This document shows, in pieces, positions 1-64,000 of a stretch of DNA of 64,000 nt. Under the pieces are notes generated by a model that was not told the DNA's origin, ran no database searches, and saw nothing but the letters and a program-made list of their open reading frames with translations. The translations under genes and the position numbers were made by a program. Origin of the DNA: an uncultured Roseobacter sp. GTDB lineage: Bacteria; Pseudomonadota; Alphaproteobacteria; Rhodobacterales; Rhodobacteraceae. Position 1 is the stretch's first letter. Every line of letters begins with the position of its first letter. The DNA is taken from contig CANMWT010000003.1 in assembly GCA_947501635.1 (NCBI GenBank), forward strand, positions 248,001 to 312,000, in the 5' to 3' direction.

Positions 1-1462
1 AGTGGGTCACGACCAGCACCTGCCCCGCCTCTGCGATAGCAGCCAGCCTGCGGCCCACTGCATCCGCCGTGGCACCGCCCACACCACGGTCGATCTCATC
101 AAATATCATGGTAATGCCGGTCTGCTCGCGGGTCAGGCAAACCTTTAACGCCAGCAGAAACCTGCTCAACTCCCCGCCCGAGGCGATCCGGTTCAACGCC
201 CCCGACGGCGCGCCGGGATTGGTCGCCACGGTAAAGGCCACGGCATCGACACCCCCTGGGCCTGCCGTCTCGGTGGTAACTTCGGTTGTGAAAACCGCGC
301 GCTCCATCTTGAGCGGGGCCAACTCTGCGGTCACGGCCTTGTCTAGCTTTGCCGCCGCCTTCCGGCGCGCCGCCGTCAGACGGCCAGCGGCGTCAGCATA
401 TGCTGCCTCTGCTGTGCGTGCCTCCTTTTGCAACCTGGCAAGATCGGCATCACCCGCATCCAGCGCTGCGAGCTTGGCACGCAAGCCTTGTGCAAAACCG
501 GCAAGATCATCCGCTAACACGTCATGCTTGCGCGCCAAGGCGCGGATCGCAAACAACCGCTCTTCGGTTTCTTCCAGTTCAATCGGGTTGAAAGTCAGCC
601 CCTCAATGGCTTTGACGATGCCGTCCATGGCGTCATCCAGCTCGGCCACGGCACGCCCCAACGCGGCCAAAGGTTGCTCAAGCGCACCGTCCGCAGCATC
701 CGCCGCGCCATCCAGCCAGCGGATCGCGTCGTTCAGCGCGCCTTCAGCCCCCTGTGCGCCCAGTACTTCATGCGCGCGGATCACATCCCCGCGCACTTTC
801 TCGGCGCCCTGCATCAGCCGCCGCTGCTGGTCAAGTTCCGCTTCCTCTCCCGGCTGCGGAGCAAGCGCGTCCAACTCGGCCACAGCATGGCGCAGAAAGT
901 CTTCCTCTTCGCGGATGGCGGCCATCGCGGCCTCTGCTTCGGCCAAAGCACGCGCTGCTTGCCCCTTTTCGGCCCAGGCTTTGCGCACCAGCGATTTCAG
1001 CGCATCCAGCGCGCCGAAAGCATCCAGAATATCGCGGTGTCCGCGCGGGTTCAGCAAACCGCGGTCATCATGCTGCCCGTGCAGTTCGACCAGCGTCTCC
1101 GACAGCGCGCGCAACACCTCGCCCGAGCAGCGGCGGTCGTTCACCCAAGCGGTCTTGCGCCCGTCCTGGGTGTTGACCCGCCGCAGGATCAATTCGTCCT
1201 GCTCCGGCAGGCCCGCGTCGCGCAGCAACGCCCGGGCAGGATGCGCGGGCCCCAAATCGAACCACGCCGTCACCTCACCCTGATCGGCCCCATGACGGAC
1301 CAGATCAGCCCGCCCGCGCCAGCCCAGCACAAACCCAAGACTGTCCAGCAGAATGGATTTGCCAGCCCCCGTTTCACCGGTCAGCACATTAAGCCCCGGC
1401 TGGAACGACAATTCCAGCCGGTCGATGATAAGCATATTGCAGATATCCAGCCCGCGCAGCAT
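1..1462 (-). CDS. recN: DNA repair protein RecN (3' end outside window)
   Basis: RecN is an SMC-like ATPase that acts early in recombinational repair of double-strand breaks. The frame starts at an ATG at 1462 and runs without a stop off the left edge, giving about 487 codons of a family usually near 550 residues. Walker A GETGAGKS lies at residues 29-36 after an N-terminal AAA half. The long middle part is rich in Ala, Glu and Leu, as expected of the coiled-coil arms. The C-terminal half carries an ABC-like ASGGELSRF signature followed by a Walker B-like IFDEIDRGVGG, and the visible sequence ends in the VVTH switch region. It lies 34 bp downstream of bamD on the same strand, the usual order at the end of this cluster in Rhodobacterales. 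Confidence 0.95.
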   Translation of the reverse strand, partial: MLRGLDICNMLIIDRLELSFQPGLNVLTGETGAGKSILLDSLGFVLGWRGRADLVRHGADQGEVTAWFDLGPAHPARALLRDAGLPEQDELILRRVNTQDGRKTAWVNDRRCSGEVLRALSETLVELHGQHDDRGLLNPRGHRDILDAFGALDALKSLVRKAWAEKGQAARALAEAEAAMAAIREEEDFLRHAVAELDALAPQPGEEAELDQQRRLMQGAEKVRGDVIRAHEVLGAQGAEGALNDAIRWLDGAADAADGALEQPLAALGRAVAELDDAMDGIVKAIEGLTFNPIELEETEERLFAIRALARKHDVLADDLAGFAQGLRAKLAALDAGDADLARLQKEARTAEAAYADAAGRLTAARRKAAAKLDKAVTAELAPLKMERAVFTTEVTTETAGPGGVDAVAFTVATNPGAPSGALNRIASGGELSRFLLALKVCLTREQTGITMIFDEIDRGVGGATADAVGRRLAAIAEAGQVLVVTH

Positions 1463-1496
1463 CAGCCCAATCCGTCAGTTAAACGACAGCGCCGCC

Positions 1497-2363
1497 TCAG
1501 AGCCATTCGCCCCGGACCGTCTGGCGGTACAGCTGCCGCAACCAGCCGTCGCCGCTGGCTTCCGGCCGCAGCCCCTGCCCCGTCAAAAGCGCAAAGCTGT
1601 CTTCGTACCAGATGGTCGACTGGTAGTTGTACCCCAAGATCGCACCCGCTGTCTTTGCCTCATCGGTCAATCCCAGCGACAGATAGGCTTCCACCAGCCG
1701 GTGCAGCGCCTCGGGCGTGTGAGAGGTAGTCTGGAAATCCTCGACAACCACGCGGAACCGATTGATTGCGGCGGTGTAATGCTCTCGGCGCAGGTAATAG
1801 CGCCCAATCTCCATCTCCTTGCCCGCGAGATGGTCAAAGGCCAGATCAAACTTCAGAATTGCTGAGCGCGCGTATTCACTGTCGGGATAGCGCTCAATCG
1901 TTTCACGCAACGCCTGCAGCGCCTGGAAGGTCAGCCCCTGATCGCGCCCGACTTCGTCGATCTGGTCGTAGTAGCTTAGCGCCAGAAGGTACTGCGCATA
2001 GGCCGCATCATCATCATCGGGGTAGAAATCTATAAACCGCTGGGCCGCGGACCGGCTGTTGGGATAGTCCTGATCCTGATGGTACGAAAACGCCTGCATT
2101 ATCAACGCGCGACGGGCCCAATCGGAATAGGGATACAATCGCTCGATCTCGGCAAAGTAAAAGGCAGCGTCGGATGGGCGGTTACGTGTCAGCTCAAACT
2201 CGCCGCGCTCAAAAATCTGCTGCGGCTCGTAGGTCTCAAGGGGGATTTCCTGCGGATTGAAGAGCGATCCTGTCGTGCGCCCACTGTCACTGGAACACGC
2301 CGCCAGTGCCGAGCACATCAGAACGATCATGAAACATCGCTGTCCAGATCCTAGCCCCATCAT
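1497..2363 (-). CDS. bamD: Outer membrane assembly lipoprotein BamD (ComL)
   Basis: BamD is the essential lipoprotein partner of BamA in the outer-membrane beta-barrel assembly machine. The 288-residue product has a hydrophobic signal with a lipobox LAAC ending at Cys23, followed by Ser-rich sequence. After that come TPR-like helical repeats, including ERGEFELTRNRPSDAAFYF, PYSDWARRALIMQAFSYH and the PDDDDAAYAQYLLALSYY segment that is typical of the family. Length is normal. Its leader holds a perfect 7-bp inverted repeat (2436-2455). Downstream is recN, upstream lpxC, all on the minus strand. The 171-bp gap to lpxC suggests that it may have its own promoter. Confidence 0.95.
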   Translation of the reverse strand: MMGLGSGQRCFMIVLMCSALAACSSDSGRTTGSLFNPQEIPLETYEPQQIFERGEFELTRNRPSDAAFYFAEIERLYPYSDWARRALIMQAFSYHQDQDYPNSRSAAQRFIDFYPDDDDAAYAQYLLALSYYDQIDEVGRDQGLTFQALQALRETIERYPDSEYARSAILKFDLAFDHLAGKEMEIGRYYLRREHYTAAINRFRVVVEDFQTTSHTPEALHRLVEAYLSLGLTDEAKTAGAILGYNYQSTIWYEDSFALLTGQGLRPEASGDGWLRQLYRQTVRGEWL

Positions 2364-2435
2364 GCTCTGTACCCTTGCCTTTTCGTCGATGGCAGCACCG
2401 TTGCGACCGCCTTCGTCCTAACACAGAAATTTACC

Positions 2436-2455
2436 GTGCAAAACGATCTTTGCAC
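2436..2455 (-). promoter_or_regulatory. Inverted repeat in the bamD leader
   Basis: GTGCAAA and TTTGCAC form a perfect 7-bp dyad around a 6-nt centre, about 75 bp upstream of the bamD start. Neither flank has a T run, so it does not look like a terminator. A protein-binding site or 5'-UTR hairpin is more likely. The function is not known from sequence. Confidence 0.3.
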
Positions 2456-2535
2456 AGGATCATGAGATTAGGAATACACCGTATTTTCCAGATCACAAGA
2501 CTGCAGGTCAGCGCAGTCGCGCAGCAGCTCTAAGA

Positions 2536-3459
2536 TCAGGCAACTGCAGGAATTTCATCCCACACAAGACCATATCCCGGCAACCGCGAGGCCTGCTCGT
2601 GGTCGCACACGATCATGCGCATCGCATACGGCGTCGCAAAGAGCTTTCGCAACAGCGTGTTGGTCAGCGAATGGCCCGCACGCACACCGGTATAGCGGCC
2701 GATCAACGGCGCACCCGCCAGCGCAAGATCGCCCAACGCATCCAGCATCTTGTGACGCACAGGCTCATCCGCATGGCGCAATCCGCCAGGGCTCAGCACA
2801 CGGTCACCCGAAAACACAACCGCGTTTTCGCCCGGGTTGCCGCCCAGTGCCAGCCCGTTGGCGCGCATCTCGTCCACATCCGCCTGACGGCAGAAGGTCC
2901 GGCTGTCGCACAGTTCGCGCGCGAAATTGCCGTTGTTCATCACCAGAGATTTTTTCTGATGCCCAATCGCCGTGTCTTCAAAGTCGATCTCAAAATCGAT
3001 CTGCAGCGTGTCAGACGGTGCCAGCGTCGCAGACGCCTTTCCGTCGGTCACGGTTACTTCTTTCAGAACTTCGAACGCACGCACAGGCGCATCAAGTTTG
3101 CGCAACCCACGCTGCATGATACCACGCACAAATGGCACGGCAGAGCCGTCCAGAATGGGCACTTCTGGTCCATCAATCTCGATCAAGGCGTTGTGCACGC
3201 CGCAGCCCGCCAAAGCCGCCATGATGTGTTCAACCGTCGATACCTGCAGCCCGGAGGTGTTCTGGATTTTTGTGCACAGGGGTGAGCGCAAGACCGCGTC
3301 CCAGCGTGCAGGTACCATCCGGTCACCCAAAGCAATGTCCGTGCGTGCGAACCAGATGCCATGCTCTGCTGACGCAGGCCGAATGGTCACGGATGCGCGG
3401 TGGCCCGAATGCAAGCCATAGCCGGAAAAGCTGATTGGTGATTTGATCGTTGTCTGCAC
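2536..3459 (-). CDS. lpxC: UDP-3-O-acyl-N-acetylglucosamine deacetylase
   Basis: LpxC is the zinc hydrolase that commits UDP-acyl-GlcNAc to lipid A synthesis in the cytoplasm. The 307-residue product shows the HIMAALAG motif and the HKMLDALGDLALAG motif, which supply the zinc-binding histidines and aspartate, as well as the N-terminal ISFSGYGLHSGH segment. The start codon is GTG at 3459, preceded by a G-rich Shine-Dalgarno stretch (GTGGGGG). A good sigma70-type promoter lies just upstream (3501-3529). It sits between ftsZ and bamD, a common arrangement at the end of dcw clusters. A terminator after ftsZ separates it from the division genes. Confidence 0.96.
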   Translation of the reverse strand: MQTTIKSPISFSGYGLHSGHRASVTIRPASAEHGIWFARTDIALGDRMVPARWDAVLRSPLCTKIQNTSGLQVSTVEHIMAALAGCGVHNALIEIDGPEVPILDGSAVPFVRGIMQRGLRKLDAPVRAFEVLKEVTVTDGKASATLAPSDTLQIDFEIDFEDTAIGHQKKSLVMNNGNFARELCDSRTFCRQADVDEMRANGLALGGNPGENAVVFSGDRVLSPGGLRHADEPVRHKMLDALGDLALAGAPLIGRYTGVRAGHSLTNTLLRKLFATPYAMRMIVCDHEQASRLPGYGLVWDEIPAVA

Positions 3460-3500
3460 GTGGCCCCCACGAAATGACGGAACTCTGCCCGGTTGATCCG

Positions 3501-3529
3501 TATCTAGGCGCAGGCCGCTGCTGGCTCAA
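3501..3529 (-). promoter_or_regulatory. Putative lpxC promoter
   Basis: On the minus strand TTGAGC and TAGATA are separated by exactly 17 bp. Transcription would begin near 3494, giving a leader of about 35 nt before the lpxC GTG. Confidence 0.45.
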
Positions 3530-3614
3530 CTCAATCTTTGCAACGGACTGAAACACTACTGTTACATTTGAGCGTAAACGCGCCACAGAGAGCGCAAGCC
3601 TCTGTAAAAAATAG

Positions 3615-3640
3615 AAAAAAGGCCGCCCCAAGGCGACCTT
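3615..3640 (-). terminator. Rho-independent terminator after ftsZ
   Basis: On the minus strand a 7-bp stem (GGTCGCC / GGCGGCC, one G-T pair, loop TTGG) is followed directly by six T residues. It begins about 20 nt after the ftsZ stop and would end the dcw transcript before lpxC. Confidence 0.8.
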
Positions 3641-3662
3641 CAGTTGTAACAACGTGATGATA

Positions 3663-5300
3663 TCAGTTGGCTTGACGCCGCAAAAACGCAGGAATTTCGA
3701 TCCGTTCCTGATCCGGATCCTGCTGATCCTGAGGCACCTGCGCCGGTGCTTGTGCCCGCGATTGCATGGTCGGCTGCTGCCTTGGCGCCGCCGGCTGGGC
3801 GTTTTCGGACTGCCCTGTCATGCGGTTGATAAGCGAATTGATGCCAAAGCGCGGGCGCTCCTCATGGCCTGCCTGACCGGATGCAACCGGCGCAGGACGG
3901 TGGACATGTTCACTTGGAACGGACTTGGCCGCAGCCGCCCGCAGGCGCGCCATGGCTTCCGGTGACGGTGTGCCGGGCGCGCGTGGCGCCACATATTCCT
4001 CTGCCGGTGCCTGCTGTACTTCTTCACGGTTTGGCTCGAAGGCTGCAACCTGTGGCTGGTAAGCGGGTGGTGGCAAATCATCATCGGCCGCCGCAACGGG
4101 CTCGTCAAAGATTGACTCCGCCATATCCTCAGCTGCCGCACGCTCTGCATCAAGTTCACCGAAGAGCGATGGCTCGTCGGTCGCCTCCGTGACACGCGGT
4201 GCAACTTGCTCGGCCGCCACAGCAGGCTCTTCCAGCGCAACTTCGGCCGCGGGGGCCACAGCCTCTTCTGGTGCGGCCTTGCGCAATGGCTCTGACATAG
4301 AGCGACGCGGCACCGGAATGTCCGAATTCACATCCATCGCGTCAATGCCAGTGGCAACCACGCTTACACGCATGATACCGCCCATTTCGGTATCCAGCGT
4401 CGACCCGACAATGATGTTTGCTTCCGGATCAACTTCTTCCCGGATGCGATTGGCCGCCTCATCCAGTTCGAACAATGTAAGATCGTTGCCGCCTGTGATG
4501 TTGATAAGCACGCCTTTGGCACCGCGCAGCGAGATTTCGTCCAGCAGCGGGTTGGCAATCGCCTTCTCGGCCGCCTGCACCGCGCGGTCTTCACCGTCGG
4601 ATTCGCCCGTGCCCATCATCGCCTTGCCCATCTCGTCCATCACGGCGCGAACATCTGCAAAATCAAGGTTGATAAGGCCCGGACGCACCATCAGGTCGGT
4701 CACACCTTTGACACCCTGATACAAAACGTCATCCGCCATGGAGAAAGCTTCGGTAAAGGTGGTTTTCTCGTTGGCAAGGCGGAACAGGTTCTGGTTGGGG
4801 ATGATAATCAGCGTATCGACCACTTTTTGCAGCGCTTCGACGCCTTCTTCAGCCTGACGCATCCGCTTTGCACCTTCGAATTGGAAGGGTTTGGTCACAA
4901 CGCCAACTGTCAGCACGCCCAATTCACGCGCCGCCTGCGCGATGATCGGTGCCGCACCCGTTCCGGTGCCGCCGCCCATGCCTGCCGTGATAAAGCACAT
5001 ATGTGCGCCGGCAAGGTGGTCCACGATCTCTTCAATGCTCTCTTCAGCTGCGGCCGCGCCAACAGCTGCCCGCGCCCCCGCGCCCAGCCCTTCGGTCACT
5101 TTCACGCCCAACTGCACGCGATTGTCGGACTTCGCCTGCTGCAGCGCCTGCGCGTCGGTGTTTGCCACAACGAAATCGACACCATCCAGTGCCTTTTCGA
5201 TCATATTGTTCACCGCGTTGCCACCAGCGCCGCCAACACCGAAAACGGTGATCCGAGGTTTGAGTTCAGCCTGTCCCGGCATCGAAAGAGTAAGTGTCAT
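3663..5300 (-). CDS. ftsZ: Cell division protein FtsZ with a long C-terminal linker
   Basis: FtsZ is the tubulin-like GTPase that forms the division ring. The 545-residue product has the nucleotide-binding VGGAGGNAV motif near residues 22-30, the tubulin signature GGGTGTG at 109-115, and the T7 loop [11 protein letters not shown]. The globular part ends near residue 320. It is followed by about 200 residues of Pro/Ala/Glu-rich sequence, and the protein ends in the conserved peptide IPAFLRRQ that binds FtsA and other partners. E. coli FtsZ has 383 residues, so the extra length is nearly all linker, as in other alphaproteobacteria. A 332-bp upstream region with several inverted repeats separates it from ftsA, and a terminator follows. 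Confidence 0.98.
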
Positions 5301-5632
5301 AATTAAATCCGCCTGTGCTTCAGCCTCGCATTCGCGAGCGTTCTTACTGCCAATCCTGACGCGACCCTATCCTTTTGACGCCCTAGGGTCACGCAAAAAA
5401 CGCAAATCTGCCACAAAATATAGACAAAAGCACTGTGACCGTTCCCAGCATCTTGGCCGATCGGCAAGATGTTGCGAAAACTTGGGTTTTAGCCATAGGC
5501 ACAGCGCTAGAAGTGCCCGCACAGCACGCGGAATGCTGCGGTCAAGAGTGTGTGTCGGGGCTGACTGCTCGGTCTGCCATGTTTGTTTTCGTTACCTTTA
5601 TGTTAATCGATTCGATCCCAAAGCGCCAACAT
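5301..5632 (-). promoter_or_regulatory. ftsA-ftsZ intergenic regulatory region
   Basis: No gene is visible in this 332-bp stretch. It holds three dyads: CTCGC/GCGAG at 5325-5338, GACCCTA/TAGGGTC at 5363-5390, and CATCTTG/CAAGATG enclosing CCGATCGG at 5449-5471. On the minus strand TTAA-N7-GTAAC (5606-5591) differs by one base from the CtrA consensus TTAA-N7-TTAAC. The dyads suggest that ftsZ has its own promoter and control, but I could not assign -35 and -10 boxes with confidence. Confidence 0.4.
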
Positions 5633-6967
5633 TTACCAATTGTCGCGGAACCATTTCACTGCCCGCTTCAACGACCGGTGCGGATAGCTATCGGTGGGGA
5701 TATCGAAATCCCACCATTCGTCCTGCGGGTGTGCCGCAAACAGTGACAAACCCACCACCGAAGAAAAAGCAGGTCCGGTTGCCGCCTGTGGCAGCCCATG
5801 GACCCGCAACGGCCGGCCCAGCCGGACCTGCTGGCCCAGAATCTTGCTGGCCAGCCCGTCCAGCCCAGGAATCTGGCTGCCCCCGCCTGTCAGGACAATC
5901 TGCTGGCTCGGCAAATGGTCAAAACCAGCCGCATCGAGCCGCGCGCGCACCTCTTCGAGGATTTCTTCAACGCGCGGACGCATGATACCGATGACCTCGG
6001 CGCGGCTCGCGGTGCGGCGGTCGTGCTCGAAATCGCCCGTGTCCCCGCCGATTTCGATCATCTCGCGGTCGTCAACGCCAGTCGCATGGACGCCGCCGTA
6101 AAAGGTCTTGATCCGCTCGGCGTTACCCATGGGTATCTGCAAACCCATCGAAATATCCGAGGTAATATGGTCTCCGCCCATCCGCACAGTGTCGGCGTAG
6201 ATCATGTGCTTTTTGATAAAGATCGACACGCCGGTGGCTCCGCCGCCCAGATCAATGCAGGCTGCGCCAAGCTCCTGCTCGTCTTCAACCAGCGAGGCTA
6301 TGCCGCTGGCATAGGCAGATGACGCGATCCCCGCCAGCTCCAGATCACAGCGTTTAATGCAATGGGCAAGGTGCTGGACGGCAGCACCGTCCACGGTCAG
6401 CATATGCATATCGACAGACAGGTGATTGCCAAGCTGGCCGCGCGGATCAATCAGCCCCGAGCGGTGGTCGAGCGCGAAATTGACGGGTTGGGCATGCAGC
6501 ACCTCACGCCCCGCGCCGTAATCGGGTATGTCGCAGGCGGCCAGCACGCGTGCCACATCTTCCTCACTCACCGCCTCGCCTTCCAGCGGCACCATCGCAT
6601 CCAGCCCGTAAGAACGCGGCTCGGCTCCGGCAAAGCAGGCGATCACGTGGTCCACGCGGATACCCGCCATCTTCTGCGCGCCCTGCAACGCCGTCCTGAT
6701 CGCGCGTTCCGTTTCGGGCATGGCGCAAATCTCGCCGAACTTTACCCCACGCGAGCGGGTCGTCGAGGCACCGATCACACGGAAGGCGGACTGACCTGCA
6801 AGCGATCCGATCTCGCCCTCTTCCCCAAGGTTGGAAATCCCATCGAACCGCAACACCAGACATGATATCTTGGACGTCCCCACATCCAGAATAGCAACCA
6901 CGCCGCGCTGCATCGCCGCCTTGCGCATGTTGCGCATCTGTCTTTGGCTGTCGTATAAATCGATCAT
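5633..6967 (-). CDS. ftsA: Cell division protein FtsA
   Basis: FtsA is the actin-like ATPase that anchors FtsZ polymers to the inner membrane. The 444-residue product has the phosphate-1 motif ILDVGTSKISCLV near residues 26-38, the 1C (SHS2) domain after it, the QHLAHCIKRCDLELAGI segment, and the nucleotide-binding CIDLGGGATGVSIF and IVLTGGGSQIPGL motifs. The C-terminal end FDIPTDSYPHRSLKRAVKW is amphipathic and basic, as expected of the membrane-targeting helix. The start lies 3 bp after the ftsQ stop, so the two are cotranscribed. Basic residues before the actin fold are usual in this order. Confidence 0.97.
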   Translation of the reverse strand: MIDLYDSQRQMRNMRKAAMQRGVVAILDVGTSKISCLVLRFDGISNLGEEGEIGSLAGQSAFRVIGASTTRSRGVKFGEICAMPETERAIRTALQGAQKMAGIRVDHVIACFAGAEPRSYGLDAMVPLEGEAVSEEDVARVLAACDIPDYGAGREVLHAQPVNFALDHRSGLIDPRGQLGNHLSVDMHMLTVDGAAVQHLAHCIKRCDLELAGIASSAYASGIASLVEDEQELGAACIDLGGGATGVSIFIKKHMIYADTVRMGGDHITSDISMGLQIPMGNAERIKTFYGGVHATGVDDREMIEIGGDTGDFEHDRRTASRAEVIGIMRPRVEEILEEVRARLDAAGFDHLPSQQIVLTGGGSQIPGLDGLASKILGQQVRLGRPLRVHGLPQAATGPAFSSVVGLSLFAAHPQDEWWDFDIPTDSYPHRSLKRAVKWFRDNW

Positions 6968-6970
6968 TCT

Positions 6971-7855
6971 TTATTGCCCTGATACTTCTTTGATATTCCA
7001 CCACATATCGGTGGCATAAATGCTCATCTGAACAGTTGGACGCGCGCCCAACCGCAGGTCGACCTGCAGAATGTCGCGGCTGAGAATGTCCTGTGCCTCG
7101 TCAAGCGCGATCACACGCTCCAATGCCTCCACGGCGCCGTCTTCGGGCAGCAGAATGCGCTGGCCGCGGTCCAGCACGATATCCCAGCGGCGGTTGCCCA
7201 TGCGCACAATACCGCGCAGCCTGTCGCCCAGCGGCGCTGCCGCTTGGTAAAGCTGAAGCGCTTCCTCCACATGATGCGCCGCGCCCTCTCCGGCGATCAA
7301 CGGTAAATCGGACCGGTCCATGCGCCGCTCGAGCCCCCGCACCTGTGCGCCGGTAGCATCCACAAGGCTCAGCCCATCGCGGTTGCGCCACACCGCAACC
7401 GGTGTGCGGCGTACCACATCAACCTGCAGCACCCCGCCCGGCTTGATGCGCACGCTGGCCGAATTCACCGGCGCAAGCGCGCTGACCTGATCGCGAATAG
7501 CCTCAAGATCAAGATCAAACGAACTGATCGGAAAGGCCACCATCACCTCGGCCCTGATCTCGGCAGCCAGCGCGTTGGTTGCCCCGTCGATGGCCATCAG
7601 GTGCACCATGAATTCCGGGCGCGTCTCAAAGCTGGCCTTTGCCTCCAGCACGGCGCCAACCAGCGCAGTGCGGCGGGTGTCATCAGATAGCCACCAGCTG
7701 CCCGCCGCAAAGGCCAGCAACATCGGGACACCTGCACGCAAGAACAGAATGAACCCCGGCGTGAGCAACAGCCGCTCGACGCGCCATGCCCAACGCGAGG
7801 GCGCGGGATCGCTGCTTTTGTCACCACGTCGCGCGGCACGCATCACCGATCGCAT
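6971..7855 (-). CDS. ftsQ: Cell division protein FtsQ
   Basis: FtsQ is a bitopic inner-membrane protein that links cytoplasmic and periplasmic divisome parts through a POTRA domain. The N-terminus is basic and cytoplasmic. A membrane helix (FILFLRAGVPMLLAFAAGSWWL) follows, then the POTRA region with the ...DGATNALAAEIRAEV segment and the FtsQ beta domain. I chose the ATG at 7855 because GGAGG stands 7 nt upstream and it overlaps ddl by only 13 bp. The same frame is open to an in-frame start at 7876. Length from 7855 is 294 residues, normal for the family. Confidence 0.93.
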   Translation of the reverse strand: MRSVMRAARRGDKSSDPAPSRWAWRVERLLLTPGFILFLRAGVPMLLAFAAGSWWLSDDTRRTALVGAVLEAKASFETRPEFMVHLMAIDGATNALAAEIRAEVMVAFPISSFDLDLEAIRDQVSALAPVNSASVRIKPGGVLQVDVVRRTPVAVWRNRDGLSLVDATGAQVRGLERRMDRSDLPLIAGEGAAHHVEEALQLYQAAAPLGDRLRGIVRMGNRRWDIVLDRGQRILLPEDGAVEALERVIALDEAQDILSRDILQVDLRLGARPTVQMSIYATDMWWNIKEVSGQ

Positions 7856-8763
7856 GACGCATCCTCCACAAGCCAAGCGCAGAGCTGCCCCAGCGATATA
7901 CCTTCCGCCGCCGCCTGTTCAGGGGTCAAAGAGGTCGCCGTCATCCCCGGTTGCGTGTTCGTCTCAAGCAGGATGAGCCCTGCCGCCCCCTTACTTTCAT
8001 CCCAGCGGAAATCTGTCCTGCTTACCCCACGACACCCCAGTGCCTTATGGGCGCGCAACGCGTAGTCCAGACACAGATCGAAAATCTCTTGCGGAATATC
8101 CGCAGGTACGACATGGCGCGACCCGCCGGGTTTGTACTTCGCGTCATAATCGTACCATCCGTCGGTGATGATATCGGTCACCGTCAGCGCGCGCGACCCC
8201 ATCACGGTGGTGGTCAATTCGCGGCCCGGCGCGAAGGCTTCGACCATGACCTCTTCTGGCATGTCATCAGACAGCTGCGGCGGGCCGTTGGCAGCGTCAT
8301 GCACAAGGTAGACACCGACCGAAGACCCTTCGTTATTGGGCTTGACCACATAGGGTGGCGGCATGACATGCCGCTCCCGCACGTCGACCGCGCGCGCCAA
8401 AACGCTGGGCACAACGGGCAGTCCGGCGGCGACATAGGTCTCTTTGGTGCGCTGCTTGTCCATGGCCAGCGCCGAGGCCAAAACACCGGAATGCGTGTAG
8501 GCTATCCCCATCCATTCCAAAAGGCCCTGCACCACGCCATCCTCGCCCCAGCGTCCGTGCAGGCAATTCAGCACCACATCGGGCGCAATCTCGGCAAGAC
8601 GCATAGCAAGATCGCGGCCGGCATCGACCTCGACCACTTCAAAACCTTCGTCCCGCAGGGCAGCTGCGCAGGGTTTCCCGCTGGACAAAGACACCTCGCG
8701 CTCGGCCGAAGGTCCGCCCATTAAAACTGCCACTTTCGGGGGTGTCCTGCTCGACTGACCCAC
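7843..8763 (-). CDS. ddl: D-alanine--D-alanine ligase
   Basis: Ddl is an ATP-grasp enzyme that joins two D-alanines for addition to UDP-MurNAc-tripeptide by MurF. The 306-residue product has the N-terminal VAVLMGGPSAEREVSLSSG motif, the ATP-grasp strand YVVKPNNEGSSVGVYLV, and the C-terminal metal site LLETNTQPGMT. In most homologues this reads EXNTXPGMT, so it is conserved here. The start is GTG at 8763 with GAGG 7 nt upstream; a second GTG ten codons in is possible. The leader contains a short hairpin (8780-8796). The 3' end overlaps ftsQ. Confidence 0.96.
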   Translation of the reverse strand: MGQSSRTPPKVAVLMGGPSAEREVSLSSGKPCAAALRDEGFEVVEVDAGRDLAMRLAEIAPDVVLNCLHGRWGEDGVVQGLLEWMGIAYTHSGVLASALAMDKQRTKETYVAAGLPVVPSVLARAVDVRERHVMPPPYVVKPNNEGSSVGVYLVHDAANGPPQLSDDMPEEVMVEAFAPGRELTTTVMGSRALTVTDIITDGWYDYDAKYKPGGSRHVVPADIPQEIFDLCLDYALRAHKALGCRGVSRTDFRWDESKGAAGLILLETNTQPGMTATSLTPEQAAAEGISLGQLCAWLVEDASCDR

Positions 8764-8779
8764 CTTTGTGCCTCTGGTT

Positions 8780-8796
8780 GAGCCTACTTAAGGCTC
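8780..8796. promoter_or_regulatory. Hairpin between murB and ddl
   Basis: GAGCCT and AGGCTC form a 6-bp stem with a 5-nt loop in the 106-bp gap between murB and ddl. It lacks a T run on the minus strand, where both genes lie. On the plus strand the next bases are T-rich, but no plus-strand gene precedes it. Confidence 0.25.
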
Positions 8797-8869
8797 GTCT
8801 TGTTTTTAGTTGCCCGACTTTTGCGCCGGTGCACCGTCATTTATTGTGCAAATTCAGCATTTTGACCCA

Positions 8870-9799
8870 TTACTCAGGGTCTTTGGCAACGCCGATCCGC
8901 ATGATTTCCCATTCTAGCGTGATACCGCTTGAATCGTAAACCTTTTTTCGCACTTCTTCGCCCAATCCCTCAAGGTCTGCCGCCGTGGCGTCACCGGTAT
9001 TTATCAGGAAGTTTGAATGCATCTCGCTCATCTGTGCGCCGCCGCGTCGGGCGCCACGCATGCCCGCGTCGTCGATCACTTTCCACGCCTTGAGGTCATG
9101 CACATCATCGGCCCTGCCCGTTGAAGAAAACCCCGCGGGATTGCGGAAGGTCGAGCCTGCGCTGCGGTCTTTTGTGGGTTGGGTTGCGTCGCGTTTCGCG
9201 ATCTGGTCGAGCATGCGCGCATGCAGCTCTTCGGACACGCCGCGCGGGGCATCAAACACTGCTTTGGTCAGCACCGCGCCTTCGGGCAAGCTGCTTTGAC
9301 GGTAGGCAAGTTGCAGGGCATCCGCGCTGAGTGTTTCGCGCAGGCCCGCACGGGTGACAATCTCGACCTCGGTCAGAACATCCGCCGTGTAGGTGCCGTA
9401 GCAGCCGGCATTCATCCGAACGGCCCCGCCAATGCTGCCGGGAATGGTACGCAGAAACGTCAGATCAAGCCCCGCATCCGCCGCGCGCCGGGCCACGTGC
9501 GCGTCGAGCGCTGCCGCGCCTGCAACAACGCGGGTGCCTTCGATCTCGATGCTGTTAAAGCCGCGGCCCAGGCGGATTACCACGGCGCGCAGCCCGCCGT
9601 CGCGCACAATAAGGTTCGAACCGACCCCCATCGGGAACACCGGCACATCGGGTGGCAGCGCGGCCAGAAACTGCGCCAGATCGTCGACATCGGCGGGCTG
9701 GAACAACCAGTCCGCGGGCCCGCCCACGCGCAGCCACGTCAGCTCGTTCAAGCTGCGCTGCGGCGTCAATCGGCCCCGGACCTGTGGCATTTGTTGCAT
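8870..9799 (-). CDS. murB: UDP-N-acetylenolpyruvoylglucosamine reductase
   Basis: MurB is the FAD enzyme that reduces UDP-GlcNAc-enolpyruvate to UDP-MurNAc. The 309-residue product shows the FAD-binding [15 protein letters not shown] and [22 protein letters not shown] segments, the [17 protein letters not shown] motif and the catalytic-region GSTFRNP. The short form lacking the Tyr-loop insertion (type IIa) is normal in alphaproteobacteria. The start may be 9799 or the ATG three codons later. It lies 9 bp after the second DUF2484 gene on the same strand. Confidence 0.96.
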
Positions 9800-9808
9800 A
9801 TCCGGCGG

Positions 9809-10057
9809 TTACCGCGAGGCTTTGCTTTTGATCCAGCGCCCCAGATAGATCACAGGCCAGCGCAGCACGGACATACCCGCCGCCAGTACCAGCATGCCGA
9901 ACCACGGCCCGTGCTGCCAGGTGACAAACCCAAGGATCGGGATACCCACGGCGATCAGGATATAGGCGTTGCGCCAATGGTGGTCTTTGCTGGGGGTCAT
10001 GGCCAGAACATTGGCGATCAACGCCCAGATCGCGGCAAGCGTCAGAGATGTCGTCAT
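9809..10057 (-). CDS. DUF2484 family small membrane protein (second copy)
   Basis: This 82-residue protein has two or three hydrophobic helices (SLTLAAIWALIANVLAM, NAYILIAVGIPILGFVTW, PWFGMLVLAAGMSVLRW) and a basic C-terminus. It resembles the DUF2484 family that occurs between murC and murB in Rhodobacterales. The start ATG overlaps the stop of the preceding DUF2484 gene by 4 bp, which suggests translational coupling. The function is unknown. Its position in the wall cluster and its membrane topology make a role at the lipid II or division machinery plausible, but this is inference. Confidence 0.8.
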   Translation of the reverse strand: MTTSLTLAAIWALIANVLAMTPSKDHHWRNAYILIAVGIPILGFVTWQHGPWFGMLVLAAGMSVLRWPVIYLGRWIKSKASR

Positions 10058-10305
10058 TTCGGAAGCTCCTTTTCAAGGCCGCGGGCGCGCGTCCAGAAAT
10101 AGCGCAGCGGGTGCCGGTACATGGATACAAAAGCAACCAGCCCCAGCGCTGCAGCCCACCAACCGATGGCCAGCCCCACCCAGACGATCAGAACGGGTGC
10201 GGCCAGCAGTAGCGCAATGCCGGGGATGTATTGGTGCTGCATCGGCAGCATTGCAACCACCGCCGATGCCACAACCCACAAGGAACACGCCCAAAGCAAC
10301 ATCAT
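10054..10305 (-). CDS. DUF2484 family small membrane protein (first copy)
   Basis: From the ATG at 10305 the product has 83 residues with hydrophobic helices (LLWACSLWVVASAVVAML, YIPGIALLLAAPVLIVWVGLAIGWWAA split by a proline) and a basic end YRHPLRYFWTRARGLEKELPK. I chose 10305 because a purine-rich GAGAGGGGCAGAG lies just before it. The longer open frame to 10392 adds soluble sequence unlike the family. The C-terminal RWPVIYLGRW of the next protein and HPLRYFWTRA here look like related endings, so the pair may be an old tandem duplication. Function unknown. Confidence 0.78.
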   Translation of the reverse strand: MMLLWACSLWVVASAVVAMLPMQHQYIPGIALLLAAPVLIVWVGLAIGWWAAALGLVAFVSMYRHPLRYFWTRARGLEKELPK

Positions 10306-10398
10306 CTCTGCCCCTCTCTCGTCCCGGTCCCCGGTGGCACACACAGCGCCATGGAGCCGCAGCGGCACGTTGGGCAAAGAGGCGTGCCGCATGGCATA

Positions 10399-11805
10399 TC
10401 ACGCAGCCCCTTTGCGCAGCCGCGCAGGCAAGCCGTTGGCCCAGGCGCTGATAGTGCCCGCACCAAGGCAAACGACCATGTCGCCCGGACCGGCCTGTTC
10501 GCGTACGAGCCGTTCCAGATCGTCTTCACCGACCACAGCGCGCGCATGCCGGTGCCCGTGGCGGATCAGCCCGGCCACCAGATCGTCCCGCCCGGCCCCT
10601 TCAATGGGGTCTTCGCCGGCGGCGTAAACCTCGGCGATACCCACAACATCAGCATCATTGAAACAGGCGCAGAAGTCGTCAAACAAGCTGTGCAGCCGTG
10701 AATAGCGGTGCGGCTGGTGCACGGCAATGACGCGTCCGTCGGTCGCCTGACGCGCGGCCTTGAGCACGGCGGCAATTTCGACGGGATGGTGGCCGTAGTC
10801 ATCAATGATTGTCACCCCGTCAATTTCGCCGACGCGGGTAAAGCGCCGGTTAACGCCGCCAAAGGCGGCCAGAGCGTCCTTGATGACTTCGGCCTTCATG
10901 CCCAGATGGCGCGCCACAGCAATGGCCGAGAGCGCGTTGGAGACGTTGTGATCGCCCGGCATGGGCAGGCTGCAGCCCTCGATCACCATGCCTTCGGCCT
11001 GCAAAGCCACGTCAAAATAGGCAATCCCGCCCTCGTAACGCAGGTTGACCGCGCGCACATCGGCCTGTGCATTAAATCCGTAGGTGATAACGCGGCGGTC
11101 GGAAATTTTACCGACCAGCGCCTGCACTTCGGGGTGATCTGTGCAACAAACCGCGACACCATAGAAGGGAATGTTCGACACAAACTCGAGAAATCCGCGC
11201 CGCAGCGTGTCAAAGTCACCCCAGTGTTCCATATGTTCGGGGTCGATGTTGGTGACGATTGCGATGGTCGCAGGTAGGCGGTTGAAGGTGCCGTCACTTT
11301 CGTCTGCCTCGACCACCATCCATTCGCCTTCGCCCTTGCGCGCGTTGGAGCCATAGGCGTGGATGATACCGCCATTGACAACCGTGGGGTCGAATTCACC
11401 GGCGTCCAGCAAGGTCGCTACCATCGTCGTGGTGGTGGTTTTGCCATGGGTCCCGGCAACCGCGATGTTGGACTTGAGCCGCATCAGCTCTGCCAGCATC
11501 TCAGCGCGGCGCACCACCGGCAGGCCCAAAGCGCGCGCTGCGTCCAGCTCGGCGTTGCCCTGTTTGATCGCGCTTGAGATCACCACGACCTCGGCGTCGC
11601 GCACGTTTTCGGCGCGCTGCCCTTCAAAGATATGCGCACCCAGTTCTTCCAGCCTGCGCGTAATCGGCGTCGCCTTGAGATCAGATCCCTGAACCCGGTA
11701 GCCGTGGTTCAGCAGAACCTCGGCGATGCCTGACATGCCGATCCCGCCGATCCCGACGAAATGGATCAACCCGACGTCACCGGGGAGTTTTGTTGCTGCA
11801 TTCAT
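10399..11805 (-). CDS. murC: UDP-N-acetylmuramate--L-alanine ligase
   Basis: MurC adds L-alanine to UDP-MurNAc using ATP, the first of the four Mur ligase steps. The 468-residue product has the N-terminal Rossmann motif [16 protein letters not shown] near residues 16-31 and the ATP loop GTHGKTTTT at 118-126. It also has the central [11 protein letters not shown] and [12 protein letters not shown] motifs, and the C-terminal domain with [10 protein letters not shown] and HQPHRYSR. Length is normal. It overlaps the end of murG by 4 bp. Confidence 0.98.
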
Positions 11806-12902
11806 TGCGTTTGCCCCTTTGTGCTGAGCATCTCTACCATCTGTGCGAGCGCTTCTGTTGCTTCCGGCTTGCCAAATCGTGCCGCTGCGGACGCCATTTG
11901 CATCGCCGCTTTGGGATTGTCCAGCACCGAAAGGATCTGGTCTGAAACCGTCTCTGGCGTGGCTCTGGATTCCGGTATCATAATCGCTCCGCCGGCATCG
12001 ACCAAACCGCGCGCATTCGCCGTCTGGTGATCCGCCGTAGCCGCCGCGAATGGGATCAGGATGGACGGGCGGCCGATCACTGACAGATCCGCGACCGAAG
12101 ACGCACCGGCGCGGCTGATGACCAGCTGCGCCTCGGTCATGCGGCGCGGCAGATCGTGAAAGAAGGGCTGCACATCCGCCTTGACCCCGTGTTCGTCATA
12201 GTAGGCCGACACGCGCCCCTGATCTTCATCCCGGGCCTGATGGCTGACACGCAGGTTCTTGAGCATCGCCATTGGCAGAGCGGCGATGGCGGGAGGCACC
12301 ACGTCGCTGAGAATGCGCGCGCCCTGACTGCCACCAATCACCAACACCTCCATCGGATAGTCACCCGGACAGATATAGCCCGCTTCGGCCCGTTCCAGCA
12401 CCGATGCACGCACCGGATTGCCGGTGTGGTGCCCCTCGACCCCGTCGGGCAGCGCGGTCGGCCATGTGCCGCATGCAATGGTGTCAACACGCGACGCAAA
12501 TGCGGCATTCACCCGCCCCAGAACGCCGTTTTGTTCGTGTATCATGCGCGGCAGCTTCAAAACAAAGGCCGCAGCCATCGCCGGTATCGAAGGATAGCCG
12601 CCAAACCCGACGACCACTGCGGGGCGGTCTCGCATGAACGAAGCGATCGCCCCGATAATCCCGGCCCCGATCTGAAACGGCGCGGCCAGCTTTGCGACAG
12701 CCCCGCCACGGGCAAAGGTCGCGCTGCGTATCTGCTCAATTTGGACAGCCTCGGGAAAGGCGCTCGTGTAGCGTGCCCCACGAGCATCGGTGGTCAGCTT
12801 GACACGCCAGCCCCGAGCCAGCATCGCCTCTGCCAGCGCCTGCGCGGGAAACATGTGCCCGCCAGTGCCCCCCGCCGCGATCAGCAACAAGGGCGCACTC
12901 AC
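11802..12902 (-). CDS. murG: Lipid II synthase MurG (GlcNAc transferase)
   Basis: MurG transfers GlcNAc from UDP-GlcNAc to lipid I on the inner face of the membrane, giving lipid II. The 366-residue product is a GT-B glycosyltransferase (family 28). It has the glycine-rich loop [19 protein letters not shown] at the N-terminus, [29 protein letters not shown], and the donor-site [12 protein letters not shown]. It overlaps ftsW and murC by 4 bp on either side, so the three are translated as a coupled set. Confidence 0.97.
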
Positions 12903-14068
12903 CTCGGCCTCCCGCGCGACAGAAGATCGCTGATCTCACCCTGCGGGCGGGTGCGCGTGAAGGCCAGCAGCATCCCCACCGCAATGCCAGAGGCGATTAC
13001 GGATGATCCACCATAGCTTACAAACGGAAGTGTCATACCCTTGGCCGGCAACAGCCGCACCGCGACACCCATGTTGATCATGGCCTGCACACCCAACATA
13101 CAGGCAAGTCCGGTCCCCGCGAGACGGATAAACGGATCACGCTCTCGTACCAGCCGCATCAGGGAGCGCACAACCACAGTGGCGTAAAGAGCGATCACCA
13201 CAAGTACAAGGATCAGCCCGTATTCCTCTGCCGCAACCGCGATAATGAAATCCGTATGCGCGTCGGGCAGCGACCACTTGACCTGTCCCTCGCCCACGCC
13301 GACACCGAAAAAACCGCCGGCCTGAATGGCGTTTGTCGCATAGCCCAGTTGCGTCGTGGGGTCGATGTCCGCGCTTAGGAAGCCGTCAATCCGGCGCGCG
13401 AAATGCTCCGAGTTTGCGTAAGCCACAGCGCCACTCAAAACCACGAGGCCTGCCAGAACCACCAGCAGCACCATCGACGCCCCTGCTACAAAATACATCA
13501 CCCCCCACCCAAACAGCACAAGGCAGGCCTGCCCGAAATCAGGTTGCAATGCGAGCATCAGCACGATCGTGCAGCACAAGACAAAAGACCACGTCTTGCC
13601 CGGCGGACCATTCACATCCGCAGAAGCGGCCATCATCCAGGCGGCGACAACCACAAACCCCGGCTTGAGAAACTCTGACGGCTGCAAAGACGCAAAGCCA
13701 AGCGAATACCACCGCACAGCCCCTTTGCCAAAATCCTCACCAAAAAACGGCAGAAAGAAAAGCCCGATAAAGGCCGCGCCGAACCCCAGTACGGCCAGAC
13801 GCCGCACCAGAGTGGGCGACATCACCGACAAAACCAGCATCACCAGCAAGGCAACCGAGCCGAAAAAAGCCTGACGCTGCACATAGTGGAAAGGGTCGAA
13901 CCCGTTCTTCGCAGCCAGCGGCGGCGAAGCGGCAAGCCCCAGCAAAAGACCGACCGCAAAAAGCATCAGAACGCAGGCCAGGCTCCATTTATCAACGGTA
14001 CGCCACCACTTGGGAAGGATCGGCTCGCCATCGCGAACCGGAACTGCGCCATAGACCATTTCCGTCAT
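12899..14068 (-). CDS. ftsW: Septal SEDS glycosyltransferase FtsW
   Basis: FtsW polymerises lipid II at the septum together with FtsI. The product is a SEDS-family membrane protein of 389 residues with about ten hydrophobic helices. The family motifs GARRWY-like [21 protein letters not shown], ...[33 protein letters not shown] and [10 protein letters not shown] are present. I chose the ATG at 14068, which follows AAGGCAGG and gives [13 protein letters not shown]. The frame is open another 72 codons upstream but runs into the opposite-strand flavoprotein gene and looks non-coding. Confidence 0.96.
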
Positions 14069-14171
14069 GGTTGCCTGCCTTAAACTTACACTGCCGATAC
14101 GCCCCGTTTTCGGGGTCTGATCCAGCAAGTGTAGCGCGAAAGCACAGCGAAAGCCAGCCTCAAGACTTGCA

Positions 14172-15374
14172 ATGACGCGCGTTTCGCGGCAGGTGCCTGA
14201 CATGTTTGTCGATGTTGCAATTCTGGGTGCGGGCGCTGCCGGTATGATGTGCGCCGCACATGCCAAGGGACGTATCCTTGTCATTGATCATGCCCGCGCC
14301 GCAGGCGAGAAAATCCGCATCTCGGGCGGCGGCCGCTGCAATTTCACCAATTTGCACAGCGCGCCGCATGCATTTCTGTCCGCAAACCCCCATTTCGCCA
14401 AATCCGCCCTTGCACGCTACACGCAATGGGACTTTGTCGACCTTGTGGATCGTCACGGCATCAGCTGGCACGAAAAAACACTGGGCCAGCTTTTTTGCGA
14501 TACCTCTGCCAAGGACATCATCGCCATGCTGCGCAGCCTGATGCAGCAAAATGGCGTCGACCTGCGATTGCAAACAACAGCGTGCGACTTTGCTAAAACA
14601 CCCGACGGCTTTGTCTTCACCATTGAAACAAACGGCACCCGACAGCAGGTCACCGCAGCCCGTCTGGTGGTCGCAACAGGCGGCAAATCCATTCCCAAAA
14701 TGGGCGCCACGGGGCTGGCCTATGACATCGCGCGCGACTTCGGACTGGCCGTGACCGACACGCGCCCTGCTTTGGTGCCCTTCACATTCCCCGAAAAACG
14801 CTTCGCCGCACTCTCCGGTGTCGCCGCCCCGGTGCGCGTGACGACCGGCGACACATCCTTTGAAGAGGCGCTCCTGTTCACACACCGCGGCCTTTCGGGT
14901 CCGGCCGTCCTGCAAGCCTCCTCCTACTGGCGCGAAGGCATGCCGATCCGTGTGAATCTCACACCGCAAAGCGATCTGCTGCAGGATCTGAAAGACCGGC
15001 GCAACACGGCAGGGAAGCGCAAACTCACCAATGAACTTTCCCGGGTCTTGCCCGCTCGACTGGTCGAACACCTCACCCCGGAACTGGCACTGGAAGGCAG
15101 CCTTGCCGATCAGTCCGACCAACGCCTGCGCCACCTCGCGCATCAGCTGCAACACTGGGAACTCATCCCCTCCGGCACGGAAGGCTACCGAACCGCCGAA
15201 GTCACCCTGGGCGGCATCGATACGAACGGGCTCTCCAGCAAGACAATGGAAGCCAAATCCACACCCGGCCTCTTCTTCATCGGAGAAGCGGTGGATGTCA
15301 CAGGCTGGCTCGGCGGGTATAACTTCCAATGGGCCTGGTCCTCCGCCATGGCGGCGGCAGATGCCCTCGGCTGA
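14172..15374 (+). CDS. BaiN/HI0933-family FAD-dependent oxidoreductase
   Basis: This 400-residue protein belongs to the HI0933 (YhiN/BaiN) flavoprotein family, whose members reduce or oxidise poorly defined substrates; some are annotated as aminoacetone oxidases. It has an N-terminal dinucleotide-binding GAGAAG at 19-24, an acidic strand end, the GEKIRISGGGRCNFTN motif, a second RLVVATGGKSIPKMGATG loop, and the C-terminal FFIGEAVDVTGWLGGYNFQWAWSSA motif that closes the FAD site. The start may instead be the ATG at 14202 (MFVDVAILGAG). It is the only plus-strand gene inside the dcw cluster, between murD and ftsW, and is divergent from ftsW. The antisense frame across it is a shadow. Confidence 0.88.
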   Translation: MTRVSRQVPDMFVDVAILGAGAAGMMCAAHAKGRILVIDHARAAGEKIRISGGGRCNFTNLHSAPHAFLSANPHFAKSALARYTQWDFVDLVDRHGISWHEKTLGQLFCDTSAKDIIAMLRSLMQQNGVDLRLQTTACDFAKTPDGFVFTIETNGTRQQVTAARLVVATGGKSIPKMGATGLAYDIARDFGLAVTDTRPALVPFTFPEKRFAALSGVAAPVRVTTGDTSFEEALLFTHRGLSGPAVLQASSYWREGMPIRVNLTPQSDLLQDLKDRRNTAGKRKLTNELSRVLPARLVEHLTPELALEGSLADQSDQRLRHLAHQLQHWELIPSGTEGYRTAEVTLGGIDTNGLSSKTMEAKSTPGLFFIGEAVDVTGWLGGYNFQWAWSSAMAAADALG

Positions 15375-15375
15375 A

Positions 15376-15418
15376 TTTCTTTGGTCTTCAAATATCCCCC
15401 GCGGAGCGTCCGCGGGAT
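15376..15418. repeat. Intergenic repeat with hairpin, copy A
   Basis: A 23-base core (TTCTTTGGTC, two variable bases, then CAAATATCCCC) recurs at 31161-31183 with only the two central bases differing. Here it is followed by a perfect 8-bp hairpin, CCCGCGGA/TCCGCGGG with a 3-nt loop. Both copies lie immediately 3' of a plus-strand gene. This one separates convergent genes and may serve as a bidirectional terminator or REP-like element. Confidence 0.55.
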
Positions 15419-15434
15419 GCCACGTGCACGACTT

Positions 15435-16850
15435 TCAGAGATATTTCGCCACCTCGGCCACAAAATCATCCCCGCGCTGCTCGAAGTTGTCATACTGATC
15501 AAAACTCGCAGCGGCAGGCGCCAGCAAAACCACCTCGCCCGGCTGCGCCTCCGACGCCGCCTGCTGCACTGCTGCTTGCATGGTCGTGCAAACCGATGCC
15601 TCAACGGGCAGCTTCATCGCAAAAGCCGAAGCCTCCCGTCCGATCACATAGGCTTTGACCACATGGGCCTCGGCCGCCTGCCGCAACGCCTCGAAACCGC
15701 CCTCTTTTTCCAACCCGCCGCAGACCCAGCGGATCGCGTCAAAAGCCGAAAGCGCTTTGGCAGCCGCATCTACATTGGTCGCTTTGCTGTCATTGACAAA
15801 ACGCACGCCGTCCTTCTCGCCCACCAGCTGGCTGCGATGCGGCAGGCCCCCGAAACTGTGCAAAGCGCGCTCGATCACCTTGGGCGCCAGCCCGAGGGAA
15901 CGGCAGACTGCATAGGCCGCACAGGCGTTTTGATGGTTGTGCACGCCGGGCAGGCCCACAATACCGCGCAGATCAACCGAACCGACCTGTTTGCCCTTGC
16001 GCGTCTCGGACAAAAATCCCTTGCGGGCAAAGACGTTCCAACCCGCGCCCGTCAGCTTTCCTGCAACAGAAACCCGGATTACCCGATCATCTGTGGGGCC
16101 TTCGGCCAACTGCCCCGCCAGATAACGCCCCTCGGCTTCATCCACGCCAATCACCGCGCGGTCCGGCCCGCCTTCTGAAAACAGGCGGCGCTTGGCGGCA
16201 AAGTACCCGCCCATGCCCGCGTGTCGGTCCAGATGATCCTCGGAGAGATTGGTAAACACTGCCACATCCGGCGTCAGACTGCGTGCCAGATCGGTCTGGT
16301 AACTCGACAATTCCAGCACGACGACCTGCGCATCCTCCGCGGGGTCAATATCTAGCACACCGCGCCCGATATTGCCGGCCAGCACCGTGGGCCGACCAAC
16401 GTCCTTCAGGATGTGATGAATCAGGGCAGAGGTGGTGGATTTGCCGTTTGATCCGGTCACGGCAACCACGCGGGGGGCCACGTCAAAAGCGTTCCATGCC
16501 GGTGTCGCGTAAGACTGAAAGAAAAGCCCGATATCGTTGTCGACGGGCACCCCAGCCTCAAGCGCCGCAGCCACCACCGGATTCGGCGCGGGATAAAGAT
16601 GCGAGATCCCGGGGCTGACGATCAGGCGCGCGATATCCGAAAAATGTGCAGGCTGCGTCAGCGCGCGACAGCCGAACCCCTCGGCCTCGGCCCTGGCGCG
16701 GGCCTGTTCGTTGTCATCCCAGCAGACCGGTTCAGCCCCACCTGCCGCCAGCGCGCGGGCAGCACTCAGGCCACTACGTCCCAGCCCCAACACGGCCACC
16801 TTGGCCCCCGAAAGCCCGACGACGGGGATCAAGGCAACCGCCTTGCGCAT
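15435..16850 (-). CDS. murD: UDP-N-acetylmuramoylalanine--D-glutamate ligase
   Basis: MurD adds D-glutamate to UDP-MurNAc-L-Ala. The 471-residue product has [17 protein letters not shown] at the N-terminus, the ATP loop [10 protein letters not shown] at 131-140, the central ELSSYQ motif, [12 protein letters not shown], and the C-terminal [17 protein letters not shown] motif. The first few residues before [11 protein letters not shown] may not belong to the true start, since a downstream start is possible. It is convergent with the flavoprotein gene on its 3' side and follows mraY after 67 bp. Confidence 0.97.
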
Positions 16851-16917
16851 CTGCGCGCCGCCGCAAAGCTGTGCCGAGGTGCCGAAGCGGGGCAGAGAAA
16901 GACGGTGACAGGCCGCA

Positions 16918-18000
16918 TTACCGCACCTTCAGCGTGGCAAGGCCGATCATCGCGAGGATCAGCGAGATGATCCAGAAACGGATAACGATGGTGCTCTCCG
17001 CCCAGCCCTTTTTCTCATAGTGATGATGGATCGGAGCCATAAGAAACACCCGTTTGCCGGTTTTCTTGAAGTAGAGCACCTGAATGATCACGCTAAGCGC
17101 TTCAACAACAAACAACCCGCCGACAATCGCCAGAACGATCTCGTGTTTGGTGGCGACCGCGATTGCGCCCAAAGCGCCGCCAAGCGCAAGGCTTCCGGTA
17201 TCGCCCATAAACACGGCCGCAGGCGGCGCGTTATACCACAAAAAGCCCAGCCCACCGCCAAAGAGGCCGGCGGTGAATATCAGGATCTCACCCGTTCCCG
17301 GCACGTAGTGCACATCCAGATACTCAGTAAAGTCGACGCGCCCGACCGCATAGGCGATGACACCCAGGGTGCCTGCCGCGATCATCACCGGCATGATCGC
17401 CAGACCGTCCAGACCATCGGTCAGATTGACGGCATTCGCAGCGCCCACGATAACGATGACTGAAAACGGCACAAACAAGTAGCCAAGGTTGATAAGCGTA
17501 TCTTTGAAAACCGGCAGAGCCAGCCTGTTCTGCAGGGCCTCAGGATGATATTGCGCCGCCCAATAGGCCGCGACGGCGGCAATCGCAAATCCCAGCAGAA
17601 GGCGAACCTTGCCAGGCACGCCGGCGGTCGTCTGCTTTGAAACTTTGGCGTAGTCGTCCATAAAGCCGATAGCCGCGAAGGACATGGTCACGAAGAGGAT
17701 GATCCAGATGTAAGGGTTGTCGAGACGCGCCCAAAGCAGTGTTGAGGTCAGCAAGGCCCCCACGATAAGCAAACCGCCCATCGTTGGCGTTCCCTGTTTG
17801 ACGAAATGCCCCTCGGGGCCGTCATCCCGGATCGGTTGCCCCTTACCCTGGCGTCGGCGCAATACCGCAATCAACGGCCGGCCGAAAAGAAATCCAAACA
17901 CCAAGGCTGTGAGAAAGGCGCCGCCGGCCCGGAATGTGATATAGCGGAAGAGATTGAAAAAATCGCCTCCGTCCGAGAGCAGCGTCAACCAATAGAGCAT
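16918..18000 (-). CDS. mraY: Phospho-N-acetylmuramoyl-pentapeptide transferase MraY
   Basis: MraY attaches phospho-MurNAc-pentapeptide to undecaprenyl phosphate, forming lipid I in the inner membrane. The 360-residue product has about ten membrane helices. It also has the substrate-binding motifs [17 protein letters not shown] (with the aspartate pair of loop B), [13 protein letters not shown], and the [11 protein letters not shown] motif of the last cytoplasmic loop. It lies 9 bp downstream of murF, in the standard order. Confidence 0.97.
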
Positions 18001-18009
18001 CGCGTCATC

Positions 18010-19440
18010 CTATTCTTCGTCCAGCGGGGCATGTCCCATTTTGCGTATGCCGTCAACGACAAGCGCCAGCTTCATGCTCAGTGATCCTTTGGCCAGTACC
18101 ACATCTCCGCTGTCGATATGGGTTTTGAGACGCGGCAGCGCGTCCTGCGAGGTCGCAAACCACGCCCCCCGTCGCGCCTCTGGCAAGGCTTCATAAAGCG
18201 CCTGCATAAGCGGACCTATGCAGTGGATCACGTCGATCTGCTCGATCGCGGGCAGCGCGGCAAGTCCCCTGTGCAACGCGATCTCGTCCGGCCCGAGTTC
18301 TTTCATGTCCCCCAGATACGCGATCCGCCGCCCCTTTGAGACGCGCCCGATGTCATTTGTCACCGCTGCCGCCGCCAGCACCTCGAGGGCTGCAGCCATC
18401 GAGGTGGGGTTCGCGTTGTAGCTGTCATCGATCAGATCAACAGAGAGGCGCGTGTCGACAGTGTCGAGGTAGATACGTTCGCGCTGTCCGCGCCCTTTGT
18501 AGGGTTGCCAGCGCCCCAAAGACCCCAGCGCAAGCGCCACATCGGTACGCAATGCAGCCATCACTGCCAGCGCGCCCAAGGCATTCATCGCAAAGTGGCG
18601 CCCCGGCGAGGACAGTTTGTACAAGATCGGCACATCGCCCATTTCTGCACGGACCACCGTAGTATCGTTCTGAATATCAGAGCGTATCAGCTTGAAATCA
18701 CGTCCGCTTTCACCAAACGTCACCGCGCGCAGCCTGCACGCCTGCGCCTTGGCCATCACGATATCTGTCGTATCAATGTCTGCGTTCAAAACTGCCGTTC
18801 CGCCCGGCAAGACCCCTTCGAAAATCGAGGCTTTTTCCACAGCGATGCCCGCGATATCGTCAAAAGCTTCCAGATGCGCCGCGGCGACCGTTGTGACAAG
18901 CGCCACATGAGGTGCCGCCATTCTGGCAAGCGGCGCGATCTCGCCGGGATGGTTCATGCCGATCTCGATCACCGCGAATTCGGTGTCCTGCGGCATGCGC
19001 GCCAGCGTTAGCGGCACGCCCCAATGATTGTTGTAGCTTTCGACCGAGGCATGCGCCCGGCCCTGATCCGACAGCATCGCCAGCAGCATTTCCTTGGTCG
19101 ACGTCTTGCCAACGCTGCCTGTCACCGCCGAGACCTTGCCGGTCATGCGCGCGCGCCCTGCGCGACCCAGATCTTCCAATCCGCTCTGTACGTCTTTTAC
19201 AATCAGCAAGGGCGCATCGGCCGCCACACCGTCGGGTATACGGCTGACCATCGCGGCCGCGGCACCTTTTTCAAGCGCCTGCGCGACGAAATCGTGGCCG
19301 TCGCGCAGGTTTGTCAGCGCCACAAACAGATCGCCGGGCTGCAGGCTGCGGGTATCTATCGACACGCCCGTGGCTGCCCATTCGCTACTTATGCGCCCGT
19401 TCGTGGCGGCGGCGGCATCCTTGGCGGTCCAGAGTGTCAT
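18010..19440 (-). CDS. murF: UDP-N-acetylmuramoyl-tripeptide--D-alanyl-D-alanine ligase
   Basis: MurF adds D-Ala-D-Ala (made by Ddl, also in this cluster) to UDP-MurNAc-tripeptide, completing the pentapeptide. The 476-residue product has SIDTRSLQPGDLFVAL at the N-terminus, the ATP loop VTGSVGKTST at 106-115, the Mur central motif ...EIGMNHPGEI, and the C-terminal DDSYNANPTSM motif. Its start overlaps the murE stop by 4 bp. Confidence 0.97.
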   Translation of the reverse strand: MTLWTAKDAAAATNGRISSEWAATGVSIDTRSLQPGDLFVALTNLRDGHDFVAQALEKGAAAAMVSRIPDGVAADAPLLIVKDVQSGLEDLGRAGRARMTGKVSAVTGSVGKTSTKEMLLAMLSDQGRAHASVESYNNHWGVPLTLARMPQDTEFAVIEIGMNHPGEIAPLARMAAPHVALVTTVAAAHLEAFDDIAGIAVEKASIFEGVLPGGTAVLNADIDTTDIVMAKAQACRLRAVTFGESGRDFKLIRSDIQNDTTVVRAEMGDVPILYKLSSPGRHFAMNALGALAVMAALRTDVALALGSLGRWQPYKGRGQRERIYLDTVDTRLSVDLIDDSYNANPTSMAAALEVLAAAAVTNDIGRVSKGRRIAYLGDMKELGPDEIALHRGLAALPAIEQIDVIHCIGPLMQALYEALPEARRGAWFATSQDALPRLKTHIDSGDVVLAKGSLSMKLALVVDGIRKMGHAPLDEE

Positions 19441-20918
19441 GCGAGCCTCCCGTCCAGTGCTGCAACCGCAACGCTGGCCTGTTCCACATCATCAAAGGGC
19501 AAGACATCGTCACCGATGGTCTGACCCGTTTCATGGCCCTTACCGGCGACCAAAAGCGCATCCCCCGGGCCCAGAGCATCCACGCCACGCAAGATCGCCT
19601 CGGCCCGGTCACCCACTTCCATGGCATCGGGCGCGCCCAGCAAAACCGACGCCCGGATTGCGGCTGGGTCTTCGGACCGCGGGTTGTCATCGGTAACGAT
19701 CACCAGATCGGCATTGTCGGCGGCGGCCTGCCCCATCAGCGGCCGTTTGGTCGCATCACGGTCCCCGCCGGCACCGACAATGGCGATCAACCGGCCCAGC
19801 ACATGCGGCCGCAGCGCACGCAGCGCTGTGGCGATCGCGTCGGGTGTGTGAGCGTAGTCAACAAAAACCGCAGCCCCATTTTCGCGCGTGGCGGCCAGTT
19901 GCATGCGTCCGCGCACAGTTGTGAGGTCTTGCAGCGTGTCGAACACCGCCGCTGCGTCATCCCCGCAAGCAATCACAAGACCCGCGGCAAGCATCACGTT
20001 TTCCGCCTGAAAGTCCCCGATCAGGCCCAACCGGCGCACATGCCGCCTGCCCTGATAATTGAACACGACCGTCTGGCCGGTCGCATCCACCTGGATATTG
20101 CCCAGATGCAGATCACCGGAGTGGCGGCCAACACTGACCACAGGACAGCCGCGTGCTTTGGCGATGGCGGCCATATCCACCCCACGTTCGGCTTCGATAT
20201 TGATGACCGCCCTGCCATCTTCCGGCAGAACGCGCGCGAAAAGGCCGGCTTTGGCGTCGAAGTAATCCTCAAAGCTCGCGTGGTAGTCCAGATGGTCCTG
20301 CGTGATGTTTGTGAACCCCGCCGCAGAAAGTGTCACCCCGTCAAGGCGGCGCTGGTCAAGCCCGTGCGAAGAGGCTTCCATCGCCGCATGCGTGATGCCG
20401 TGGCCGGCCGCTTCGGCCAAAACCCTGTGCAGGGTGATCGGCTCTGGCGTGGTGTGTGCAAGCGGCGCGTTCCACGCACCTTCCACACCCGTGGTGCCCA
20501 GATTAATCGCCTTGTGGCCCAGAAGGGTCCAGATCTGGCGCACGAATGTGGCCACAGACGTCTTGCCATTGGTGCCGGTCACCGCGATGACCGTCTGAGG
20601 TTGCGCCCCAAACCAAAGCGCCGCGGTGCGTGCCAGCGCCTCGCGCGGGGCTTCCGACACAACCAGTGCAGCATCGCTTGCCGCCAGTTCCCGTGCCGCG
20701 ATTTCAGCGCCTTGCGCATCTGTCAGCACAGCAGCGGCGCCCATGCGCAGCGCATACTGGATGAACTCTCCGCCGTGCGTCCTGCTGCCGGGCATGGCGG
20801 CGAACAAAAAGCCATCGCGTACATCCCTGCTGTCAACCGCCAGACCGGTGACAGCCGCCTGCCGCCCACCGCGCGCGGTCAGCCCCAGTTGTGAAAGTGT
20901 CTTTGTCTGCCCGCGCAT
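19437..20918 (-). CDS. murE: UDP-MurNAc-tripeptide synthetase (meso-DAP adding)
   Basis: MurE adds the third stem-peptide residue. The 493-residue product has the N-terminal GLAVDSRDVRDGFLFAAMPG segment, the ATP loop VTGTNGKTS at 113-121, and ...EASSHGLDQRRL. The motif DNPR at 411-414 is the signature that selects meso-diaminopimelate rather than lysine. This predicts DAP-type peptidoglycan, as expected for a Gram-negative. It overlaps murF by 4 bp and follows ftsI after 18 bp. Confidence 0.97.
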   Translation of the reverse strand: MRGQTKTLSQLGLTARGGRQAAVTGLAVDSRDVRDGFLFAAMPGSRTHGGEFIQYALRMGAAAVLTDAQGAEIAARELAASDAALVVSEAPREALARTAALWFGAQPQTVIAVTGTNGKTSVATFVRQIWTLLGHKAINLGTTGVEGAWNAPLAHTTPEPITLHRVLAEAAGHGITHAAMEASSHGLDQRRLDGVTLSAAGFTNITQDHLDYHASFEDYFDAKAGLFARVLPEDGRAVINIEAERGVDMAAIAKARGCPVVSVGRHSGDLHLGNIQVDATGQTVVFNYQGRRHVRRLGLIGDFQAENVMLAAGLVIACGDDAAAVFDTLQDLTTVRGRMQLAATRENGAAVFVDYAHTPDAIATALRALRPHVLGRLIAIVGAGGDRDATKRPLMGQAAADNADLVIVTDDNPRSEDPAAIRASVLLGAPDAMEVGDRAEAILRGVDALGPGDALLVAGKGHETGQTIGDDVLPFDDVEQASVAVAALDGRLA

Positions 20919-20936
20919 CGCCCCCGCCTTTGCGGC

Positions 20937-22721
20937 TTAGTTACTGGTCAGCTTTATATCCATCACGCTCTTGGGTTCAACGGTCGGTCTGAGACCAAGC
21001 AACGGTGCAACCCGGCGGATCATCTCTGCGGCCACAGGCACCGCCGTCCAGCCCGCCGTGCGGCGCGGCTCGTCTCCGATGGTGTCAACTGGCTCATCCA
21101 ACGTCACGACAAGAACATACTGCGGGTCATGTGCAGGGAAAACAGAGGCGAAAGTCGCGATGACCTTTTCGTCGTAATAGCCCCCTCCCGCGCGGCGCGG
21201 CTTGTCCGCGGTACCCGTCTTGCCGGCAACCGCATAGCCCTCGACCTCGCCAAAGCTGGCGGTGCCTTCGGTCACAACCTTGCGCAACATCTCGATCGAG
21301 GCCTTTGACGCGTGTTCGGTAAAGACGCGCTCGCCTTTTTGCGGTGCATCGCGTTTGAGAATTGTCGGCTGTACCTTGTAGCCGCCATTGGCAATCGCGG
21401 CATAGCCCGCCGCCAGATGCATGGGCGAGGTGGAAAGTCCATGGCCGTAAGATATCGTCATGGTGCTCAACTCCGACCAGTTGGGCGGCAACAGCGGACG
21501 GCCTGTGGCTGCTTCGACAAGTTCAAAACCTGTGGGCTCCAGCATGCCCAGTTCTTTCAGAAACGCCTTTTGCCTGTTCACGCCGATTTCCTGCGCCAGC
21601 CGCGCCGTTCCGATGTTGGAGCTTTTCACAATCACCTTGGTCACCGACATCTCGTCGCCGTAGTTGCGGAAATCGCGGATGCGGTGCTTGCCCCAACGCA
21701 GGGGGCCTTTGGTGTCAATCACCGTGTCGGGGTTGACCAGACCGAGGTCCATGGCCTGTGCCACGGTGAAAATCTTGAAGGTCGAGCCAAGCTCGTAGAC
21801 ACCCTGCACAGACCGGTTAAAGAGCGGGCTGTCGGAAGCATCGCCTGACGTTGCCGGCCGAGGGCGCTTGTTGGGGTCAAACGTCGGCAGTGACACCACG
21901 CTGATCACCTCGCCGGTATGGGCATCCATCAGGATCGACGTTGCCCCCTTGGCATTCATCAGCTTCATGCCGCCATACAGCACCCGCTCTGCGGCTGCCT
22001 GTACAGTCAGATCAAGCGAAAGCTGCAAAGGCGTGCTGCCGTTCGCCGGATCGCGCAGGTAGTCGTCGAAGTATTTCTCCACACCGGCCACGCCGATCAC
22101 CTCGGCGGCGTGCACGCCTTCCTTGCCGAAACTGGCCCCCCCCAAAACATGCGCCGCAAGTTGCCCATTCGGATAAAGCCGCATATCGCGCGACGCAAAA
22201 AGCAAACCCGGATCGCCAATTTCATGCACCTTTTGCATCTGTTCGGGGCTAATCTTGCGTTTTATCCACAGAAACTTACGCTTTCCTGTGAAATCTTCCA
22301 AAAGCTCTGCCGCCGCGAGGTCGGGAAAGATTTTTGCCAGTTCCTGCGCGGCATGCGCCGGGTCCACCATTTGTGGCGGCTGGGCATAGAGCGCGTGTGT
22401 CTCGAAGTTTGTGGCCAGAAGGTTGCCATTGCGGTCGACAATATCCGCGCGGGCTGCATGAATTTTCGCGCCCGGCGCGTCAACGCGCGGCTCTTGCGGC
22501 TCTGACGTGGCCAGCATGCCCATCCGCAGCCCCACCGTCAGAAAGGCGGCCAGAAAGAACAACCCCAGCACCAGCAGCCGGCCTTCTGCCCGCTGGCGCG
22601 CCTGATCGCGCATCTGCTCGTGCCGGATACGGATGTTTTCGCGTTCGATCGCATCGGGATTCTCGCCCCGGTCGCGGGCATCAAGAATGCGGGCCAATGG
22701 GCGCAGCGGCGTACGGATCAT
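20937..22721 (-). CDS. ftsI: Septal transpeptidase FtsI (PBP3)
   Basis: FtsI is the class B penicillin-binding protein that cross-links septal peptidoglycan made by FtsW. The 594-residue product has a charged cytoplasmic tail of about 47 residues and one membrane anchor near 49-66. A dimerisation domain follows, then the transpeptidase domain with the active-site STFK at 313-316, SSN at 367-369 and KTGT at 501-504. All three catalytic motifs are intact. Its start overlaps the ftsL stop by 4 bp. Confidence 0.97.
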   Translation of the reverse strand: MIRTPLRPLARILDARDRGENPDAIERENIRIRHEQMRDQARQRAEGRLLVLGLFFLAAFLTVGLRMGMLATSEPQEPRVDAPGAKIHAARADIVDRNGNLLATNFETHALYAQPPQMVDPAHAAQELAKIFPDLAAAELLEDFTGKRKFLWIKRKISPEQMQKVHEIGDPGLLFASRDMRLYPNGQLAAHVLGGASFGKEGVHAAEVIGVAGVEKYFDDYLRDPANGSTPLQLSLDLTVQAAAERVLYGGMKLMNAKGATSILMDAHTGEVISVVSLPTFDPNKRPRPATSGDASDSPLFNRSVQGVYELGSTFKIFTVAQAMDLGLVNPDTVIDTKGPLRWGKHRIRDFRNYGDEMSVTKVIVKSSNIGTARLAQEIGVNRQKAFLKELGMLEPTGFELVEAATGRPLLPPNWSELSTMTISYGHGLSTSPMHLAAGYAAIANGGYKVQPTILKRDAPQKGERVFTEHASKASIEMLRKVVTEGTASFGEVEGYAVAGKTGTADKPRRAGGGYYDEKVIATFASVFPAHDPQYVLVVTLDEPVDTIGDEPRRTAGWTAVPVAAEMIRRVAPLLGLRPTVEPKSVMDIKLTSN

Positions 22722-23077
22722 TGGCGCGCCTCACCTGTGTTCGCGTCCAGATTGGCCACATCTACGATTTCCGTGATCTCGATAACCGGGTCTGGCGGGT
22801 AGGAAACCTGTTCGACGTGGCCAAACTGTTCGGGGCGCAGCGTCAGCAGGCCCAGGCGATCAAAATTGATCTGCGCCAGATCGCGCAGTCTGTCCGGACG
22901 GTTCAGATAGGCCCATTCCGCCTTGAGCATGGAGAGGCGCTCGTGTGCGGTGCGAATCTCATGACGCAGTTCGCGGGTTTCCGCCAAAGCGCCCTGCGTC
23001 GCGTAGTTTTCCCGATACGCCCAGAAGGCCAGCGAGATCACACCCAGTGTCGTCAAAATGTACAAGAATGTCTTCAC
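22718..23077 (-). CDS. ftsL: Cell division protein FtsL
   Basis: FtsL is a small bitopic protein that forms a complex with FtsQ and FtsB and activates FtsWI. The 119-residue product has an N-terminal membrane helix ([18 protein letters not shown]), then a coiled-coil with regular hydrophobic spacing ([26 protein letters not shown]), followed by [10 protein letters not shown], typical of alphaproteobacterial FtsL. Gene order (rsmH-ftsL-ftsI with 4-bp overlaps on both sides) supports the call more strongly than sequence similarity, which is low in this family. Confidence 0.9.
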
Positions 23078-24081
23078 GATACCCCCGTCTTCAAACCTGT
23101 TTTCGCCATTGGCACACCAACAGACTTCGCATCAATATTCCCCGCCGGTGCGTCCGTGCGCACCGCCACCCGCAGCTTGGCAGACCGCGCCCGCGGATTT
23201 GACGCAACTTCGGCGGCATCGGCCACTATGGCCTTGCGAGACTTCAACACAAAGGCCGGCGCCTCGCGCTGCACCTCGGGCGCATAGCGGTTCGCATTGC
23301 CGCCAGTTCCGGAACGCGCGGTCAAGAACCGCTTCACCATCCTGTCTTCGACCGAATGAAACGTCACAACCGCCAGCTTTCCGCCCGCCTTCAATGCGCG
23401 CTCTGCCGCCATAAGACCTTGATAAAGCTCTGTATATTCATCATTCACAGCGATTCGAAGGGCTTGAAAGCTGCGGGTCGCGGGATGTGACTGGCCCGGT
23501 TTGGCGCGTGGCAGGCAACCTTCGATAACTGCCGCCAACTGCAGCGTTGAAGTGAAAGGCTCAACCTCGCGCGCGGCGACGATGGCCCGTGCAATCCGGC
23601 GGCTGGCGCGTTCCTCGCCATATTGAAACAGGATGTTCGCGATATCTTCGGCCGAGGCGGTGTTGACGATATCCGCAGCCGTTGGCCCCTCGCGCCCCAT
23701 CCGCATGTCAAGTGGACCGTCGCGCATGAAAGAAAAACCGCGCTCGGCCTGATCCAGCTGCATGGAAGACACCCCCAGATCAAGCACAACGCCGTCCAGA
23801 TCAGTTGCAAATTCATCCATTTCGGAAAACACGCCCGGTCGTTGCACAAGACGCTCGCCATAAGACGCAGCCCATCCCGCCGCCATCTCAAAGGCCAGTG
23901 GGTCGCGGTCCACCGCGATAACGCAGGAAGCCCCCGCATCCAGCAAACCGCGCGTGTAGCCACCAGCACCAAAGGTACCATCCAGCCAGACACCTTCGAC
24001 AGGTGCGACGTTTTCAAGGATTGCAGACAGCAGAACCGGGATATGAGGGGAAGACGCATCAAAGGAGGCCGCAGCAGCCAT
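23074..24081 (-). CDS. rsmH: 16S rRNA (cytosine1402-N4)-methyltransferase RsmH
   Basis: RsmH (MraW) methylates N4 of C1402 in the ribosomal P site using S-adenosylmethionine. The 335-residue product has [13 protein letters not shown] near the N-terminus, the SAM-binding motif [10 protein letters not shown] at 34-43, [18 protein letters not shown], and the C-terminal [16 protein letters not shown] motif. It follows mraZ after 3 bp, the near-universal start of dcw clusters. Confidence 0.97.
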
Positions 24082-24084
24082 GTG

Positions 24085-24588
24085 CTAGTCCTCCTTTCCG
24101 CCATCCAGGAAAATAAGCGGATCGAAGTCATCCGGCAACTCGTCCAGCCAGGCTTCGGTTTTGGCAGCCTCTTCAGCTTCATAGGTCTCAGGCGCCCAGA
24201 TCTGGAACGTGTCACCTGCCGCGATGAAAAACGCCTCTTTGTCCAGACCGATCTTCTGACGCAGCTTGGCGGGCAGAACCAGACGCCCCGTTTCGTCAAC
24301 CGCCGTGGGAAAAGACTGACCATGAAACAGGCGCTGCAGCATTTTACGCTCCATGGAGCCACGCGGCAGCGCGTCGATCTTGGTGTCCACCTCTTCGATG
24401 GCCTGAATGGTGTAGCATTCCAGATAGTTGCGACGGTGATCGCCGTAGACAATGACCAACTCGGGCGCAGCGCCGGACTGCCAGTTCGGATCGGAAGCCT
24501 CGATCACACGCCGAAAAGAGGCTGGGATAGACACCCGCCCCTTCGCATCGACCTTGTGATGGCTCTCGCCTCTAAACCTTCGGCTCAC
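24085..24588 (-). CDS. mraZ: Transcriptional regulator MraZ
   Basis: MraZ is a DNA-binding protein with two swapped-hairpin AbrB-like domains that represses its own dcw promoter in E. coli. The 167-residue product has FRGESHHKVDAKGRVSIPASFR near the N-terminus and the second repeat FPTAVDETGRLVLPAKLRQKIG. The start is GTG at 24588 with an AAGG 4-5 nt upstream. It is the first gene of the cluster and is preceded by a leader of roughly 270 nt that carries an internal terminator-like hairpin. A weak pair of 10-bp-spaced TGG repeats lies just upstream of the predicted promoter. Confidence 0.95.
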   Translation of the reverse strand: MSRRFRGESHHKVDAKGRVSIPASFRRVIEASDPNWQSGAAPELVIVYGDHRRNYLECYTIQAIEEVDTKIDALPRGSMERKMLQRLFHGQSFPTAVDETGRLVLPAKLRQKIGLDKEAFFIAAGDTFQIWAPETYEAEEAAKTEAWLDELPDDFDPLIFLDGGKED

Positions 24589-24649
24589 TGCCTTGTCCCA
24601 ATTCCCTTTACCGCTTTAGCTGCGGCGCGTATCCCCCTGTGGTTGAAAT

Positions 24650-24690
24650 GGAAACGGCGGATTGATCAGCTGCCATTGATCAATCCGCCG
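24650..24690 (-). terminator. Internal terminator-like hairpin of the dcw leader
   Basis: CGGCGGATTGATCA (24655-24668) and TGATCAATCCGCCG (24677-24690) form a perfect 14-bp stem with an 8-nt loop. On the minus strand it is followed by TTTCCATTTC, a poor T run, which fits partial rather than complete termination before mraZ. Confidence 0.6.
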
Positions 24691-24862
24691 CCCTCGTCCC
24701 GCGTTGCGGGGAAGTCCAGCTGCGCGCGCCACCTGGGGGGATGTCTGCTCGCTCGCGCGCCGGATCTCTTGGCCTGATGAAAGCGAGGTGCCTGTATGAA
24801 ACCTGCTAGAGTTTTGTTTGCGTGGGGTCGTTTGGTGCCCCGATGTCTCGTTCTCATCTGAT
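24650..24862 (-). ncRNA. UpsM-like sRNA in the mraZ leader
   Basis: In Rhodobacter sphaeroides the dcw operon is preceded by a long 5' leader that yields the sRNA UpsM by partial termination and processing. The same layout is present here. A promoter at 24869-24898 is followed by about 210 nt of GC-rich, structure-prone leader, which ends in a 14-bp perfect hairpin (24655-24690) and TTTCC. A further 60 nt then runs to the mraZ GTG. The boundaries are inferred from the promoter and hairpin, not from a sequence comparison, so the homology rests on position and architecture. Confidence 0.6.
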
Positions 24863-24868
24863 GTATTA

Positions 24869-24898
24869 GGGATACCGTGGGAATAGATGGTCTGACAA
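24869..24898 (-). promoter_or_regulatory. Putative dcw (UpsM-mraZ) promoter
   Basis: On the minus strand TTGTCA and TATCCC are spaced by 18 bp. Transcription from about 24862 would give a leader of about 274 nt before mraZ. Just upstream (24922-24908) TGGGG and TGGTC are 10 bp apart, faintly like the TGGG-type repeats that MraZ binds. Confidence 0.4.
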
Positions 24899-24929
24899 GG
24901 GTTTTTTGACCACCTTACCCCAAAATGTT

Positions 24930-25269
24930 GTTATCGGGAGCCCATGAAAACAAGATATAGAAGCATATTGTCAAATTTATTAGAAAATGTTGATTTTTTT
25001 TAAGCTTGAAACACAACATATAGATAATTTAGGCGCAGCCAAAAATTTCCCCTGAATTCCCAAAAAAAATGCAGCTTGGCTACACCTGCATGAAATGTTC
25101 ATACTTTGTTCGTAAAATTTCATGCCAGAGCCGATAAAAAAAGGGGTATTGGTTGATTCGGATGATCCCTATCGGCCCGCATGGGGGCAACGTCCCATGG
25201 TTTCCCACAGCAGGGTTGCGACCCGCAGAACCCGCGTCACAGCATGCAAGCTGTCCGCATTGGGCGCGC
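24930..25269. other. Gene-free AT-rich stretch between mraZ leader and mrp
   Basis: No gene is visible. The part at 24930-25080 is strikingly AT-rich for this genome, with runs of T and A. A perfect 9-bp dyad, GCATGAAAT / ATTTCATGC, spans 25088-25125. GCCGATA / TATCGGC flanks 25130-25176 and encloses a C4-T7 run on the minus strand that could be a weak terminator for mrp. A 6-bp dyad CATGGG/CCCATG lies further right, near 25180-25198. Confidence 0.35.
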
Positions 25270-26349
25270 TTAGGCCATGCCGCCCTTGATAAGGCCCTGA
25301 GCAATCCGTGCGTAGGCGTCCGCCATTGGCCCGTCTCCGGCAGCGATCGGAGTGCCACCGTCTCCGGCAAGCCGTGTTTCCAGATCGATCGGCAAGGCGC
25401 CCAGCAACGGCACGCCCAGCTTTTCCGCTTCGGCTGCAACACCGCCCTGCCCGAATATCTTGTGCTCTGACCCGCAGTCGGGACAAACAAACATGGACAT
25501 GTTTTCAATCAGGCCCAGAACGGGGGTTTTGAGCGTGTCGAACATATCAAGCGCCTTACGCGCATCGATCAAGGCCACATCCTGTGGTGTCGAGACGACA
25601 ATGGCGCCCGTGAGTTCAGATTTCGTGCACAGCGTAAGCTGCACATCGCCCGTTCCCGGCGGCAGATCAACCAACAGGATATCCAGTTCGCCCCACTCGA
25701 CCTGGCCCAGCATTTGCTGCAATGCGCCCATCAACATCGGCCCACGCCATACGACGGCCTTGGATTCTTCCAACATAAAGCCAATGGACATGAGCGTGAC
25801 GCCATGCGCATGCAACGGGATAATCGTTTTACCGTCCGGACTGGCGGGGCGCTTGTTAATACCCATCATGCGGGGCTGGCTCGGGCCGTAGATATCCGCA
25901 TCCAGCAGACCAACCTTGCGGCCCGCTCTGGCGAGTGCGACGGCAAGGTTGGAGGATACCGTCGATTTGCCGACACCGCCTTTGCCCGACCCGATCGCCA
26001 GAATACGCTTAACGCCGGTGGGTTTCGTGGGTCCCTCCTGCGGTTTGGGGTGCCCGCCGATCTTGAGGCTGGGCGCGGCAGGTTTCTGAGGTGCCGGGCC
26101 ATGCGCCGTCAGGGCAACAGATGCCTGGCCCACCCCAGGCACCTCGGCCACCACTTTCTCTGCCGCATCCCGCAGGGGCGCCATCTGACGGGCAACTTCA
26201 GGGCTGGGCGCCTCGATCACGAAGCGCACGGCATCGCCGTCAATCGTCAATGCACGAATCAAATCATGAGCAATCAGGCTCCGACCGTCAGGTAACAAGA
26301 CCCGTTCCAGCGCGGCTTCGATTTCGGCTTTGGTGACAGACATGCTCAA
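25270..26349 (-). CDS. apbC: Fe-S cluster carrier ATPase Mrp/ApbC
   Basis: ApbC/Mrp is a P-loop ATPase that binds and transfers 4Fe-4S clusters to apoproteins in the cytoplasm. The 359-residue product begins with a MIP18 (DUF59) domain of about 80 residues, followed by a Pro/Ala/Lys-rich linker. The ParA-like domain then has the deviant Walker [12 protein letters not shown] at 120-130, [14 protein letters not shown], and the cluster-binding CPDC at 289-292. It is divergent from the DUF1127 gene, with 209 bp between them. Confidence 0.95.
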
Positions 26350-26423
26350 TTTCTCCCCATTGGCGCCACTCCATATAGCAACTCAAATGATAAGTGCCAG
26401 CGCATGGCCAAATTTGCCCAACT

Positions 26424-26453
26424 CTTGAGCAATCTGCCCGCTTTTCCCCCTAC
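26424..26453 (+). promoter_or_regulatory. RpoH-type promoter candidate upstream of the DUF1127 gene
   Basis: CTTGAGC is followed after 15 bp by CCCCCTAC, close to the heat-shock sigma pattern CTTGAAA - CCCCAT-T. In R. sphaeroides the matching DUF1127-CcsR locus is driven by RpoHI/RpoHII, which makes this candidate attractive. A perfect 7-bp dyad CCATGCA/TGCATGG lies just downstream (26458-26476). Confidence 0.4.
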
Positions 26454-26558
26454 CTTCCCATGCATATGCTGCATGGCAGCATTGAATTTGGGGCTATTGT
26501 GCAACTGCAGCATTTGCCTAAGTATAGGACACAGAGCAGCGAGTAAGAGAGTGATAAA

Positions 26559-26789
26559 ATGGCTTACGCAGTAAACACGACAACATATGGTTTCCCAGAG
26601 CGGGTGCTGGCTGGTGCCGCATTGCTTCTGCAAACCGCAGCCGCGCGATATGCCCGCTACCGCATTTATCGCGCATCCGTAGCGGAACTGCGCGCGCTGA
26701 GCGCACGCGACCTTGCCGACATCGGATTGAACAAATCAATGATCAAATCAGTCGCTCTGGAAGCGGCAGACAAACACTTGAAATTCTAA
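26559..26789 (+). CDS. DUF1127 small RNA-binding-type protein (CcaF1-like)
   Basis: This 76-residue basic protein ends in a DUF1127 (YjiS-like) domain with the conserved LRALSARDLADIGL segment near residues 44-57. In R. sphaeroides the DUF1127 protein CcaF1 is encoded just upstream of the CcsR sRNAs, is cotranscribed with them under stress and affects their maturation. Here too a run of CCTCCTCCC stem-loops begins about 15 nt after the stop codon. Assignment as the CcaF1 counterpart is based on this context; sequence identity was not measured. Confidence 0.85.
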   Translation: MAYAVNTTTYGFPERVLAGAALLLQTAAARYARYRIYRASVAELRALSARDLADIGLNKSMIKSVALEAADKHLKF

Positions 26790-26799
26790 ATCGAAAGCT

Positions 26800-26880
26800 T
26801 TCGGGTACCTCACTCTTCCTCCCAGAGGTGCTCGCAAGTTAGCGGCGACATCGCTCCTCCTCCCAGATGTCGTCGCTTCT
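26800..26880 (+). ncRNA. Cuckoo/CcsR-type sRNA, unit 1
   Basis: Two stem-loops expose anti-Shine-Dalgarno motifs. Stem 1 pairs 26803-26811 with 26825-26833 (9 bp, two G-T) and has CTTCCTCCC in its loop (26815-26823). Stem 2 pairs 26842-26852 with 26866-26876 (11 bp, one G-T) with CCTCCTCCC at 26856-26864. A two-hairpin RNA of about 80 nt is the defining shape of the cuckoo family. Confidence 0.7.
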
Positions 26881-26944
26881 TACACCAGCTTGAGGCACAT
26901 ACCTCATGCGCCCGGCCACCTCGACACAGATGTGGACGGTTCAA

Positions 26945-27030
26945 CCGGATCAGGTGCCCACATCCTCCTCCCGTGGGTGCCTGCAACTAGGCGGCGGCAT
27001 CCTCCTCCTCCCGATGCCGTCGTCCCTTAT
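26945..27030 (+). ncRNA. Cuckoo/CcsR-type sRNA, unit 2
   Basis: Stem 3 pairs 26951-26961 with 26973-26983 (11 bp) around a loop with CCTCCTCCC at 26964-26972. Stem 4 pairs 26990-27001 with 27013-27024 (12 bp) around CCTCCTCCC at 27004-27012. The stem bases differ from those of unit 1 with compensating changes while the loops stay constant, which shows selection on structure and loop motif. A 65-nt spacer with only weak hairpins separates it from unit 1. Confidence 0.7.
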
Positions 27031-27054
27031 TCAGGGTCGTAACGGCCCGACGAC

Positions 27055-27135
27055 ATACTGACCGCGCTCTTCCTCCCTGAACGCGCTGTCAGTCAGTAAA
27101 GCGGTCCTCACCTCCCGAGGGCCGCTTTTTCTTTT
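27055..27135 (+). ncRNA. Cuckoo/CcsR-type sRNA, unit 3
   Basis: Stem 5 pairs 27058-27067 with 27082-27092 (interrupted by one mismatch) with CTTCCTCCC at 27069-27077 in its loop. Stem 6 is the terminator hairpin at 27099-27127, whose loop reads ACCTCCC. It is probably processed from the same transcript as the DUF1127 mRNA. Confidence 0.68.
27099..27135 (+). terminator. Terminator of the DUF1127-sRNA transcript
   Basis: AAGCGGTCCTC and GAGGGCCGCTT form an 11-bp stem (one G-T pair) closing the loop ACCTCCC, followed by TTTCTTTT. The hairpin serves both as the last CCTCCC loop and as a strong Rho-independent terminator. Confidence 0.85.
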
Positions 27136-27184
27136 CACGGCCGGTATCTGTACTAAAATGCGGGTATTGCAGGAAAGGCTCGCC

Positions 27185-27490
27185 ATGCCCGCCTATTTCA
27201 TAGCCGACATCACCATCCACGACCCGGACGGATACAAAAGCTATCTCGAGGGGTTTATGGACATCTTCAACCGACACGGCGGCAAACTGCATGTGGTTTC
27301 AAGCGCTGAGGTACACAGGATCGAAGGCGACTGGGCGCCGCAAAGCATCGTTCTGATGGCGTTTCCCACGCTGGCCGCCGCACTGGCATGGAAAGACGAT
27401 CCGGACTACGTGGCACTGGCGCGCATCCGGCAGGCCACCGCGACCACGCATTTGGTGCTCGTCGAGGGCCTGCCGACCGACCCTGCCTAG
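27185..27490 (+). CDS. DUF1330 family protein
   Basis: This 101-residue protein is of the DUF1330 type, a dimeric ferredoxin-like (ABM-related) fold of unknown activity. The family start MPAYFIADITIHDPDGYKSY is clear, with a later VLMAFPTLAAALAWKDDPDY segment. I chose the ATG at 27185 because AGGAAAGG stands 6-13 nt before it; an upstream in-frame ATG at 27158 has less support. It begins 50 nt after the sRNA terminator and ends 29 bp before the convergent helicase gene. Confidence 0.85.
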   Translation: MPAYFIADITIHDPDGYKSYLEGFMDIFNRHGGKLHVVSSAEVHRIEGDWAPQSIVLMAFPTLAAALAWKDDPDYVALARIRQATATTHLVLVEGLPTDPA

Positions 27491-27519
27491 CCTGCACTGG
27501 CCGCTTCTACGGCGCTGCT

Positions 27520-29910
27520 TCAGAACGGAATGTCGTCCGCCGCGGTCACGAACTTGGCCACCACTTTCTTGGTACCGGCCTTTTCAAAGGCGATCTCAAG
27601 CTTGTCCCCTTCAATCGCGTGAATGGCCCCATATCCAAACTTCTGGTGAAACACCCTCTCCCCGATTACAAAACTCGAGACGGCGGCCATATCAATCACC
27701 GTATTTCGGGTCTCGCGCGGCTGGCTGACAGAGCGCTCCTGACTACGCGCCTGCAGACGGCGCCAACCCGGAGAGTTGTAAACATTCGCCTCTGCTGCCT
27801 GTTCATGCAGATTGCTGCGCGGGGCAGCCGCGCCATAGCCGCCGCCATAAAGGCCCGGCGGGGTCAGCACCTCCACATGCTCCTCGGGCAGTTCGTCAAT
27901 GAAACGCGACGGCATGGCGTTCTGCCACTGGCCGAATACCCGCCGATTGGCGGCGAATGAGATGGTACAAACCTGCTCGGCGCGGGTGATCCCCACATAG
28001 GCAAGGCGCCGCTCTTCTTCCAACCCTTTGATCCCGCTTTCGTCCATCGAGCGCTGCGACGGAAAGAGGCCATCCTCCCACCCCGGCAGGAACACCATAG
28101 GGAACTCAAGCCCCTTGGCCGCATGCAGCGTCATGATAGAAATTTTTGCGCCACCTTCGTCGCTCTCGTTATCCATGATGAGACTAACGTGTTCTAGGAA
28201 ACCCTGCAGATTTTCAAATTGCTCAAGGGCCTTGACCAATTCCTTCAGGTTTTCCAGCCGCCCCCGTGCTTCAGGTGTCTTGTCGTTCTGCCAATGCGCG
28301 GTATAGCCGGACTCGTCGAGGATAACTTCGGCCAGTTCCATATGAGAGACTTCAGGCCGTGTGACACCGTCTTCAAGCACCGCGTCCGCATCTGCGGGCC
28401 CGCGCGCGCGCATCATCTGGCGCCAACGGTCGATCCCCGCGACCAGGCGCCCCAACGCAGCGCCGCCCTTGCCGCCAATCGCCTTGGTCTCGACACACAA
28501 GCGCGCACCATCCAAAAGGCTCACGCCATTGCTGCGCGCCATACGCTGGATGGTCTGCTGCGCTTTGTCGCCCAGCCCTCGCTTTGGCGTGTTCACAATC
28601 CGCTCAAAAGCCAGATCGTCATCGGGGCTGACCACGATGCGAAAATAGGCCATGGCATCACGGATCTCCATCCGCTCGTAAAAGCGCGGCCCCCCGATCA
28701 CGCGATAGGGCAAACCAATCGTGAGGAAACGATCCTCAAAGGCGCGCATCTGGTGGGACGCGCGCACCAGAATCGCCATACCATCAAGACTGAGCGGGGC
28801 CATCCCCCTTGTCCCGCGCGGCGCGGCCTCGATCTCTTCGCCGATCCAACGCGCCTCTTCCTCCCCGTCCCAATGACCGATCAGGCGCACCTTCTCACCC
28901 TCGGGCACTTCTGTGAAAAGCGTCTTGCCCAGACGCCCCTGATTTCCCTCGATCACACCGGAAGCCGCCGCCAGGATATGCGGGGTAGAGCGGTAGTTTT
29001 GCTCAAGCCGGACCACATGCGCGCCGGGAAAATCCTTTTCAAACCGCAGGATGTTGCCCACCTCCGCGCCGCGCCAGCCATAAATTGATTGGTCGTCATC
29101 CCCCACGCAGCAGATGTTCTTGTGCCCGCCGGCCAGCAGCCGCAACCACAGGTACTGCGCAACATTGGTGTCCTGATATTCGTCTACGAGAATATAGGCG
29201 AACCAGCGCTGGTACTGCGCCAGCACATCGCCATGGTTTTGAAAAATCGTGACCATATGCAACAAAAGGTCGCCAAAGTCACAGGCATTCAGCTCCTTCA
29301 GACGCGCCTGATACTGGGCGTATAGCTTGATACCCTTGTGATTATAGGCACCTGCATCGCTGGACGGCACCTTGTCCGGTGTCAGAGCACGGTTTTTCCA
29401 CCCATCGATGATAGAGGCCAACTGCCGTGCGGGCCACCGCTTGTCGTCAATACCCTCCGCCGCAACAAGTTGCTTGAGCAGGCGCAACTGGTCATCCGTG
29501 TCCAATATCGTGAAATTCGACTTCAGCCCCGCAAGCTCGGCATGACGGCGCAAAAGCTTCACACAGATCGCATGAAACGTGCCCAGCCACGGCATCCCCT
29601 CAACCGGTTGCCCAAGCATTTGCGCCACGCGGTTTTTCATCTCGCGCGCCGCCTTGTTGGTAAAGGTTACCGCCAGAATTTCATTGGGGCGCGCCCGCCC
29701 ACTGTTAAGTAGGTGCACCACGCGCGCGGTCAGCGCGCGGGTCTTGCCCGTGCCAGCACCCGCCAGCATCAATACCGGACCGTCCAGCATCTCAACCGCT
29801 TCACGCTGCGCCGGGTTCAATCCGTCCAGATAGGGCTGCGGCCGCGCCGCCATCGCGCGCGCCGAAAGCGAGGCCCCTTCAAAGGCATCCATCTCGTCAA
29901 AACTGCTCAT
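27520..29910 (-). CDS. uvrD: UvrD/PcrA-family 3'-5' DNA helicase
   Basis: UvrD/PcrA is a superfamily 1 helicase used in nucleotide excision and mismatch repair and in removing RecA filaments. The 796-residue product has the Q-motif region LDGLNPAQREAV, Walker A GAGTGKT at 51-57, motif II VDEYQDTN, motif III VGDDDQSIYGWRGA, motif IV EQNYRSTPHIL, motif V TLHAAKGLEFPMVFLPG and motif VI YVGITRAEQ. The C-terminal end has the PcrA-type HQKFGYGAIHAIEGDKLEIAFEKAGTKKVV, a Tudor-like tail that binds RNA polymerase in homologues. A single gene with its own promoter; neighbours are unrelated. Confidence 0.96.
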   Translation of the reverse strand: MSSFDEMDAFEGASLSARAMAARPQPYLDGLNPAQREAVEMLDGPVLMLAGAGTGKTRALTARVVHLLNSGRARPNEILAVTFTNKAAREMKNRVAQMLGQPVEGMPWLGTFHAICVKLLRRHAELAGLKSNFTILDTDDQLRLLKQLVAAEGIDDKRWPARQLASIIDGWKNRALTPDKVPSSDAGAYNHKGIKLYAQYQARLKELNACDFGDLLLHMVTIFQNHGDVLAQYQRWFAYILVDEYQDTNVAQYLWLRLLAGGHKNICCVGDDDQSIYGWRGAEVGNILRFEKDFPGAHVVRLEQNYRSTPHILAAASGVIEGNQGRLGKTLFTEVPEGEKVRLIGHWDGEEEARWIGEEIEAAPRGTRGMAPLSLDGMAILVRASHQMRAFEDRFLTIGLPYRVIGGPRFYERMEIRDAMAYFRIVVSPDDDLAFERIVNTPKRGLGDKAQQTIQRMARSNGVSLLDGARLCVETKAIGGKGGAALGRLVAGIDRWRQMMRARGPADADAVLEDGVTRPEVSHMELAEVILDESGYTAHWQNDKTPEARGRLENLKELVKALEQFENLQGFLEHVSLIMDNESDEGGAKISIMTLHAAKGLEFPMVFLPGWEDGLFPSQRSMDESGIKGLEEERRLAYVGITRAEQVCTISFAANRRVFGQWQNAMPSRFIDELPEEHVEVLTPPGLYGGGYGAAAPRSNLHEQAAEANVYNSPGWRRLQARSQERSVSQPRETRNTVIDMAAVSSFVIGERVFHQKFGYGAIHAIEGDKLEIAFEKAGTKKVVAKFVTAADDIPF

Positions 29911-30015
29911 ACCCGCAGAGTAACCGCCAATGCCCCGAAGATAAAGAGACGTTCACAGTCTGTTCTATATGTTTACAGGCTGGACAAATACCTGACATGG
30001 CAGGCAAATAGGCCC

Positions 30016-31155
30016 ATGACCCTGCACAGTGCCTATCCCGCCATTGCCGATCTGCGCACACGCGCCCGCAAACGGATGCCGCACTTCGTCTGGGAATATC
30101 TCGATTCGGCTACCGGCACCGAAAGCACCAAGGCCCGCAACCGCAAGCGCCTCGACAGCATCGGCATGCAGCCTTCCATCCTGCACGGCGAATTCGAGGC
30201 TGACCTGACCACCAGTTTTCTCGGTGTCAAACGGCCGCTGCCCTTCGGGATAGCGCCGGTGGGCATGTCGGGCCTGATGTGGCCCGACGCCGAAGGCCAT
30301 CTCGCGCGTGCTGCCGCCAAAACCAAAATACCCTATACGCTGTCCACTGTCGCAAGCCAGTCTCCCGAAGACCTCGCGCCGCATCTGGGGCCCGACGCAT
30401 GGTTCCAGATGTACCCGCCGCGCGATACCGACATCCGCAAAGATATGCTCGCCCGCGCCACCGCTGCAGGCTTTTCCACACTGGTGCTGACCGTCGACGT
30501 ACCCGTGGCGTCACGCCGTGAACGGCAAACCCGGTCGGGGTTGACCCAACCGCCCCGCCTCACGCCGCGCCTGCTCGCGCAGGTCGCCCTCAAACCGGCC
30601 TGGGCGCTCGGCATGGCAAAGCGCGGCATGCCACGCATGCGCGGGCTCGAAAAGTACACGCCCAAAACCAGCTCCGCGCTCTCCTCCACCGAGCACGCAG
30701 GCTACCTGCTGCGAACATCACCCGACTGGTCCTACGTGCAATGGCTGCGCGACCACTGGCACGGTCCGCTGCTCATCAAAGGTGTGCTGCGCCCCGAAGA
30801 CGCGGAACCACTGGCAAAAATAGGCGTCGACGCACTCTGGGTCTCCAACCACGCAGGCCGCCAGTTCGACGCGGCCCCTGCCAGCATCGACGCCCTGCGC
30901 GCCATCAAAAGCGCCACATCCCTGCCCCTCATCTTCGACAGCGGAATCGAGGGCGGCCTCGATATCCTGCGCGCCTTCACCTGCGGCGCGGACTACGTGA
31001 TGCTGGGCCGCCCCTTCCACTACGCGCTCGCCGCGCTTGGCCCGCGTGGCATCCTCCACCTGATCGAGATACTCGACAAAGACCTGCGCGCCAACATGGG
31101 ACAACTCGGCGCGCGCACTCTGCAAGACCTGCCTGCCCCCACCCATTTGCCCTGA
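30016..31155 (+). CDS. FMN-dependent alpha-hydroxy-acid oxidase/dehydrogenase
   Basis: This 379-residue protein is of the LldD/glycolate-oxidase family, which oxidises L-2-hydroxy acids such as lactate with FMN. It has the N-terminal ARKRMPHFVWEYLDSATGTE, the FGIAPVGMSGLMWPDAE strand, WFQMYPPRD, LVLTVDVPV, KGVLRPEDAE, and the catalytic region SNHAGRQFD with the base His279. Most relatives have SNHGGRQLD, so Ala280 and Phe284 are variants. The C-terminal FDSGIEGGLDILRAFTCGADYVMLGRPF phosphate loop is intact. Substrate cannot be told from sequence. The ATG at 30016 starts the family domain; the longer open frame upstream lies in the helicase region and is rejected. Confidence 0.9.
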   Translation: MTLHSAYPAIADLRTRARKRMPHFVWEYLDSATGTESTKARNRKRLDSIGMQPSILHGEFEADLTTSFLGVKRPLPFGIAPVGMSGLMWPDAEGHLARAAAKTKIPYTLSTVASQSPEDLAPHLGPDAWFQMYPPRDTDIRKDMLARATAAGFSTLVLTVDVPVASRRERQTRSGLTQPPRLTPRLLAQVALKPAWALGMAKRGMPRMRGLEKYTPKTSSALSSTEHAGYLLRTSPDWSYVQWLRDHWHGPLLIKGVLRPEDAEPLAKIGVDALWVSNHAGRQFDAAPASIDALRAIKSATSLPLIFDSGIEGGLDILRAFTCGADYVMLGRPFHYALAALGPRGILHLIEILDKDLRANMGQLGARTLQDLPAPTHLP

Positions 31156-31159
31156 AACA

Positions 31160-31192
31160 CTTCTTTGGTCCCCAAATATCCCCGCCGGAGGC
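31160..31192. repeat. Intergenic repeat, copy B
   Basis: This is the second copy of the 23-base core also found at 15378-15400 (21 of 23 positions alike), placed just after a plus-strand stop codon. The following bases CGCCGGAGGC could form only a weak hairpin. Confidence 0.5.
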
Positions 31193-31243
31193 ACAAAATC
31201 ATTCCTGCACTGCAGCACAACACCGCATCCGCGACTCTTCACG

Positions 31244-31272
31244 TTGAAGCACACCCCGTAAGCCCCTAAACA
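31244..31272 (+). promoter_or_regulatory. Putative pyc promoter
   Basis: TTGAAG and TAAACA are spaced by 17 bp, placing transcription start near 31279, about 25 nt before the pyc ATG. Confidence 0.35.
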
Positions 31273-31303
31273 GAACCCATCTGCGCCAAAAGACGAGGGC
31301 CCC

Positions 31304-34300
31304 ATGCCAGACTTCAAGAAAATTCTCATCGCCAACCGCGGCGAGATCGCCATCCGCATCATGCGTGCCGCCAACGAGATGGGCAAAAAGACGGTCGCCG
31401 TATATGCCGAAGAGGACAAACTGGGCCTGCACCGTTTCAAAGCAGATGAGGCCTATCGTATCGGCGAAGACCTCGGGCCCGTTGCCGCCTATCTCTCCAT
31501 CGACGAGATGATACGCGTGGCCAAGATCTCCGGAGCAGACGCGATCCACCCCGGATACGGGCTGTTGTCGGAAAATCCGGATTTCGTAGACGCCTGCGAC
31601 CAGAACGGCATCACCTTCATCGGCCCCAAAGCAGAAACCATGCGCGCTCTGGGCGACAAGGCCTCTGCCCGGCGGGTCGCGGTTGAGGCGGGTGTGCCCG
31701 TCATCCCCGCCACCGAAGTGCTGGGCGACGACATGGCCGCCATAAAGACCGATGCACGCGACATTGGCTACCCGCTGATGCTCAAAGCCTCCTGGGGCGG
31801 CGGTGGGCGGGGCATGCGCCCGATCCTGAAAGAAGACGAGTTGGAGGAGAAAGTCCGCGAAGGCCGGCGCGAGGCTGAAGCTGCCTTCGGCAATGGCGAG
31901 GGTTACCTGGAAAAGATGATTCTCAAGGCACGCCACGTCGAAGTACAGATCCTCGGAGACAAACACGGTCAGATGTATCACCTTTTTGAACGCGACTGCT
32001 CGGTGCAGCGTCGTAATCAGAAAGTCGTGGAACGCGCGCCAGCCCCCTACCTGAGCGCCGCACAACGCGCCGAAGTTTGCGAATTGGGTTACAAAATATG
32101 CAAACATGTGAATTACGAATGCGCAGGCACTGTCGAATTCCTGATGGATATGGACGATGAGAAGTTCTACTTCATCGAGGTTAACCCGCGTGTGCAGGTG
32201 GAACATACCGTGACAGAAGAAGTCACGGGCATTGATATCGTTCAGGCGCAGATCCTGATCGCCGAAGGCAAATCCATCGCCGAAGCAACAGGCAAACCCA
32301 CACAGGAAGATGTCAGGCTGAACGGTCACGCGCTGCAAACCCGCATTACCACCGAAGACCCGCAAAACAACTTCATCCCCGATTATGGACGCATTACTGC
32401 CTTTCGCGAGGCCACTGGCATGGGCATCCGGCTGGACGGGGGCACGGCCTATTCCGGAGGTGTCATCACCCGCTTTTACGACAGCCTGCTGGTCAAGGTG
32501 ACGGCCAAGGCTCAAACCCCCGAGGCCGCGATCGCCCGCATGGACCGCGCGCTGCGCGAATTCCGCATCCGGGGGGTGTCTACCAACATCGCCTTTGTCG
32601 AGAACCTGCTCAAACACCCGACATTCCTCGACAACACCTACCACACCAAGTTCATCGACGAGACACCCGAACTTTTCCAGTTCTCCAAACGGCGCGACAG
32701 GGGCACCAAGGTGCTGACCTATATTGCGGACATCACTGTAAACGGTCACCCCGAAACCAAAGACCACCCGCGCCCGCCGGCGCATGTCAAAGACCCACGC
32801 CCGCCAAAACTGCGCGCCGAGCCGATGATGGGCACCCGCAACCTGCTCGAACAAAAAGGACCGCAAGCGGTCGCGGACTGGATGAAACAGCAGCGCCAGT
32901 TGCTCATCACCGACACCACGATGCGCGACGGGCACCAAAGCCTGCTGGCCACACGCATGCGCTCGATCGACATGATCAAGGTCGCTCCATCCTATTCCGC
33001 CAACCTGCCGCAGCTTTTCTCGGTCGAATGCTGGGGCGGCGCGACCTTCGACGTGGCCTACCGCTTCTTGCAGGAATGTCCCTGGCAGCGCCTGCGCGAT
33101 TTGCGCGCCGCCATGCCCAACCTGATGACACAAATGCTGCTGCGCGCCTCCAATGGTGTCGGCTATACCAACTATCCCGACAATGTGGTGCAGGAATTCG
33201 TGCGCGTGGCCGCAACCACTGGCGTTGATGTCTTCCGCGTTTTCGACAGCCTCAACTGGGTAGAAAACATGCGCGTCGCCATGGATGCCGTGATTGAAAA
33301 CGGCAAGATCTGCGAAGGCACAATTTGCTATACCGGCGACATCAATGATCCCGACCGCGCCAAATACAACCTCAAGTACTACGTCGATATGGGTAAAGAA
33401 CTGCGCGACGCAGGCGCACATGTGCTCGGGCTCAAGGATATGGCGGGGCTGCTGAAGCCCGCAGCCGCACGCCAGCTTGTCCGCGCGCTCAAATCCGAGG
33501 TTGGCCTGCCAATCCACTTTCACACGCATGACACGGCCGGTGTCGCCTGTGCAACGATCCTCGCCGCCTCAGAAGCGGGCGTGGACGCGGTGGACTGCGC
33601 CATGGACGCACTGTCCGGCAACACCAGCCAGGCCACGCTCGGTTCCGTGGTAGAGGCGCTCAAGCACACTGACCGCGATACAGGGCTCGACATCACCGCC
33701 GTTCGAGAAATCTCGGATTACTGGGAAGATGTGCGCAGCCACTACGCCGCTTTCGAAACTGGCATGCAGGCCCCCTCTTCCGAGGTCTACCTGCACGAAA
33801 TGCCGGGCGGCCAGTTCACCAACCTCAAGGCGCAGGCGGCCAGCCTCGGGCTGGAGGACCGCTGGCCCGACGTCGCGCGCACCTATGCGGACGTCAACCA
33901 GATGTTCGGTGACATTGTCAAAGTGACACCCTCATCCAAGGTCGTGGGCGACATGGCATTGATGATGGTCAGTCAGGGCCTGACACGCGCCGATGTAGAA
34001 AACCCGGACACCGATGTCTCCTTTCCTGACAGCGTCATCGACATGATGCGCGGCAATCTCGGGCAACCGCCCGGCGGCTTCCCCGCAGGCATCGTGTCCA
34101 AAGTGCTCAAAGATGAAAAACCAAACCTTGAACGCCCCGGCAAGCATCTGCCGCCCATCGATCTCGAAGCGGAACGCAAGGCTGTGTCAGAGATGATGGA
34201 GGGCAAGCCAGTCGACGACGAGGACCTGTCAGGCTACCTGATGTATCCCAAGGTCTTCCTCGATTACATGGGCCGCCACCGCATTTACGGACCAGTGCGC

Positions 34301-34744
34301 AGCCTGCCGACCAAGACTTTCTTTTATGGCATGGAACCCAGCGAGGAGATCAGCGCTGAAATCGACCCCGGCAAGACGCTTGAAATCCGCCTGCAGGCAG
34401 TAGGTGAGACAAACGAGGACGGCGAGGTCAAAGTGTTCTTCGAACTTAACGGGCAGCCGCGCGTGATCCGCGTGCCCAACCGTCTGGTGAAAGCCACCAC
34501 CCAGCAGCGCCCGAAAGCCGAAAGCGGCAATCCCAAACACATCGGCGCGCCGATGCCCGGCGTTGTGGCGTCAGTTGCTGCCAAGGTGGGCGCCAAGGTC
34601 AAGGCGGGTGACCTGCTGCTGACCATCGAAGCCATGAAGATGGAAACCGGCATCCACGCAGAAAAAGACGCCGTCATAAGGGCCGTTCACGTCAGCCCCG
34701 GCGGGCAAATCGACGCCAAGGATTTGCTGGTCGAGTTTGACTGA
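31304..34744 (+). CDS. pyc: Pyruvate carboxylase
   Basis: Pyruvate carboxylase makes oxaloacetate from pyruvate, bicarbonate and ATP, refilling the TCA cycle. The 1146-residue single chain holds the biotin carboxylase domain (ANRGEIAIRIMRAANEMG at the start, GGGGRGMRP in the ATP-grasp part, EVNPRVQVEHTVTEE), roughly to residue 455. The carboxyltransferase barrel follows (TTMRDGHQSLLATRMR near 536). A biotinyl domain ends the chain, with EAMKMETG and biotin-accepting Lys1112. Full length is normal for the alpha-4 type enzyme. It lies downstream of its own promoter candidate. Antisense open frames across it, one of 776 codons, are composition shadows. Confidence 0.98.
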   Translation: MPDFKKILIANRGEIAIRIMRAANEMGKKTVAVYAEEDKLGLHRFKADEAYRIGEDLGPVAAYLSIDEMIRVAKISGADAIHPGYGLLSENPDFVDACDQNGITFIGPKAETMRALGDKASARRVAVEAGVPVIPATEVLGDDMAAIKTDARDIGYPLMLKASWGGGGRGMRPILKEDELEEKVREGRREAEAAFGNGEGYLEKMILKARHVEVQILGDKHGQMYHLFERDCSVQRRNQKVVERAPAPYLSAAQRAEVCELGYKICKHVNYECAGTVEFLMDMDDEKFYFIEVNPRVQVEHTVTEEVTGIDIVQAQILIAEGKSIAEATGKPTQEDVRLNGHALQTRITTEDPQNNFIPDYGRITAFREATGMGIRLDGGTAYSGGVITRFYDSLLVKVTAKAQTPEAAIARMDRALREFRIRGVSTNIAFVENLLKHPTFLDNTYHTKFIDETPELFQFSKRRDRGTKVLTYIADITVNGHPETKDHPRPPAHVKDPRPPKLRAEPMMGTRNLLEQKGPQAVADWMKQQRQLLITDTTMRDGHQSLLATRMRSIDMIKVAPSYSANLPQLFSVECWGGATFDVAYRFLQECPWQRLRDLRAAMPNLMTQMLLRASNGVGYTNYPDNVVQEFVRVAATTGVDVFRVFDSLNWVENMRVAMDAVIENGKICEGTICYTGDINDPDRAKYNLKYYVDMGKELRDAGAHVLGLKDMAGLLKPAAARQLVRALKSEVGLPIHFHTHDTAGVACATILAASEAGVDAVDCAMDALSGNTSQATLGSVVEALKHTDRDTGLDITAVREISDYWEDVRSHYAAFETGMQAPSSEVYLHEMPGGQFTNLKAQAASLGLEDRWPDVARTYADVNQMFGDIVKVTPSSKVVGDMALMMVSQGLTRADVENPDTDVSFPDSVIDMMRGNLGQPPGGFPAGIVSKVLKDEKPNLERPGKHLPPIDLEAERKAVSEMMEGKPVDDEDLSGYLMYPKVFLDYMGRHRIYGPVRSLPTKTFFYGMEPSEEISAEIDPGKTLEIRLQAVGETNEDGEVKVFFELNGQPRVIRVPNRLVKATTQQRPKAESGNPKHIGAPMPGVVASVAAKVGAKVKAGDLLLTIEAMKMETGIHAEKDAVIRAVHVSPGGQIDAKDLLVEFD

Positions 34745-34765
34745 CACCAAAAGACGGAAATCCGG

Positions 34766-34789
34766 CGCGCGGCCAGATTGTACCGCGCG
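34766..34789 (+). promoter_or_regulatory. Hairpin downstream of pyc
   Basis: CGCGCGG and CCGCGCG form a perfect 7-bp stem with a 10-nt loop 22 nt after the pyc stop codon. No T run follows, so termination would be weak or Rho-assisted. Confidence 0.35.
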
Positions 34790-34908
34790 TTACAAAGCTC
34801 TTGTCGGACGACGCACCGCATAAGGCAGGCGCAGCTGCAGCCAAGTGGCGGTACATGGCGCAGCCCTGCAGATCGTTTAAAAAAGTTTGCAGCAGGTCGG
34901 TTTTTCAC

Positions 34909-34937
34909 TTGCAGGCTGCCGCGCGCATCGTTATTCC
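34909..34937 (+). promoter_or_regulatory. Putative tRNA-Gly promoter
   Basis: TTGCAG and TATTCC are spaced by 17 bp and end 16 nt before the tRNA-Gly gene. Confidence 0.35.
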
Positions 34938-34953
34938 ACGCTCACCCAAGGAA

Positions 34954-35028
34954 GCGGGCGTAGCTCAGGGGTAGAGCATAACCTTGCCAAGGTTAGGGTC
35001 GGGCGTTCGAATCGCCTCGCCCGCTCCA
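34954..35028 (+). tRNA. tRNA-Gly (anticodon GCC)
   Basis: The cloverleaf is complete. The acceptor stem is GCGGGCG/CGCCCGC, the D-arm starts TAGCTCAGGGGTAGAGC, and the anticodon loop TTGCCAA sits on an AACC/GGTT stem. The T-arm carries GTTCGAATC, and the discriminator T is followed by an encoded CCA. Anticodon GCC reads glycine GGC/GGU. Confidence 0.97.
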
Positions 35029-35145
35029 ATGGGACCTCCAGTCAGACAAAGCATGAGCCGCGCGCCTGTCGCGCCGCTTTGCCGTGGCTGTATGCTTTTC
35101 CCCTTTTCATCAGAGAGCGCGCCAGCCATCAGCCGGTACCGTACC

Positions 35146-35184
35146 TCTAAAACAAACGGGCGGCCCCATGGTGGGACCGCCCGC
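35146..35184 (-). terminator. Terminator of the cold-shock gene
   Basis: On the minus strand the stem GCGGGCGGTCCCA / TGGGGCCGCCCG is followed by TTTGTTTT. It begins about 40 nt after the cold-shock gene stop. Confidence 0.75.
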
Positions 35185-35225
35185 TTATCTATGCATCGCA
35201 GCAGGCCAGCGCCTGCAGACATGGC

Positions 35226-35432
35226 TTATGCAAGCGCCAGATTGCTGGCGGATTCGCGGCCGTCACGACCGGCTTCGATGTCGAAGGTCACCTTTTGGTT
35301 GTCCGCCAGACCTGTCAGGCCTGCCCGCTCTACCGCGGAAATATGAACAAAAACGTCCTTGCTGCCGCCGTCTGGCGCGATAAAGCCGAAGCCTTTAGTT
35401 GTGTTGAACCATTTGACTGTGCCCGTGGCCAT
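35226..35432 (-). CDS. Cold-shock domain protein (CspA family)
   Basis: This is a single cold-shock (OB-fold) domain of 68 residues that binds single-stranded RNA and DNA. The RNP1 motif KGFGFIAP and RNP2 motif VFVHIS are intact, and the N-terminus [10 protein letters not shown] is standard. An AGGAG sits 7 nt before the ATG. The leader upstream is long and contains a perfect palindrome (35567-35583), as often seen for csp genes. A good terminator follows. Confidence 0.95.
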
Positions 35433-35799
35433 AGTCTTGTCTCCTGAATAAATGCCATCCGCATAAGTGCGATGACCTGGCGTGGTCGGTCTATGTCGAT
35501 CGTGGCGCCGGATTAGGGAGACAGGGGGTCGAGGAAGAATAACTTAGCACGACCGCGTATGACAGATGCATCGATACGATGCAAGGACAGACGATTCTGA
35601 CCTGAAATCTCAAAAGCAAAAGCCGTTGGCACCACGGGTGCAGCCGCTATTGCATGCCCGGCACCCGTCTGCGTATGGTTTAAGGCTCGGATATGCGCAA
35701 TGAAACGGGTGCCGATATGTTACGACCGCCAGTGTTATCCACCCGCAGCGCCGCGACCTGTCCCTTGCCACCGCACCAAAGCCTTGGGACAGCGCCGCA
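35433..35799. promoter_or_regulatory. Structured intergenic region between csp and SLC13 permease
   Basis: No gene is visible in 367 bp separating two divergent genes. On the csp side TGCATCG-ATA-CGATGCA (35567-35583) is a perfect dyad. On the permease side four segments can pair in alternative ways: GGCACC (35628-35633), ACGGGTGC (35634-35641), CGGCACCCGT (35659-35668) and ACGGGTGCCG (35705-35714). Segments 3 and 4 form a perfect 10-bp stem and segments 2 and 3 a competing 8-bp stem. This is compatible with an RNA switch, or with repeated regulator sites. Confidence 0.45.
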
Positions 35800-37581
35800 A
35801 TGACCACAGAACAGATCATTCTCTTTTCGTTGTTCGGTGGCGTGTTTGCCATGCTGCTGTGGGGACGGTTCCGCTATGATCTGGTCGCATTTTCCGCATT
35901 GCTGATCGGTGTTGTGCTGCAGGTTGTCCCTACCTCCGAAGCGTTTTCAGGTTTCGGGCACCCCGCCACCATCATTGTTGCACTGGTTCTCGTAGTCTCC
36001 GCAGGGTTGGTCCGGTCCGGCGCGGTCTTCATGATAACACGCAGTTTCGTTGATAGCACCCGCAGCCTTGGTAGTCATATTGCGTTCATGGGTGGGATCG
36101 GCGCGGTACTGTCAGCCTTCATGAACAACGTAGCCGCCCTCGCCCTGTTGATGCCGGTCGACGTGCAGGCCGCGAACAAAGCCGGCAGAGCCGCGCGCCT
36201 GTCCCTCATGCCCCTGTCTTTTTGCACCATCCTCGGCGGCATGGTCACGCTGATCGGAACGCCGCCGAATATCATCATCGCTTCCTTCCGGCAGGATAAG
36301 CTGGGCGAAAGCTTTGGTATGTTCGACTTTGCCCCCGTCGGCGGCATTGTCGCAGCGGCAGGTGTGGCCTTTGTCGCGCTCGCCGGCTGGCGTCTGATCC
36401 CCGGCGCGAAAGGCGAAGGCGCCTTGGCCGAGGTGCGCAAGACCGCGCAAGACTATGTGGCGCAGTTGACGGTGCCCGACGGCTCCAAACTGATCGGGCA
36501 GCGGCTTTTCGATTTGTATGATGACGCCGAAAAGAACGACGTCGCGATCATCGGGCTGACACGGGACGGCGCGCGCAAATACGGCTTGCAGCGCAATACC
36601 GTTCTGCAGGCTGGCGATGCGATCGTCCTCGAAGCACAACCCGAGGCGCTGGATGAATTCCGCGCGGCACTGTCATTGGAATTCACCGACAAAGACGAAC
36701 AGGAGCGGATCGGTATCGCCTCAGAGGGCCTCTCGGTGATCGAAGCGGTTGTCCCGGAAACAGCGCGCATCGTCGGCAAAACCGCACGCCGTCTGGGCCT
36801 CGCGTGGCGCCGGCGCGCCGTGCTGCTCGGCATCTCGCGGCAAGGCCGCAGCATTACGCGGGAAGTGCGCCAAACGGTCGTGCAACCCGGCGACATCCTG
36901 TTGATCCTGACGCCCGAGGGCGATGAAACCGCCGTGTCCGACTGGCTGGGCGTACTGCCACTGGCGGATCGCGGACTTGTAGTGACGGACTATAAAAAGG
37001 TCTGGCTGGCCATCGGAATTTTTGTGGCCGCCGTTGCGCTGGCCGCGCTCGGTCTGGTCTATCTGCCCGTCGCACTGGGGTGCGTGGTCGTGGCATACGT
37101 GCTGTTTGGCATATTGCCCGTCGCGGAAATCTATGACCACATCGAATGGCCCGTTGTCGTGCTGTTGGGCTCCATGATCCCGCTTGGGGCTGCCCTCGAT
37201 GCAGCCGGCGGCACGGCGCTGATCGCCAACTCTCTGGTCGGATTTGGTGAAGGCTGGCCCACATGGGCGCTTCTGACGCTTTTGATGCTTGTCACGATGA
37301 CCCTGTCAGACGTGCTGAACAATACCGCCACCGCCATCGTCGCCGCCCCTGTCGCGGTGCAAATGGCCGAAAGCGTCAACGCCAACCCTGACCCGTTCCT
37401 GATGGCGGTTGCGATCGCTGCATCCTGCGCCTTTCTCACCCCCATCGGGCACAAAAACAACACGCTGATCCTCGGTCCCGGCGGCTATACTTTCAACGAC
37501 TACTGGCGTATGGGCCTGCCGCTGGAAATCCTTGTCGTGGCACTGTCAGTGCCCTGCATTCTTGTTTTCTGGCCACTCTAG
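35800..37581 (+). CDS. SLC13/DASS-family permease with two TrkA-C domains
   Basis: This 593-residue inner-membrane protein has the citrate/sulfate transporter (CitMHS/ArsB-like) fold split by a soluble insert. The first membrane block covers about residues 1-190 with GFGHPATIIVALVLVVSAGLV and TLIGTPPNIIIA. Two RCK-C (TrkA-C) domains follow near 205-300 and 300-390, and a second membrane block runs to the end with LLMLVTMTLSDVLNNTATAIVAAPVAV and FLTPIGHKNNTLILGPGGY. Such proteins usually carry sulfate, dicarboxylates or other anions with sodium; the substrate is not evident. The gene stands alone. Its leader carries competing hairpins. Confidence 0.88.
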   Translation: MTTEQIILFSLFGGVFAMLLWGRFRYDLVAFSALLIGVVLQVVPTSEAFSGFGHPATIIVALVLVVSAGLVRSGAVFMITRSFVDSTRSLGSHIAFMGGIGAVLSAFMNNVAALALLMPVDVQAANKAGRAARLSLMPLSFCTILGGMVTLIGTPPNIIIASFRQDKLGESFGMFDFAPVGGIVAAAGVAFVALAGWRLIPGAKGEGALAEVRKTAQDYVAQLTVPDGSKLIGQRLFDLYDDAEKNDVAIIGLTRDGARKYGLQRNTVLQAGDAIVLEAQPEALDEFRAALSLEFTDKDEQERIGIASEGLSVIEAVVPETARIVGKTARRLGLAWRRRAVLLGISRQGRSITREVRQTVVQPGDILLILTPEGDETAVSDWLGVLPLADRGLVVTDYKKVWLAIGIFVAAVALAALGLVYLPVALGCVVVAYVLFGILPVAEIYDHIEWPVVVLLGSMIPLGAALDAAGGTALIANSLVGFGEGWPTWALLTLLMLVTMTLSDVLNNTATAIVAAPVAVQMAESVNANPDPFLMAVAIAASCAFLTPIGHKNNTLILGPGGYTFNDYWRMGLPLEILVVALSVPCILVFWPL

Positions 37582-37614
37582 CCGCGGCCTGATCTGCCGC
37601 GGCTTCGCTGGCGA

Positions 37615-37869
37615 TCAGCCGCGTTTGACAAGCCCAATGAGAAACAGCAAAACAACTGCCCCCACCGTCGCATGAAAGACCGAGGCGATGAAACCGCCGC
37701 CAACAGCGAACCCCAGCGCCGGAAAAATCATACCCGCAACGAAGGCGCCCACAATTCCCACAATAATGTTGCCCAAAAGGCCAAAACCGCGCCCCTTCAT
37801 GATCTTGCCAGACAGCCAACCGGCCAATGCGCCGACAATCAGCATCGCAAACAGACTTCCAAACTCCAT
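37615..37869 (-). CDS. GlsB/YeaQ/YmgE-family membrane protein
   Basis: This 84-residue protein has three hydrophobic helices rich in Gly and Ala and is of the transglycosylase-associated (GlsB/YeaQ) type, often linked to stress but of unknown function. MLIVGALAGWLSGKIMKGRGFGLLGNIIVGIVGAF (written here only to name the family core, split near GRGFG) is conserved. I chose the ATG at 37869, with AGGGGG a few bases upstream; the frame is open to 37956, but that part lacks family resemblance. Confidence 0.85.
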   Translation of the reverse strand: MEFGSLFAMLIVGALAGWLSGKIMKGRGFGLLGNIIVGIVGAFVAGMIFPALGFAVGGGFIASVFHATVGAVVLLFLIGLVKRG

Positions 37870-37978
37870 TCTAACCCCCTGTTGACCCCTTACCGTCGCC
37901 CTACCGTCGCGCGTCAGGCGCACCTTGGCAAGAGCGGCCCCGTGCATACATCGCACGGCCCCTGTTGAATTGGCCGCG

Positions 37979-38998
37979 CTACGCGATGATCTGAACTACC
38001 CGCTCTACCGTCCAGAAAGAGGCAACCGCACCAATCGCATAGCCCGCAACCTTCAACCCATATGCCCCGGAACGCATCTGCCCCTCCAGAAACTGCGGCG
38101 CGACCAGACGGATGGCCGCTCCGATCGATACGACCACCGCCACAAAGGCCAACTGGCCCGCTTCGACCCCCAGATTAAACGTCAAAAGCGCCAGAGCGAT
38201 ATCACTATGCGGCAACCCGATCTCGCGCAGCGCGCTGGCAAAACCGAGCCCGTGCAGCAACCCGAATGCAAAGGCCACGATCCACGGTGCGCGTTGCATC
38301 AATGTATCGCGATCATCGCGCCGGTTAAGGATCTCGACCGCCAAAAAGACAATGGATAGCGCTATAACTGCCTCGACCGGGGCCATCGGCAAGGCAAACC
38401 ACCCCAGCGCCGAAGCCGCCAGAGTAATGCTATGCGCCGCGGTAAACGCGGTCACCGCCCAAACCAGTCGTTTGAGGTTAGAGATCAGTAAGAGCAGCGC
38501 CAACACAAACAGCAAATGGTCTATCCCGCCTAGAATATGGTCAAACCCAAGCGCAAAGTAGCTCCCTGATATTCCCCAACGCGTCGGCACCTCAGGCAAG
38601 ACCACCGATGGCGCATCCGGGGTCAGGCGAAAGGTCTGCGCAGGCGCATCAGGCACGGTGGTGTACCGCACCAGAACATCGGTCGCGGTCTCGGACAGCC
38701 CGTCAATCAGTACCGCCCCGCGCGACAAGGGTTCCTCGCATTTTGCCACCCAACCCACCACAAAGGCACGCCCGTCAAATCGTGGCGCAGGCCCGCGACG
38801 TGGGTCGCATGTTTCCGGCAGCACGGCGTCAATCTTCATGGGCTGGCCGGCGACCTGCGGCTTGCGCCAGGTTACGCGCCACTGCCCGTCTTCCAGCGCG
38901 TTTATCTCCAGATACCCCGGCTCCAGCGCATGCGCCTTAGCCCGCGGCACTGGCAGCGCCACCATCAGCAGAGCCGCCAAAAGAACCACAAGCCTCAT
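37979..38998 (-). CDS. HupE/UreJ-family membrane protein with periplasmic N-domain
   Basis: This 339-residue protein starts with a signal peptide (cleavage near AKA-HALEPG) and continues with about 120 residues of predicted periplasmic beta-rich sequence containing two cysteines. It then has six hydrophobic helices with the HupE/UreJ motif FDHILGGIDHLLF at 152-164. HupE proteins carry nickel or cobalt in systems that have been tested; the metal here is unknown. The start overlaps the stop of the PPIase gene by 4 bp, so the two are coupled and probably work together. No hydrogenase or urease genes are near. Confidence 0.85.
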   Translation of the reverse strand: MRLVVLLAALLMVALPVPRAKAHALEPGYLEINALEDGQWRVTWRKPQVAGQPMKIDAVLPETCDPRRGPAPRFDGRAFVVGWVAKCEEPLSRGAVLIDGLSETATDVLVRYTTVPDAPAQTFRLTPDAPSVVLPEVPTRWGISGSYFALGFDHILGGIDHLLFVLALLLLISNLKRLVWAVTAFTAAHSITLAASALGWFALPMAPVEAVIALSIVFLAVEILNRRDDRDTLMQRAPWIVAFAFGLLHGLGFASALREIGLPHSDIALALLTFNLGVEAGQLAFVAVVVSIGAAIRLVAPQFLEGQMRSGAYGLKVAGYAIGAVASFWTVERVVQIIA

Positions 38999-39825
38999 TG
39001 CGCCAGAACCGCTGCAGGGTCAGGGCGCTCCACCTCATACTGGTTGCGCAAGCCTTCAAACCGCGCCGCCCGCAGTGTTGCCGCCATCTCGGCGCGCCAG
39101 TCCAACTCGACCGCCTCGCGCAATTCCTCAAATGGCGGCAAAACGCCTTCTTCAAAAGCGTCAAGCCGCACCAGATGACTGCCGTAACCCGACATCACCG
39201 GACCCGACCACGTAGACTGCGGCATGGCGCGCAGGCTTTCGAAAAAACCTGCCCCGAATGTGCCATCTACCGCCTGCTGTGGGCTTAACGCCATACCGAC
39301 TGGCAATAGCGTTCTTTCGCCCAGGCTGTCCGGCGAAACTCCGGCATCAAGGGCCGCGCGCAGCGCCTCAACCGTCCCCTCCGGCCCGGCCGGTACCATG
39401 ACCTGCGTAAACGCAAGGTGCGGCGCGCGCTCGAACTTGCTGGCATTCTCCGCAAAATGCGCGCGCAAAACCTCTTCCGTGGGGGACGCTGCAGCAGCGC
39501 CGGCCTCGGTCAGAAACTCCATCTTCTGGCGCAATCTGCGCCGCACAATCGCGTCTCCCTGATCCAGCCCCAATAGCAACGCCTCGCGCACGTAAATCTC
39601 TTCGCGTACAAATTCGTCCATCAATCCGCCAAGTTCCTCGGCAGTGGGAGGCCGCCGCCATGTTGCCGCAAACTGCTCCGCCAACCAGGCTGCATCCTGC
39701 GTTGAAACGGCGATCACGGGCTTGTCCGGAGCAGGCGGTTCATCATTCACGGCCGCATTCAACGCAAAAATCGCAACGCCAAGCACCAGAAAATGAAAAA
39801 GAGGTTGTTTGAATATTGTCTGCAT
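38995..39825 (-). CDS. Membrane-anchored peptidyl-prolyl cis-trans isomerase (SurA/PpiC type)
   Basis: This 276-residue protein starts with an N-terminal membrane helix (FHFLVLGVAIFALNAAV). A helical chaperone-like part follows (EELGGLMDEFVREEIYVREALLLGLDQGD), then a parvulin-like domain that appears poorly conserved (HLAFTQVMVP through WSGPVMSGYGSHLVRLDAFEEGVLPPFEE). An ATG at 39825 is preferred over the TTG at 39837, which is only 2 nt from an AGGAGG. It is coupled to the HupE-like gene by a 4-bp overlap, so it may fold that protein's periplasmic domain; this is inference. Confidence 0.8.
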   Translation of the reverse strand: MQTIFKQPLFHFLVLGVAIFALNAAVNDEPPAPDKPVIAVSTQDAAWLAEQFAATWRRPPTAEELGGLMDEFVREEIYVREALLLGLDQGDAIVRRRLRQKMEFLTEAGAAAASPTEEVLRAHFAENASKFERAPHLAFTQVMVPAGPEGTVEALRAALDAGVSPDSLGERTLLPVGMALSPQQAVDGTFGAGFFESLRAMPQSTWSGPVMSGYGSHLVRLDAFEEGVLPPFEELREAVELDWRAEMAATLRAARFEGLRNQYEVERPDPAAVLAQ

Positions 39826-40098
39826 GTACCCGTTCAATCCCTCCTCGTGACCCGCATGCCAGCTCTCAGGCAGCGCTACACCTCACGCTAGCATGTCGCG
39901 CACCAATAAGAAGTCCTTTTTGACACCTTCAAACGGCAGGTCGGCCAGGCGGGATCGCCTCCGACCGGTCGCGGTGTGCCCCCCTTGACCCTGCGCAATG
40001 GAGTACGCTGAAAAACGTCACTGCCGCGCTGCCCGGGTCGAAATGTCTTGGCTGGTAAGTCCAGTTGTGTACTCTGAGACAACATAGAGGACTATCAA

Positions 40099-41655
40099 AT
40101 GAAAATTTACAAAAGCACTTTTCCGGACGTCACCATTTCAAACAAGACTATTTCGCAGCGCGTCTTCGAAGGGATCGATCCTGACATGACCATCCTTGTG
40201 GATGGCCCCTCGGGGCGTTCGCTGAGCGGCGCGGAATTTATCGCGACGGTGCAGGCCATTGCTGGCGGGCTGACAGCGCGCGGCTGGGGGGCGGGGCGAA
40301 CCGTGGCCCTGATGGCCCCCAACATTCCCGAATTCTGCAGCGTGTTTCATGCCACTGTTTGGGCGGGGGGCACCGTAACGACCATCAATCCCACGTATAC
40401 CGCGCATGAGGTCAACCACCAGCTGATCGACGCCGATGCAGATGTGCTTGTCACCATCGCAGCCTTTGCCGAAACCGCCGCACAGGCGATTGAGGGCACG
40501 CGGGTCAAGGATATCGTCATCATCGGCGATGCCCCCGAAGGTATGATCCCATTGGCAGAGGTCACAGGCCCCGCGATCAAGGAACAGGTTGCCGTCGACG
40601 TGGCCGAGCATATTGCGGTGCTGCCCTATTCGTCCGGCACCACCGGCCTGCCCAAGGGCGTGATGCTGACGCACCAAAATCTGGTGGTCAATCTGGATCA
40701 GGCCCTACCGCCTGCCGGACTGGGCCCGGGCGAAATGACCGTGGCCTTCCTGCCGTTCTTTCATATCTACGGGTTGCAGGTGATGATGAACTTTTATCTC
40801 GCCGCCGGTGCAGGGGTGATCACCCTGCCCCGTTTCGATCTTGAGATGTATCTCAAGCTGGTTGTTGCACACAAAACGCCCGCCCTTTGGGTTGTGCCGC
40901 CCGTAGCGCTCGCATTGGCGAAACACCCAATGGTGGACGCCTATGATCTCAGCACGGTCGAGCGGGTATTTTCTGCTGCCGCCCCATTGGGCGCGGAGGT
41001 TGCAATCGCAGTTGGCGAGCGACTGAACGCGAAATCGGCACAAGGATATGGCATGACCGAATTGTCGCCTGTCAGCCATCTCGCACCGTTCAACATCGGC
41101 AAGCCCGGCGCGGCGGGCAAAACGATTTCCAGTACCGAATGCCGCATTGTCGATCCGGCAACAGGGCAGGATATGCCGGGCGGCACCGACGGAGAGCTTT
41201 GGATCAGGGGACCGCAGGTGATGAAGGGTTATCTCAATAACCCACACGCTACCGCGGAAACCATCGTTGAGGGCGGTTGGCTGCGCACCGGTGACATCGC
41301 GCATTTCGACGAGGATGGGGAGCTGTTTATTACCGACCGCCTCAAGGAGCTTATCAAGTACAAAGGGTTTCAGGTCGCACCGGCAGAGCTTGAGGCAGAA
41401 CTGGTCGCCCACCCCGCCATCGCCGACGCAGCCGTCATCGGGACGCCGGACGACGACGCGGGCGAACTGCCCACCGCCTTTATCGTTTCGGCACCCGGGC
41501 AGGCCGCACCACCCCTTGAAGAGGTGCAGGCCTATCTTGATGACCGCGTGGCCCACTACAAACAGATCCGCATTCTCCACACGGTCGACGAGATCCCGAA
41601 ATCGGCCTCAGGCAAGATCTTGCGCCGTGTGCTTCGCGACACACATCAGTCCTGA
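40099..41655 (+). CDS. 4-coumarate-CoA-ligase-like acyl-CoA synthetase
   Basis: This 518-residue ANL-superfamily enzyme activates a carboxylate with ATP and joins it to CoA. It has the P-loop SSGTTGLPKG at 178-187, the adenine-site GYGMTELSPVSH, LWIRGPQVMKGY, GWLRTGDIAHFDEDGELFITDR and the hinge-region KGFQVAPAELEAEL, with the catalytic lysine in PKSASGKILRR near the C-terminus. It resembles plant-type 4-coumarate ligases more than long-chain fatty acyl ligases, but the substrate cannot be fixed. An AGAGGA lies 7-12 nt before the ATG. It stands alone, convergent with cheW. Confidence 0.87.
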   Translation: MKIYKSTFPDVTISNKTISQRVFEGIDPDMTILVDGPSGRSLSGAEFIATVQAIAGGLTARGWGAGRTVALMAPNIPEFCSVFHATVWAGGTVTTINPTYTAHEVNHQLIDADADVLVTIAAFAETAAQAIEGTRVKDIVIIGDAPEGMIPLAEVTGPAIKEQVAVDVAEHIAVLPYSSGTTGLPKGVMLTHQNLVVNLDQALPPAGLGPGEMTVAFLPFFHIYGLQVMMNFYLAAGAGVITLPRFDLEMYLKLVVAHKTPALWVVPPVALALAKHPMVDAYDLSTVERVFSAAAPLGAEVAIAVGERLNAKSAQGYGMTELSPVSHLAPFNIGKPGAAGKTISSTECRIVDPATGQDMPGGTDGELWIRGPQVMKGYLNNPHATAETIVEGGWLRTGDIAHFDEDGELFITDRLKELIKYKGFQVAPAELEAELVAHPAIADAAVIGTPDDDAGELPTAFIVSAPGQAAPPLEEVQAYLDDRVAHYKQIRILHTVDEIPKSASGKILRRVLRDTHQS

Positions 41656-41802
41656 ACAGCACCCCGGGACAAAGCTGCCTGCGTCAAACCGGCGTTGCGC
41701 GCAGCCGGCTCTGGCGACGCAGAGAGCATCGCCGTCGCGGGGAGTTCAGCCAGCACGGGAAGGGCGCTTGAAATCCCCTGACAAGATTACTGCGCGCCGT
41801 GC

Positions 41803-42243
41803 CTAAGCCGCCTCTTTCTCTGGGGCAAGCGCCATGCCGAGATCGAGGATACGGATCATCTGCTCATCTACCACAGTCAAGCCACGCACATAGTTGTGCT
41901 TGGCCCCATTGGCCATGTCCGGCGGCGGGCGCATATCCTCTTCCGACAGCGCGATGATGTTCGACACCGAATCCACCAAAAGTCCCACGGCCATATCGTT
42001 CACTTCGGCCACGATAATAACGCTGCGGGCGTGAATTTCGGGCGACGGCAAACCAAGTCGCGCGGCAAGATCAATCAGCGGCAGCATCTCGCCCCGCAGA
42101 TTAATGACCCCAAGCTCGAACTTCGGCGTATCCGGCATGGCGGAAGGCTCACTCCACCCCCGGATCTCTCGGGTAAGCGCGATATCAATGGCATACCCCT
42201 CACCACTGACTTCAAAAGACAAATATTCGACAACTCCAGACAT
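41803..42243 (-). CDS. cheW: Chemotaxis coupling protein CheW
   Basis: CheW couples methyl-accepting receptors to the CheA kinase. The 146-residue product is a single CheW domain with YLSFEVSGEGYAIDIALTREI, INLRGEMLPLIDLAARLGL and VGLLVDSVSNII. No receptor, kinase or other chemotaxis gene is present in the window, so it is an orphan here. A 7-bp dyad CACGCAG/CTGCGTG lies in its leader (42285-42301). It shares a strand with the Mrp operon but is separated from it by 166 bp. Confidence 0.92.
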   Translation of the reverse strand: MSGVVEYLSFEVSGEGYAIDIALTREIRGWSEPSAMPDTPKFELGVINLRGEMLPLIDLAARLGLPSPEIHARSVIIVAEVNDMAVGLLVDSVSNIIALSEEDMRPPPDMANGAKHNYVRGLTVVDEQMIRILDLGMALAPEKEAA

Positions 42244-42409
42244 TTCTCGGCCTTCCTTCGTGTTCGACAGGCCCCAAGCCGGGCCACGCAGAAACTGCGT
42301 GCCGTGCGCCCCCTACAGGGCAATGAGAGGCGCGCCGCAGCGGCATCCCTACCTGACCTGCAGCCACTTTCCCCGATTCCGGTTATTTTCGCGTTAAGAC
42401 CGAAGCCCT

Positions 42410-42802
42410 TCAGGCGCCTGTCTGGGGTTTGGCCCGCGCCTCTTCACCCGGCGGCACATCCAGAGTGGACCACATCTCGTCCTCGGCAGGCACAGGCAGC
42501 GCTTCACAGGCCCGCTTGTGGATGTTCACCTTGGCGATGAAATTGGCAGAGATCGGCGCTGTCACAAAGAGAAACGCAAGGATCAGCAATTCGTGGAACG
42601 ACGGCTCTCCCAAGGCATAGGCATGAGCCATAGACGCCAGCAAAAACGCCCCGATGCCTACCGTCGCAGCCTTTGTCGGGGCGTGCAGACGCGTCATGGA
42701 ATCGTTCAGCTTAAGCAGGCCAATCGCCGCCACGAAGGTAAAGATCGCCCCGATAATCAAAAACACAATGGTCGCGTATATCGCAATCAGTTCTAGGGTC
42801 AT
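42410..42802 (-). CDS. mrpG: Na+/H+ antiporter subunit G
   Basis: MrpG (MnhG/PhaG) is one of the small subunits of the multi-subunit Na+/H+ antiporter. The 130-residue product has three membrane helices with FTFVAAIGLLKLNDSMTRLHAPTKAATVG, the family core, and a hydrophilic tail of about 40 residues. Its start overlaps mrpF by 4 bp. It is the last gene of the operon. Confidence 0.93.
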   Translation of the reverse strand: MTLELIAIYATIVFLIIGAIFTFVAAIGLLKLNDSMTRLHAPTKAATVGIGAFLLASMAHAYALGEPSFHELLILAFLFVTAPISANFIAKVNIHKRACEALPVPAEDEMWSTLDVPPGEEARAKPQTGA

Positions 42803-43086
42803 TCGATGATATCCCCCCGCAGCACGAACCGCGCCAAAGCGACCGTGGACACAAAGCCCAGCATCGCAATGATCAGCGTGACCTCGAAATACACCCGCGT
42901 GCCCTGCGTCACACCCAACAGCACAATCAGACCGATGGCATTCAACACCATCGTATCCAGCGCCAGAATCCGGTCACCCGTGTCCGGCCCGATCACCAGC
43001 CGCACCATCGCCATCAACTGGCTCACGGACAGAACTGTGAAACCGGCAATCAACATCCAGTTCATAACCTCAAGCGCAAAACTCAT
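42799..43086 (-). CDS. mrpF: Na+/H+ antiporter subunit F
   Basis: MrpF is a 95-residue protein with three helices and the conserved VRLVIGPDTGDRILALDTM segment. It overlaps both mrpE and mrpG by 4 bp. In better studied systems MrpF is needed for sodium and, in some cases, bile-salt efflux. Confidence 0.93.
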   Translation of the reverse strand: MSFALEVMNWMLIAGFTVLSVSQLMAMVRLVIGPDTGDRILALDTMVLNAIGLIVLLGVTQGTRVYFEVTLIIAMLGFVSTVALARFVLRGDIIE

Positions 43087-43583
43087 TGGAAAATCTCCTT
43101 CAGTCTCGCCTCATAGCGCTGCTTGATCTCGTCGCATACCGCCTGCGGGTCCGGCGCATCCAACGCATGCACCAACAGGCTGCGCCCTTCGTTGGACAGA
43201 TCCGCCGAAACGGTGCCGGGGGTCAGCGTGATTGTGCCCGCCAGCAGCGTGATCGCCTCTGGCGTGCGCAGATCAAGCGGCACCTCAACCCATGCAGGCT
43301 GCAATTGTGCGTTGGACTTGGTCAAAATGATCCATGCCACCTGAATATTGGCCACGATGATGTCGTAGATGACGATCAAACAATAGCTCAGCATCTTTCC
43401 TGCGCGAAACCCTTGCGGGCGATCCGGCCACCACACTGCGGTGATACGCGGAATGATAATCCCCAGAATGACGCCGAAAACGACCATCCCCGCCGAAACG
43501 TCGTTTTGCAGCATGACCCAGACAATGGTCATGATCACAGTCAGCAGCGGGTGCGGAAAAAGCCAGTGCAAAAGACGGGTCAT
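43083..43583 (-). CDS. mrpE: Na+/H+ antiporter subunit E
   Basis: MrpE (166 residues from the ATG at 43583) has an N-terminal membrane block (PLLTVIMTIVWVMLQNDVSAG) and the conserved LLAGTITLTPGTVSADL segment. I took the ATG 1 bp after the mrpD stop because a GGGAG precedes it; nine extra upstream codons are open but would overlap mrpD. Confidence 0.92.
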   Translation of the reverse strand: MTRLLHWLFPHPLLTVIMTIVWVMLQNDVSAGMVVFGVILGIIIPRITAVWWPDRPQGFRAGKMLSYCLIVIYDIIVANIQVAWIILTKSNAQLQPAWVEVPLDLRTPEAITLLAGTITLTPGTVSADLSNEGRSLLVHALDAPDPQAVCDEIKQRYEARLKEIFQ

Positions 43584-43584
43584 G

Positions 43585-45138
43585 TCAGTGATCTCCCTCT
43601 TTGGCGGCATCGGGCTTGCTCAGCTTGCCCGGCGTCTCCAGCACCGTCGAAATATAGGGCTGTGGCGCGTAAAGCTGCTGTGACGTGGTGGTCATATACT
43701 GATGGATCGGACCGGCAAAGGCAGTATGCGCAATCAAAAGCGTAACAAGCCCGCCGACTGCGACATAGGACAAGGTGGAGGGTGGTGCACCGGGTGTGGT
43801 CCCCTCTTGCGCCGGCACCGCCTTGGCCTTCCAGAAGACCACACTGCCCGCACGCGAAAATCCGACCACATTGACGAGGCTGGAAATCAGTACGATCGCA
43901 AAGACCCAGACAACCGCATCTGTGGGGAAGGACGCCTCAAGTACCAGCAGCTTGCCAAGAAAGCCCGACAGCGGCGGCAGCCCGGTCATCGCGATCGCCC
44001 CCACGAAGAACAGCGCCGAGACCAGCACCGCACCCGCCACTGGCGGCAGCGCAACCAACCGCAAATCCTCTCGGCTGGATTTGACCATATCCACAATCAG
44101 AAACAGCGTCGCGGCGGCAAAGGTCGAATGTACGATATAGTAAAGCGCGGCTGCCGTGCTTGCCGGCGTAAAAAGCGAAATGGTCACCATCACCATACCC
44201 ATCGATCCGATCACCGCAAAGGTGACCAGCCGGTCGAGCTTGCGCGCGGCCAGAACGCCCAACGCCCCCAACGCGAGGGACACCAGGGCCGCGCCCAGCA
44301 GCCAGTCGGCCTGCAAACCCGCAGTCACCTCAAGGTCTGGCGGAAAGATCATCGTGTAGACGCGGATGATCGCATAGGCCCCGACCTTGGTCATGATCGC
44401 AAACAGAGCGGCAACAGGGGCGGGCGCCTCGGCATAGCTGGACGGCAGCCAGAAATGCAGCGGCACAAGTGCCGCCTTGATCGCAAAGACAAGCAGCAAC
44501 AAAACCGCCGCCACACGGATGCCAACCGTCTCACCCGGATCGATGGCCGTGACGCGCTGCGCCAGATCGGCCATGTTCAGCGTGCCCGTTTCGGCGTATA
44601 TCGACCCCAGTGCAAAGAGAAACAGTGTCGAGCCGATCAGGTTGAAAAGCACATATTGCACGCCCGCGCGCAGCCGCACGTTCCCGCCCGAGTGGATCAT
44701 CAACCCGTAAGAAGCAATCAGCAGCACTTCAAAGAAGACGAACAGATTGAAAAGGTCGCCCGTCAGGAACGCCCCCATAATCCCCATCAACTGGAACTGG
44801 AATAATGCGTGAAAGTGCCGACCGCGCATGTCCCAGTTTGACCCTATGGCATAGAGCAGCACCATAAGCGCCAGCACAGCTGTCAGCAGCACCATCAGCG
44901 TGGACAACCGGTCGCCCACCAGAACGATGCCGAAGGGCGCCGCCCAGTCTCCCAGTTGGTAAAGGGTGATCGTCCCGTCAGAGGCCTGCCATGCAAGCCC
45001 GGCTGAAATCGCGATCAGCCCCAGCACACCGGCAACGGAAAACACGCGCTGGATGCCGATGTGGTAGCGTGCGGCCAGCACAATGAAGGGCGCCACCAGT
45101 GCCGGCAGCAATACGGGAAGGATGATCCAATGTGTCAT
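43585..45138 (-). CDS. mrpD: Na+/H+ antiporter subunit D
   Basis: MrpD is a large membrane subunit homologous to the NuoL/M/N proton-pumping subunits of complex I. The 517-residue product has about 14 helices, with LTGDLFNLFVFFEVLLIASYGL (shown only for the conserved FFE glutamate), the central lysine segment AIKAALVPLHFWLPSSYAEAP and TGLPPLSGFLGKLLVL. It overlaps mrpC by 4 bp. Confidence 0.95.
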   Translation of the reverse strand: MTHWIILPVLLPALVAPFIVLAARYHIGIQRVFSVAGVLGLIAISAGLAWQASDGTITLYQLGDWAAPFGIVLVGDRLSTLMVLLTAVLALMVLLYAIGSNWDMRGRHFHALFQFQLMGIMGAFLTGDLFNLFVFFEVLLIASYGLMIHSGGNVRLRAGVQYVLFNLIGSTLFLFALGSIYAETGTLNMADLAQRVTAIDPGETVGIRVAAVLLLLVFAIKAALVPLHFWLPSSYAEAPAPVAALFAIMTKVGAYAIIRVYTMIFPPDLEVTAGLQADWLLGAALVSLALGALGVLAARKLDRLVTFAVIGSMGMVMVTISLFTPASTAAALYYIVHSTFAAATLFLIVDMVKSSREDLRLVALPPVAGAVLVSALFFVGAIAMTGLPPLSGFLGKLLVLEASFPTDAVVWVFAIVLISSLVNVVGFSRAGSVVFWKAKAVPAQEGTTPGAPPSTLSYVAVGGLVTLLIAHTAFAGPIHQYMTTTSQQLYAPQPYISTVLETPGKLSKPDAAKEGDH

Positions 45139-45491
45139 CGCGCCTCTCCTTCCTCTGCGGGCTCTGCGGGGTCGTTTACCGTGTCGTCATCGCCGCCCAG
45201 ATACGCCCCCAAAGCGATCATGACCACAACGGCCGTCATGCCGAATGAAATCACAATCGCCGTCAGCACCAGCGCCTGCGGCAAGGGATCGGAGTAAAAA
45301 ACACCCTCGACGCCCTTTTGCAGGATCGGCGCGCCCCCGACTACCAGACGGCCCGAGGCAAAGAGAAAGATGTTGACCGCATAGGTCAGCAAAGAAATGC
45401 CGATGATGACCGGAAAGGTCCGCAAGCGGAAAACGAGATAAAGTCCTGCGGCGGTCAGCACACCAATGGCAGATGCAACAAGCAGTTCCAT
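45135..45491 (-). CDS. mrpC: Na+/H+ antiporter subunit C
   Basis: MrpC is homologous to NuoK. The 118-residue product from the ATG at 45491 has three helices, with VFRLRTFPVIIGISLLTYAVN and the conserved DPLPQALVLTAIVISFGMTA. The tail is acidic. The ATG overlaps the region right after the mrpA stop; the open frame continues upstream to 45566 inside mrpA but that part is not family-like. Confidence 0.94.
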   Translation of the reverse strand: MELLVASAIGVLTAAGLYLVFRLRTFPVIIGISLLTYAVNIFLFASGRLVVGGAPILQKGVEGVFYSDPLPQALVLTAIVISFGMTAVVVMIALGAYLGGDDDTVNDPAEPAEEGEAR

Positions 45492-45492
45492 G

Positions 45493-48363
45493 TTACGCGC
45501 TCCCCCCTGCTTTCTCGGCCAGCGGATCCTCGCGCGACGGGTCGATGTCCATCGGATGCTCGGCATCGGGCATCTCCTGGCGACGCGCCAGGCGCGACAG
45601 GCTCTCCAGCGTGAGCATCACAGCGCCCACGACGGCAAGAAAGACGCCAAGATCAAACAGTGCCGCCGTTGCCAATTCGAACTCGTTGAAGGGCGGGATG
45701 CGCACGTAGGTGAAATCAGACGTCAGGAACGGTTTGGAGACAAACCATGACCCGATGCCCGTCAGCCCGGCAATCAGTACTCCGGCGCCAATGATCCCGT
45801 GATAGGGATAGCGCAGGCGTGCAGTGGTCCAGGTAAAGCCGCTGGCCATATACTGCATCACCACGCCAATCGAAACGACCAGCCCCGCGATAAAGCCACC
45901 GCCGGGGTCATTGTGCCCCCGCAGGAAGATGAAAAAGCCGACAAGCATGACCACCGGCATCATCACACGCGTCAGGATCACCATCATCATCGGATGCATG
46001 TCCCCCGCCAGCGGCTTGTCGGGCAAACGGTTCAGCAGGCGCGCTCGCACGGGCCCGCCGACCAGCGCCTCGGTCAGCGCATAGATCAAGAGGGCTGCGA
46101 TCCCCAACACGATGATCTCGCCATAGGTATCAAACCCCCGGAAATCCACCAAGATCACGTTGACCATATTGGTGCCACCACCACCCTTGTAGGAGTTCTC
46201 CACATGGAAGGCGGAAATCGACGGCAGGACCGTATCACGCAAAAGGTAGTGATAGGACAGACCAAACGCCGCGACGCCGCCTGCGATGGCGATCGCCGTG
46301 TCGCGCACGCGGCGCAGCACAGAGCTTTCCATTGGCGTCTGGTTCGGCAAAAAGTTCAGCGCCAGCAGCAGCAAAACGATGGTCACACCCTCGACGGTGA
46401 ACTGCGTCATCGCCAGATCGGGCGCGCTGAAATGCACAAATCCCACAGAGACCACCAGCCCCGCTATCCCCATGAGTATCAGTGCCAGCAAACGGTTTCG
46501 GTGCAAAAAGACCAGCCCCACAGTGGCCGCGACAAGCATCAGCCAACCCGCGATGACCACGAAATGGACGGGCTGCACCGCCCGCGTGGGCGCACCCACC
46601 GTGCCTGTCATCCACGCATAATACCCCACCACCACAATGGTAACAGAAGCAAACGCCGCATAGCGGGAGAAAGACCCGTCGTGGAGCGAGCGGACGCAGG
46701 CCTGCGCCAAGCGCACAATGGATTCTACAAGCGCCTCAAAGATCACCTTCGCTTCGGGCCGCGGGGCTGCATCCCACAGCCGGAGCAGCGGCTTGAACAA
46801 CAGTAGCACCACCACACCACCGACAGTGGCCACAATCGACATATAAAGCGCCGGCACCAATCCGTGCCATATCTTGATATATTTCGTCTCCAGCACCGCC
46901 GCTTCGCCCATGACCGCCTTGGCCACCAGGAACACAAAGTCCTGCACAAGGAAGGGGGCAACACCGATCACAACCACCAGCACCGTCAGGATCGCCGGGG
47001 GCATCCACATGCCGGCACCGGGATCATGCGGCTTGGCGGGGTAGTCATCGCGCTTGGGCCCAAGGAAGGTATGTGCGATCAGACGGAACGAATAGGCGGC
47101 CGAGAAGGTTGATCCCACCAGCACCAGCACGGGCAATAACCAGTGTGATCCGAACAACTCCGTATGATAGGCTTCTTCCAGCATCATTTCCTTGCTGAGA
47201 AACCCGTTCAGCGGCGGCAGACCCGCCATTGACAGCGCCGCGATCGTGGCGATCACAAAGGTGATCGGCATCAGGTGCCGCAACCCGCCCAGCCTGCGGA
47301 TGTCACGCGTGTGCGCCTCGTGATCCACAATCCCCGCCGACATGAAAAGGGCGGCCTTGAATGTCGCATGGTTGAGGATATGAAAAGTCGCGGCCAGCGC
47401 CCCAAAAGCGGTGCCCGTCCCCAGCAGCATGGTAATAAGCCCCAGATGGCTCACCGTCGAAAAGGCCAGCAAAGCCTTGAGGTCATGTTTGAAGAGACCG
47501 ATCACCGCCCCCAGCACCATGGTGATGACCCCAGCCGTGGTCACAAGTACGAACCATTCCGGCGTGCCCGACAACACAGGCCACATACGCGCCATCAGGA
47601 AAATTCCCGCCTTTACCATGGTGGCCGAGTGCAGATAGGCCGAGACTGGCGTGGGCGCGGCCATCGCATGCGGCAACCAGAAATGGAACGGGAACTGTGC
47701 CGATTTGGTAAAACACCCCAGAAGGATCAGGATCAGCGCCGGCAGGTAATAGGGGCTCTCCTGTATCAACTCGCGGTTCTGCAAAATGACGCTCAGGTCA
47801 TAACTGCCCACGATCTGGCCGAGGATCAGCATGCCCCCGATCATCGCGAGCCCCCCCATGCCGGTCACGGTCAATGCCATGCGCGCGCCCTGTCGCCCTT
47901 CTGGCAGATGCTTCCAATAGCCGATCAACAAGAATGAGGAAAGCGATGTAAGCTCCCAGAAAATCAGCAAAAGAAGGATGTTGTCACTCAGAACAATCCC
48001 AACCATCGCGCCCTGAAACAGCAGCAGATACGTAAAGAACTCGCCCATGTTATCTTCACGCGACAGGTAGAACCGCGCGTAGGTGATGATAAGCAACCCG
48101 ATCCCGAGGATCAGCAGGGCAAAGAAAAAGCCCAGACCGTCCAGCATGAGATTGAAATTCAATCCCAGTATCGGCAACCAGTCGACGCCCACGGTGACCA
48201 CTTCGCCGGAAAAAACTGCCGGCGCGTTCGTCCAAAGACCGATAAAAGCAGACAGAGTGACAGTGAAGGTGATGCCGGCACAGGCCGCGCGACCTGCCTG
48301 ATTCATTAGTCCGGGCAGCAAGGCTCCCAGAAAGGGCAAGGCAACGATAAGGAAGAGGGACAC
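45493..48363 (-). CDS. mrpA: Na+/H+ antiporter subunit A, fused to subunit B
   Basis: MrpA is the NuoL-like subunit with a NuoJ-like C-terminal part. The product has 956 residues from the GTG at 48363, which follows AGGAG by 5 nt. The NuoL-like block has LLIFWELTSLSSFLLIGYW, FHFWLPHAMAAPTPVSAYLHSATMVKAG and GLPPLNGFLSKEMML. The last 140 or so residues match MrpB, with MMMVILTRVMMPVVMLVGFF and the hallmark GHNDPGGGFIAG. No separate mrpB is present, so the operon A(B)-C-D-E-F-G encodes all seven subunits in six genes. Fusion of A and B is known from alphaproteobacterial Pha systems. Confidence 0.95.
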   Translation of the reverse strand: MSLFLIVALPFLGALLPGLMNQAGRAACAGITFTVTLSAFIGLWTNAPAVFSGEVVTVGVDWLPILGLNFNLMLDGLGFFFALLILGIGLLIITYARFYLSREDNMGEFFTYLLLFQGAMVGIVLSDNILLLLIFWELTSLSSFLLIGYWKHLPEGRQGARMALTVTGMGGLAMIGGMLILGQIVGSYDLSVILQNRELIQESPYYLPALILILLGCFTKSAQFPFHFWLPHAMAAPTPVSAYLHSATMVKAGIFLMARMWPVLSGTPEWFVLVTTAGVITMVLGAVIGLFKHDLKALLAFSTVSHLGLITMLLGTGTAFGALAATFHILNHATFKAALFMSAGIVDHEAHTRDIRRLGGLRHLMPITFVIATIAALSMAGLPPLNGFLSKEMMLEEAYHTELFGSHWLLPVLVLVGSTFSAAYSFRLIAHTFLGPKRDDYPAKPHDPGAGMWMPPAILTVLVVVIGVAPFLVQDFVFLVAKAVMGEAAVLETKYIKIWHGLVPALYMSIVATVGGVVVLLLFKPLLRLWDAAPRPEAKVIFEALVESIVRLAQACVRSLHDGSFSRYAAFASVTIVVVGYYAWMTGTVGAPTRAVQPVHFVVIAGWLMLVAATVGLVFLHRNRLLALILMGIAGLVVSVGFVHFSAPDLAMTQFTVEGVTIVLLLLALNFLPNQTPMESSVLRRVRDTAIAIAGGVAAFGLSYHYLLRDTVLPSISAFHVENSYKGGGGTNMVNVILVDFRGFDTYGEIIVLGIAALLIYALTEALVGGPVRARLLNRLPDKPLAGDMHPMMMVILTRVMMPVVMLVGFFIFLRGHNDPGGGFIAGLVVSIGVVMQYMASGFTWTTARLRYPYHGIIGAGVLIAGLTGIGSWFVSKPFLTSDFTYVRIPPFNEFELATAALFDLGVFLAVVGAVMLTLESLSRLARRQEMPDAEHPMDIDPSREDPLAEKAGGSA

Positions 48364-48551
48364 GCGAACTCCTGATCTTTGGGCCGTTAAGGGTGACCTC
48401 GTATGTGGCAGATTTAGTCGGACCTCAAGAGAAACCAAGCAAAATCGTCACGAATTTCGCGATTTTGAAGTTTCGCGGCGGTTTCACGCATCAAACAAGG
48501 GCTTTCGCCACCAGCCGCCGCACTGGTTGGCCGCTCTGCGCGCATTGGGGG

Positions 48552-48591
48552 CATGCGGTTGCGCGGCCTTGACAGAGCGCGCAACCGCATG
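48552..48591 (+). promoter_or_regulatory. 14-bp perfect inverted repeat before the CoA-transferase
   Basis: CATGCGGTTGCGCG (48552-48565) and CGCGCAACCGCATG (48578-48591) are exact reverse complements around a 12-nt centre. That centre contains TTGACA (48569-48574). The dyad ends 15 bp before the chosen start codon, so it is either an operator or a leader hairpin close to the ribosome binding site. Confidence 0.45.
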
Positions 48592-48606
48592 GGATGGCAG
48601 GCCTCG

Positions 48607-49719
48607 ATGAAAGCGCTCGACGGCATATTGGTCATCGCCCTTGAACAGGCTGTGGCGGCTCCGCTTTGCACGGTCCGGCTGGCGGATGCGGGCGCGCGCG
48701 TCATCAAGATCGAACGCGCCGAAGGCGAGACAGCCCGGCATTATGACTACGCCGCGCATGGCACCTGCACCTATTTCGCCTGGCTTAACCGCGGCAAGGA
48801 AAGCGCCGTGCTGGACCTCAAGCAACCTGACGACCTTGGGCTGCTGCGGCGGATGCTGACACAGGCGGACGTTCTTGTGCAAAACCTCGCGCCGGGCGCG
48901 ATGGACAGGCTCGGTCTTGGTGCGGACAGCCTGCGCCGCGATTACCCGCAGCTGATCTCGGTGGCGATTTGCGGCTACGGCAGTGACACAACTTACGCGC
49001 AGATGAAGGCTTATGACCTGCTGGTTCAGGCGGAAAGTGGTATCTGCGCTGTGACCGGCAGCCCCGAAGAACCCGCCAAAGTCGGCGCGCCGGTTGCCGA
49101 TGTGGCGACCGGTGCAAACGCCCACGCCGCAATCCTCGAAGCGCTGATCGCACGTGGCCGGACCGGCAGCGGCCAGCATATCGAGGTTTCGATGTTTGAC
49201 GGGTTGGCCGACTGGATGGCGGTGCCGTTTTTGCATTTCGAGCACCGCGCGCATGAGACCGCACGCTTTGGCATGTCCCATGCCACGGTTTATCCCTACC
49301 GGCCCTATGACTGCGCCGATGGAACACTCATCATCGCGGTGCAAAACAACGCACAATGGCAAAAGCTCTGTGTGCAGGCGCTCGACCGCCCCGATCTGGC
49401 CCGCGCTACGGAGTTTGCCAGCAATGCCGACCGCGTCGCCAACCGTGCGGCATTGGATGCAGAATTGGTGCCGCTCTTTGCCGCTTTGAACCTGCAGCAG
49501 GCCATCGCACGGTGTGAAGCGGCTGGTATTGCATGGGCGCAGTATCGCTCGGTCGCGGACCTTGTACGCCACCCCGCGCTGCGCCGTACCGATGTGCCAC
49601 TGGGCGAGGGTCTTTTCGCCAGCATTCCGCGTCCAGCGGGCCGCGACGCGAGCTTCGCCGCAGGCCCCCTGCCCGCATTGGGCGCACAAACCGACATGAT
49701 CCGCGAGGAGTTCGGCTAA
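48607..49719 (+). CDS. CaiB/BaiF-family (class III) CoA-transferase
   Basis: Class III CoA-transferases move CoA between carboxylic acids through an aspartyl-CoA intermediate. The 370-residue product has the N-terminal GILVIALEQAVAAPLCTVRLADAGARVIKIE, the NLAPGAMDRLGLG segment and the catalytic-aspartate segment KAYDLLVQAESG (Asp137). HIEVSMFDGLADWM follows further on. The start was placed at the ATG at 48607, before which GGCAGG lies, because residues upstream are encoded by the inverted repeat and not family-like. The epimerase gene follows after 155 bp. Substrates unknown. Confidence 0.88.
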   Translation: MKALDGILVIALEQAVAAPLCTVRLADAGARVIKIERAEGETARHYDYAAHGTCTYFAWLNRGKESAVLDLKQPDDLGLLRRMLTQADVLVQNLAPGAMDRLGLGADSLRRDYPQLISVAICGYGSDTTYAQMKAYDLLVQAESGICAVTGSPEEPAKVGAPVADVATGANAHAAILEALIARGRTGSGQHIEVSMFDGLADWMAVPFLHFEHRAHETARFGMSHATVYPYRPYDCADGTLIIAVQNNAQWQKLCVQALDRPDLARATEFASNADRVANRAALDAELVPLFAALNLQQAIARCEAAGIAWAQYRSVADLVRHPALRRTDVPLGEGLFASIPRPAGRDASFAAGPLPALGAQTDMIREEFG

Positions 49720-49874
49720 GCGCGCGACCACCGGAAGCCACCGCGCACTTCCCCGGCCGCCCGCTCTGGCGTGACCTCGCGCATTTGGGTGCAAACACTG
49801 CTGAAAACGTCGGCGTCGACGCGTCGGCCGGAACAAGGCATACTCAAACCAGTTTCCGACCGGAGTGGCTGCCC

Positions 49875-50867
49875 GTGACATCGCTGACCGACCCTTTCCT
49901 TATTGATCCCGCGCGTCTGAACGGGCCGGTCCTTGTGACCGGCGCAGGCGGCTGTATCGGCTCGTGGACAGTTGCCATTCTGCAGCAGTCGGGGGCGCAG
50001 GTGGTTGCTTTCGATCTACAAGATGACAGGACGCGCCTGTCGCTCCTGATCGGCAAGGATGCAGCGGATGGCGTGACGTGGGTAACGGGCGACATCACGC
50101 AAAGCGGCTGTCTGCAGGATATCTGTGGCCGGCACGGTGTCACTGGCATTATCCACCTTGCCGGTCTGATGATCCCCTTTTGCAAGACCGACCCCGCGCG
50201 GGGCGCGCGGGTGAATGTCGAAGGCACCATCAACGTACTGGAAGCCGCGCGCCACAGCGGTATGAAAAGACTGGCCTATGCCAGTTCTTCAGCCATCTAC
50301 GGCATGCCGCCGGGCGGGCCGACCATCGCGACGCTTTATGGCGCCTACAAACTGGCCAATGAGTATACCGCCAAGGTCTACTGGCTCGACTGGGGCGTCC
50401 CTTCGGTCGGGATCCGTCCTAATGTCGTCTACGGCGTCGGGCGCGATCAGGGCATGACATCGGAGTTCAGTCTGGGGCTTGCGCTTGTTGCGCGAAATGC
50501 GCCTTTCACCGTCTCCTATGGCGGCCCGCTCAGCTGGCTCTACGCCGGCGAGGCCGCAGCGGCCTTTATTGCCGCACTGTGCCGCGACGGGCGAGACGCC
50601 CATGCCTTTGACCTCAACGGAACCTGCATGACCGTCGAAGAAGGGATCAACATCCTGTCCGGGCTGGACCCAAGCCACCGCTTATCGACAACAGGCACGC
50701 CTTTGCCCGTACCTGCCGATCTGAGCGATGAACCGATTCGCACGCATCTGGGCGCGTATCCCAGCGTCTCCCCAGCCGAGGGTATCAGGTGGACCTTGCA
50801 AGCCTTCCGCAGCCTGCACGCGCAAGGCAGGCGCGTGCTGCCCGCGGAGGATGACGCGCCGCATTAA
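49875..50867 (+). CDS. NAD-dependent epimerase/dehydratase family protein
   Basis: This 330-residue protein is an extended short-chain dehydrogenase. It has the NAD loop TGAGGCIG at 22-29, AFDLQDDR with the aspartate that selects NAD over NADP, the SSS/IYG active-site strand, and the catalytic pair Tyr155/Lys159 in YGAYK. GVPSVGIRPNVVYGVGRDQGMT is typical of sugar-nucleotide or steroid-like epimerases. The start is GTG at 49875 with GGAGTGG upstream. It follows the CoA-transferase on the same strand, so a common catabolic role is possible but unproven. Confidence 0.82.
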   Translation: MTSLTDPFLIDPARLNGPVLVTGAGGCIGSWTVAILQQSGAQVVAFDLQDDRTRLSLLIGKDAADGVTWVTGDITQSGCLQDICGRHGVTGIIHLAGLMIPFCKTDPARGARVNVEGTINVLEAARHSGMKRLAYASSSAIYGMPPGGPTIATLYGAYKLANEYTAKVYWLDWGVPSVGIRPNVVYGVGRDQGMTSEFSLGLALVARNAPFTVSYGGPLSWLYAGEAAAAFIAALCRDGRDAHAFDLNGTCMTVEEGINILSGLDPSHRLSTTGTPLPVPADLSDEPIRTHLGAYPSVSPAEGIRWTLQAFRSLHAQGRRVLPAEDDAPH

Positions 50868-50882
50868 ATCTGCCCACGCGGC

Positions 50883-51233
50883 TCAGTTGATTGGAAAGTC
50901 CCGCAAGCACTGTTCCGCATAACGCTCGAAATCCTCAAGCGTTTCAGCTACGTCGCGCCGATCGCGCACGATCTCCAATGCCGCTTTCTTCTGGGCCCAA
51001 CTGCCCGAGACATGCCCGTCAAGGATCAGAAACGAAATGCCCAGCATCACTTCTTTCTCCGCCTCGCCGATCCCGCCCGCATCCGAAAGCGCCACCGCCG
51101 TCAACGCCACGATATGCGCACAGCGCAGCGCTGCGGCCTCCGCACCTTCATAGCGCTTGGCCTCCGCGAAAGCCGGCACCCCCACCCCCACAAGGGCAGC
51201 CACCAGCACGACACGGCGAAACAGCGCCCTCAA
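50883..51233 (-). CDS. Small secreted protein of unknown function
   Basis: This 116-residue protein has a clear signal peptide (MRALFRRVVLVAALVGVGVPAFA) and a mature part of about 92 residues that is mostly helical and charged, with two cysteines (Cys38 and Cys109) that could form a disulfide in the periplasm. I do not recognise the family. It overlaps the preceding Lrp-like gene by 4 bp and so is probably translated with it. Confidence 0.7.
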   Translation of the reverse strand: MRALFRRVVLVAALVGVGVPAFAEAKRYEGAEAAALRCAHIVALTAVALSDAGGIGEAEKEVMLGISFLILDGHVSGSWAQKKAALEIVRDRRDVAETLEDFERYAEQCLRDFPIN

Positions 51234-51469
51234 AACACCTTGAACGTCATGGTCGTCATCGACCTTTCGATCCCTTCGATCTTCAACAGGTTCTCGTTGA
51301 TGAACTTGCCCACATCCGCGTCCTTGGGAATATAAAGCTTCATCAGCAGATCATACTCCCCGCTGGTAGAGTAAAGCTCGGAATGGATCTCGCGCAGCGC
51401 AATCTCTTCGGCGACCTTATAGGTGGTGCCGGGCGTGCAACGGATCTGAACAAAAACACAAGTTGTCAT
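51230..51469 (-). CDS. Stand-alone Lrp/AsnC ligand-binding (RAM) domain protein
   Basis: This 79-residue protein matches only the effector-binding (RAM) half of Lrp/AsnC regulators, with FVQIRCTPGTTYKVAEEIAL and GEYDLLMKLYIPKDADVGKFI. It has no helix-turn-helix. Such single-domain proteins form rings or dimers and may sense amino acids. It lies divergent to hisB, 201 bp away. The adjacent histidine genes make an amino-acid link tempting, but this is context only. Confidence 0.85.
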   Translation of the reverse strand: MTTCVFVQIRCTPGTTYKVAEEIALREIHSELYSTSGEYDLLMKLYIPKDADVGKFINENLLKIEGIERSMTTMTFKVF

Positions 51470-51609
51470 GATATTGGCTATCCTTGGGCTATCCATCTGG
51501 GCACATCCTCCGGAACATGTGCCTGACACATCCCTGCCACGGGGGCCCGCCCGCGCGCCCTTAGGCTGACATATCGGGCACAGGGCCCGCAATCCCTGAA
51601 TGTGCCACC

Positions 51610-51637
51610 TTGGCGCGCCGGGCTGGACTGCTATAAG
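51610..51637 (+). promoter_or_regulatory. Putative hisB promoter
   Basis: TTGGCG and TATAAG are spaced by 16 bp. Transcription would start near 51644, about 27 nt before the hisB ATG. Confidence 0.45.
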
Positions 51638-51670
51638 AGCCGCAAACCCAAAAGGCTCGGAGCCCAGCCT

Positions 51671-52258
51671 ATGCGCACCCATACCATCACCCGCTCCACC
51701 GCGGAAACCGACATCACCGTCACCGTCAATCTCGATGGCACTGGCGCATATGACAATGAAACCGGTGTGGGCTTTTTTGACCACATGCTCGACCAGCTCG
51801 CCCGCCACTCGCTGATCGACATCACCGTGCGCGCCAAGGGTGATCTGCATATCGATGACCACCACACCGTGGAAGACACCGGCATCGCACTGGGTCAGGC
51901 ACTGGCCGCCGCACTGGGCGACAAACGCGGGATTACCCGCTATGGTGCCTGCCTGCTGCCGATGGATGACGCGCTGGTGCGCTGCGCGCTCGACCTCTCG
52001 GCCCGCCCCTACCTGATCTGGAACGTCGAGATGCCGACCGCGAAAATCGGCACGTTCGACACCGAATTGGTGCGCGAATTCTTCACCGCACTGGCAACGC
52101 ACGGCGGCATCACGCTGCATGTGGACATGCTGCACGGCATCAACGCACACCACATTGCCGAAGCCACCTTCAAATCCGTTGCGCGCGCCCTGCGTCAGGC
52201 GGTTGAAACCGACCCGCGCAAACAGGACGCCATCCCCTCGACCAAAGGTGCGCTCTGA
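51671..52258 (+). CDS. hisB: Imidazoleglycerol-phosphate dehydratase
   Basis: HisB converts imidazole glycerol phosphate to imidazole acetol phosphate in histidine synthesis. The 195-residue product is the single-domain form without the N-terminal phosphatase found in enterobacteria. It has [16 protein letters not shown], the metal-binding [13 protein letters not shown] and the second repeat [25 protein letters not shown]. The ATG at 51671 fits the family start [10 protein letters not shown]. hisH begins 1 bp after its stop. Confidence 0.97.
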
Positions 52259-52259
52259 C

Positions 52260-52898
52260 GTGCTGACCGCAATCATCGACTACGAAAGCGGCAACCTGCA
52301 CTCCGCGCAAAAGGCGTTTGAACGGATGGCCCGCGAAACCGACACCGGCACCGTTGTCGTGACGGGCGACGCGGATGTCGTGGCCAACGCCGACCGTATC
52401 GTGCTGCCGGGCGACGGGGCCTTCCCTGCCTGCATGGCCGAACTGAAAGGCCACTCCGGCCTCTATGCCGCCATGATCGAAGCCGTCGAAACCAAGGGCC
52501 GCCCCTTCATGGGCATCTGCGTGGGCATGCAACTGATGGCCACCTGGGGGCGCGAATACAGCGATACCAAAGGGCTTGACTGGATCGCGGGCGAAGTAAC
52601 GCGCATCACCCCGGCTGACCCCGCTCTCAAAGTGCCGCACATGGGCTGGAACGACCTTATCCTCGATGGCGCACACCCCGTCTTCGAGGGGATCGAAACA
52701 GGTGATCACGCCTATTTCGTGCACAGCTACCATATGGTCGTCGACAATCCCGCCCAGCGCCTTGCACATGTGGACTATGCAGGTGACGTGACTGCCGTGA
52801 TTGGCCGTGACAACATGATCGGCCTGCAGTTCCATCCGGAAAAAAGCCAGTCTGCCGGGCTGCGGATGATCGCTAACTTCCTGAATTGGGCCCCGTGA
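52260..52898 (+). CDS. hisH: Imidazole glycerol phosphate synthase, glutaminase subunit
   Basis: HisH makes ammonia from glutamine for HisF. The 212-residue product has IDYESGNLHSAQKAFERM, the nucleophile elbow GICVGMQL with Cys87 and the catalytic GLQFHPEKSQ. The start is GTG at 52260. Its 3' end meets the convergent DUF4239-like gene with 1 bp between stops. Confidence 0.96.
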   Translation: MLTAIIDYESGNLHSAQKAFERMARETDTGTVVVTGDADVVANADRIVLPGDGAFPACMAELKGHSGLYAAMIEAVETKGRPFMGICVGMQLMATWGREYSDTKGLDWIAGEVTRITPADPALKVPHMGWNDLILDGAHPVFEGIETGDHAYFVHSYHMVVDNPAQRLAHVDYAGDVTAVIGRDNMIGLQFHPEKSQSAGLRMIANFLNWAP

Positions 52899-52899
52899 A

Positions 52900-53694
52900 T
52901 CAGGGCTCTGTGCTATCCATCATCACCAGCAGATCCCGCATCGGTGTGTGATCGTTCAACAAAAACCCATGCGCAGGATTGTCCAGATCAGAGATCAGTG
53001 AAACCACGCAGGCAAAGGAGATCACCATTGCCGGCAAAAGCTCGGACCGTGTCCCGAAGCTGACGCCAAAGCGGTATCCCGTGGCTGCCAGTGCAAGACC
53101 CGACACCAGATAAAGTGCAATCCAGATCGTGCTTGGGATCGCATAGCGTACCCCGACCGCCAAACGCACAGAATGCATATCGATCACATCATTCACTGAA
53201 CTTACCACCAGTGCATGGGTCGGTGTCGGCTCTGCAGCAGCCACACCTGCAACCAGCGGCCACAACGCGCGGTGTATCTCCTCGGAGGCATGGATCGCCT
53301 GAAAGTATCCCGCCAGCCCGACCCCGGGCTCGGTCACCTTGACACGCACTTCGGTATACGCCCGCAGCAGGCTGCGCATTTCTTCCCGCTGTGCCGCCGG
53401 CAGTAAATCAGCCCGCAGATAGGCTGTCCCGATCACATTGGCTTCATCCAGAACAGCCCCGCGCCGTTCCGAAAAGTTGCTCGCAGCGATGCCAAAACTG
53501 AAGGCCAGCAAAAAGCTGACCAGCCCCAGAATGGAGCCAGTGACGATACCGGTAGACACGCTTTCGATCTTGTCGCGTCGCCTCTGCTGAGAGCGGCCGA
53601 TCCGAAACCCGATCTCGCAAGATGCCAAAAACAACAAGACACTGAAAAAGAACACAGCCCACAAAGAGGCATTGTCGAAAACGGCCTGCACCAT
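52900..53694 (-). CDS. Membrane protein, DUF4239 (bestrophin-like) type
   Basis: This 264-residue protein has two hydrophobic helices at the N-terminus (WAVFFFSVLLFLASCEIGF and GIVTGSILGLVSFLLAFSFGIAA) and two at the C-terminus (TIWIALYLVSGLALAATGY, LLPAMVISFACVVSLI), enclosing a helical soluble part with SERRGAVLDEANVIGTAYLRADLL. That segment and topology resemble DUF4239. Function is unknown. A GGAGCGAAGAG precedes the ATG at 53694. Its position between the two his blocks appears incidental. Confidence 0.7.
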   Translation of the reverse strand: MVQAVFDNASLWAVFFFSVLLFLASCEIGFRIGRSQQRRRDKIESVSTGIVTGSILGLVSFLLAFSFGIAASNFSERRGAVLDEANVIGTAYLRADLLPAAQREEMRSLLRAYTEVRVKVTEPGVGLAGYFQAIHASEEIHRALWPLVAGVAAAEPTPTHALVVSSVNDVIDMHSVRLAVGVRYAIPSTIWIALYLVSGLALAATGYRFGVSFGTRSELLPAMVISFACVVSLISDLDNPAHGFLLNDHTPMRDLLVMMDSTEP

Positions 53695-53834
53695 AAGCTC
53701 TTCGCTCCGCACCGGAATTCAGGTCAGGCTAGCATTCTGTTTGCGATCACACCAGCTTCGTATGAGGTGCAGTTTCGTGTAGTCTCCAAGCCATATGCGC
53801 CGTGCGCGACTGACAAGGCAGACAGGAGAATTGC

Positions 53835-54461
53835 ATGTACAAGCCGAAAAAGCCGCTGACCTCGCCGGAGATGCTGCAGCAGATGCTGGGCGAAATGCAT
53901 CCAAGTCAGGTGAACAAGATCATCGACCACGTGGACAAGCACATCGCCGCTTGGCTGGAGCGCACGACCTTCGTGGCGATTGCCAGCACGAATGCGAAAG
54001 GTCACATGGATGTTTCACCAAAGGGGGACCCCGCGGGATTTATCAAGGTGCTGGACCCCAAGACCATCGCCATCCCGGACCGGATCGGCAACAAACGTGG
54101 CGACACGTTTTTCAATGTGCTCGAAAACCCGCGAATCGGTATGTTTTGTGTCGTGCCCAGACGCAAGGAAGTAGTGCGCATCAATGGCGCCGCCGAGATC
54201 GTGCGCGACGACAACCTGCTTGATCTTACAACGCTCAACGGGCACCGGCCTGATCTGGTCTTGCTGTTGCGCGTGGAAGAGGCTTTTTTCCACTGTGGCA
54301 AATCCATGATCCGCTCGTCCATGTGGCAGCCCGACAAATGGGGCTCGATCGAGGGGTTGCCCACCTATGCCGAAGCACTGAAGGACCATGGCGACATGGA
54401 CATGCCGCTCGAGGATATCGAGGCACGTATGGCCTACAACGAATCAGACCGGCTTTATTGA
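53835..54461 (+). CDS. Pyridoxamine 5'-phosphate oxidase-family flavoprotein
   Basis: This 208-residue protein has a split-barrel FMN-binding fold with FVAIASTNAKGHMDVSPKGDPAGFIKVLD, the flavin-binding GNKRGDTFFNVLENPRIGMFCVVP, and HRPDLVLLLRVEEAFFHCGKSMIRS. It is closer to uncharacterised PPOX-family reductases than to PdxH itself, since the PdxH substrate motifs are not evident. AGGAG lies 6 nt before the ATG. Confidence 0.82.
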   Translation: MYKPKKPLTSPEMLQQMLGEMHPSQVNKIIDHVDKHIAAWLERTTFVAIASTNAKGHMDVSPKGDPAGFIKVLDPKTIAIPDRIGNKRGDTFFNVLENPRIGMFCVVPRRKEVVRINGAAEIVRDDNLLDLTTLNGHRPDLVLLLRVEEAFFHCGKSMIRSSMWQPDKWGSIEGLPTYAEALKDHGDMDMPLEDIEARMAYNESDRLY

Positions 54462-54503
54462 CCCCGCAGGCGTGCCGGCAGGGTCGCAATTCGGGGCGTG
54501 TGG

Positions 54504-54890
54504 TTACTTGACCCGCGCCCATGTCTGCTTGGAACACAGCAGCCCGCCCGCAACACAGCCCGACAGACGCATGCTGTCACCGTTCAGAGCGATCTTGCCC
54601 AGATAGATTTTGTCGTTGCTGGGCCGCCAGACCTTGCCTTTGTATTTGCCTGCACCCTCGGGGGCCATATCGATCACAAGTGTCTTGCCCTGGTTGGGGG
54701 ATTGGTACTCGGCGCCATCCTTGAAGGTGCGCTCGATTGTGCCGCAGAAATTCGCGCCGCACGGGGCAATTTCCACATGGGCAAAAGCACCCTCGTCAGG
54801 CTCTGTCTGCCACGTTCCCTGCAAAGGGTCTGCCATGGCAATTCCGGCCGTTGTCATCAGCGCCATCGCGCCCAAAACCAATCTGGTCAT
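54504..54890 (-). CDS. Secreted DUF2147 family protein
   Basis: This 128-residue protein has a signal peptide ending near AGIAMA-DPLQG and a mature beta-rich domain with GTWQTEPDEGAFAHVEIAPCG, FCGTI and the C-terminal MRLSGCVAGGLLCSKQTWAR, which are DUF2147 hallmarks. Four cysteines may form two disulfides. Function unknown. The ATG at 54890 has GGGAGAT upstream. It is divergent from hisA, 199 bp away. Confidence 0.88.
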   Translation of the reverse strand: MTRLVLGAMALMTTAGIAMADPLQGTWQTEPDEGAFAHVEIAPCGANFCGTIERTFKDGAEYQSPNQGKTLVIDMAPEGAGKYKGKVWRPSNDKIYLGKIALNGDSMRLSGCVAGGLLCSKQTWARVK

Positions 54891-55089
54891 TTCGATCTCC
54901 CTGCGAAAACTGCGCGCACTCTGCCGCCGGGTGGTGCGGGCGGGCAAGTGTGACGGTACGTCTCGAAACAGGTTGACCTAAGGTCGCGTTGCAATTGGCC
55001 AACCGCTGGTGCAAGAAGCGCGCGACGCGCACCGACGTGATATCGACGTGCCGCCGACAGCAGAATGATACCAAATCAGGGCCCACCAC

Positions 55090-55815
55090 ATGATCCTCTA
55101 TCCCGCGATCGACCTCAAGGACGGACAGGCCGTAAGGCTGGTTCATGGCGACATGGACCGCTCCACCGTGTTCAATGACGACCCCGCAGCGCAGGCCAGA
55201 GCCTTTGTCGACGCAGGATGTGAGTGGCTGCACCTTGTTGATTTAAATGGCGCTTTTGCGGGTGAACCGGTCAATGCGGCACCCGTGGAGGCGATCCTGA
55301 AGTCCTGCCCCGTCCCTGCCCAGCTTGGCGGCGGCATCCGCGACCGCGCGACCATCGAGCGCTGGCTGGACAAGGGGCTGGCCCGCGTGATCCTCGGGAC
55401 TGTCGCGGTGGAAAACCCCGAACTGGTGCGCGAAGCTGCCCGCGCCTACCCCGGCCGCGTCGCCGTCGGCATCGACGCCAGAAACGGCTATGTTGCGACC
55501 AAAGGATGGGCCGAGGAAACACAGGTGAATGCGACCGATCTTGCCAAATCTTTCGAGGACGCAGGGGTCGCCGCGATCATCTACACAGATATCTTGCGCG
55601 ACGGTGCAATGGGCGGGCCCAATGTGACTGCAACAGCCGACCTTGCAAATGCAGTCAGCATCCCCGTCATCGCCTCGGGCGGTGTGTCATCCATGGCAGA
55701 CCTCGCGGCGCTCAAGGCGACCGGGGTGATCGCGGGCGCTATTTCGGGACGCGCGCTTTACGACGGCGCCATCAACCTGTCGGAAGCCCTGGAGGCTCTG
55801 AAGGCAACCGCCTGA
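55090..55815 (+). CDS. hisA: Phosphoribosyl isomerase HisA
   Basis: HisA isomerises ProFAR to PRFAR in histidine synthesis. The 241-residue (beta-alpha)8 barrel has [16 protein letters not shown] with catalytic Asp8, [34 protein letters not shown], and the second phosphate loop ISGRALYDG. hisF follows after 66 bp. Confidence 0.97.
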
Positions 55816-55881
55816 ACCGGTGCTTGCCTCACTGCGGCATGCCGTCTTGCCCCACCGGCGTTATGCGCTTAAACCCACATC

Positions 55882-56643
55882 ATGTTGAAAACACGCATCA
55901 TCCCCTGCCTAGACGTCGCCGACGGCCGCGTGGTCAAAGGTGTGAACTTCGTCGATCTGCGCGACGCAGGCGATCCTGTGGATGCAGCCATCGCCTACGA
56001 TGCGGCAGGCGCGGATGAGCTTTGCTTTCTGGACATAACCGCCACGCACGAAAACCGCGCTACGATGTTTGACGTTGTCACCCGCACCGCCGAGCATTGC
56101 TACATCCCGCTGACGGTCGGCGGTGGGGTGCGCACAGTGTCAGATGTACGCGCGCTGCTTCTGGCCGGCGCGGACAAGGTATCCTTTAACTCCGCCGCCG
56201 TGGCCAATCCCGATGTGGTCGCCGAAGCTGCAGATCAATTTGGCAGCCAGTGTATCGTGGTAGCCATCGACGCCAAGACCGTCGCACCGGGCCAGTGGGA
56301 AATCTTTACCCATGGCGGACGCAAACCGACAGGCATTGATGCCGTCGAGTTTGCACGCACCGTGACCGCCAAAGGCGCCGGAGAGATTTTGCTCACCTCG
56401 ATGGACCGCGACGGCACCCGCGCCGGGTTCAACCTGCCACTGACCCGCGCGATTACAGATGCGGTTTCTGTACCTGTTATCGCCTCGGGCGGCGTCGGCA
56501 CATTGGATCATCTGGTCGAAGGTGTGACCGAGGGCGGTGCTTCTGCGGTGCTGGCGGCCTCCATCTTCCACTTTGGCGACTACACCATCGCCGAAGCCAA
56601 GGCGCATATGGCCAAGGCCGGTATCCCCATGAGGCTCACATGA
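55882..56643 (+). CDS. hisF: Imidazole glycerol phosphate synthase, cyclase subunit
   Basis: HisF joins ammonia from HisH to PRFAR, giving imidazole glycerol phosphate and AICAR. The 253-residue barrel has [19 protein letters not shown] with catalytic Asp11, [30 protein letters not shown] and the second catalytic aspartate in VVAIDAKTV, followed by [16 protein letters not shown]. hisE overlaps its stop by 4 bp. Confidence 0.97.
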
Positions 56644-56945
56644 CACTGGACGACTTGTACAATACGGTCCAAGGCCGTAAATCCGCAGACCCCTCCAGCA
56701 GCTGGACAGCTCAGCTTTTGGCCAAAGGCCCTGAAAAATGCGCCGAAAAGTTCGGAGAAGAGGCTGTCGAAGCCATCATCGAGGCCGTGAAAGGTGACAA
56801 CGCGGCGTTGACCAAAGAAGCTGCCGATGTGATCTACCACCTGCTGGTTATGCTGGCGTCAAGAGATGTGCCACTTGACGACGTTCTGGCCGAGCTAGCC
56901 TCCCGCAGTGCGCAATCGGGGCTTGAAGAGAAAGCCGGGCGCTAA
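56640..56945 (+). CDS. hisE: Phosphoribosyl-ATP pyrophosphohydrolase
   Basis: HisE cleaves phosphoribosyl-ATP, the second step of histidine synthesis. The 101-residue product is the stand-alone form with [29 protein letters not shown], which holds the acidic metal site, and [10 protein letters not shown]. Its stop overlaps the stop of the convergent CoA-binding gene. Confidence 0.95.
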
Positions 56946-57409
56946 AGCTTGGACGAAATGATCCCGGTGGCGAACCCACCCATGCGTAGCTCTCCAAAAA
57001 GCCGTTGATACTCGATCTTGGGGCACCGGTTCTGGATGACATCGACGCCCCGTGCCTCTGCCTTCGCCGCTGCATCGTGATGTTCAACACCGATCTGCAT
57101 CCAGATCGTCTGCAGTGCCGGAAACGCCTCGAGCGCTTCGTCCACAATCGCAGGGACAGCCTCGGAACGTCGGAAGATATCCAACATATCAACCGCTTGC
57201 TCTATATCTTTCAAAGCAGCCACAATAGGCTGCCCAAACAGTTGCGCGCCTTCATGCAGCGGATTGACCGGTATGACAGTGTACCCTTTCAAGTCCAGAT
57301 AACGGGCAACGTAGTAGCTGGGGCGAACAGGGTTCATTGACACACCGACAACGGCAATGCGCTTTGTCCGCTTCAAAATATCCCTGATTTTCGCATCATC
57401 CTGGCGCAT
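56942..57409 (-). CDS. CoA-binding (YccU-like) protein
   Basis: This 155-residue Rossmann-fold protein of the CoA-binding family has IAVVGVSMNPVRPSYYVARYLDLKGYTVIPVNP at the N-terminus and IWMQIGVEHHDAAAKAEARGVDVIQNRCPKIEY in the second half. Its biological role is not known. I chose the ATG at 57409, with TTAGGG a few bases upstream. The longer open frame reads through a transcription terminator (57436-57473) and is unlikely. Confidence 0.85.
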   Translation of the reverse strand: MRQDDAKIRDILKRTKRIAVVGVSMNPVRPSYYVARYLDLKGYTVIPVNPLHEGAQLFGQPIVAALKDIEQAVDMLDIFRRSEAVPAIVDEALEAFPALQTIWMQIGVEHHDAAAKAEARGVDVIQNRCPKIEYQRLFGELRMGGFATGIISSKL

Positions 57410-57435
57410 GGCATACCCTAACCAAAGCATCCTGG

Positions 57436-57473
57436 AAAAAAAAGAGCGCCCGATGCCATCGGCAAGGGGCGCT
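57436..57473 (-). terminator. Rho-independent terminator upstream of the CoA-binding gene
   Basis: On the minus strand AGCGCCC and GGGCGCT form a 7-bp stem with a 15-nt loop, followed by C and eight T residues. It would end transcripts from rlmB and the zinc-ribbon gene, or of a short RNA made from 57474-57600. Confidence 0.8.
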
Positions 57474-57620
57474 GGTAAGGTACGGAACGAGGGACAGTCT
57501 AGGCGCAAAAGGCGTTCCGAGCCCTTTGCCTTAGTCAAAGATAAGCTCAGACTTCTGAGTTTGAAGATCATCTAACGATTCTGTGAATGAAAAATTAACA
57601 GATCGGCGACTTCCCGCGCG

Positions 57621-57938
57621 TCAGTCGATAATGTCTTCGATGATGTCGAAAGCTTCCTCGAGCAGGTGGCGCATTAAGCCCTTGCGTTTCTTGCGATATT
57701 TAGGCCTCGCCCGTTCGTATCCATAAGTCTGCCGGGGCTTTTTGCGCGATCGTTTTTTTTCGCCGCCGGTGCCGGACGGAAAAGACACTGTCGCGACCTT
57801 GTCCTGCGGAAAACTTTTCATGTCGTGCAATGGTGCTCCGCAGCTGGAACAGGCCAGCTCATGACGTTTTTTGTTGAGCACAAGTGCCGCGCGCGCGCCG
57901 CAGTAACAACAGGTTGCAATCTTGGTCGGATACCCCAT
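57621..57938 (-). CDS. Zinc-ribbon protein with a basic linker
   Basis: This 105-residue protein has an N-terminal zinc ribbon with two CxxC pairs (CCYC and CSSC), a strongly basic middle (EKKRSRKKPRQTYGYERARPKYRKKRKG) and an acidic helical end (LLEEAFDIIEDIID). I do not know a characterised relative. The basic stretch suggests nucleic-acid binding. It starts 12 bp after rlmB on the same strand, so an RNA-related function is plausible. Confidence 0.75.
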   Translation of the reverse strand: MGYPTKIATCCYCGARAALVLNKKRHELACSSCGAPLHDMKSFPQDKVATVSFPSGTGGEKKRSRKKPRQTYGYERARPKYRKKRKGLMRHLLEEAFDIIEDIID

Positions 57939-57950
57939 CAGCCGGCCCCC

Positions 57951-58724
57951 TTACGTTTTCCTTGCTGCATATAAGGCGACAGCAGCGGCATTCGAGACAT
58001 TGAGCGAGCCAAAAGCGCCGGACGCGTCAATGCGCACCAGATGGTCAACGACTTCTTTTGTCTTCTGGCGCAGTCCCGGCCCCTCCGCCCCGAGTACCAG
58101 TGCAATCGGACGGTCACGCCTGCCTTCAACGGCCTGCTCGATGGTCTGCCCGGCTTCACCGTCCAGCCCCAACACCAGATAGCCCATCTGCTGCAGGGCG
58201 CGGATGCTGTCGGCAAGGTTGCGCATGCGCAGATAGGGTTGCCGCTCCAGTGCCCCGCTCGCCGTCTTGGCCAAGGCGCCGGTCTCCGGCGCGGAGTGGT
58301 GGCGCGTCCCGATCACCGCAGACGCTCCCAGAACCTCGGCCGAGCGCAGGATCGCACCCACGTTATGCGGATCTGTGACCCTGTCCAACATGATGACACG
58401 CGGAACATCGGCACCGATGCATACGTCTTCCAGCCTGCCCCACTGCAGTGGTTTGACCTCCAACGCGGCACCCTGGTGCACAGAGCCGGGATCAAGCGGT
58501 GCGGTGAATTTTCGAGGATCGACGATCTGGGGCACGATCTCTGCTTCATCAATGGCATCCTGCAACTTGGTCTGCGCGTTCAGCGTCACAATCAGTTGCA
58601 GCTTTTCCCTCCTGGGGTTGCGCAGGGCGTCGCGCACCGCATGCAAGCCGAACAGCCACACAGTCTCGCGGGTTTCGGCTTTTTTGTCCTGCTCTTTGCG
58701 CACGACCCACTTGGGTTTTTTCAT
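57951..58724 (-). CDS. rlmB: TrmH/RlmB-family 23S rRNA 2'-O-methyltransferase
   Basis: RlmB methylates the ribose of G2251 in 23S rRNA through a SPOUT (knotted) domain. The 257-residue product has a basic N-terminal extension, the substrate-binding L30e-like part (VWLFGLHAVRDALRNPRREKLQL), VIMLDRVTDPHNVGAILRSAEVLGASAVIG and the knot motifs IALVLGAEGPGLR and NVSNAAAVALYAA. It could also be a close TrmH-type paralogue. tRNA-Tyr lies divergent just upstream. Confidence 0.9.
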   Translation of the reverse strand: MKKPKWVVRKEQDKKAETRETVWLFGLHAVRDALRNPRREKLQLIVTLNAQTKLQDAIDEAEIVPQIVDPRKFTAPLDPGSVHQGAALEVKPLQWGRLEDVCIGADVPRVIMLDRVTDPHNVGAILRSAEVLGASAVIGTRHHSAPETGALAKTASGALERQPYLRMRNLADSIRALQQMGYLVLGLDGEAGQTIEQAVEGRRDRPIALVLGAEGPGLRQKTKEVVDHLVRIDASGAFGSLNVSNAAAVALYAARKT

Positions 58725-58771
58725 TGCAACCGTCCAACTGCTTTTGAAGGAAAAAAGCGATGGTTTTCGCC

Positions 58772-58800
58772 TTGACGCCTTTGAGCCTCGCTTGTAATCA
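58772..58800 (+). promoter_or_regulatory. tRNA-Tyr promoter
   Basis: TTGACG and TAATCA are spaced by exactly 17 bp, 34 bp upstream of the tRNA. This is the best sigma70-type match in the window. Confidence 0.6.
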
Positions 58801-58834
58801 CGCCTTCACTGCCGATGCAATGCTTTGGCAGCGT

Positions 58835-58918
58835 GGGCGACAGGCCGCAAGGTGTGGCAGGGGACTGTAACTCCCTCGCGGAGACGCACGCCTGGTTCGA
58901 TTCCAGGGTCGCCCACCA
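58835..58918 (+). tRNA. tRNA-Tyr (anticodon GTA)
   Basis: The acceptor stem GGGCGAC/GTCGCCC is perfect and is followed by discriminator A and encoded CCA. The anticodon loop CTGTAAC has GTA on a GGGGA/TCCCT stem. A long variable arm (GCG GAGA CGC) marks a type II tRNA, as bacterial tRNA-Tyr is. The T-arm CCTGG-TTCGATT-CCAGG is standard. The D-arm is short, with a G-T pair, and the position-8 base reads A rather than the usual U. Confidence 0.9.
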
Positions 58919-59009
58919 TTTCTCGAGTTTGGAATGCCTGACCCGAAACGCAACCACCGGCGGCGGCGTGTTGTATGGCAGCTCAGGCTGGCTTGGAAAC
59001 CGGTGTATG

Positions 59010-60185
59010 TCAGGCCGCGTCGCGGTAGAACCTGCGGAAACCGCCCCAGATCACTGTGCAAAGCACCAGAACGCCTGCCATCATGTAAAGTGGCGCGGAT
59101 GCGGTCTGCGTCGCGTCCCCCACCACGCCATAGAGCGGCGGCGCAAAACCCATCGCCGCGTAATACAGCGCGAAGTAGAGCCCCATGGCAGCGCCACGCG
59201 TCTGCGCCCGCGCAGCTTTTACCGGCAGCGTCATGACGATAGCGGCAATGGGCCCGATCACTGCACCCAGTACAAGCATGCTCAAGGCACCGACCTGTAC
59301 GGGCGGAAAAGCCGCCAATCCACATATCAAACCTGCAGAGCCAAGAAGACACGCGACAGCCAGCACGTCAGGCCGCTTCAGGCGGCCGGCCAGCCATCCG
59401 CCTGCCACGACAGAAGCGATCCCCACCCAACTGATAAGGCTGGCATAGGCCGCAGCTGCCGTCGCTGCGACGCCGGTTTCAGCGAAAAGCGCCGGCATCC
59501 ACGCGATGACACCGACAAAGACGGTATTGTAGAGCCCCCAAATCAACCCTGCCATCACCACCATGACGAACTCACGCTGATGCATCTTTTCTTTTTTATT
59601 TGATGCAGTTGCGTCAGGTTTCTCAGGCGGCTCCTGCCAAACCAGAAACGTGCAAATGAAAGCTGCGACGCATAGCAGGACAGGTAGCAGCAGCGCCGCA
59701 GAAAACCCTGCGACCGCCTCGACAAAAGGCAGGGCCAGCGCCGCAATGGCGATGCCGGCTGGCCAACTGGATACCAAAAGCCCCATCGCCGTGGGCAGAT
59801 CACCGCGCCCATCGAACCAGTCGGCAACCATTTTGGTGACCAGCACATTCAGGCAAACCGCGCCGCTACCGGCAACCAATCGCCAAAAAAGCTGCGCATT
59901 GAACGCCTCTGCCCACAATGCTCCGCACCCGCCCAGCGCCATAAGCATCAGTCCAAGCATCACGCAACGCGCATCCCCCATCCTTTGGCTGAGCCAGCCA
60001 CCTGCCAACGCGACCAAAACGCCCGGCACAAGATAAGCCCCGGTCAGCGTACCCACCCCGGCGTAAGACATTCCACCGTTGGCTGTCAGTACCGGCGCCA
60101 GTGCCGGTATCATCTGGAACTGCACACCCATTGTCATTCGGGCAAAAGTCAGCACCAACAAAATCTTCCAAGCCTTTGAAATCAT
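59010..60185 (-). CDS. MFS transporter (CynX/NimT-like)
   Basis: This 391-residue protein has twelve hydrophobic segments of the major facilitator superfamily. The loop 2-3 motif is loose (GGWLSQRMGDARCVML), and IGPIAAIVMTLPVKAARAQTRGAAMG is typical of the later half. The central loop around residue 195 is basic and carries EKPDATASNKKEKMHQRE. The substrate is not evident. It lies 37 bp downstream of the aminotransferase gene on the same strand, so the two probably form an operon and may share a substrate or product. Confidence 0.85.
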   Translation of the reverse strand: MISKAWKILLVLTFARMTMGVQFQMIPALAPVLTANGGMSYAGVGTLTGAYLVPGVLVALAGGWLSQRMGDARCVMLGLMLMALGGCGALWAEAFNAQLFWRLVAGSGAVCLNVLVTKMVADWFDGRGDLPTAMGLLVSSWPAGIAIAALALPFVEAVAGFSAALLLPVLLCVAAFICTFLVWQEPPEKPDATASNKKEKMHQREFVMVVMAGLIWGLYNTVFVGVIAWMPALFAETGVAATAAAAYASLISWVGIASVVAGGWLAGRLKRPDVLAVACLLGSAGLICGLAAFPPVQVGALSMLVLGAVIGPIAAIVMTLPVKAARAQTRGAAMGLYFALYYAAMGFAPPLYGVVGDATQTASAPLYMMAGVLVLCTVIWGGFRRFYRDAA

Positions 60186-60222
60186 ATCATTTCACGCCCC
60201 GGCGAAGCTGCAGTTTCGCATG

Positions 60223-61359
60223 TCACACCCTGTTGCGCGTGATATGCGCTTCCAGCGCGGCAAGGCCTTCATCCAGACCACGCCGCCCCAACCCGACGCG
60301 AAATCGGTCTTGCGGCACCGGGCCCAGTTCCGAGCGGTAGATGGAACTGGGCAAGACAAGCACGCCGCTTTCTTCAACCAGCCTGCGCGCAAAGACCTCC
60401 ACACCTTCACTCCCCTTGTAGCGCGGATAGGCCATGCAGGACCCATCGGGTGGCTGCCACTCGAACAAATCAGGGAAACGGGTAAAGAATGCCTCCCACT
60501 TGGGCAGGTTCTCGTCGACAATCGCGCAATTGCGCGCAAGCAACGCGTCACGGTTTTTCAATGCAATCAGAGCCAACCGCTCGCTCGGGCCAGAGTTGCA
60601 AATGGAAAGGTAGTGTTTCATCCGCTCCATACGTGACAAGACATCAGTGTCCTGCGACGCAATCCAGCCGATCCGCAGGCCGGGCAGACCGTAGGATTTG
60701 GACATCACCCCCAGCGACAGCCCTTTCTCGTAAACATCGGCAATAAATGGAAGATGCCGCGCGCCGGTGGGACCCAAACCGTTGAAAATCTCGTCGTGCA
60801 GAATGTAGATGCCGTGGTGTCTGCAAAGTGCGATCAGCGCATCGTATCTGTCCTGGGACAGGATCGCCCCGGTCGGATTATGCGGAAAGTTCATCGTCAG
60901 TAGCCGCGTATTGGGCCGGATCGCTGCGGCCACGCGGTCTATGTCAAGTGACCAGCCGTCATCAGCATCAAGCGGCACGCCGGTGGCCGCGCAAATTGCA
61001 AGCGGCAGCGTCTCGTGAGACTGATAGTTCGGTGTAATGACAATTGCATGAGAATTCTTGTCCAACAGTACTGTATTAGCTGCAAAAATCCCCTCGCTGG
61101 CTCCCGCAAATCCAAGGATATTCTCTGCCGACTGCCCCGCATATGTCGCCGCAATGGCCGCCCGCAGATCAGGCGCTCCGAAGGTTTCGGTGTAACCCAA
61201 CCACATCCCCTCGAAGCCTTCACGATCCTCGTCTGCCGCCATATCGAGTAGACCGCGCAGTGACATGCTCTCGGCATCAGAAGCGGTCAGATGATAGCGC
61301 GCCTCGAATTCCCATTTCGCAAAATGCGTCTCAAGGCGGAAGTCGGGGAGAGTGGTCAT
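60223..61359 (-). CDS. Class I/II PLP-dependent aminotransferase
   Basis: This 378-residue fold-type I enzyme has FAGASEGIFAANTVLLDKNSHAIVITPNYQSH, NPTG at 161-164, the HDEIFNG aspartate-glutamate segment that holds the cofactor pyridine, and the PLP-binding Lys221 in MSKSYGLPGLRIGW. The terminal arginine that binds the substrate carboxylate falls near DRFRVGLGRRG. It resembles enzymes annotated as capreomycidine-synthase-like or alanine/glutamate transaminases; substrate is unknown. The MFS gene follows. Confidence 0.88.
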   Translation of the reverse strand: MTTLPDFRLETHFAKWEFEARYHLTASDAESMSLRGLLDMAADEDREGFEGMWLGYTETFGAPDLRAAIAATYAGQSAENILGFAGASEGIFAANTVLLDKNSHAIVITPNYQSHETLPLAICAATGVPLDADDGWSLDIDRVAAAIRPNTRLLTMNFPHNPTGAILSQDRYDALIALCRHHGIYILHDEIFNGLGPTGARHLPFIADVYEKGLSLGVMSKSYGLPGLRIGWIASQDTDVLSRMERMKHYLSICNSGPSERLALIALKNRDALLARNCAIVDENLPKWEAFFTRFPDLFEWQPPDGSCMAYPRYKGSEGVEVFARRLVEESGVLVLPSSIYRSELGPVPQDRFRVGLGRRGLDEGLAALEAHITRNRV

Positions 61360-61518
61360 GGGGTCTCACTTTTTGGGCTGGACGGGCACAGCGATCCGCA
61401 CACCGCCCCTTACCGTAGAACAGCCAAACCCAAAAGCGAACCCTGCGCTATTCGCTTTAGTTGGAAAGACATTCCGAATATAGTGACGCAGCAGCACCAA
61501 GAGGCAACCAGCAGCGCA

Positions 61519-62526
61519 ATGCCCCGCCGTACAGGCAAAAACGCACAAGACTTCAACGTCGTCGTCGTCGGTCAAAAAGGACGTCTGGCCTACGAAGCGC
61601 TTCTCTTTGCGGCATCCCTGCGTCATTGCAGCCCCGCTTTCAAAGGACGGTTGCTGATCGCCGAACCCCAGCCGGGCGCGCTGTGGTCCAAAGATCCGCG
61701 CATTGTCGAATACGCCGTCAAAGAGGCATTGCAGGCCCTTGGCGCAGAAATCATCCCTTTCGAGAGCCGCCATTTCGGCAGCAGCTATCCCAATGGCAAC
61801 AAGATTGAAATGCTAAAGGCCCTGCCCGCGCAAGAACCCTTTGTCTTTTTCGATACCGATACCCTGATAACCGGCGAACTGACGTCGGTGCCCTTTGATT
61901 TCGACCGGCCCTCTGCCTCGCTTAGACGCGAAGGCACCTGGCCCAAACCCGAACTCTATGGTCCGGGATACGCGGGGCTGTGGAAGTCGCTTTATGACAA
62001 GTTCGGGTTGGATTTCGAAAGCTCGCTCGATCTGGGGCAACCAGACGAGTACTGGAAACGCTACCTCTATTTTAATGCCGGTTTCTTCTATTACCGCTGC
62101 CCGCAAACTTTCGGCGCCTTGTTCGAGGAATATGCCCTTGCCATTCGCGACGACCCACCTGTCGCGCTGTGTGCCCAGGAATTTTACCCATGGCTTGATC
62201 AGATCGCCCTGCCGCTGGTCATCCACGCTTTGGGCGGCGGCCGTGATGCCTTGCCCAGCGGCCACATCGATGGCGAAGTCAGCTGTCACTACCGGATGTT
62301 CCCGATGCTCTACGCCCGCGAAAGCGACGCGGTCATCGCCACGCTGGAAGAGGTTGCCGCCCCCAACAAGATCAAAAAAGTTTTGAAAGCCTATGCGCCG
62401 ATCAAGCGCAATGTGTATCAGGGGCGCGGCGCCAAGGTCCGTGCGTTGTTCGACCAGAACAACCTGCCGCGTCGAGAGGCACAGATCCGTAACCGGATCA
62501 AATCCAACGGCTTCTGGATGCGCTGA
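61519..62526 (+). CDS. Putative glycosyltransferase-like protein with DTD motif
   Basis: This 335-residue protein has VVVVGQKGRLAYEALLFAASLRH near the N-terminus and a DTD motif (Asp112-Asp114) in EPFVFFDTDTLITGE, which in GT-A glycosyltransferases binds the metal of the sugar-nucleotide donor. A later FNAGFFYYRCPQTFGALFEEY is like the acceptor side of GT8-type proteins, and the tail is basic. I do not recognise a characterised close relative. The ATG at 61519 is weakly supported because no good Shine-Dalgarno sequence is seen; a GTG at 61483 is an alternative. Confidence 0.65.
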   Translation: MPRRTGKNAQDFNVVVVGQKGRLAYEALLFAASLRHCSPAFKGRLLIAEPQPGALWSKDPRIVEYAVKEALQALGAEIIPFESRHFGSSYPNGNKIEMLKALPAQEPFVFFDTDTLITGELTSVPFDFDRPSASLRREGTWPKPELYGPGYAGLWKSLYDKFGLDFESSLDLGQPDEYWKRYLYFNAGFFYYRCPQTFGALFEEYALAIRDDPPVALCAQEFYPWLDQIALPLVIHALGGGRDALPSGHIDGEVSCHYRMFPMLYARESDAVIATLEEVAAPNKIKKVLKAYAPIKRNVYQGRGAKVRALFDQNNLPRREAQIRNRIKSNGFWMR

Positions 62527-62542
62527 GTGCGACGGCACGCTC

Positions 62543-62571
62543 TTGTACCTGTCTGGTCCTTGGCCTAACCA
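62543..62571 (+). promoter_or_regulatory. Putative metY promoter
   Basis: TTGTAC and TAACCA are spaced by 17 bp, about 30 bp before the metY ATG. There is little room for a riboswitch downstream of it. Confidence 0.4.
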
Positions 62572-62601
62572 TGACGCAAACAAATCCGCAGGAGAAACCG
62601 C

Positions 62602-63900
62602 ATGACAGATCCACAAGGCCCAGACTACGGCTTTGACACGCTGCAAATTCACGCAGGTGCACGCCCCGACCCCGCAACGGGTGCACGACAGACGCCGATC
62701 TACCAAACAACGGCTTACGTCTTCAGAGACGCGGACCATGCAGCGGCGCTGTTTAACCTGCAAGAGGTAGGTTTCATCTACTCGCGCCTGACGAACCCGA
62801 CGGTTGCCGTTCTGCAGGAACGCATCGCAACGCTCGAGGGTGGCGTCGGTGCGGTATGCTGCTCTTCGGGGCACGCGGCGCAGATCATGGCACTCTTCCC
62901 ACTGATGTCGCCGGGCAAAAACATTGTCGCTTCGACACGGCTTTACGGTGGCACGGTCACCCAGTTCAGCCACACCATCAAACGCTTCGGCTGGGAATGC
63001 ACCTTTGTTGATTTTGACGATCTGGACGCCGTGAAGGCCGCCATCAACGACGACACACGCGCGGTTTTCTGTGAGGCAATCGCAAACCCGGGTGGGTATA
63101 TCACCGATCTGGACGCAATTTCCAAGATTTCTGACGCAGCCGGCGTGCCGCTGATTGTCGACAACACGTCAGCGACACCATATTTGTGCCGCCCTATTGA
63201 GCATGGGGCCACGCTGGTCGTGCACTCGACCACCAAATACCTCACCGGCAACGGGACCGTAACCGGTGGATGCGTTGTGGATTCCGGTAAATTCGACTGG
63301 TCCGCAAACGATAAATTCCCGTCGCTGAGCGAGCCTGAGCCGGCGTATCACGGGCTCAAGTTTCACGAGACCTTCGGCCCGCTCGCCTTTACCTTTCACG
63401 GCATCGCTATCGGCCTGCGCGATCTGGGCATGACGATGAACCCGCAAGCGGCACACTACACCCTGATGGGCACAGAAACCCTGTCGTTGCGGATGGAGCG
63501 GCACGTTGAAAATGCTGAGACCGTCGCCCAATGGCTGGAGAAAGACCCGCGCGTCGACTATGTTACCTATGCGGGGCTAAAGTCTTCGCCCTACAACAAG
63601 AGGGTCAAGAAAATCTGCCCTAAGGGCGCGGGCGGCCTGTTCACTTTCGCGATCAAAGGCGGCTACGAAGCTTGCGTGAAGTTTGTGAACGCCCTCGAGA
63701 TTTTCAGCCACGTGGCGAACCTTGGGGATACACGATCTCTGGTGATCCATTCCGCTTCGACGACACACCGGCAGTTGTCAGCAGAACAGCAAGAGGCTGC
63801 GGGTGCAGGGCCGGGCGTTGTGCGCATCTCAATCGGAACCGAGAATGCCGACGATCTGATCGCCGATCTGGATCAAGCCCTGTCAAAGGCGGCCAGTTGA
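62602..63900 (+). CDS. metY: O-acetylhomoserine sulfhydrylase (MetY-type Cys/Met PLP enzyme)
   Basis: This is a Cys/Met-metabolism PLP enzyme that uses O-acetyl- or O-succinylhomoserine with sulfide to make homocysteine. The 432-residue product has FDTLQIHAGARPDPATGARQTPIYQTTAY, the tyrosine-arginine segment YSRLTNPTVAVLQERIATLEGG, CCSSGHAAQI, VDNTSATPYLCRPIEHGATLVVHSTTKYLTGNGTVTGG with PLP Lys212, and SLVIHSASTTHRQLS. The long form with THRQLS fits MetY/O-acetylhomoserine (thiol)-lyase. A CAGGAGAAA precedes the ATG. Confidence 0.93.
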   Translation: MTDPQGPDYGFDTLQIHAGARPDPATGARQTPIYQTTAYVFRDADHAAALFNLQEVGFIYSRLTNPTVAVLQERIATLEGGVGAVCCSSGHAAQIMALFPLMSPGKNIVASTRLYGGTVTQFSHTIKRFGWECTFVDFDDLDAVKAAINDDTRAVFCEAIANPGGYITDLDAISKISDAAGVPLIVDNTSATPYLCRPIEHGATLVVHSTTKYLTGNGTVTGGCVVDSGKFDWSANDKFPSLSEPEPAYHGLKFHETFGPLAFTFHGIAIGLRDLGMTMNPQAAHYTLMGTETLSLRMERHVENAETVAQWLEKDPRVDYVTYAGLKSSPYNKRVKKICPKGAGGLFTFAIKGGYEACVKFVNALEIFSHVANLGDTRSLVIHSASTTHRQLSAEQQEAAGAGPGVVRISIGTENADDLIADLDQALSKAAS

Positions 63901-63922
63901 CCATTTATGTTGCATAACCAGT

Positions 63923-63948
63923 GGGGCGGCTTCGGCCGCCCCTTTTTT
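63923..63948 (+). terminator. Rho-independent terminator after metY
   Basis: GGGGCGGC and GCCGCCCC form a perfect 8-bp stem with a TTCG tetraloop, followed by six T residues, 22 nt after the metY stop. Confidence 0.95.
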
Positions 63949-64000
63949 GTCTTCAGTTGTCCGCAATCGCAAAAACAATTGACACCTGCGCCGAGAGACT

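Follow-up and report, generated by a model that had tools for sequence, protein, structure and literature searches.

A short DUF1127 gene in the window (the whole stretch of DNA analysed, 64,000 nucleotides long) is followed by six hairpins with CU-rich loops, arranged as three pairs. The array is a relative of the R. sphaeroides ccaF1-CcsR1-4 locus (cuckoo, CIN1) and as such belongs to a known family of alphaproteobacterial stress-RNA clusters; the new part is its promoter, which carries two conserved boxes, named E1 and E2 here. The anatomy, the conservation, the covariation of pairing and the family match are established by the analysis. To the reading as a whole, a ccaF1-type DUF1127 gene whose 3' end gives rise to three cuckoo sRNAs of two hairpins each, with a mechanism that includes a step at the polyhydroxybutyrate sensor PhaR, we give a probability of nearly nine in ten.

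The DUF1127 gene and its hairpins

The gene and the array comprise the following features.

26559..26789, + strand: gene for a CcaF1-like DUF1127 protein of 76 aa (PF06568, 43.4 bits; cut-off 23.3)
26802..26834, + strand: hairpin 1 (pair 1), loop with CTTCCTCCC; from the fold; helix 1 of the alignment structure
26842..26876, + strand: hairpin 2 (pair 1), loop with CCTCCTCCC; from the fold; helix 2
26883..26945, + strand: spacer between pairs 1 and 2, two small motif-free hairpins; helix 3, kept in relatives
26951..26983, + strand: hairpin 3 (pair 2), loop with CCTCCTCCC; from the fold; helix 4
26990..27024, + strand: hairpin 4 (pair 2), loop CTCCTCCTCCC; from the fold; helix 5
27057..27093, + strand: hairpin 5 (pair 3), CTTCCTCCC part-paired; from the fold; helix 6
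27098..27128, + strand: hairpin 6 (pair 3), loop ACCTCCC; intrinsic terminator followed by a T-rich tail; helices 7 and 8

All six loops lie where an earlier sequence-only reading had placed them, with motifs at 26815 and 27069 (CTTCCTCCC), at 26856, 26964 and 27004 (CCTCCTCCC) and at 27110 (ACCTCCC). The RNA motif CCUCCUCCC is exact in three of the six, carries one C-to-U change in two and is replaced by ACCUCCC in one. For each hairpin, every one of 200 shuffles folds less well (z from -3.4 to -5.5), and the whole 346 nt reach a z of -9.0 that none of 100 shuffles equals. The string CYTCCTCCC occurs five times in 26790-27135, against a mean of 0.03 and a maximum of 1 in 2000 dinucleotide shuffles; elsewhere in the 64-kb window there is one copy on the same strand and none on the opposite strand. 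In the best fold of hairpin 5, three motif bases (UUC) are paired, so that its motif is less well displayed.

The fold bears out the grouping into three pairs that had been proposed, but not the 65-nt spacer between the first two: about 74 nt separate the stems of pair 1 from those of pair 2, and the spacer is itself folded (z -3.2; 1 of 200 shuffles as good). Its helix 3 has 4 base pairs, 2 of which are changed on both sides in the alignment, and this helix is kept in relatives and could perhaps mark processing. The second spacer, 27028-27056, likewise forms small hairpins that lack the motif. The last loop is indeed built into the terminator, hairpin 6 with its T-rich tail being the sole terminator-like site found by a scan of 26380-27220, where shuffles average 0.8 and the count is thus weak proof alone.

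Directly after the terminator, on the + strand, lies a DUF1330 gene (27158-27490). On the - strand, at 24589-25270, are mraZ and rsmH (named from reading frames), the start of a division/cell-wall cluster. The sRNA UpsM of R. sphaeroides derives from the leader of this mraZ-rsmH cluster; Rfam has no match at E<=1 in the mraZ-rsmH region of the window (24400-25300).

Relatives of the DUF1127 protein were found in 32 of the 59 genomes searched, including 18 of the 19 genomes from the genus (that of the window is one of them); the relative in Roseobacter sp. H9 is 58% identical. Judged by these relatives, the DNA of the window probably comes from a member of the Rhodobacteraceae. Gene and array occur together at 18 loci of the genus, with six detected hairpins at 12, five at one, four at four and three at one. 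These counts are lower bounds, because the detector skips a few visible loops (TATCCTCCC at locus L063 and the first loop of L076). Thirteen of the 18 loci, that of the window among them, can be aligned over their full length and share the three pairs, the spacers and the terminator. In the RNAalifold structure of these 13 arrays, 94.2% of cells are paired and 35 of 70 pairs are changed on both sides with pairing kept, values that none of 500 shuffles attains. Slid versions of the structure drop to 38-51% paired, a comparison in which the scored structure has the advantage of being derived from the same alignment. Helix 6, that of hairpin 5, has the lowest value of the six (80.5% of cells paired). 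The compensating stem changes that had been claimed are real across orthologous arrays (35/70 pairs); the evidence comes from orthologues, and not from comparing the six stems of the window's array with one another.

Named relatives with an array and a DUF1127 gene include Roseobacter sp. H9 (L046; at least four hairpins), Loktanella sp. IMCC34160 (at least seven) and Rhodophyticola porphyridii (at least six). One genome of the family (G006) has at least 15 cuckoo hairpins behind a single DUF1127 gene, at locus L082.

Relation to the cuckoo RNAs

The Rfam model for CcsR1 (RF02791) matches pair 1 at 26797-26881 (49.8 bits, E 5e-11) and pair 2 at 26947-27028 (39.5 bits, E 6e-8), and pair 3 weakly (17.2 bits, E 0.21); none of the three reaches its gathering cut-off of 65.3 bits. 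Matches to ar14 (RF02344), at 48.0 and 41.9 bits, are also below the cut-off (58.8). The CcsR1 cut-off is strict, as only 7 of 120 genomes of the family pass it; at E<=0.01, the model finds matches in 101 of these 120, compared with 1 of the 14 genomes that served as controls. The array is thus a hit of the cuckoo covariance model by E-value (5e-11 and 6e-8) and falls short of the curated Rfam threshold. In addition, it shows the features of the cuckoo family, six hairpins in three pairs whose stems vary while pairing is kept, and it has the short DUF1127 gene beside CcsR-like RNAs that defines CIN1 in the accessible text of PMC10253847. The parallel with ccaF1-CcsR1-4 drawn by the sequence-only reading was well founded, since the upstream gene is a DUF1127 gene (PF06568), CcsR1 matches are present, and the order is the same in the portions of the published descriptions consulted.

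The R. sphaeroides locus, like the window, has a DUF1127 gene followed by tandem units with CCUCCUCCC loops and a terminator at the end; its RpoHI/RpoHII promoter has a counterpart in the TTG-type promoter of the window. It differs in having four units where the window has three. The window loops include two CTTCCTCCC and one ACCTCCC, its last loop lies inside the terminator, and its CcsR1 score is below the Rfam cut-off; the comparison draws on the Rfam model and on published descriptions of the locus. The rhizobial RNAs alpha-r14 and NfeR1 (RF02344) also carry several CCUCCUCCC hairpins on freely varying stems, according to the available parts of PMC10746234 and PMC3927594. As described there, they have three or four hairpins per RNA, compared with three pairs behind a protein gene here, and NfeR1 has its own RpoD-type promoter, unlike the window array.

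A second cuckoo locus was sought in the window's genome and rejected: CcsR1 matches at E<=0.01 fall at two places only, both in the array, and the next-best match has an E of 0.13, in a search that at E<=10 matches 12 of the 14 control genomes. The string CCTCCTCCC has 14 sites in this genome, 3 inside the array and 11 elsewhere.

The promoter boxes and PhaR

Upstream of the gene, the promoter region contains four elements.

26467..26484, + strand: E1, palindromic box TGCTGCATGGCAGCATTG, candidate PhaR site; contains CTGCNNNGCAG at 26469-26479
26496..26512, + strand: E2, ATTGTGCAACTGCAGCA, second candidate PhaR box; from the sequence and its conservation in array promoters
26497-26499, + strand: TTG inside E2, probable -35
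26517..26525, + strand: CCTAAGTAT, probable -10, placed from alignments

Many other members of the family have a CCCATNTT-like sequence at the -10 place, which we take to resemble the heat-shock-sigma -10 consensus. A TTG is important for both RpoHI and RpoHII, according to the accessible part of PMC3441632. All 18 array promoters known from the genus, that of the window among them, contain both E1 and E2, in the order TGCTGCATRGCAGCATTG for E1, which varies little, a gap of 11-12 nt, ATTGTGCANNYGCAGCA for E2, and a CCTAAATAT-like sequence. For the family, 55 distinct arrays in which three or more hairpins had been detected were compared over 360 nt around the start. CTGCNNNGCAG is present in 38 of these 55 promoters and in 18/18 of the genus, TGCANNYGCAGCA in 48 of 55 and again 18/18, and the E1 core YGCATRGCR, a pattern that fixes the centre, lies upstream of 53 of the 55 arrays. 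As background, CTGCNNNGCAG occurs in 54 of 649 windows of equal length tiled over the same loci, promoters included. The strict E1-E2 composite was found in 204 of 394 genomes of the family, mostly as a single copy per genome; no reversed-control matches were tabulated.

The boxes resemble sites to which PhaR has been shown to bind in gel shifts, including that of the sRNA gene mmgR, as far as the available text tells. In that text (PMC12542648), the R. sphaeroides PhaR site is given as CTGCNNNGCAG, which is present near the array promoter at 26469-26479; the S. meliloti sites bound by PhaR in gel shifts are those of mmgR (CAATTGTGCACCGCAGCATTA), SMa1961 (ATATTGTGCAGTGCAGCAACA) and rpoE8 (AGATGCTGCACTGCAGCATTA); and phaP1 and phaP2 have two boxes flanking the -35, much as E1 and E2 do in the array promoter. 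The mmgR promoter box of Sinorhizobium meliloti, ATTGTGCACCGCAGCATT in the same source, and E2 of the window, ATTGTGCAACTGCAGCATT, differ by one extra central base in E2, a likeness that concerns the promoter box only and not the RNA. In the window's genome, phaC, a phasin gene and phaR are consecutive (PF07167, PF09361, PF07879), and three such boxes precede the phasin gene. In the phaC-phaP gaps of the family (n=29), 67 of 70 boxes have a purine-N-pyrimidine centre. This centre is absent from E1, which has ATG here, and ATA or ATG stands in every one of the CTGCNNNGCAG boxes listed; E2 has four bases between TGC and GCA instead of three. Both boxes are therefore off the local phaP consensus, E1 in its centre and E2 by one base in length.

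A further comparison concerns genomes in which phaR (PF07879) was not detected, 15 of 394 in the family. Among genomes at least 90% complete, the composite is found in 0 of 8 without phaR versus 180 of 339 with it; it is kept in three of the seven incomplete phaR-less genomes (G098, 84% complete; G208, 71%; G306, 77%). Part of this absence reflects the absence of the array itself, a CcsR1 match being present in 8 of the 15 phaR-less genomes, and in 4 of those 8 phaR-less genomes whose completeness is 90% or more. A DUF1127 gene adjoins the CcsR1 match in six of those eight with a match, the exceptions being G350 and G403. phaR is missing as well from the MAG to which locus L049 belongs.

Where the array persists, E2 is decayed (at least three mismatches) at 5 of 7 phaR-less loci versus 3 of 47 phaR-bearing ones (Fisher 3.3e-4, ignoring kinship); for E1 alone, the presence of phaR makes no significant difference (p 0.16). 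Genome G003 and locus L049, which look related, had been seen to lack E2 before phaR was searched for, and without them the counts are 3 of 5 versus 3 of 47 (p 0.008, again ignoring kinship). The counts cover loci with at least two detected hairpins, leaving out eight genus loci without a phaR search and one unplaced G007 locus; in G192 the position of E1 and E2 was read by eye, and the site aligned with the others is decayed. Genome G034 retains E2 but its E1 is poor. The assemblies that hold the two phaR-less loci with an intact E2 are 84% and 71% complete, so that phaR may be in the part they lack. Conversely, E2 is decayed despite phaR at two loci of one genome (G007) and at L087 (G009). 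On contig 6 of G007, four DUF1127 reading frames with cuckoo hairpins among them lie within about 2.2 kb (L034 and L080), and it is at two of these reading frames that E2 is decayed with phaR present.

By likeness of sequence, PhaR may control the promoter through E1 and E2. We lean, if only slightly, towards the view that across the Rhodobacteraceae the ccaF1-cuckoo operon is a direct PhaR target via two off-consensus boxes around the -35, and that polyhydroxybutyrate granules, by taking PhaR off the DNA, release the anti-Shine-Dalgarno RNAs. A different regulator using E1 and E2, or boxes that are merely an extended heat-shock-sigma promoter, is conceivable but on balance doubtful. The E1 centre and the E2 spacing are unlike those of the local phaP boxes, E2 overlaps the -35 TTG, and in the phaR-less G003 and G192 this TTG persists after the other bases of E2 are lost, all of which would suit such a reading; yet E1 fits the sequence CTGCNNNGCAG given for PhaR in R. 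sphaeroides, and E2 exceeds by one base the mmgR site ATTGTGCACCGCAGCATT, for which gel shifts prove binding, according to the consulted part of the literature, and the decay of E2 tends to accompany the absence of phaR. Within the open-licence papers covered, no link between E1/E2 and PhaR was found in print, and an earlier description elsewhere is possible; PhaR and DUF1127 occur together in one of these papers, in the portions seen without relation to each other.

Proposed mechanism and candidate targets

The R. sphaeroides work, as far as its text was accessible, describes ccaF1 and CcsR1-4 as one transcript from an RpoHI/RpoHII promoter; the CcsR RNAs are processed by RNase E with CcaF1, become less stable through PNPase, and have effects on C1 metabolism and on pyruvate dehydrogenase (PMC10253847, PMC8625941, PMC8307010, PMC7866481). 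The loop motif is regarded as an anti-Shine-Dalgarno sequence in the parts consulted of PMC3927594 and PMC10746234. Co-transcription, RNase E/CcaF1 processing, the stress sigma factors and the effects on C1 metabolism and pyruvate dehydrogenase are carried over from that organism and presumably hold here. A single transcript would begin near 26530, the likely start, at a stress-type promoter and end at hairpin 6. By analogy, RNase E, aided by the DUF1127 protein, would cut it into two-hairpin units, whose CU-rich loops could base-pair with ribosome-binding sites of the GGAGG type in target mRNAs. PhaR, on leaving the DNA for polyhydroxybutyrate granules, would act via E1 and E2, and the RNAs would then track the carbon-storage state as well as stress.

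One could also imagine an uncut RNA serving as a decoy, its six anti-Shine-Dalgarno-like loops binding sequences resembling ribosome-binding sites, or purine-rich sRNAs, in bulk and lowering their activity. Near-identical loops on freely changing stems suit titration, as does the family genome with at least 15 hairpins (L082). This we consider improbable, because two-hairpin units and spacers stay in register across the genus, and because mature CcsR RNAs and a target mRNA, flhR, are reported in the available R. sphaeroides text. That the hairpins would serve only to shield or structure the DUF1127 mRNA at its 3' end, with no action in trans, seems very improbable indeed: they do sit behind the gene and the last one is the terminator, but a stabiliser needs no fixed loop, and here the motif recurs while the stems change. 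Moreover, CcsR1-4 act in trans in R. sphaeroides, according to the same partial source.

Should PhaR act on the cuckoo operon as proposed, the reported CcsR effect on pyruvate dehydrogenase would let stored carbon feed back on the supply of acetyl-CoA. What switches the cuckoo RNAs on, a question so far answered by stress sigma factors in the text consulted, would become a question of PhaR binding and repression, and a group of sRNAs whose loops are complementary to ribosome-binding sites would be tied to carbon storage across a bacterial family, as mmgR is in a rhizobium.

The apparent phaC start in the window's genome (L163; G000 contig 2, 430249) has the ribosome-binding site GGGAGGAAA, complementary to the UUCCUCCC loops. 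As a target, phaC was nevertheless rejected: of 40 regions fetched, 29 phaC starts were placed, and GGGAGGA stands at only 5 of them, this one included, and is absent in the nearest relatives. A general target list was given up as well, the pattern GGGAGGAR-N3..10-ATG having 49 sites, too many for ranking; two of these fall within the array, on its reverse strand.
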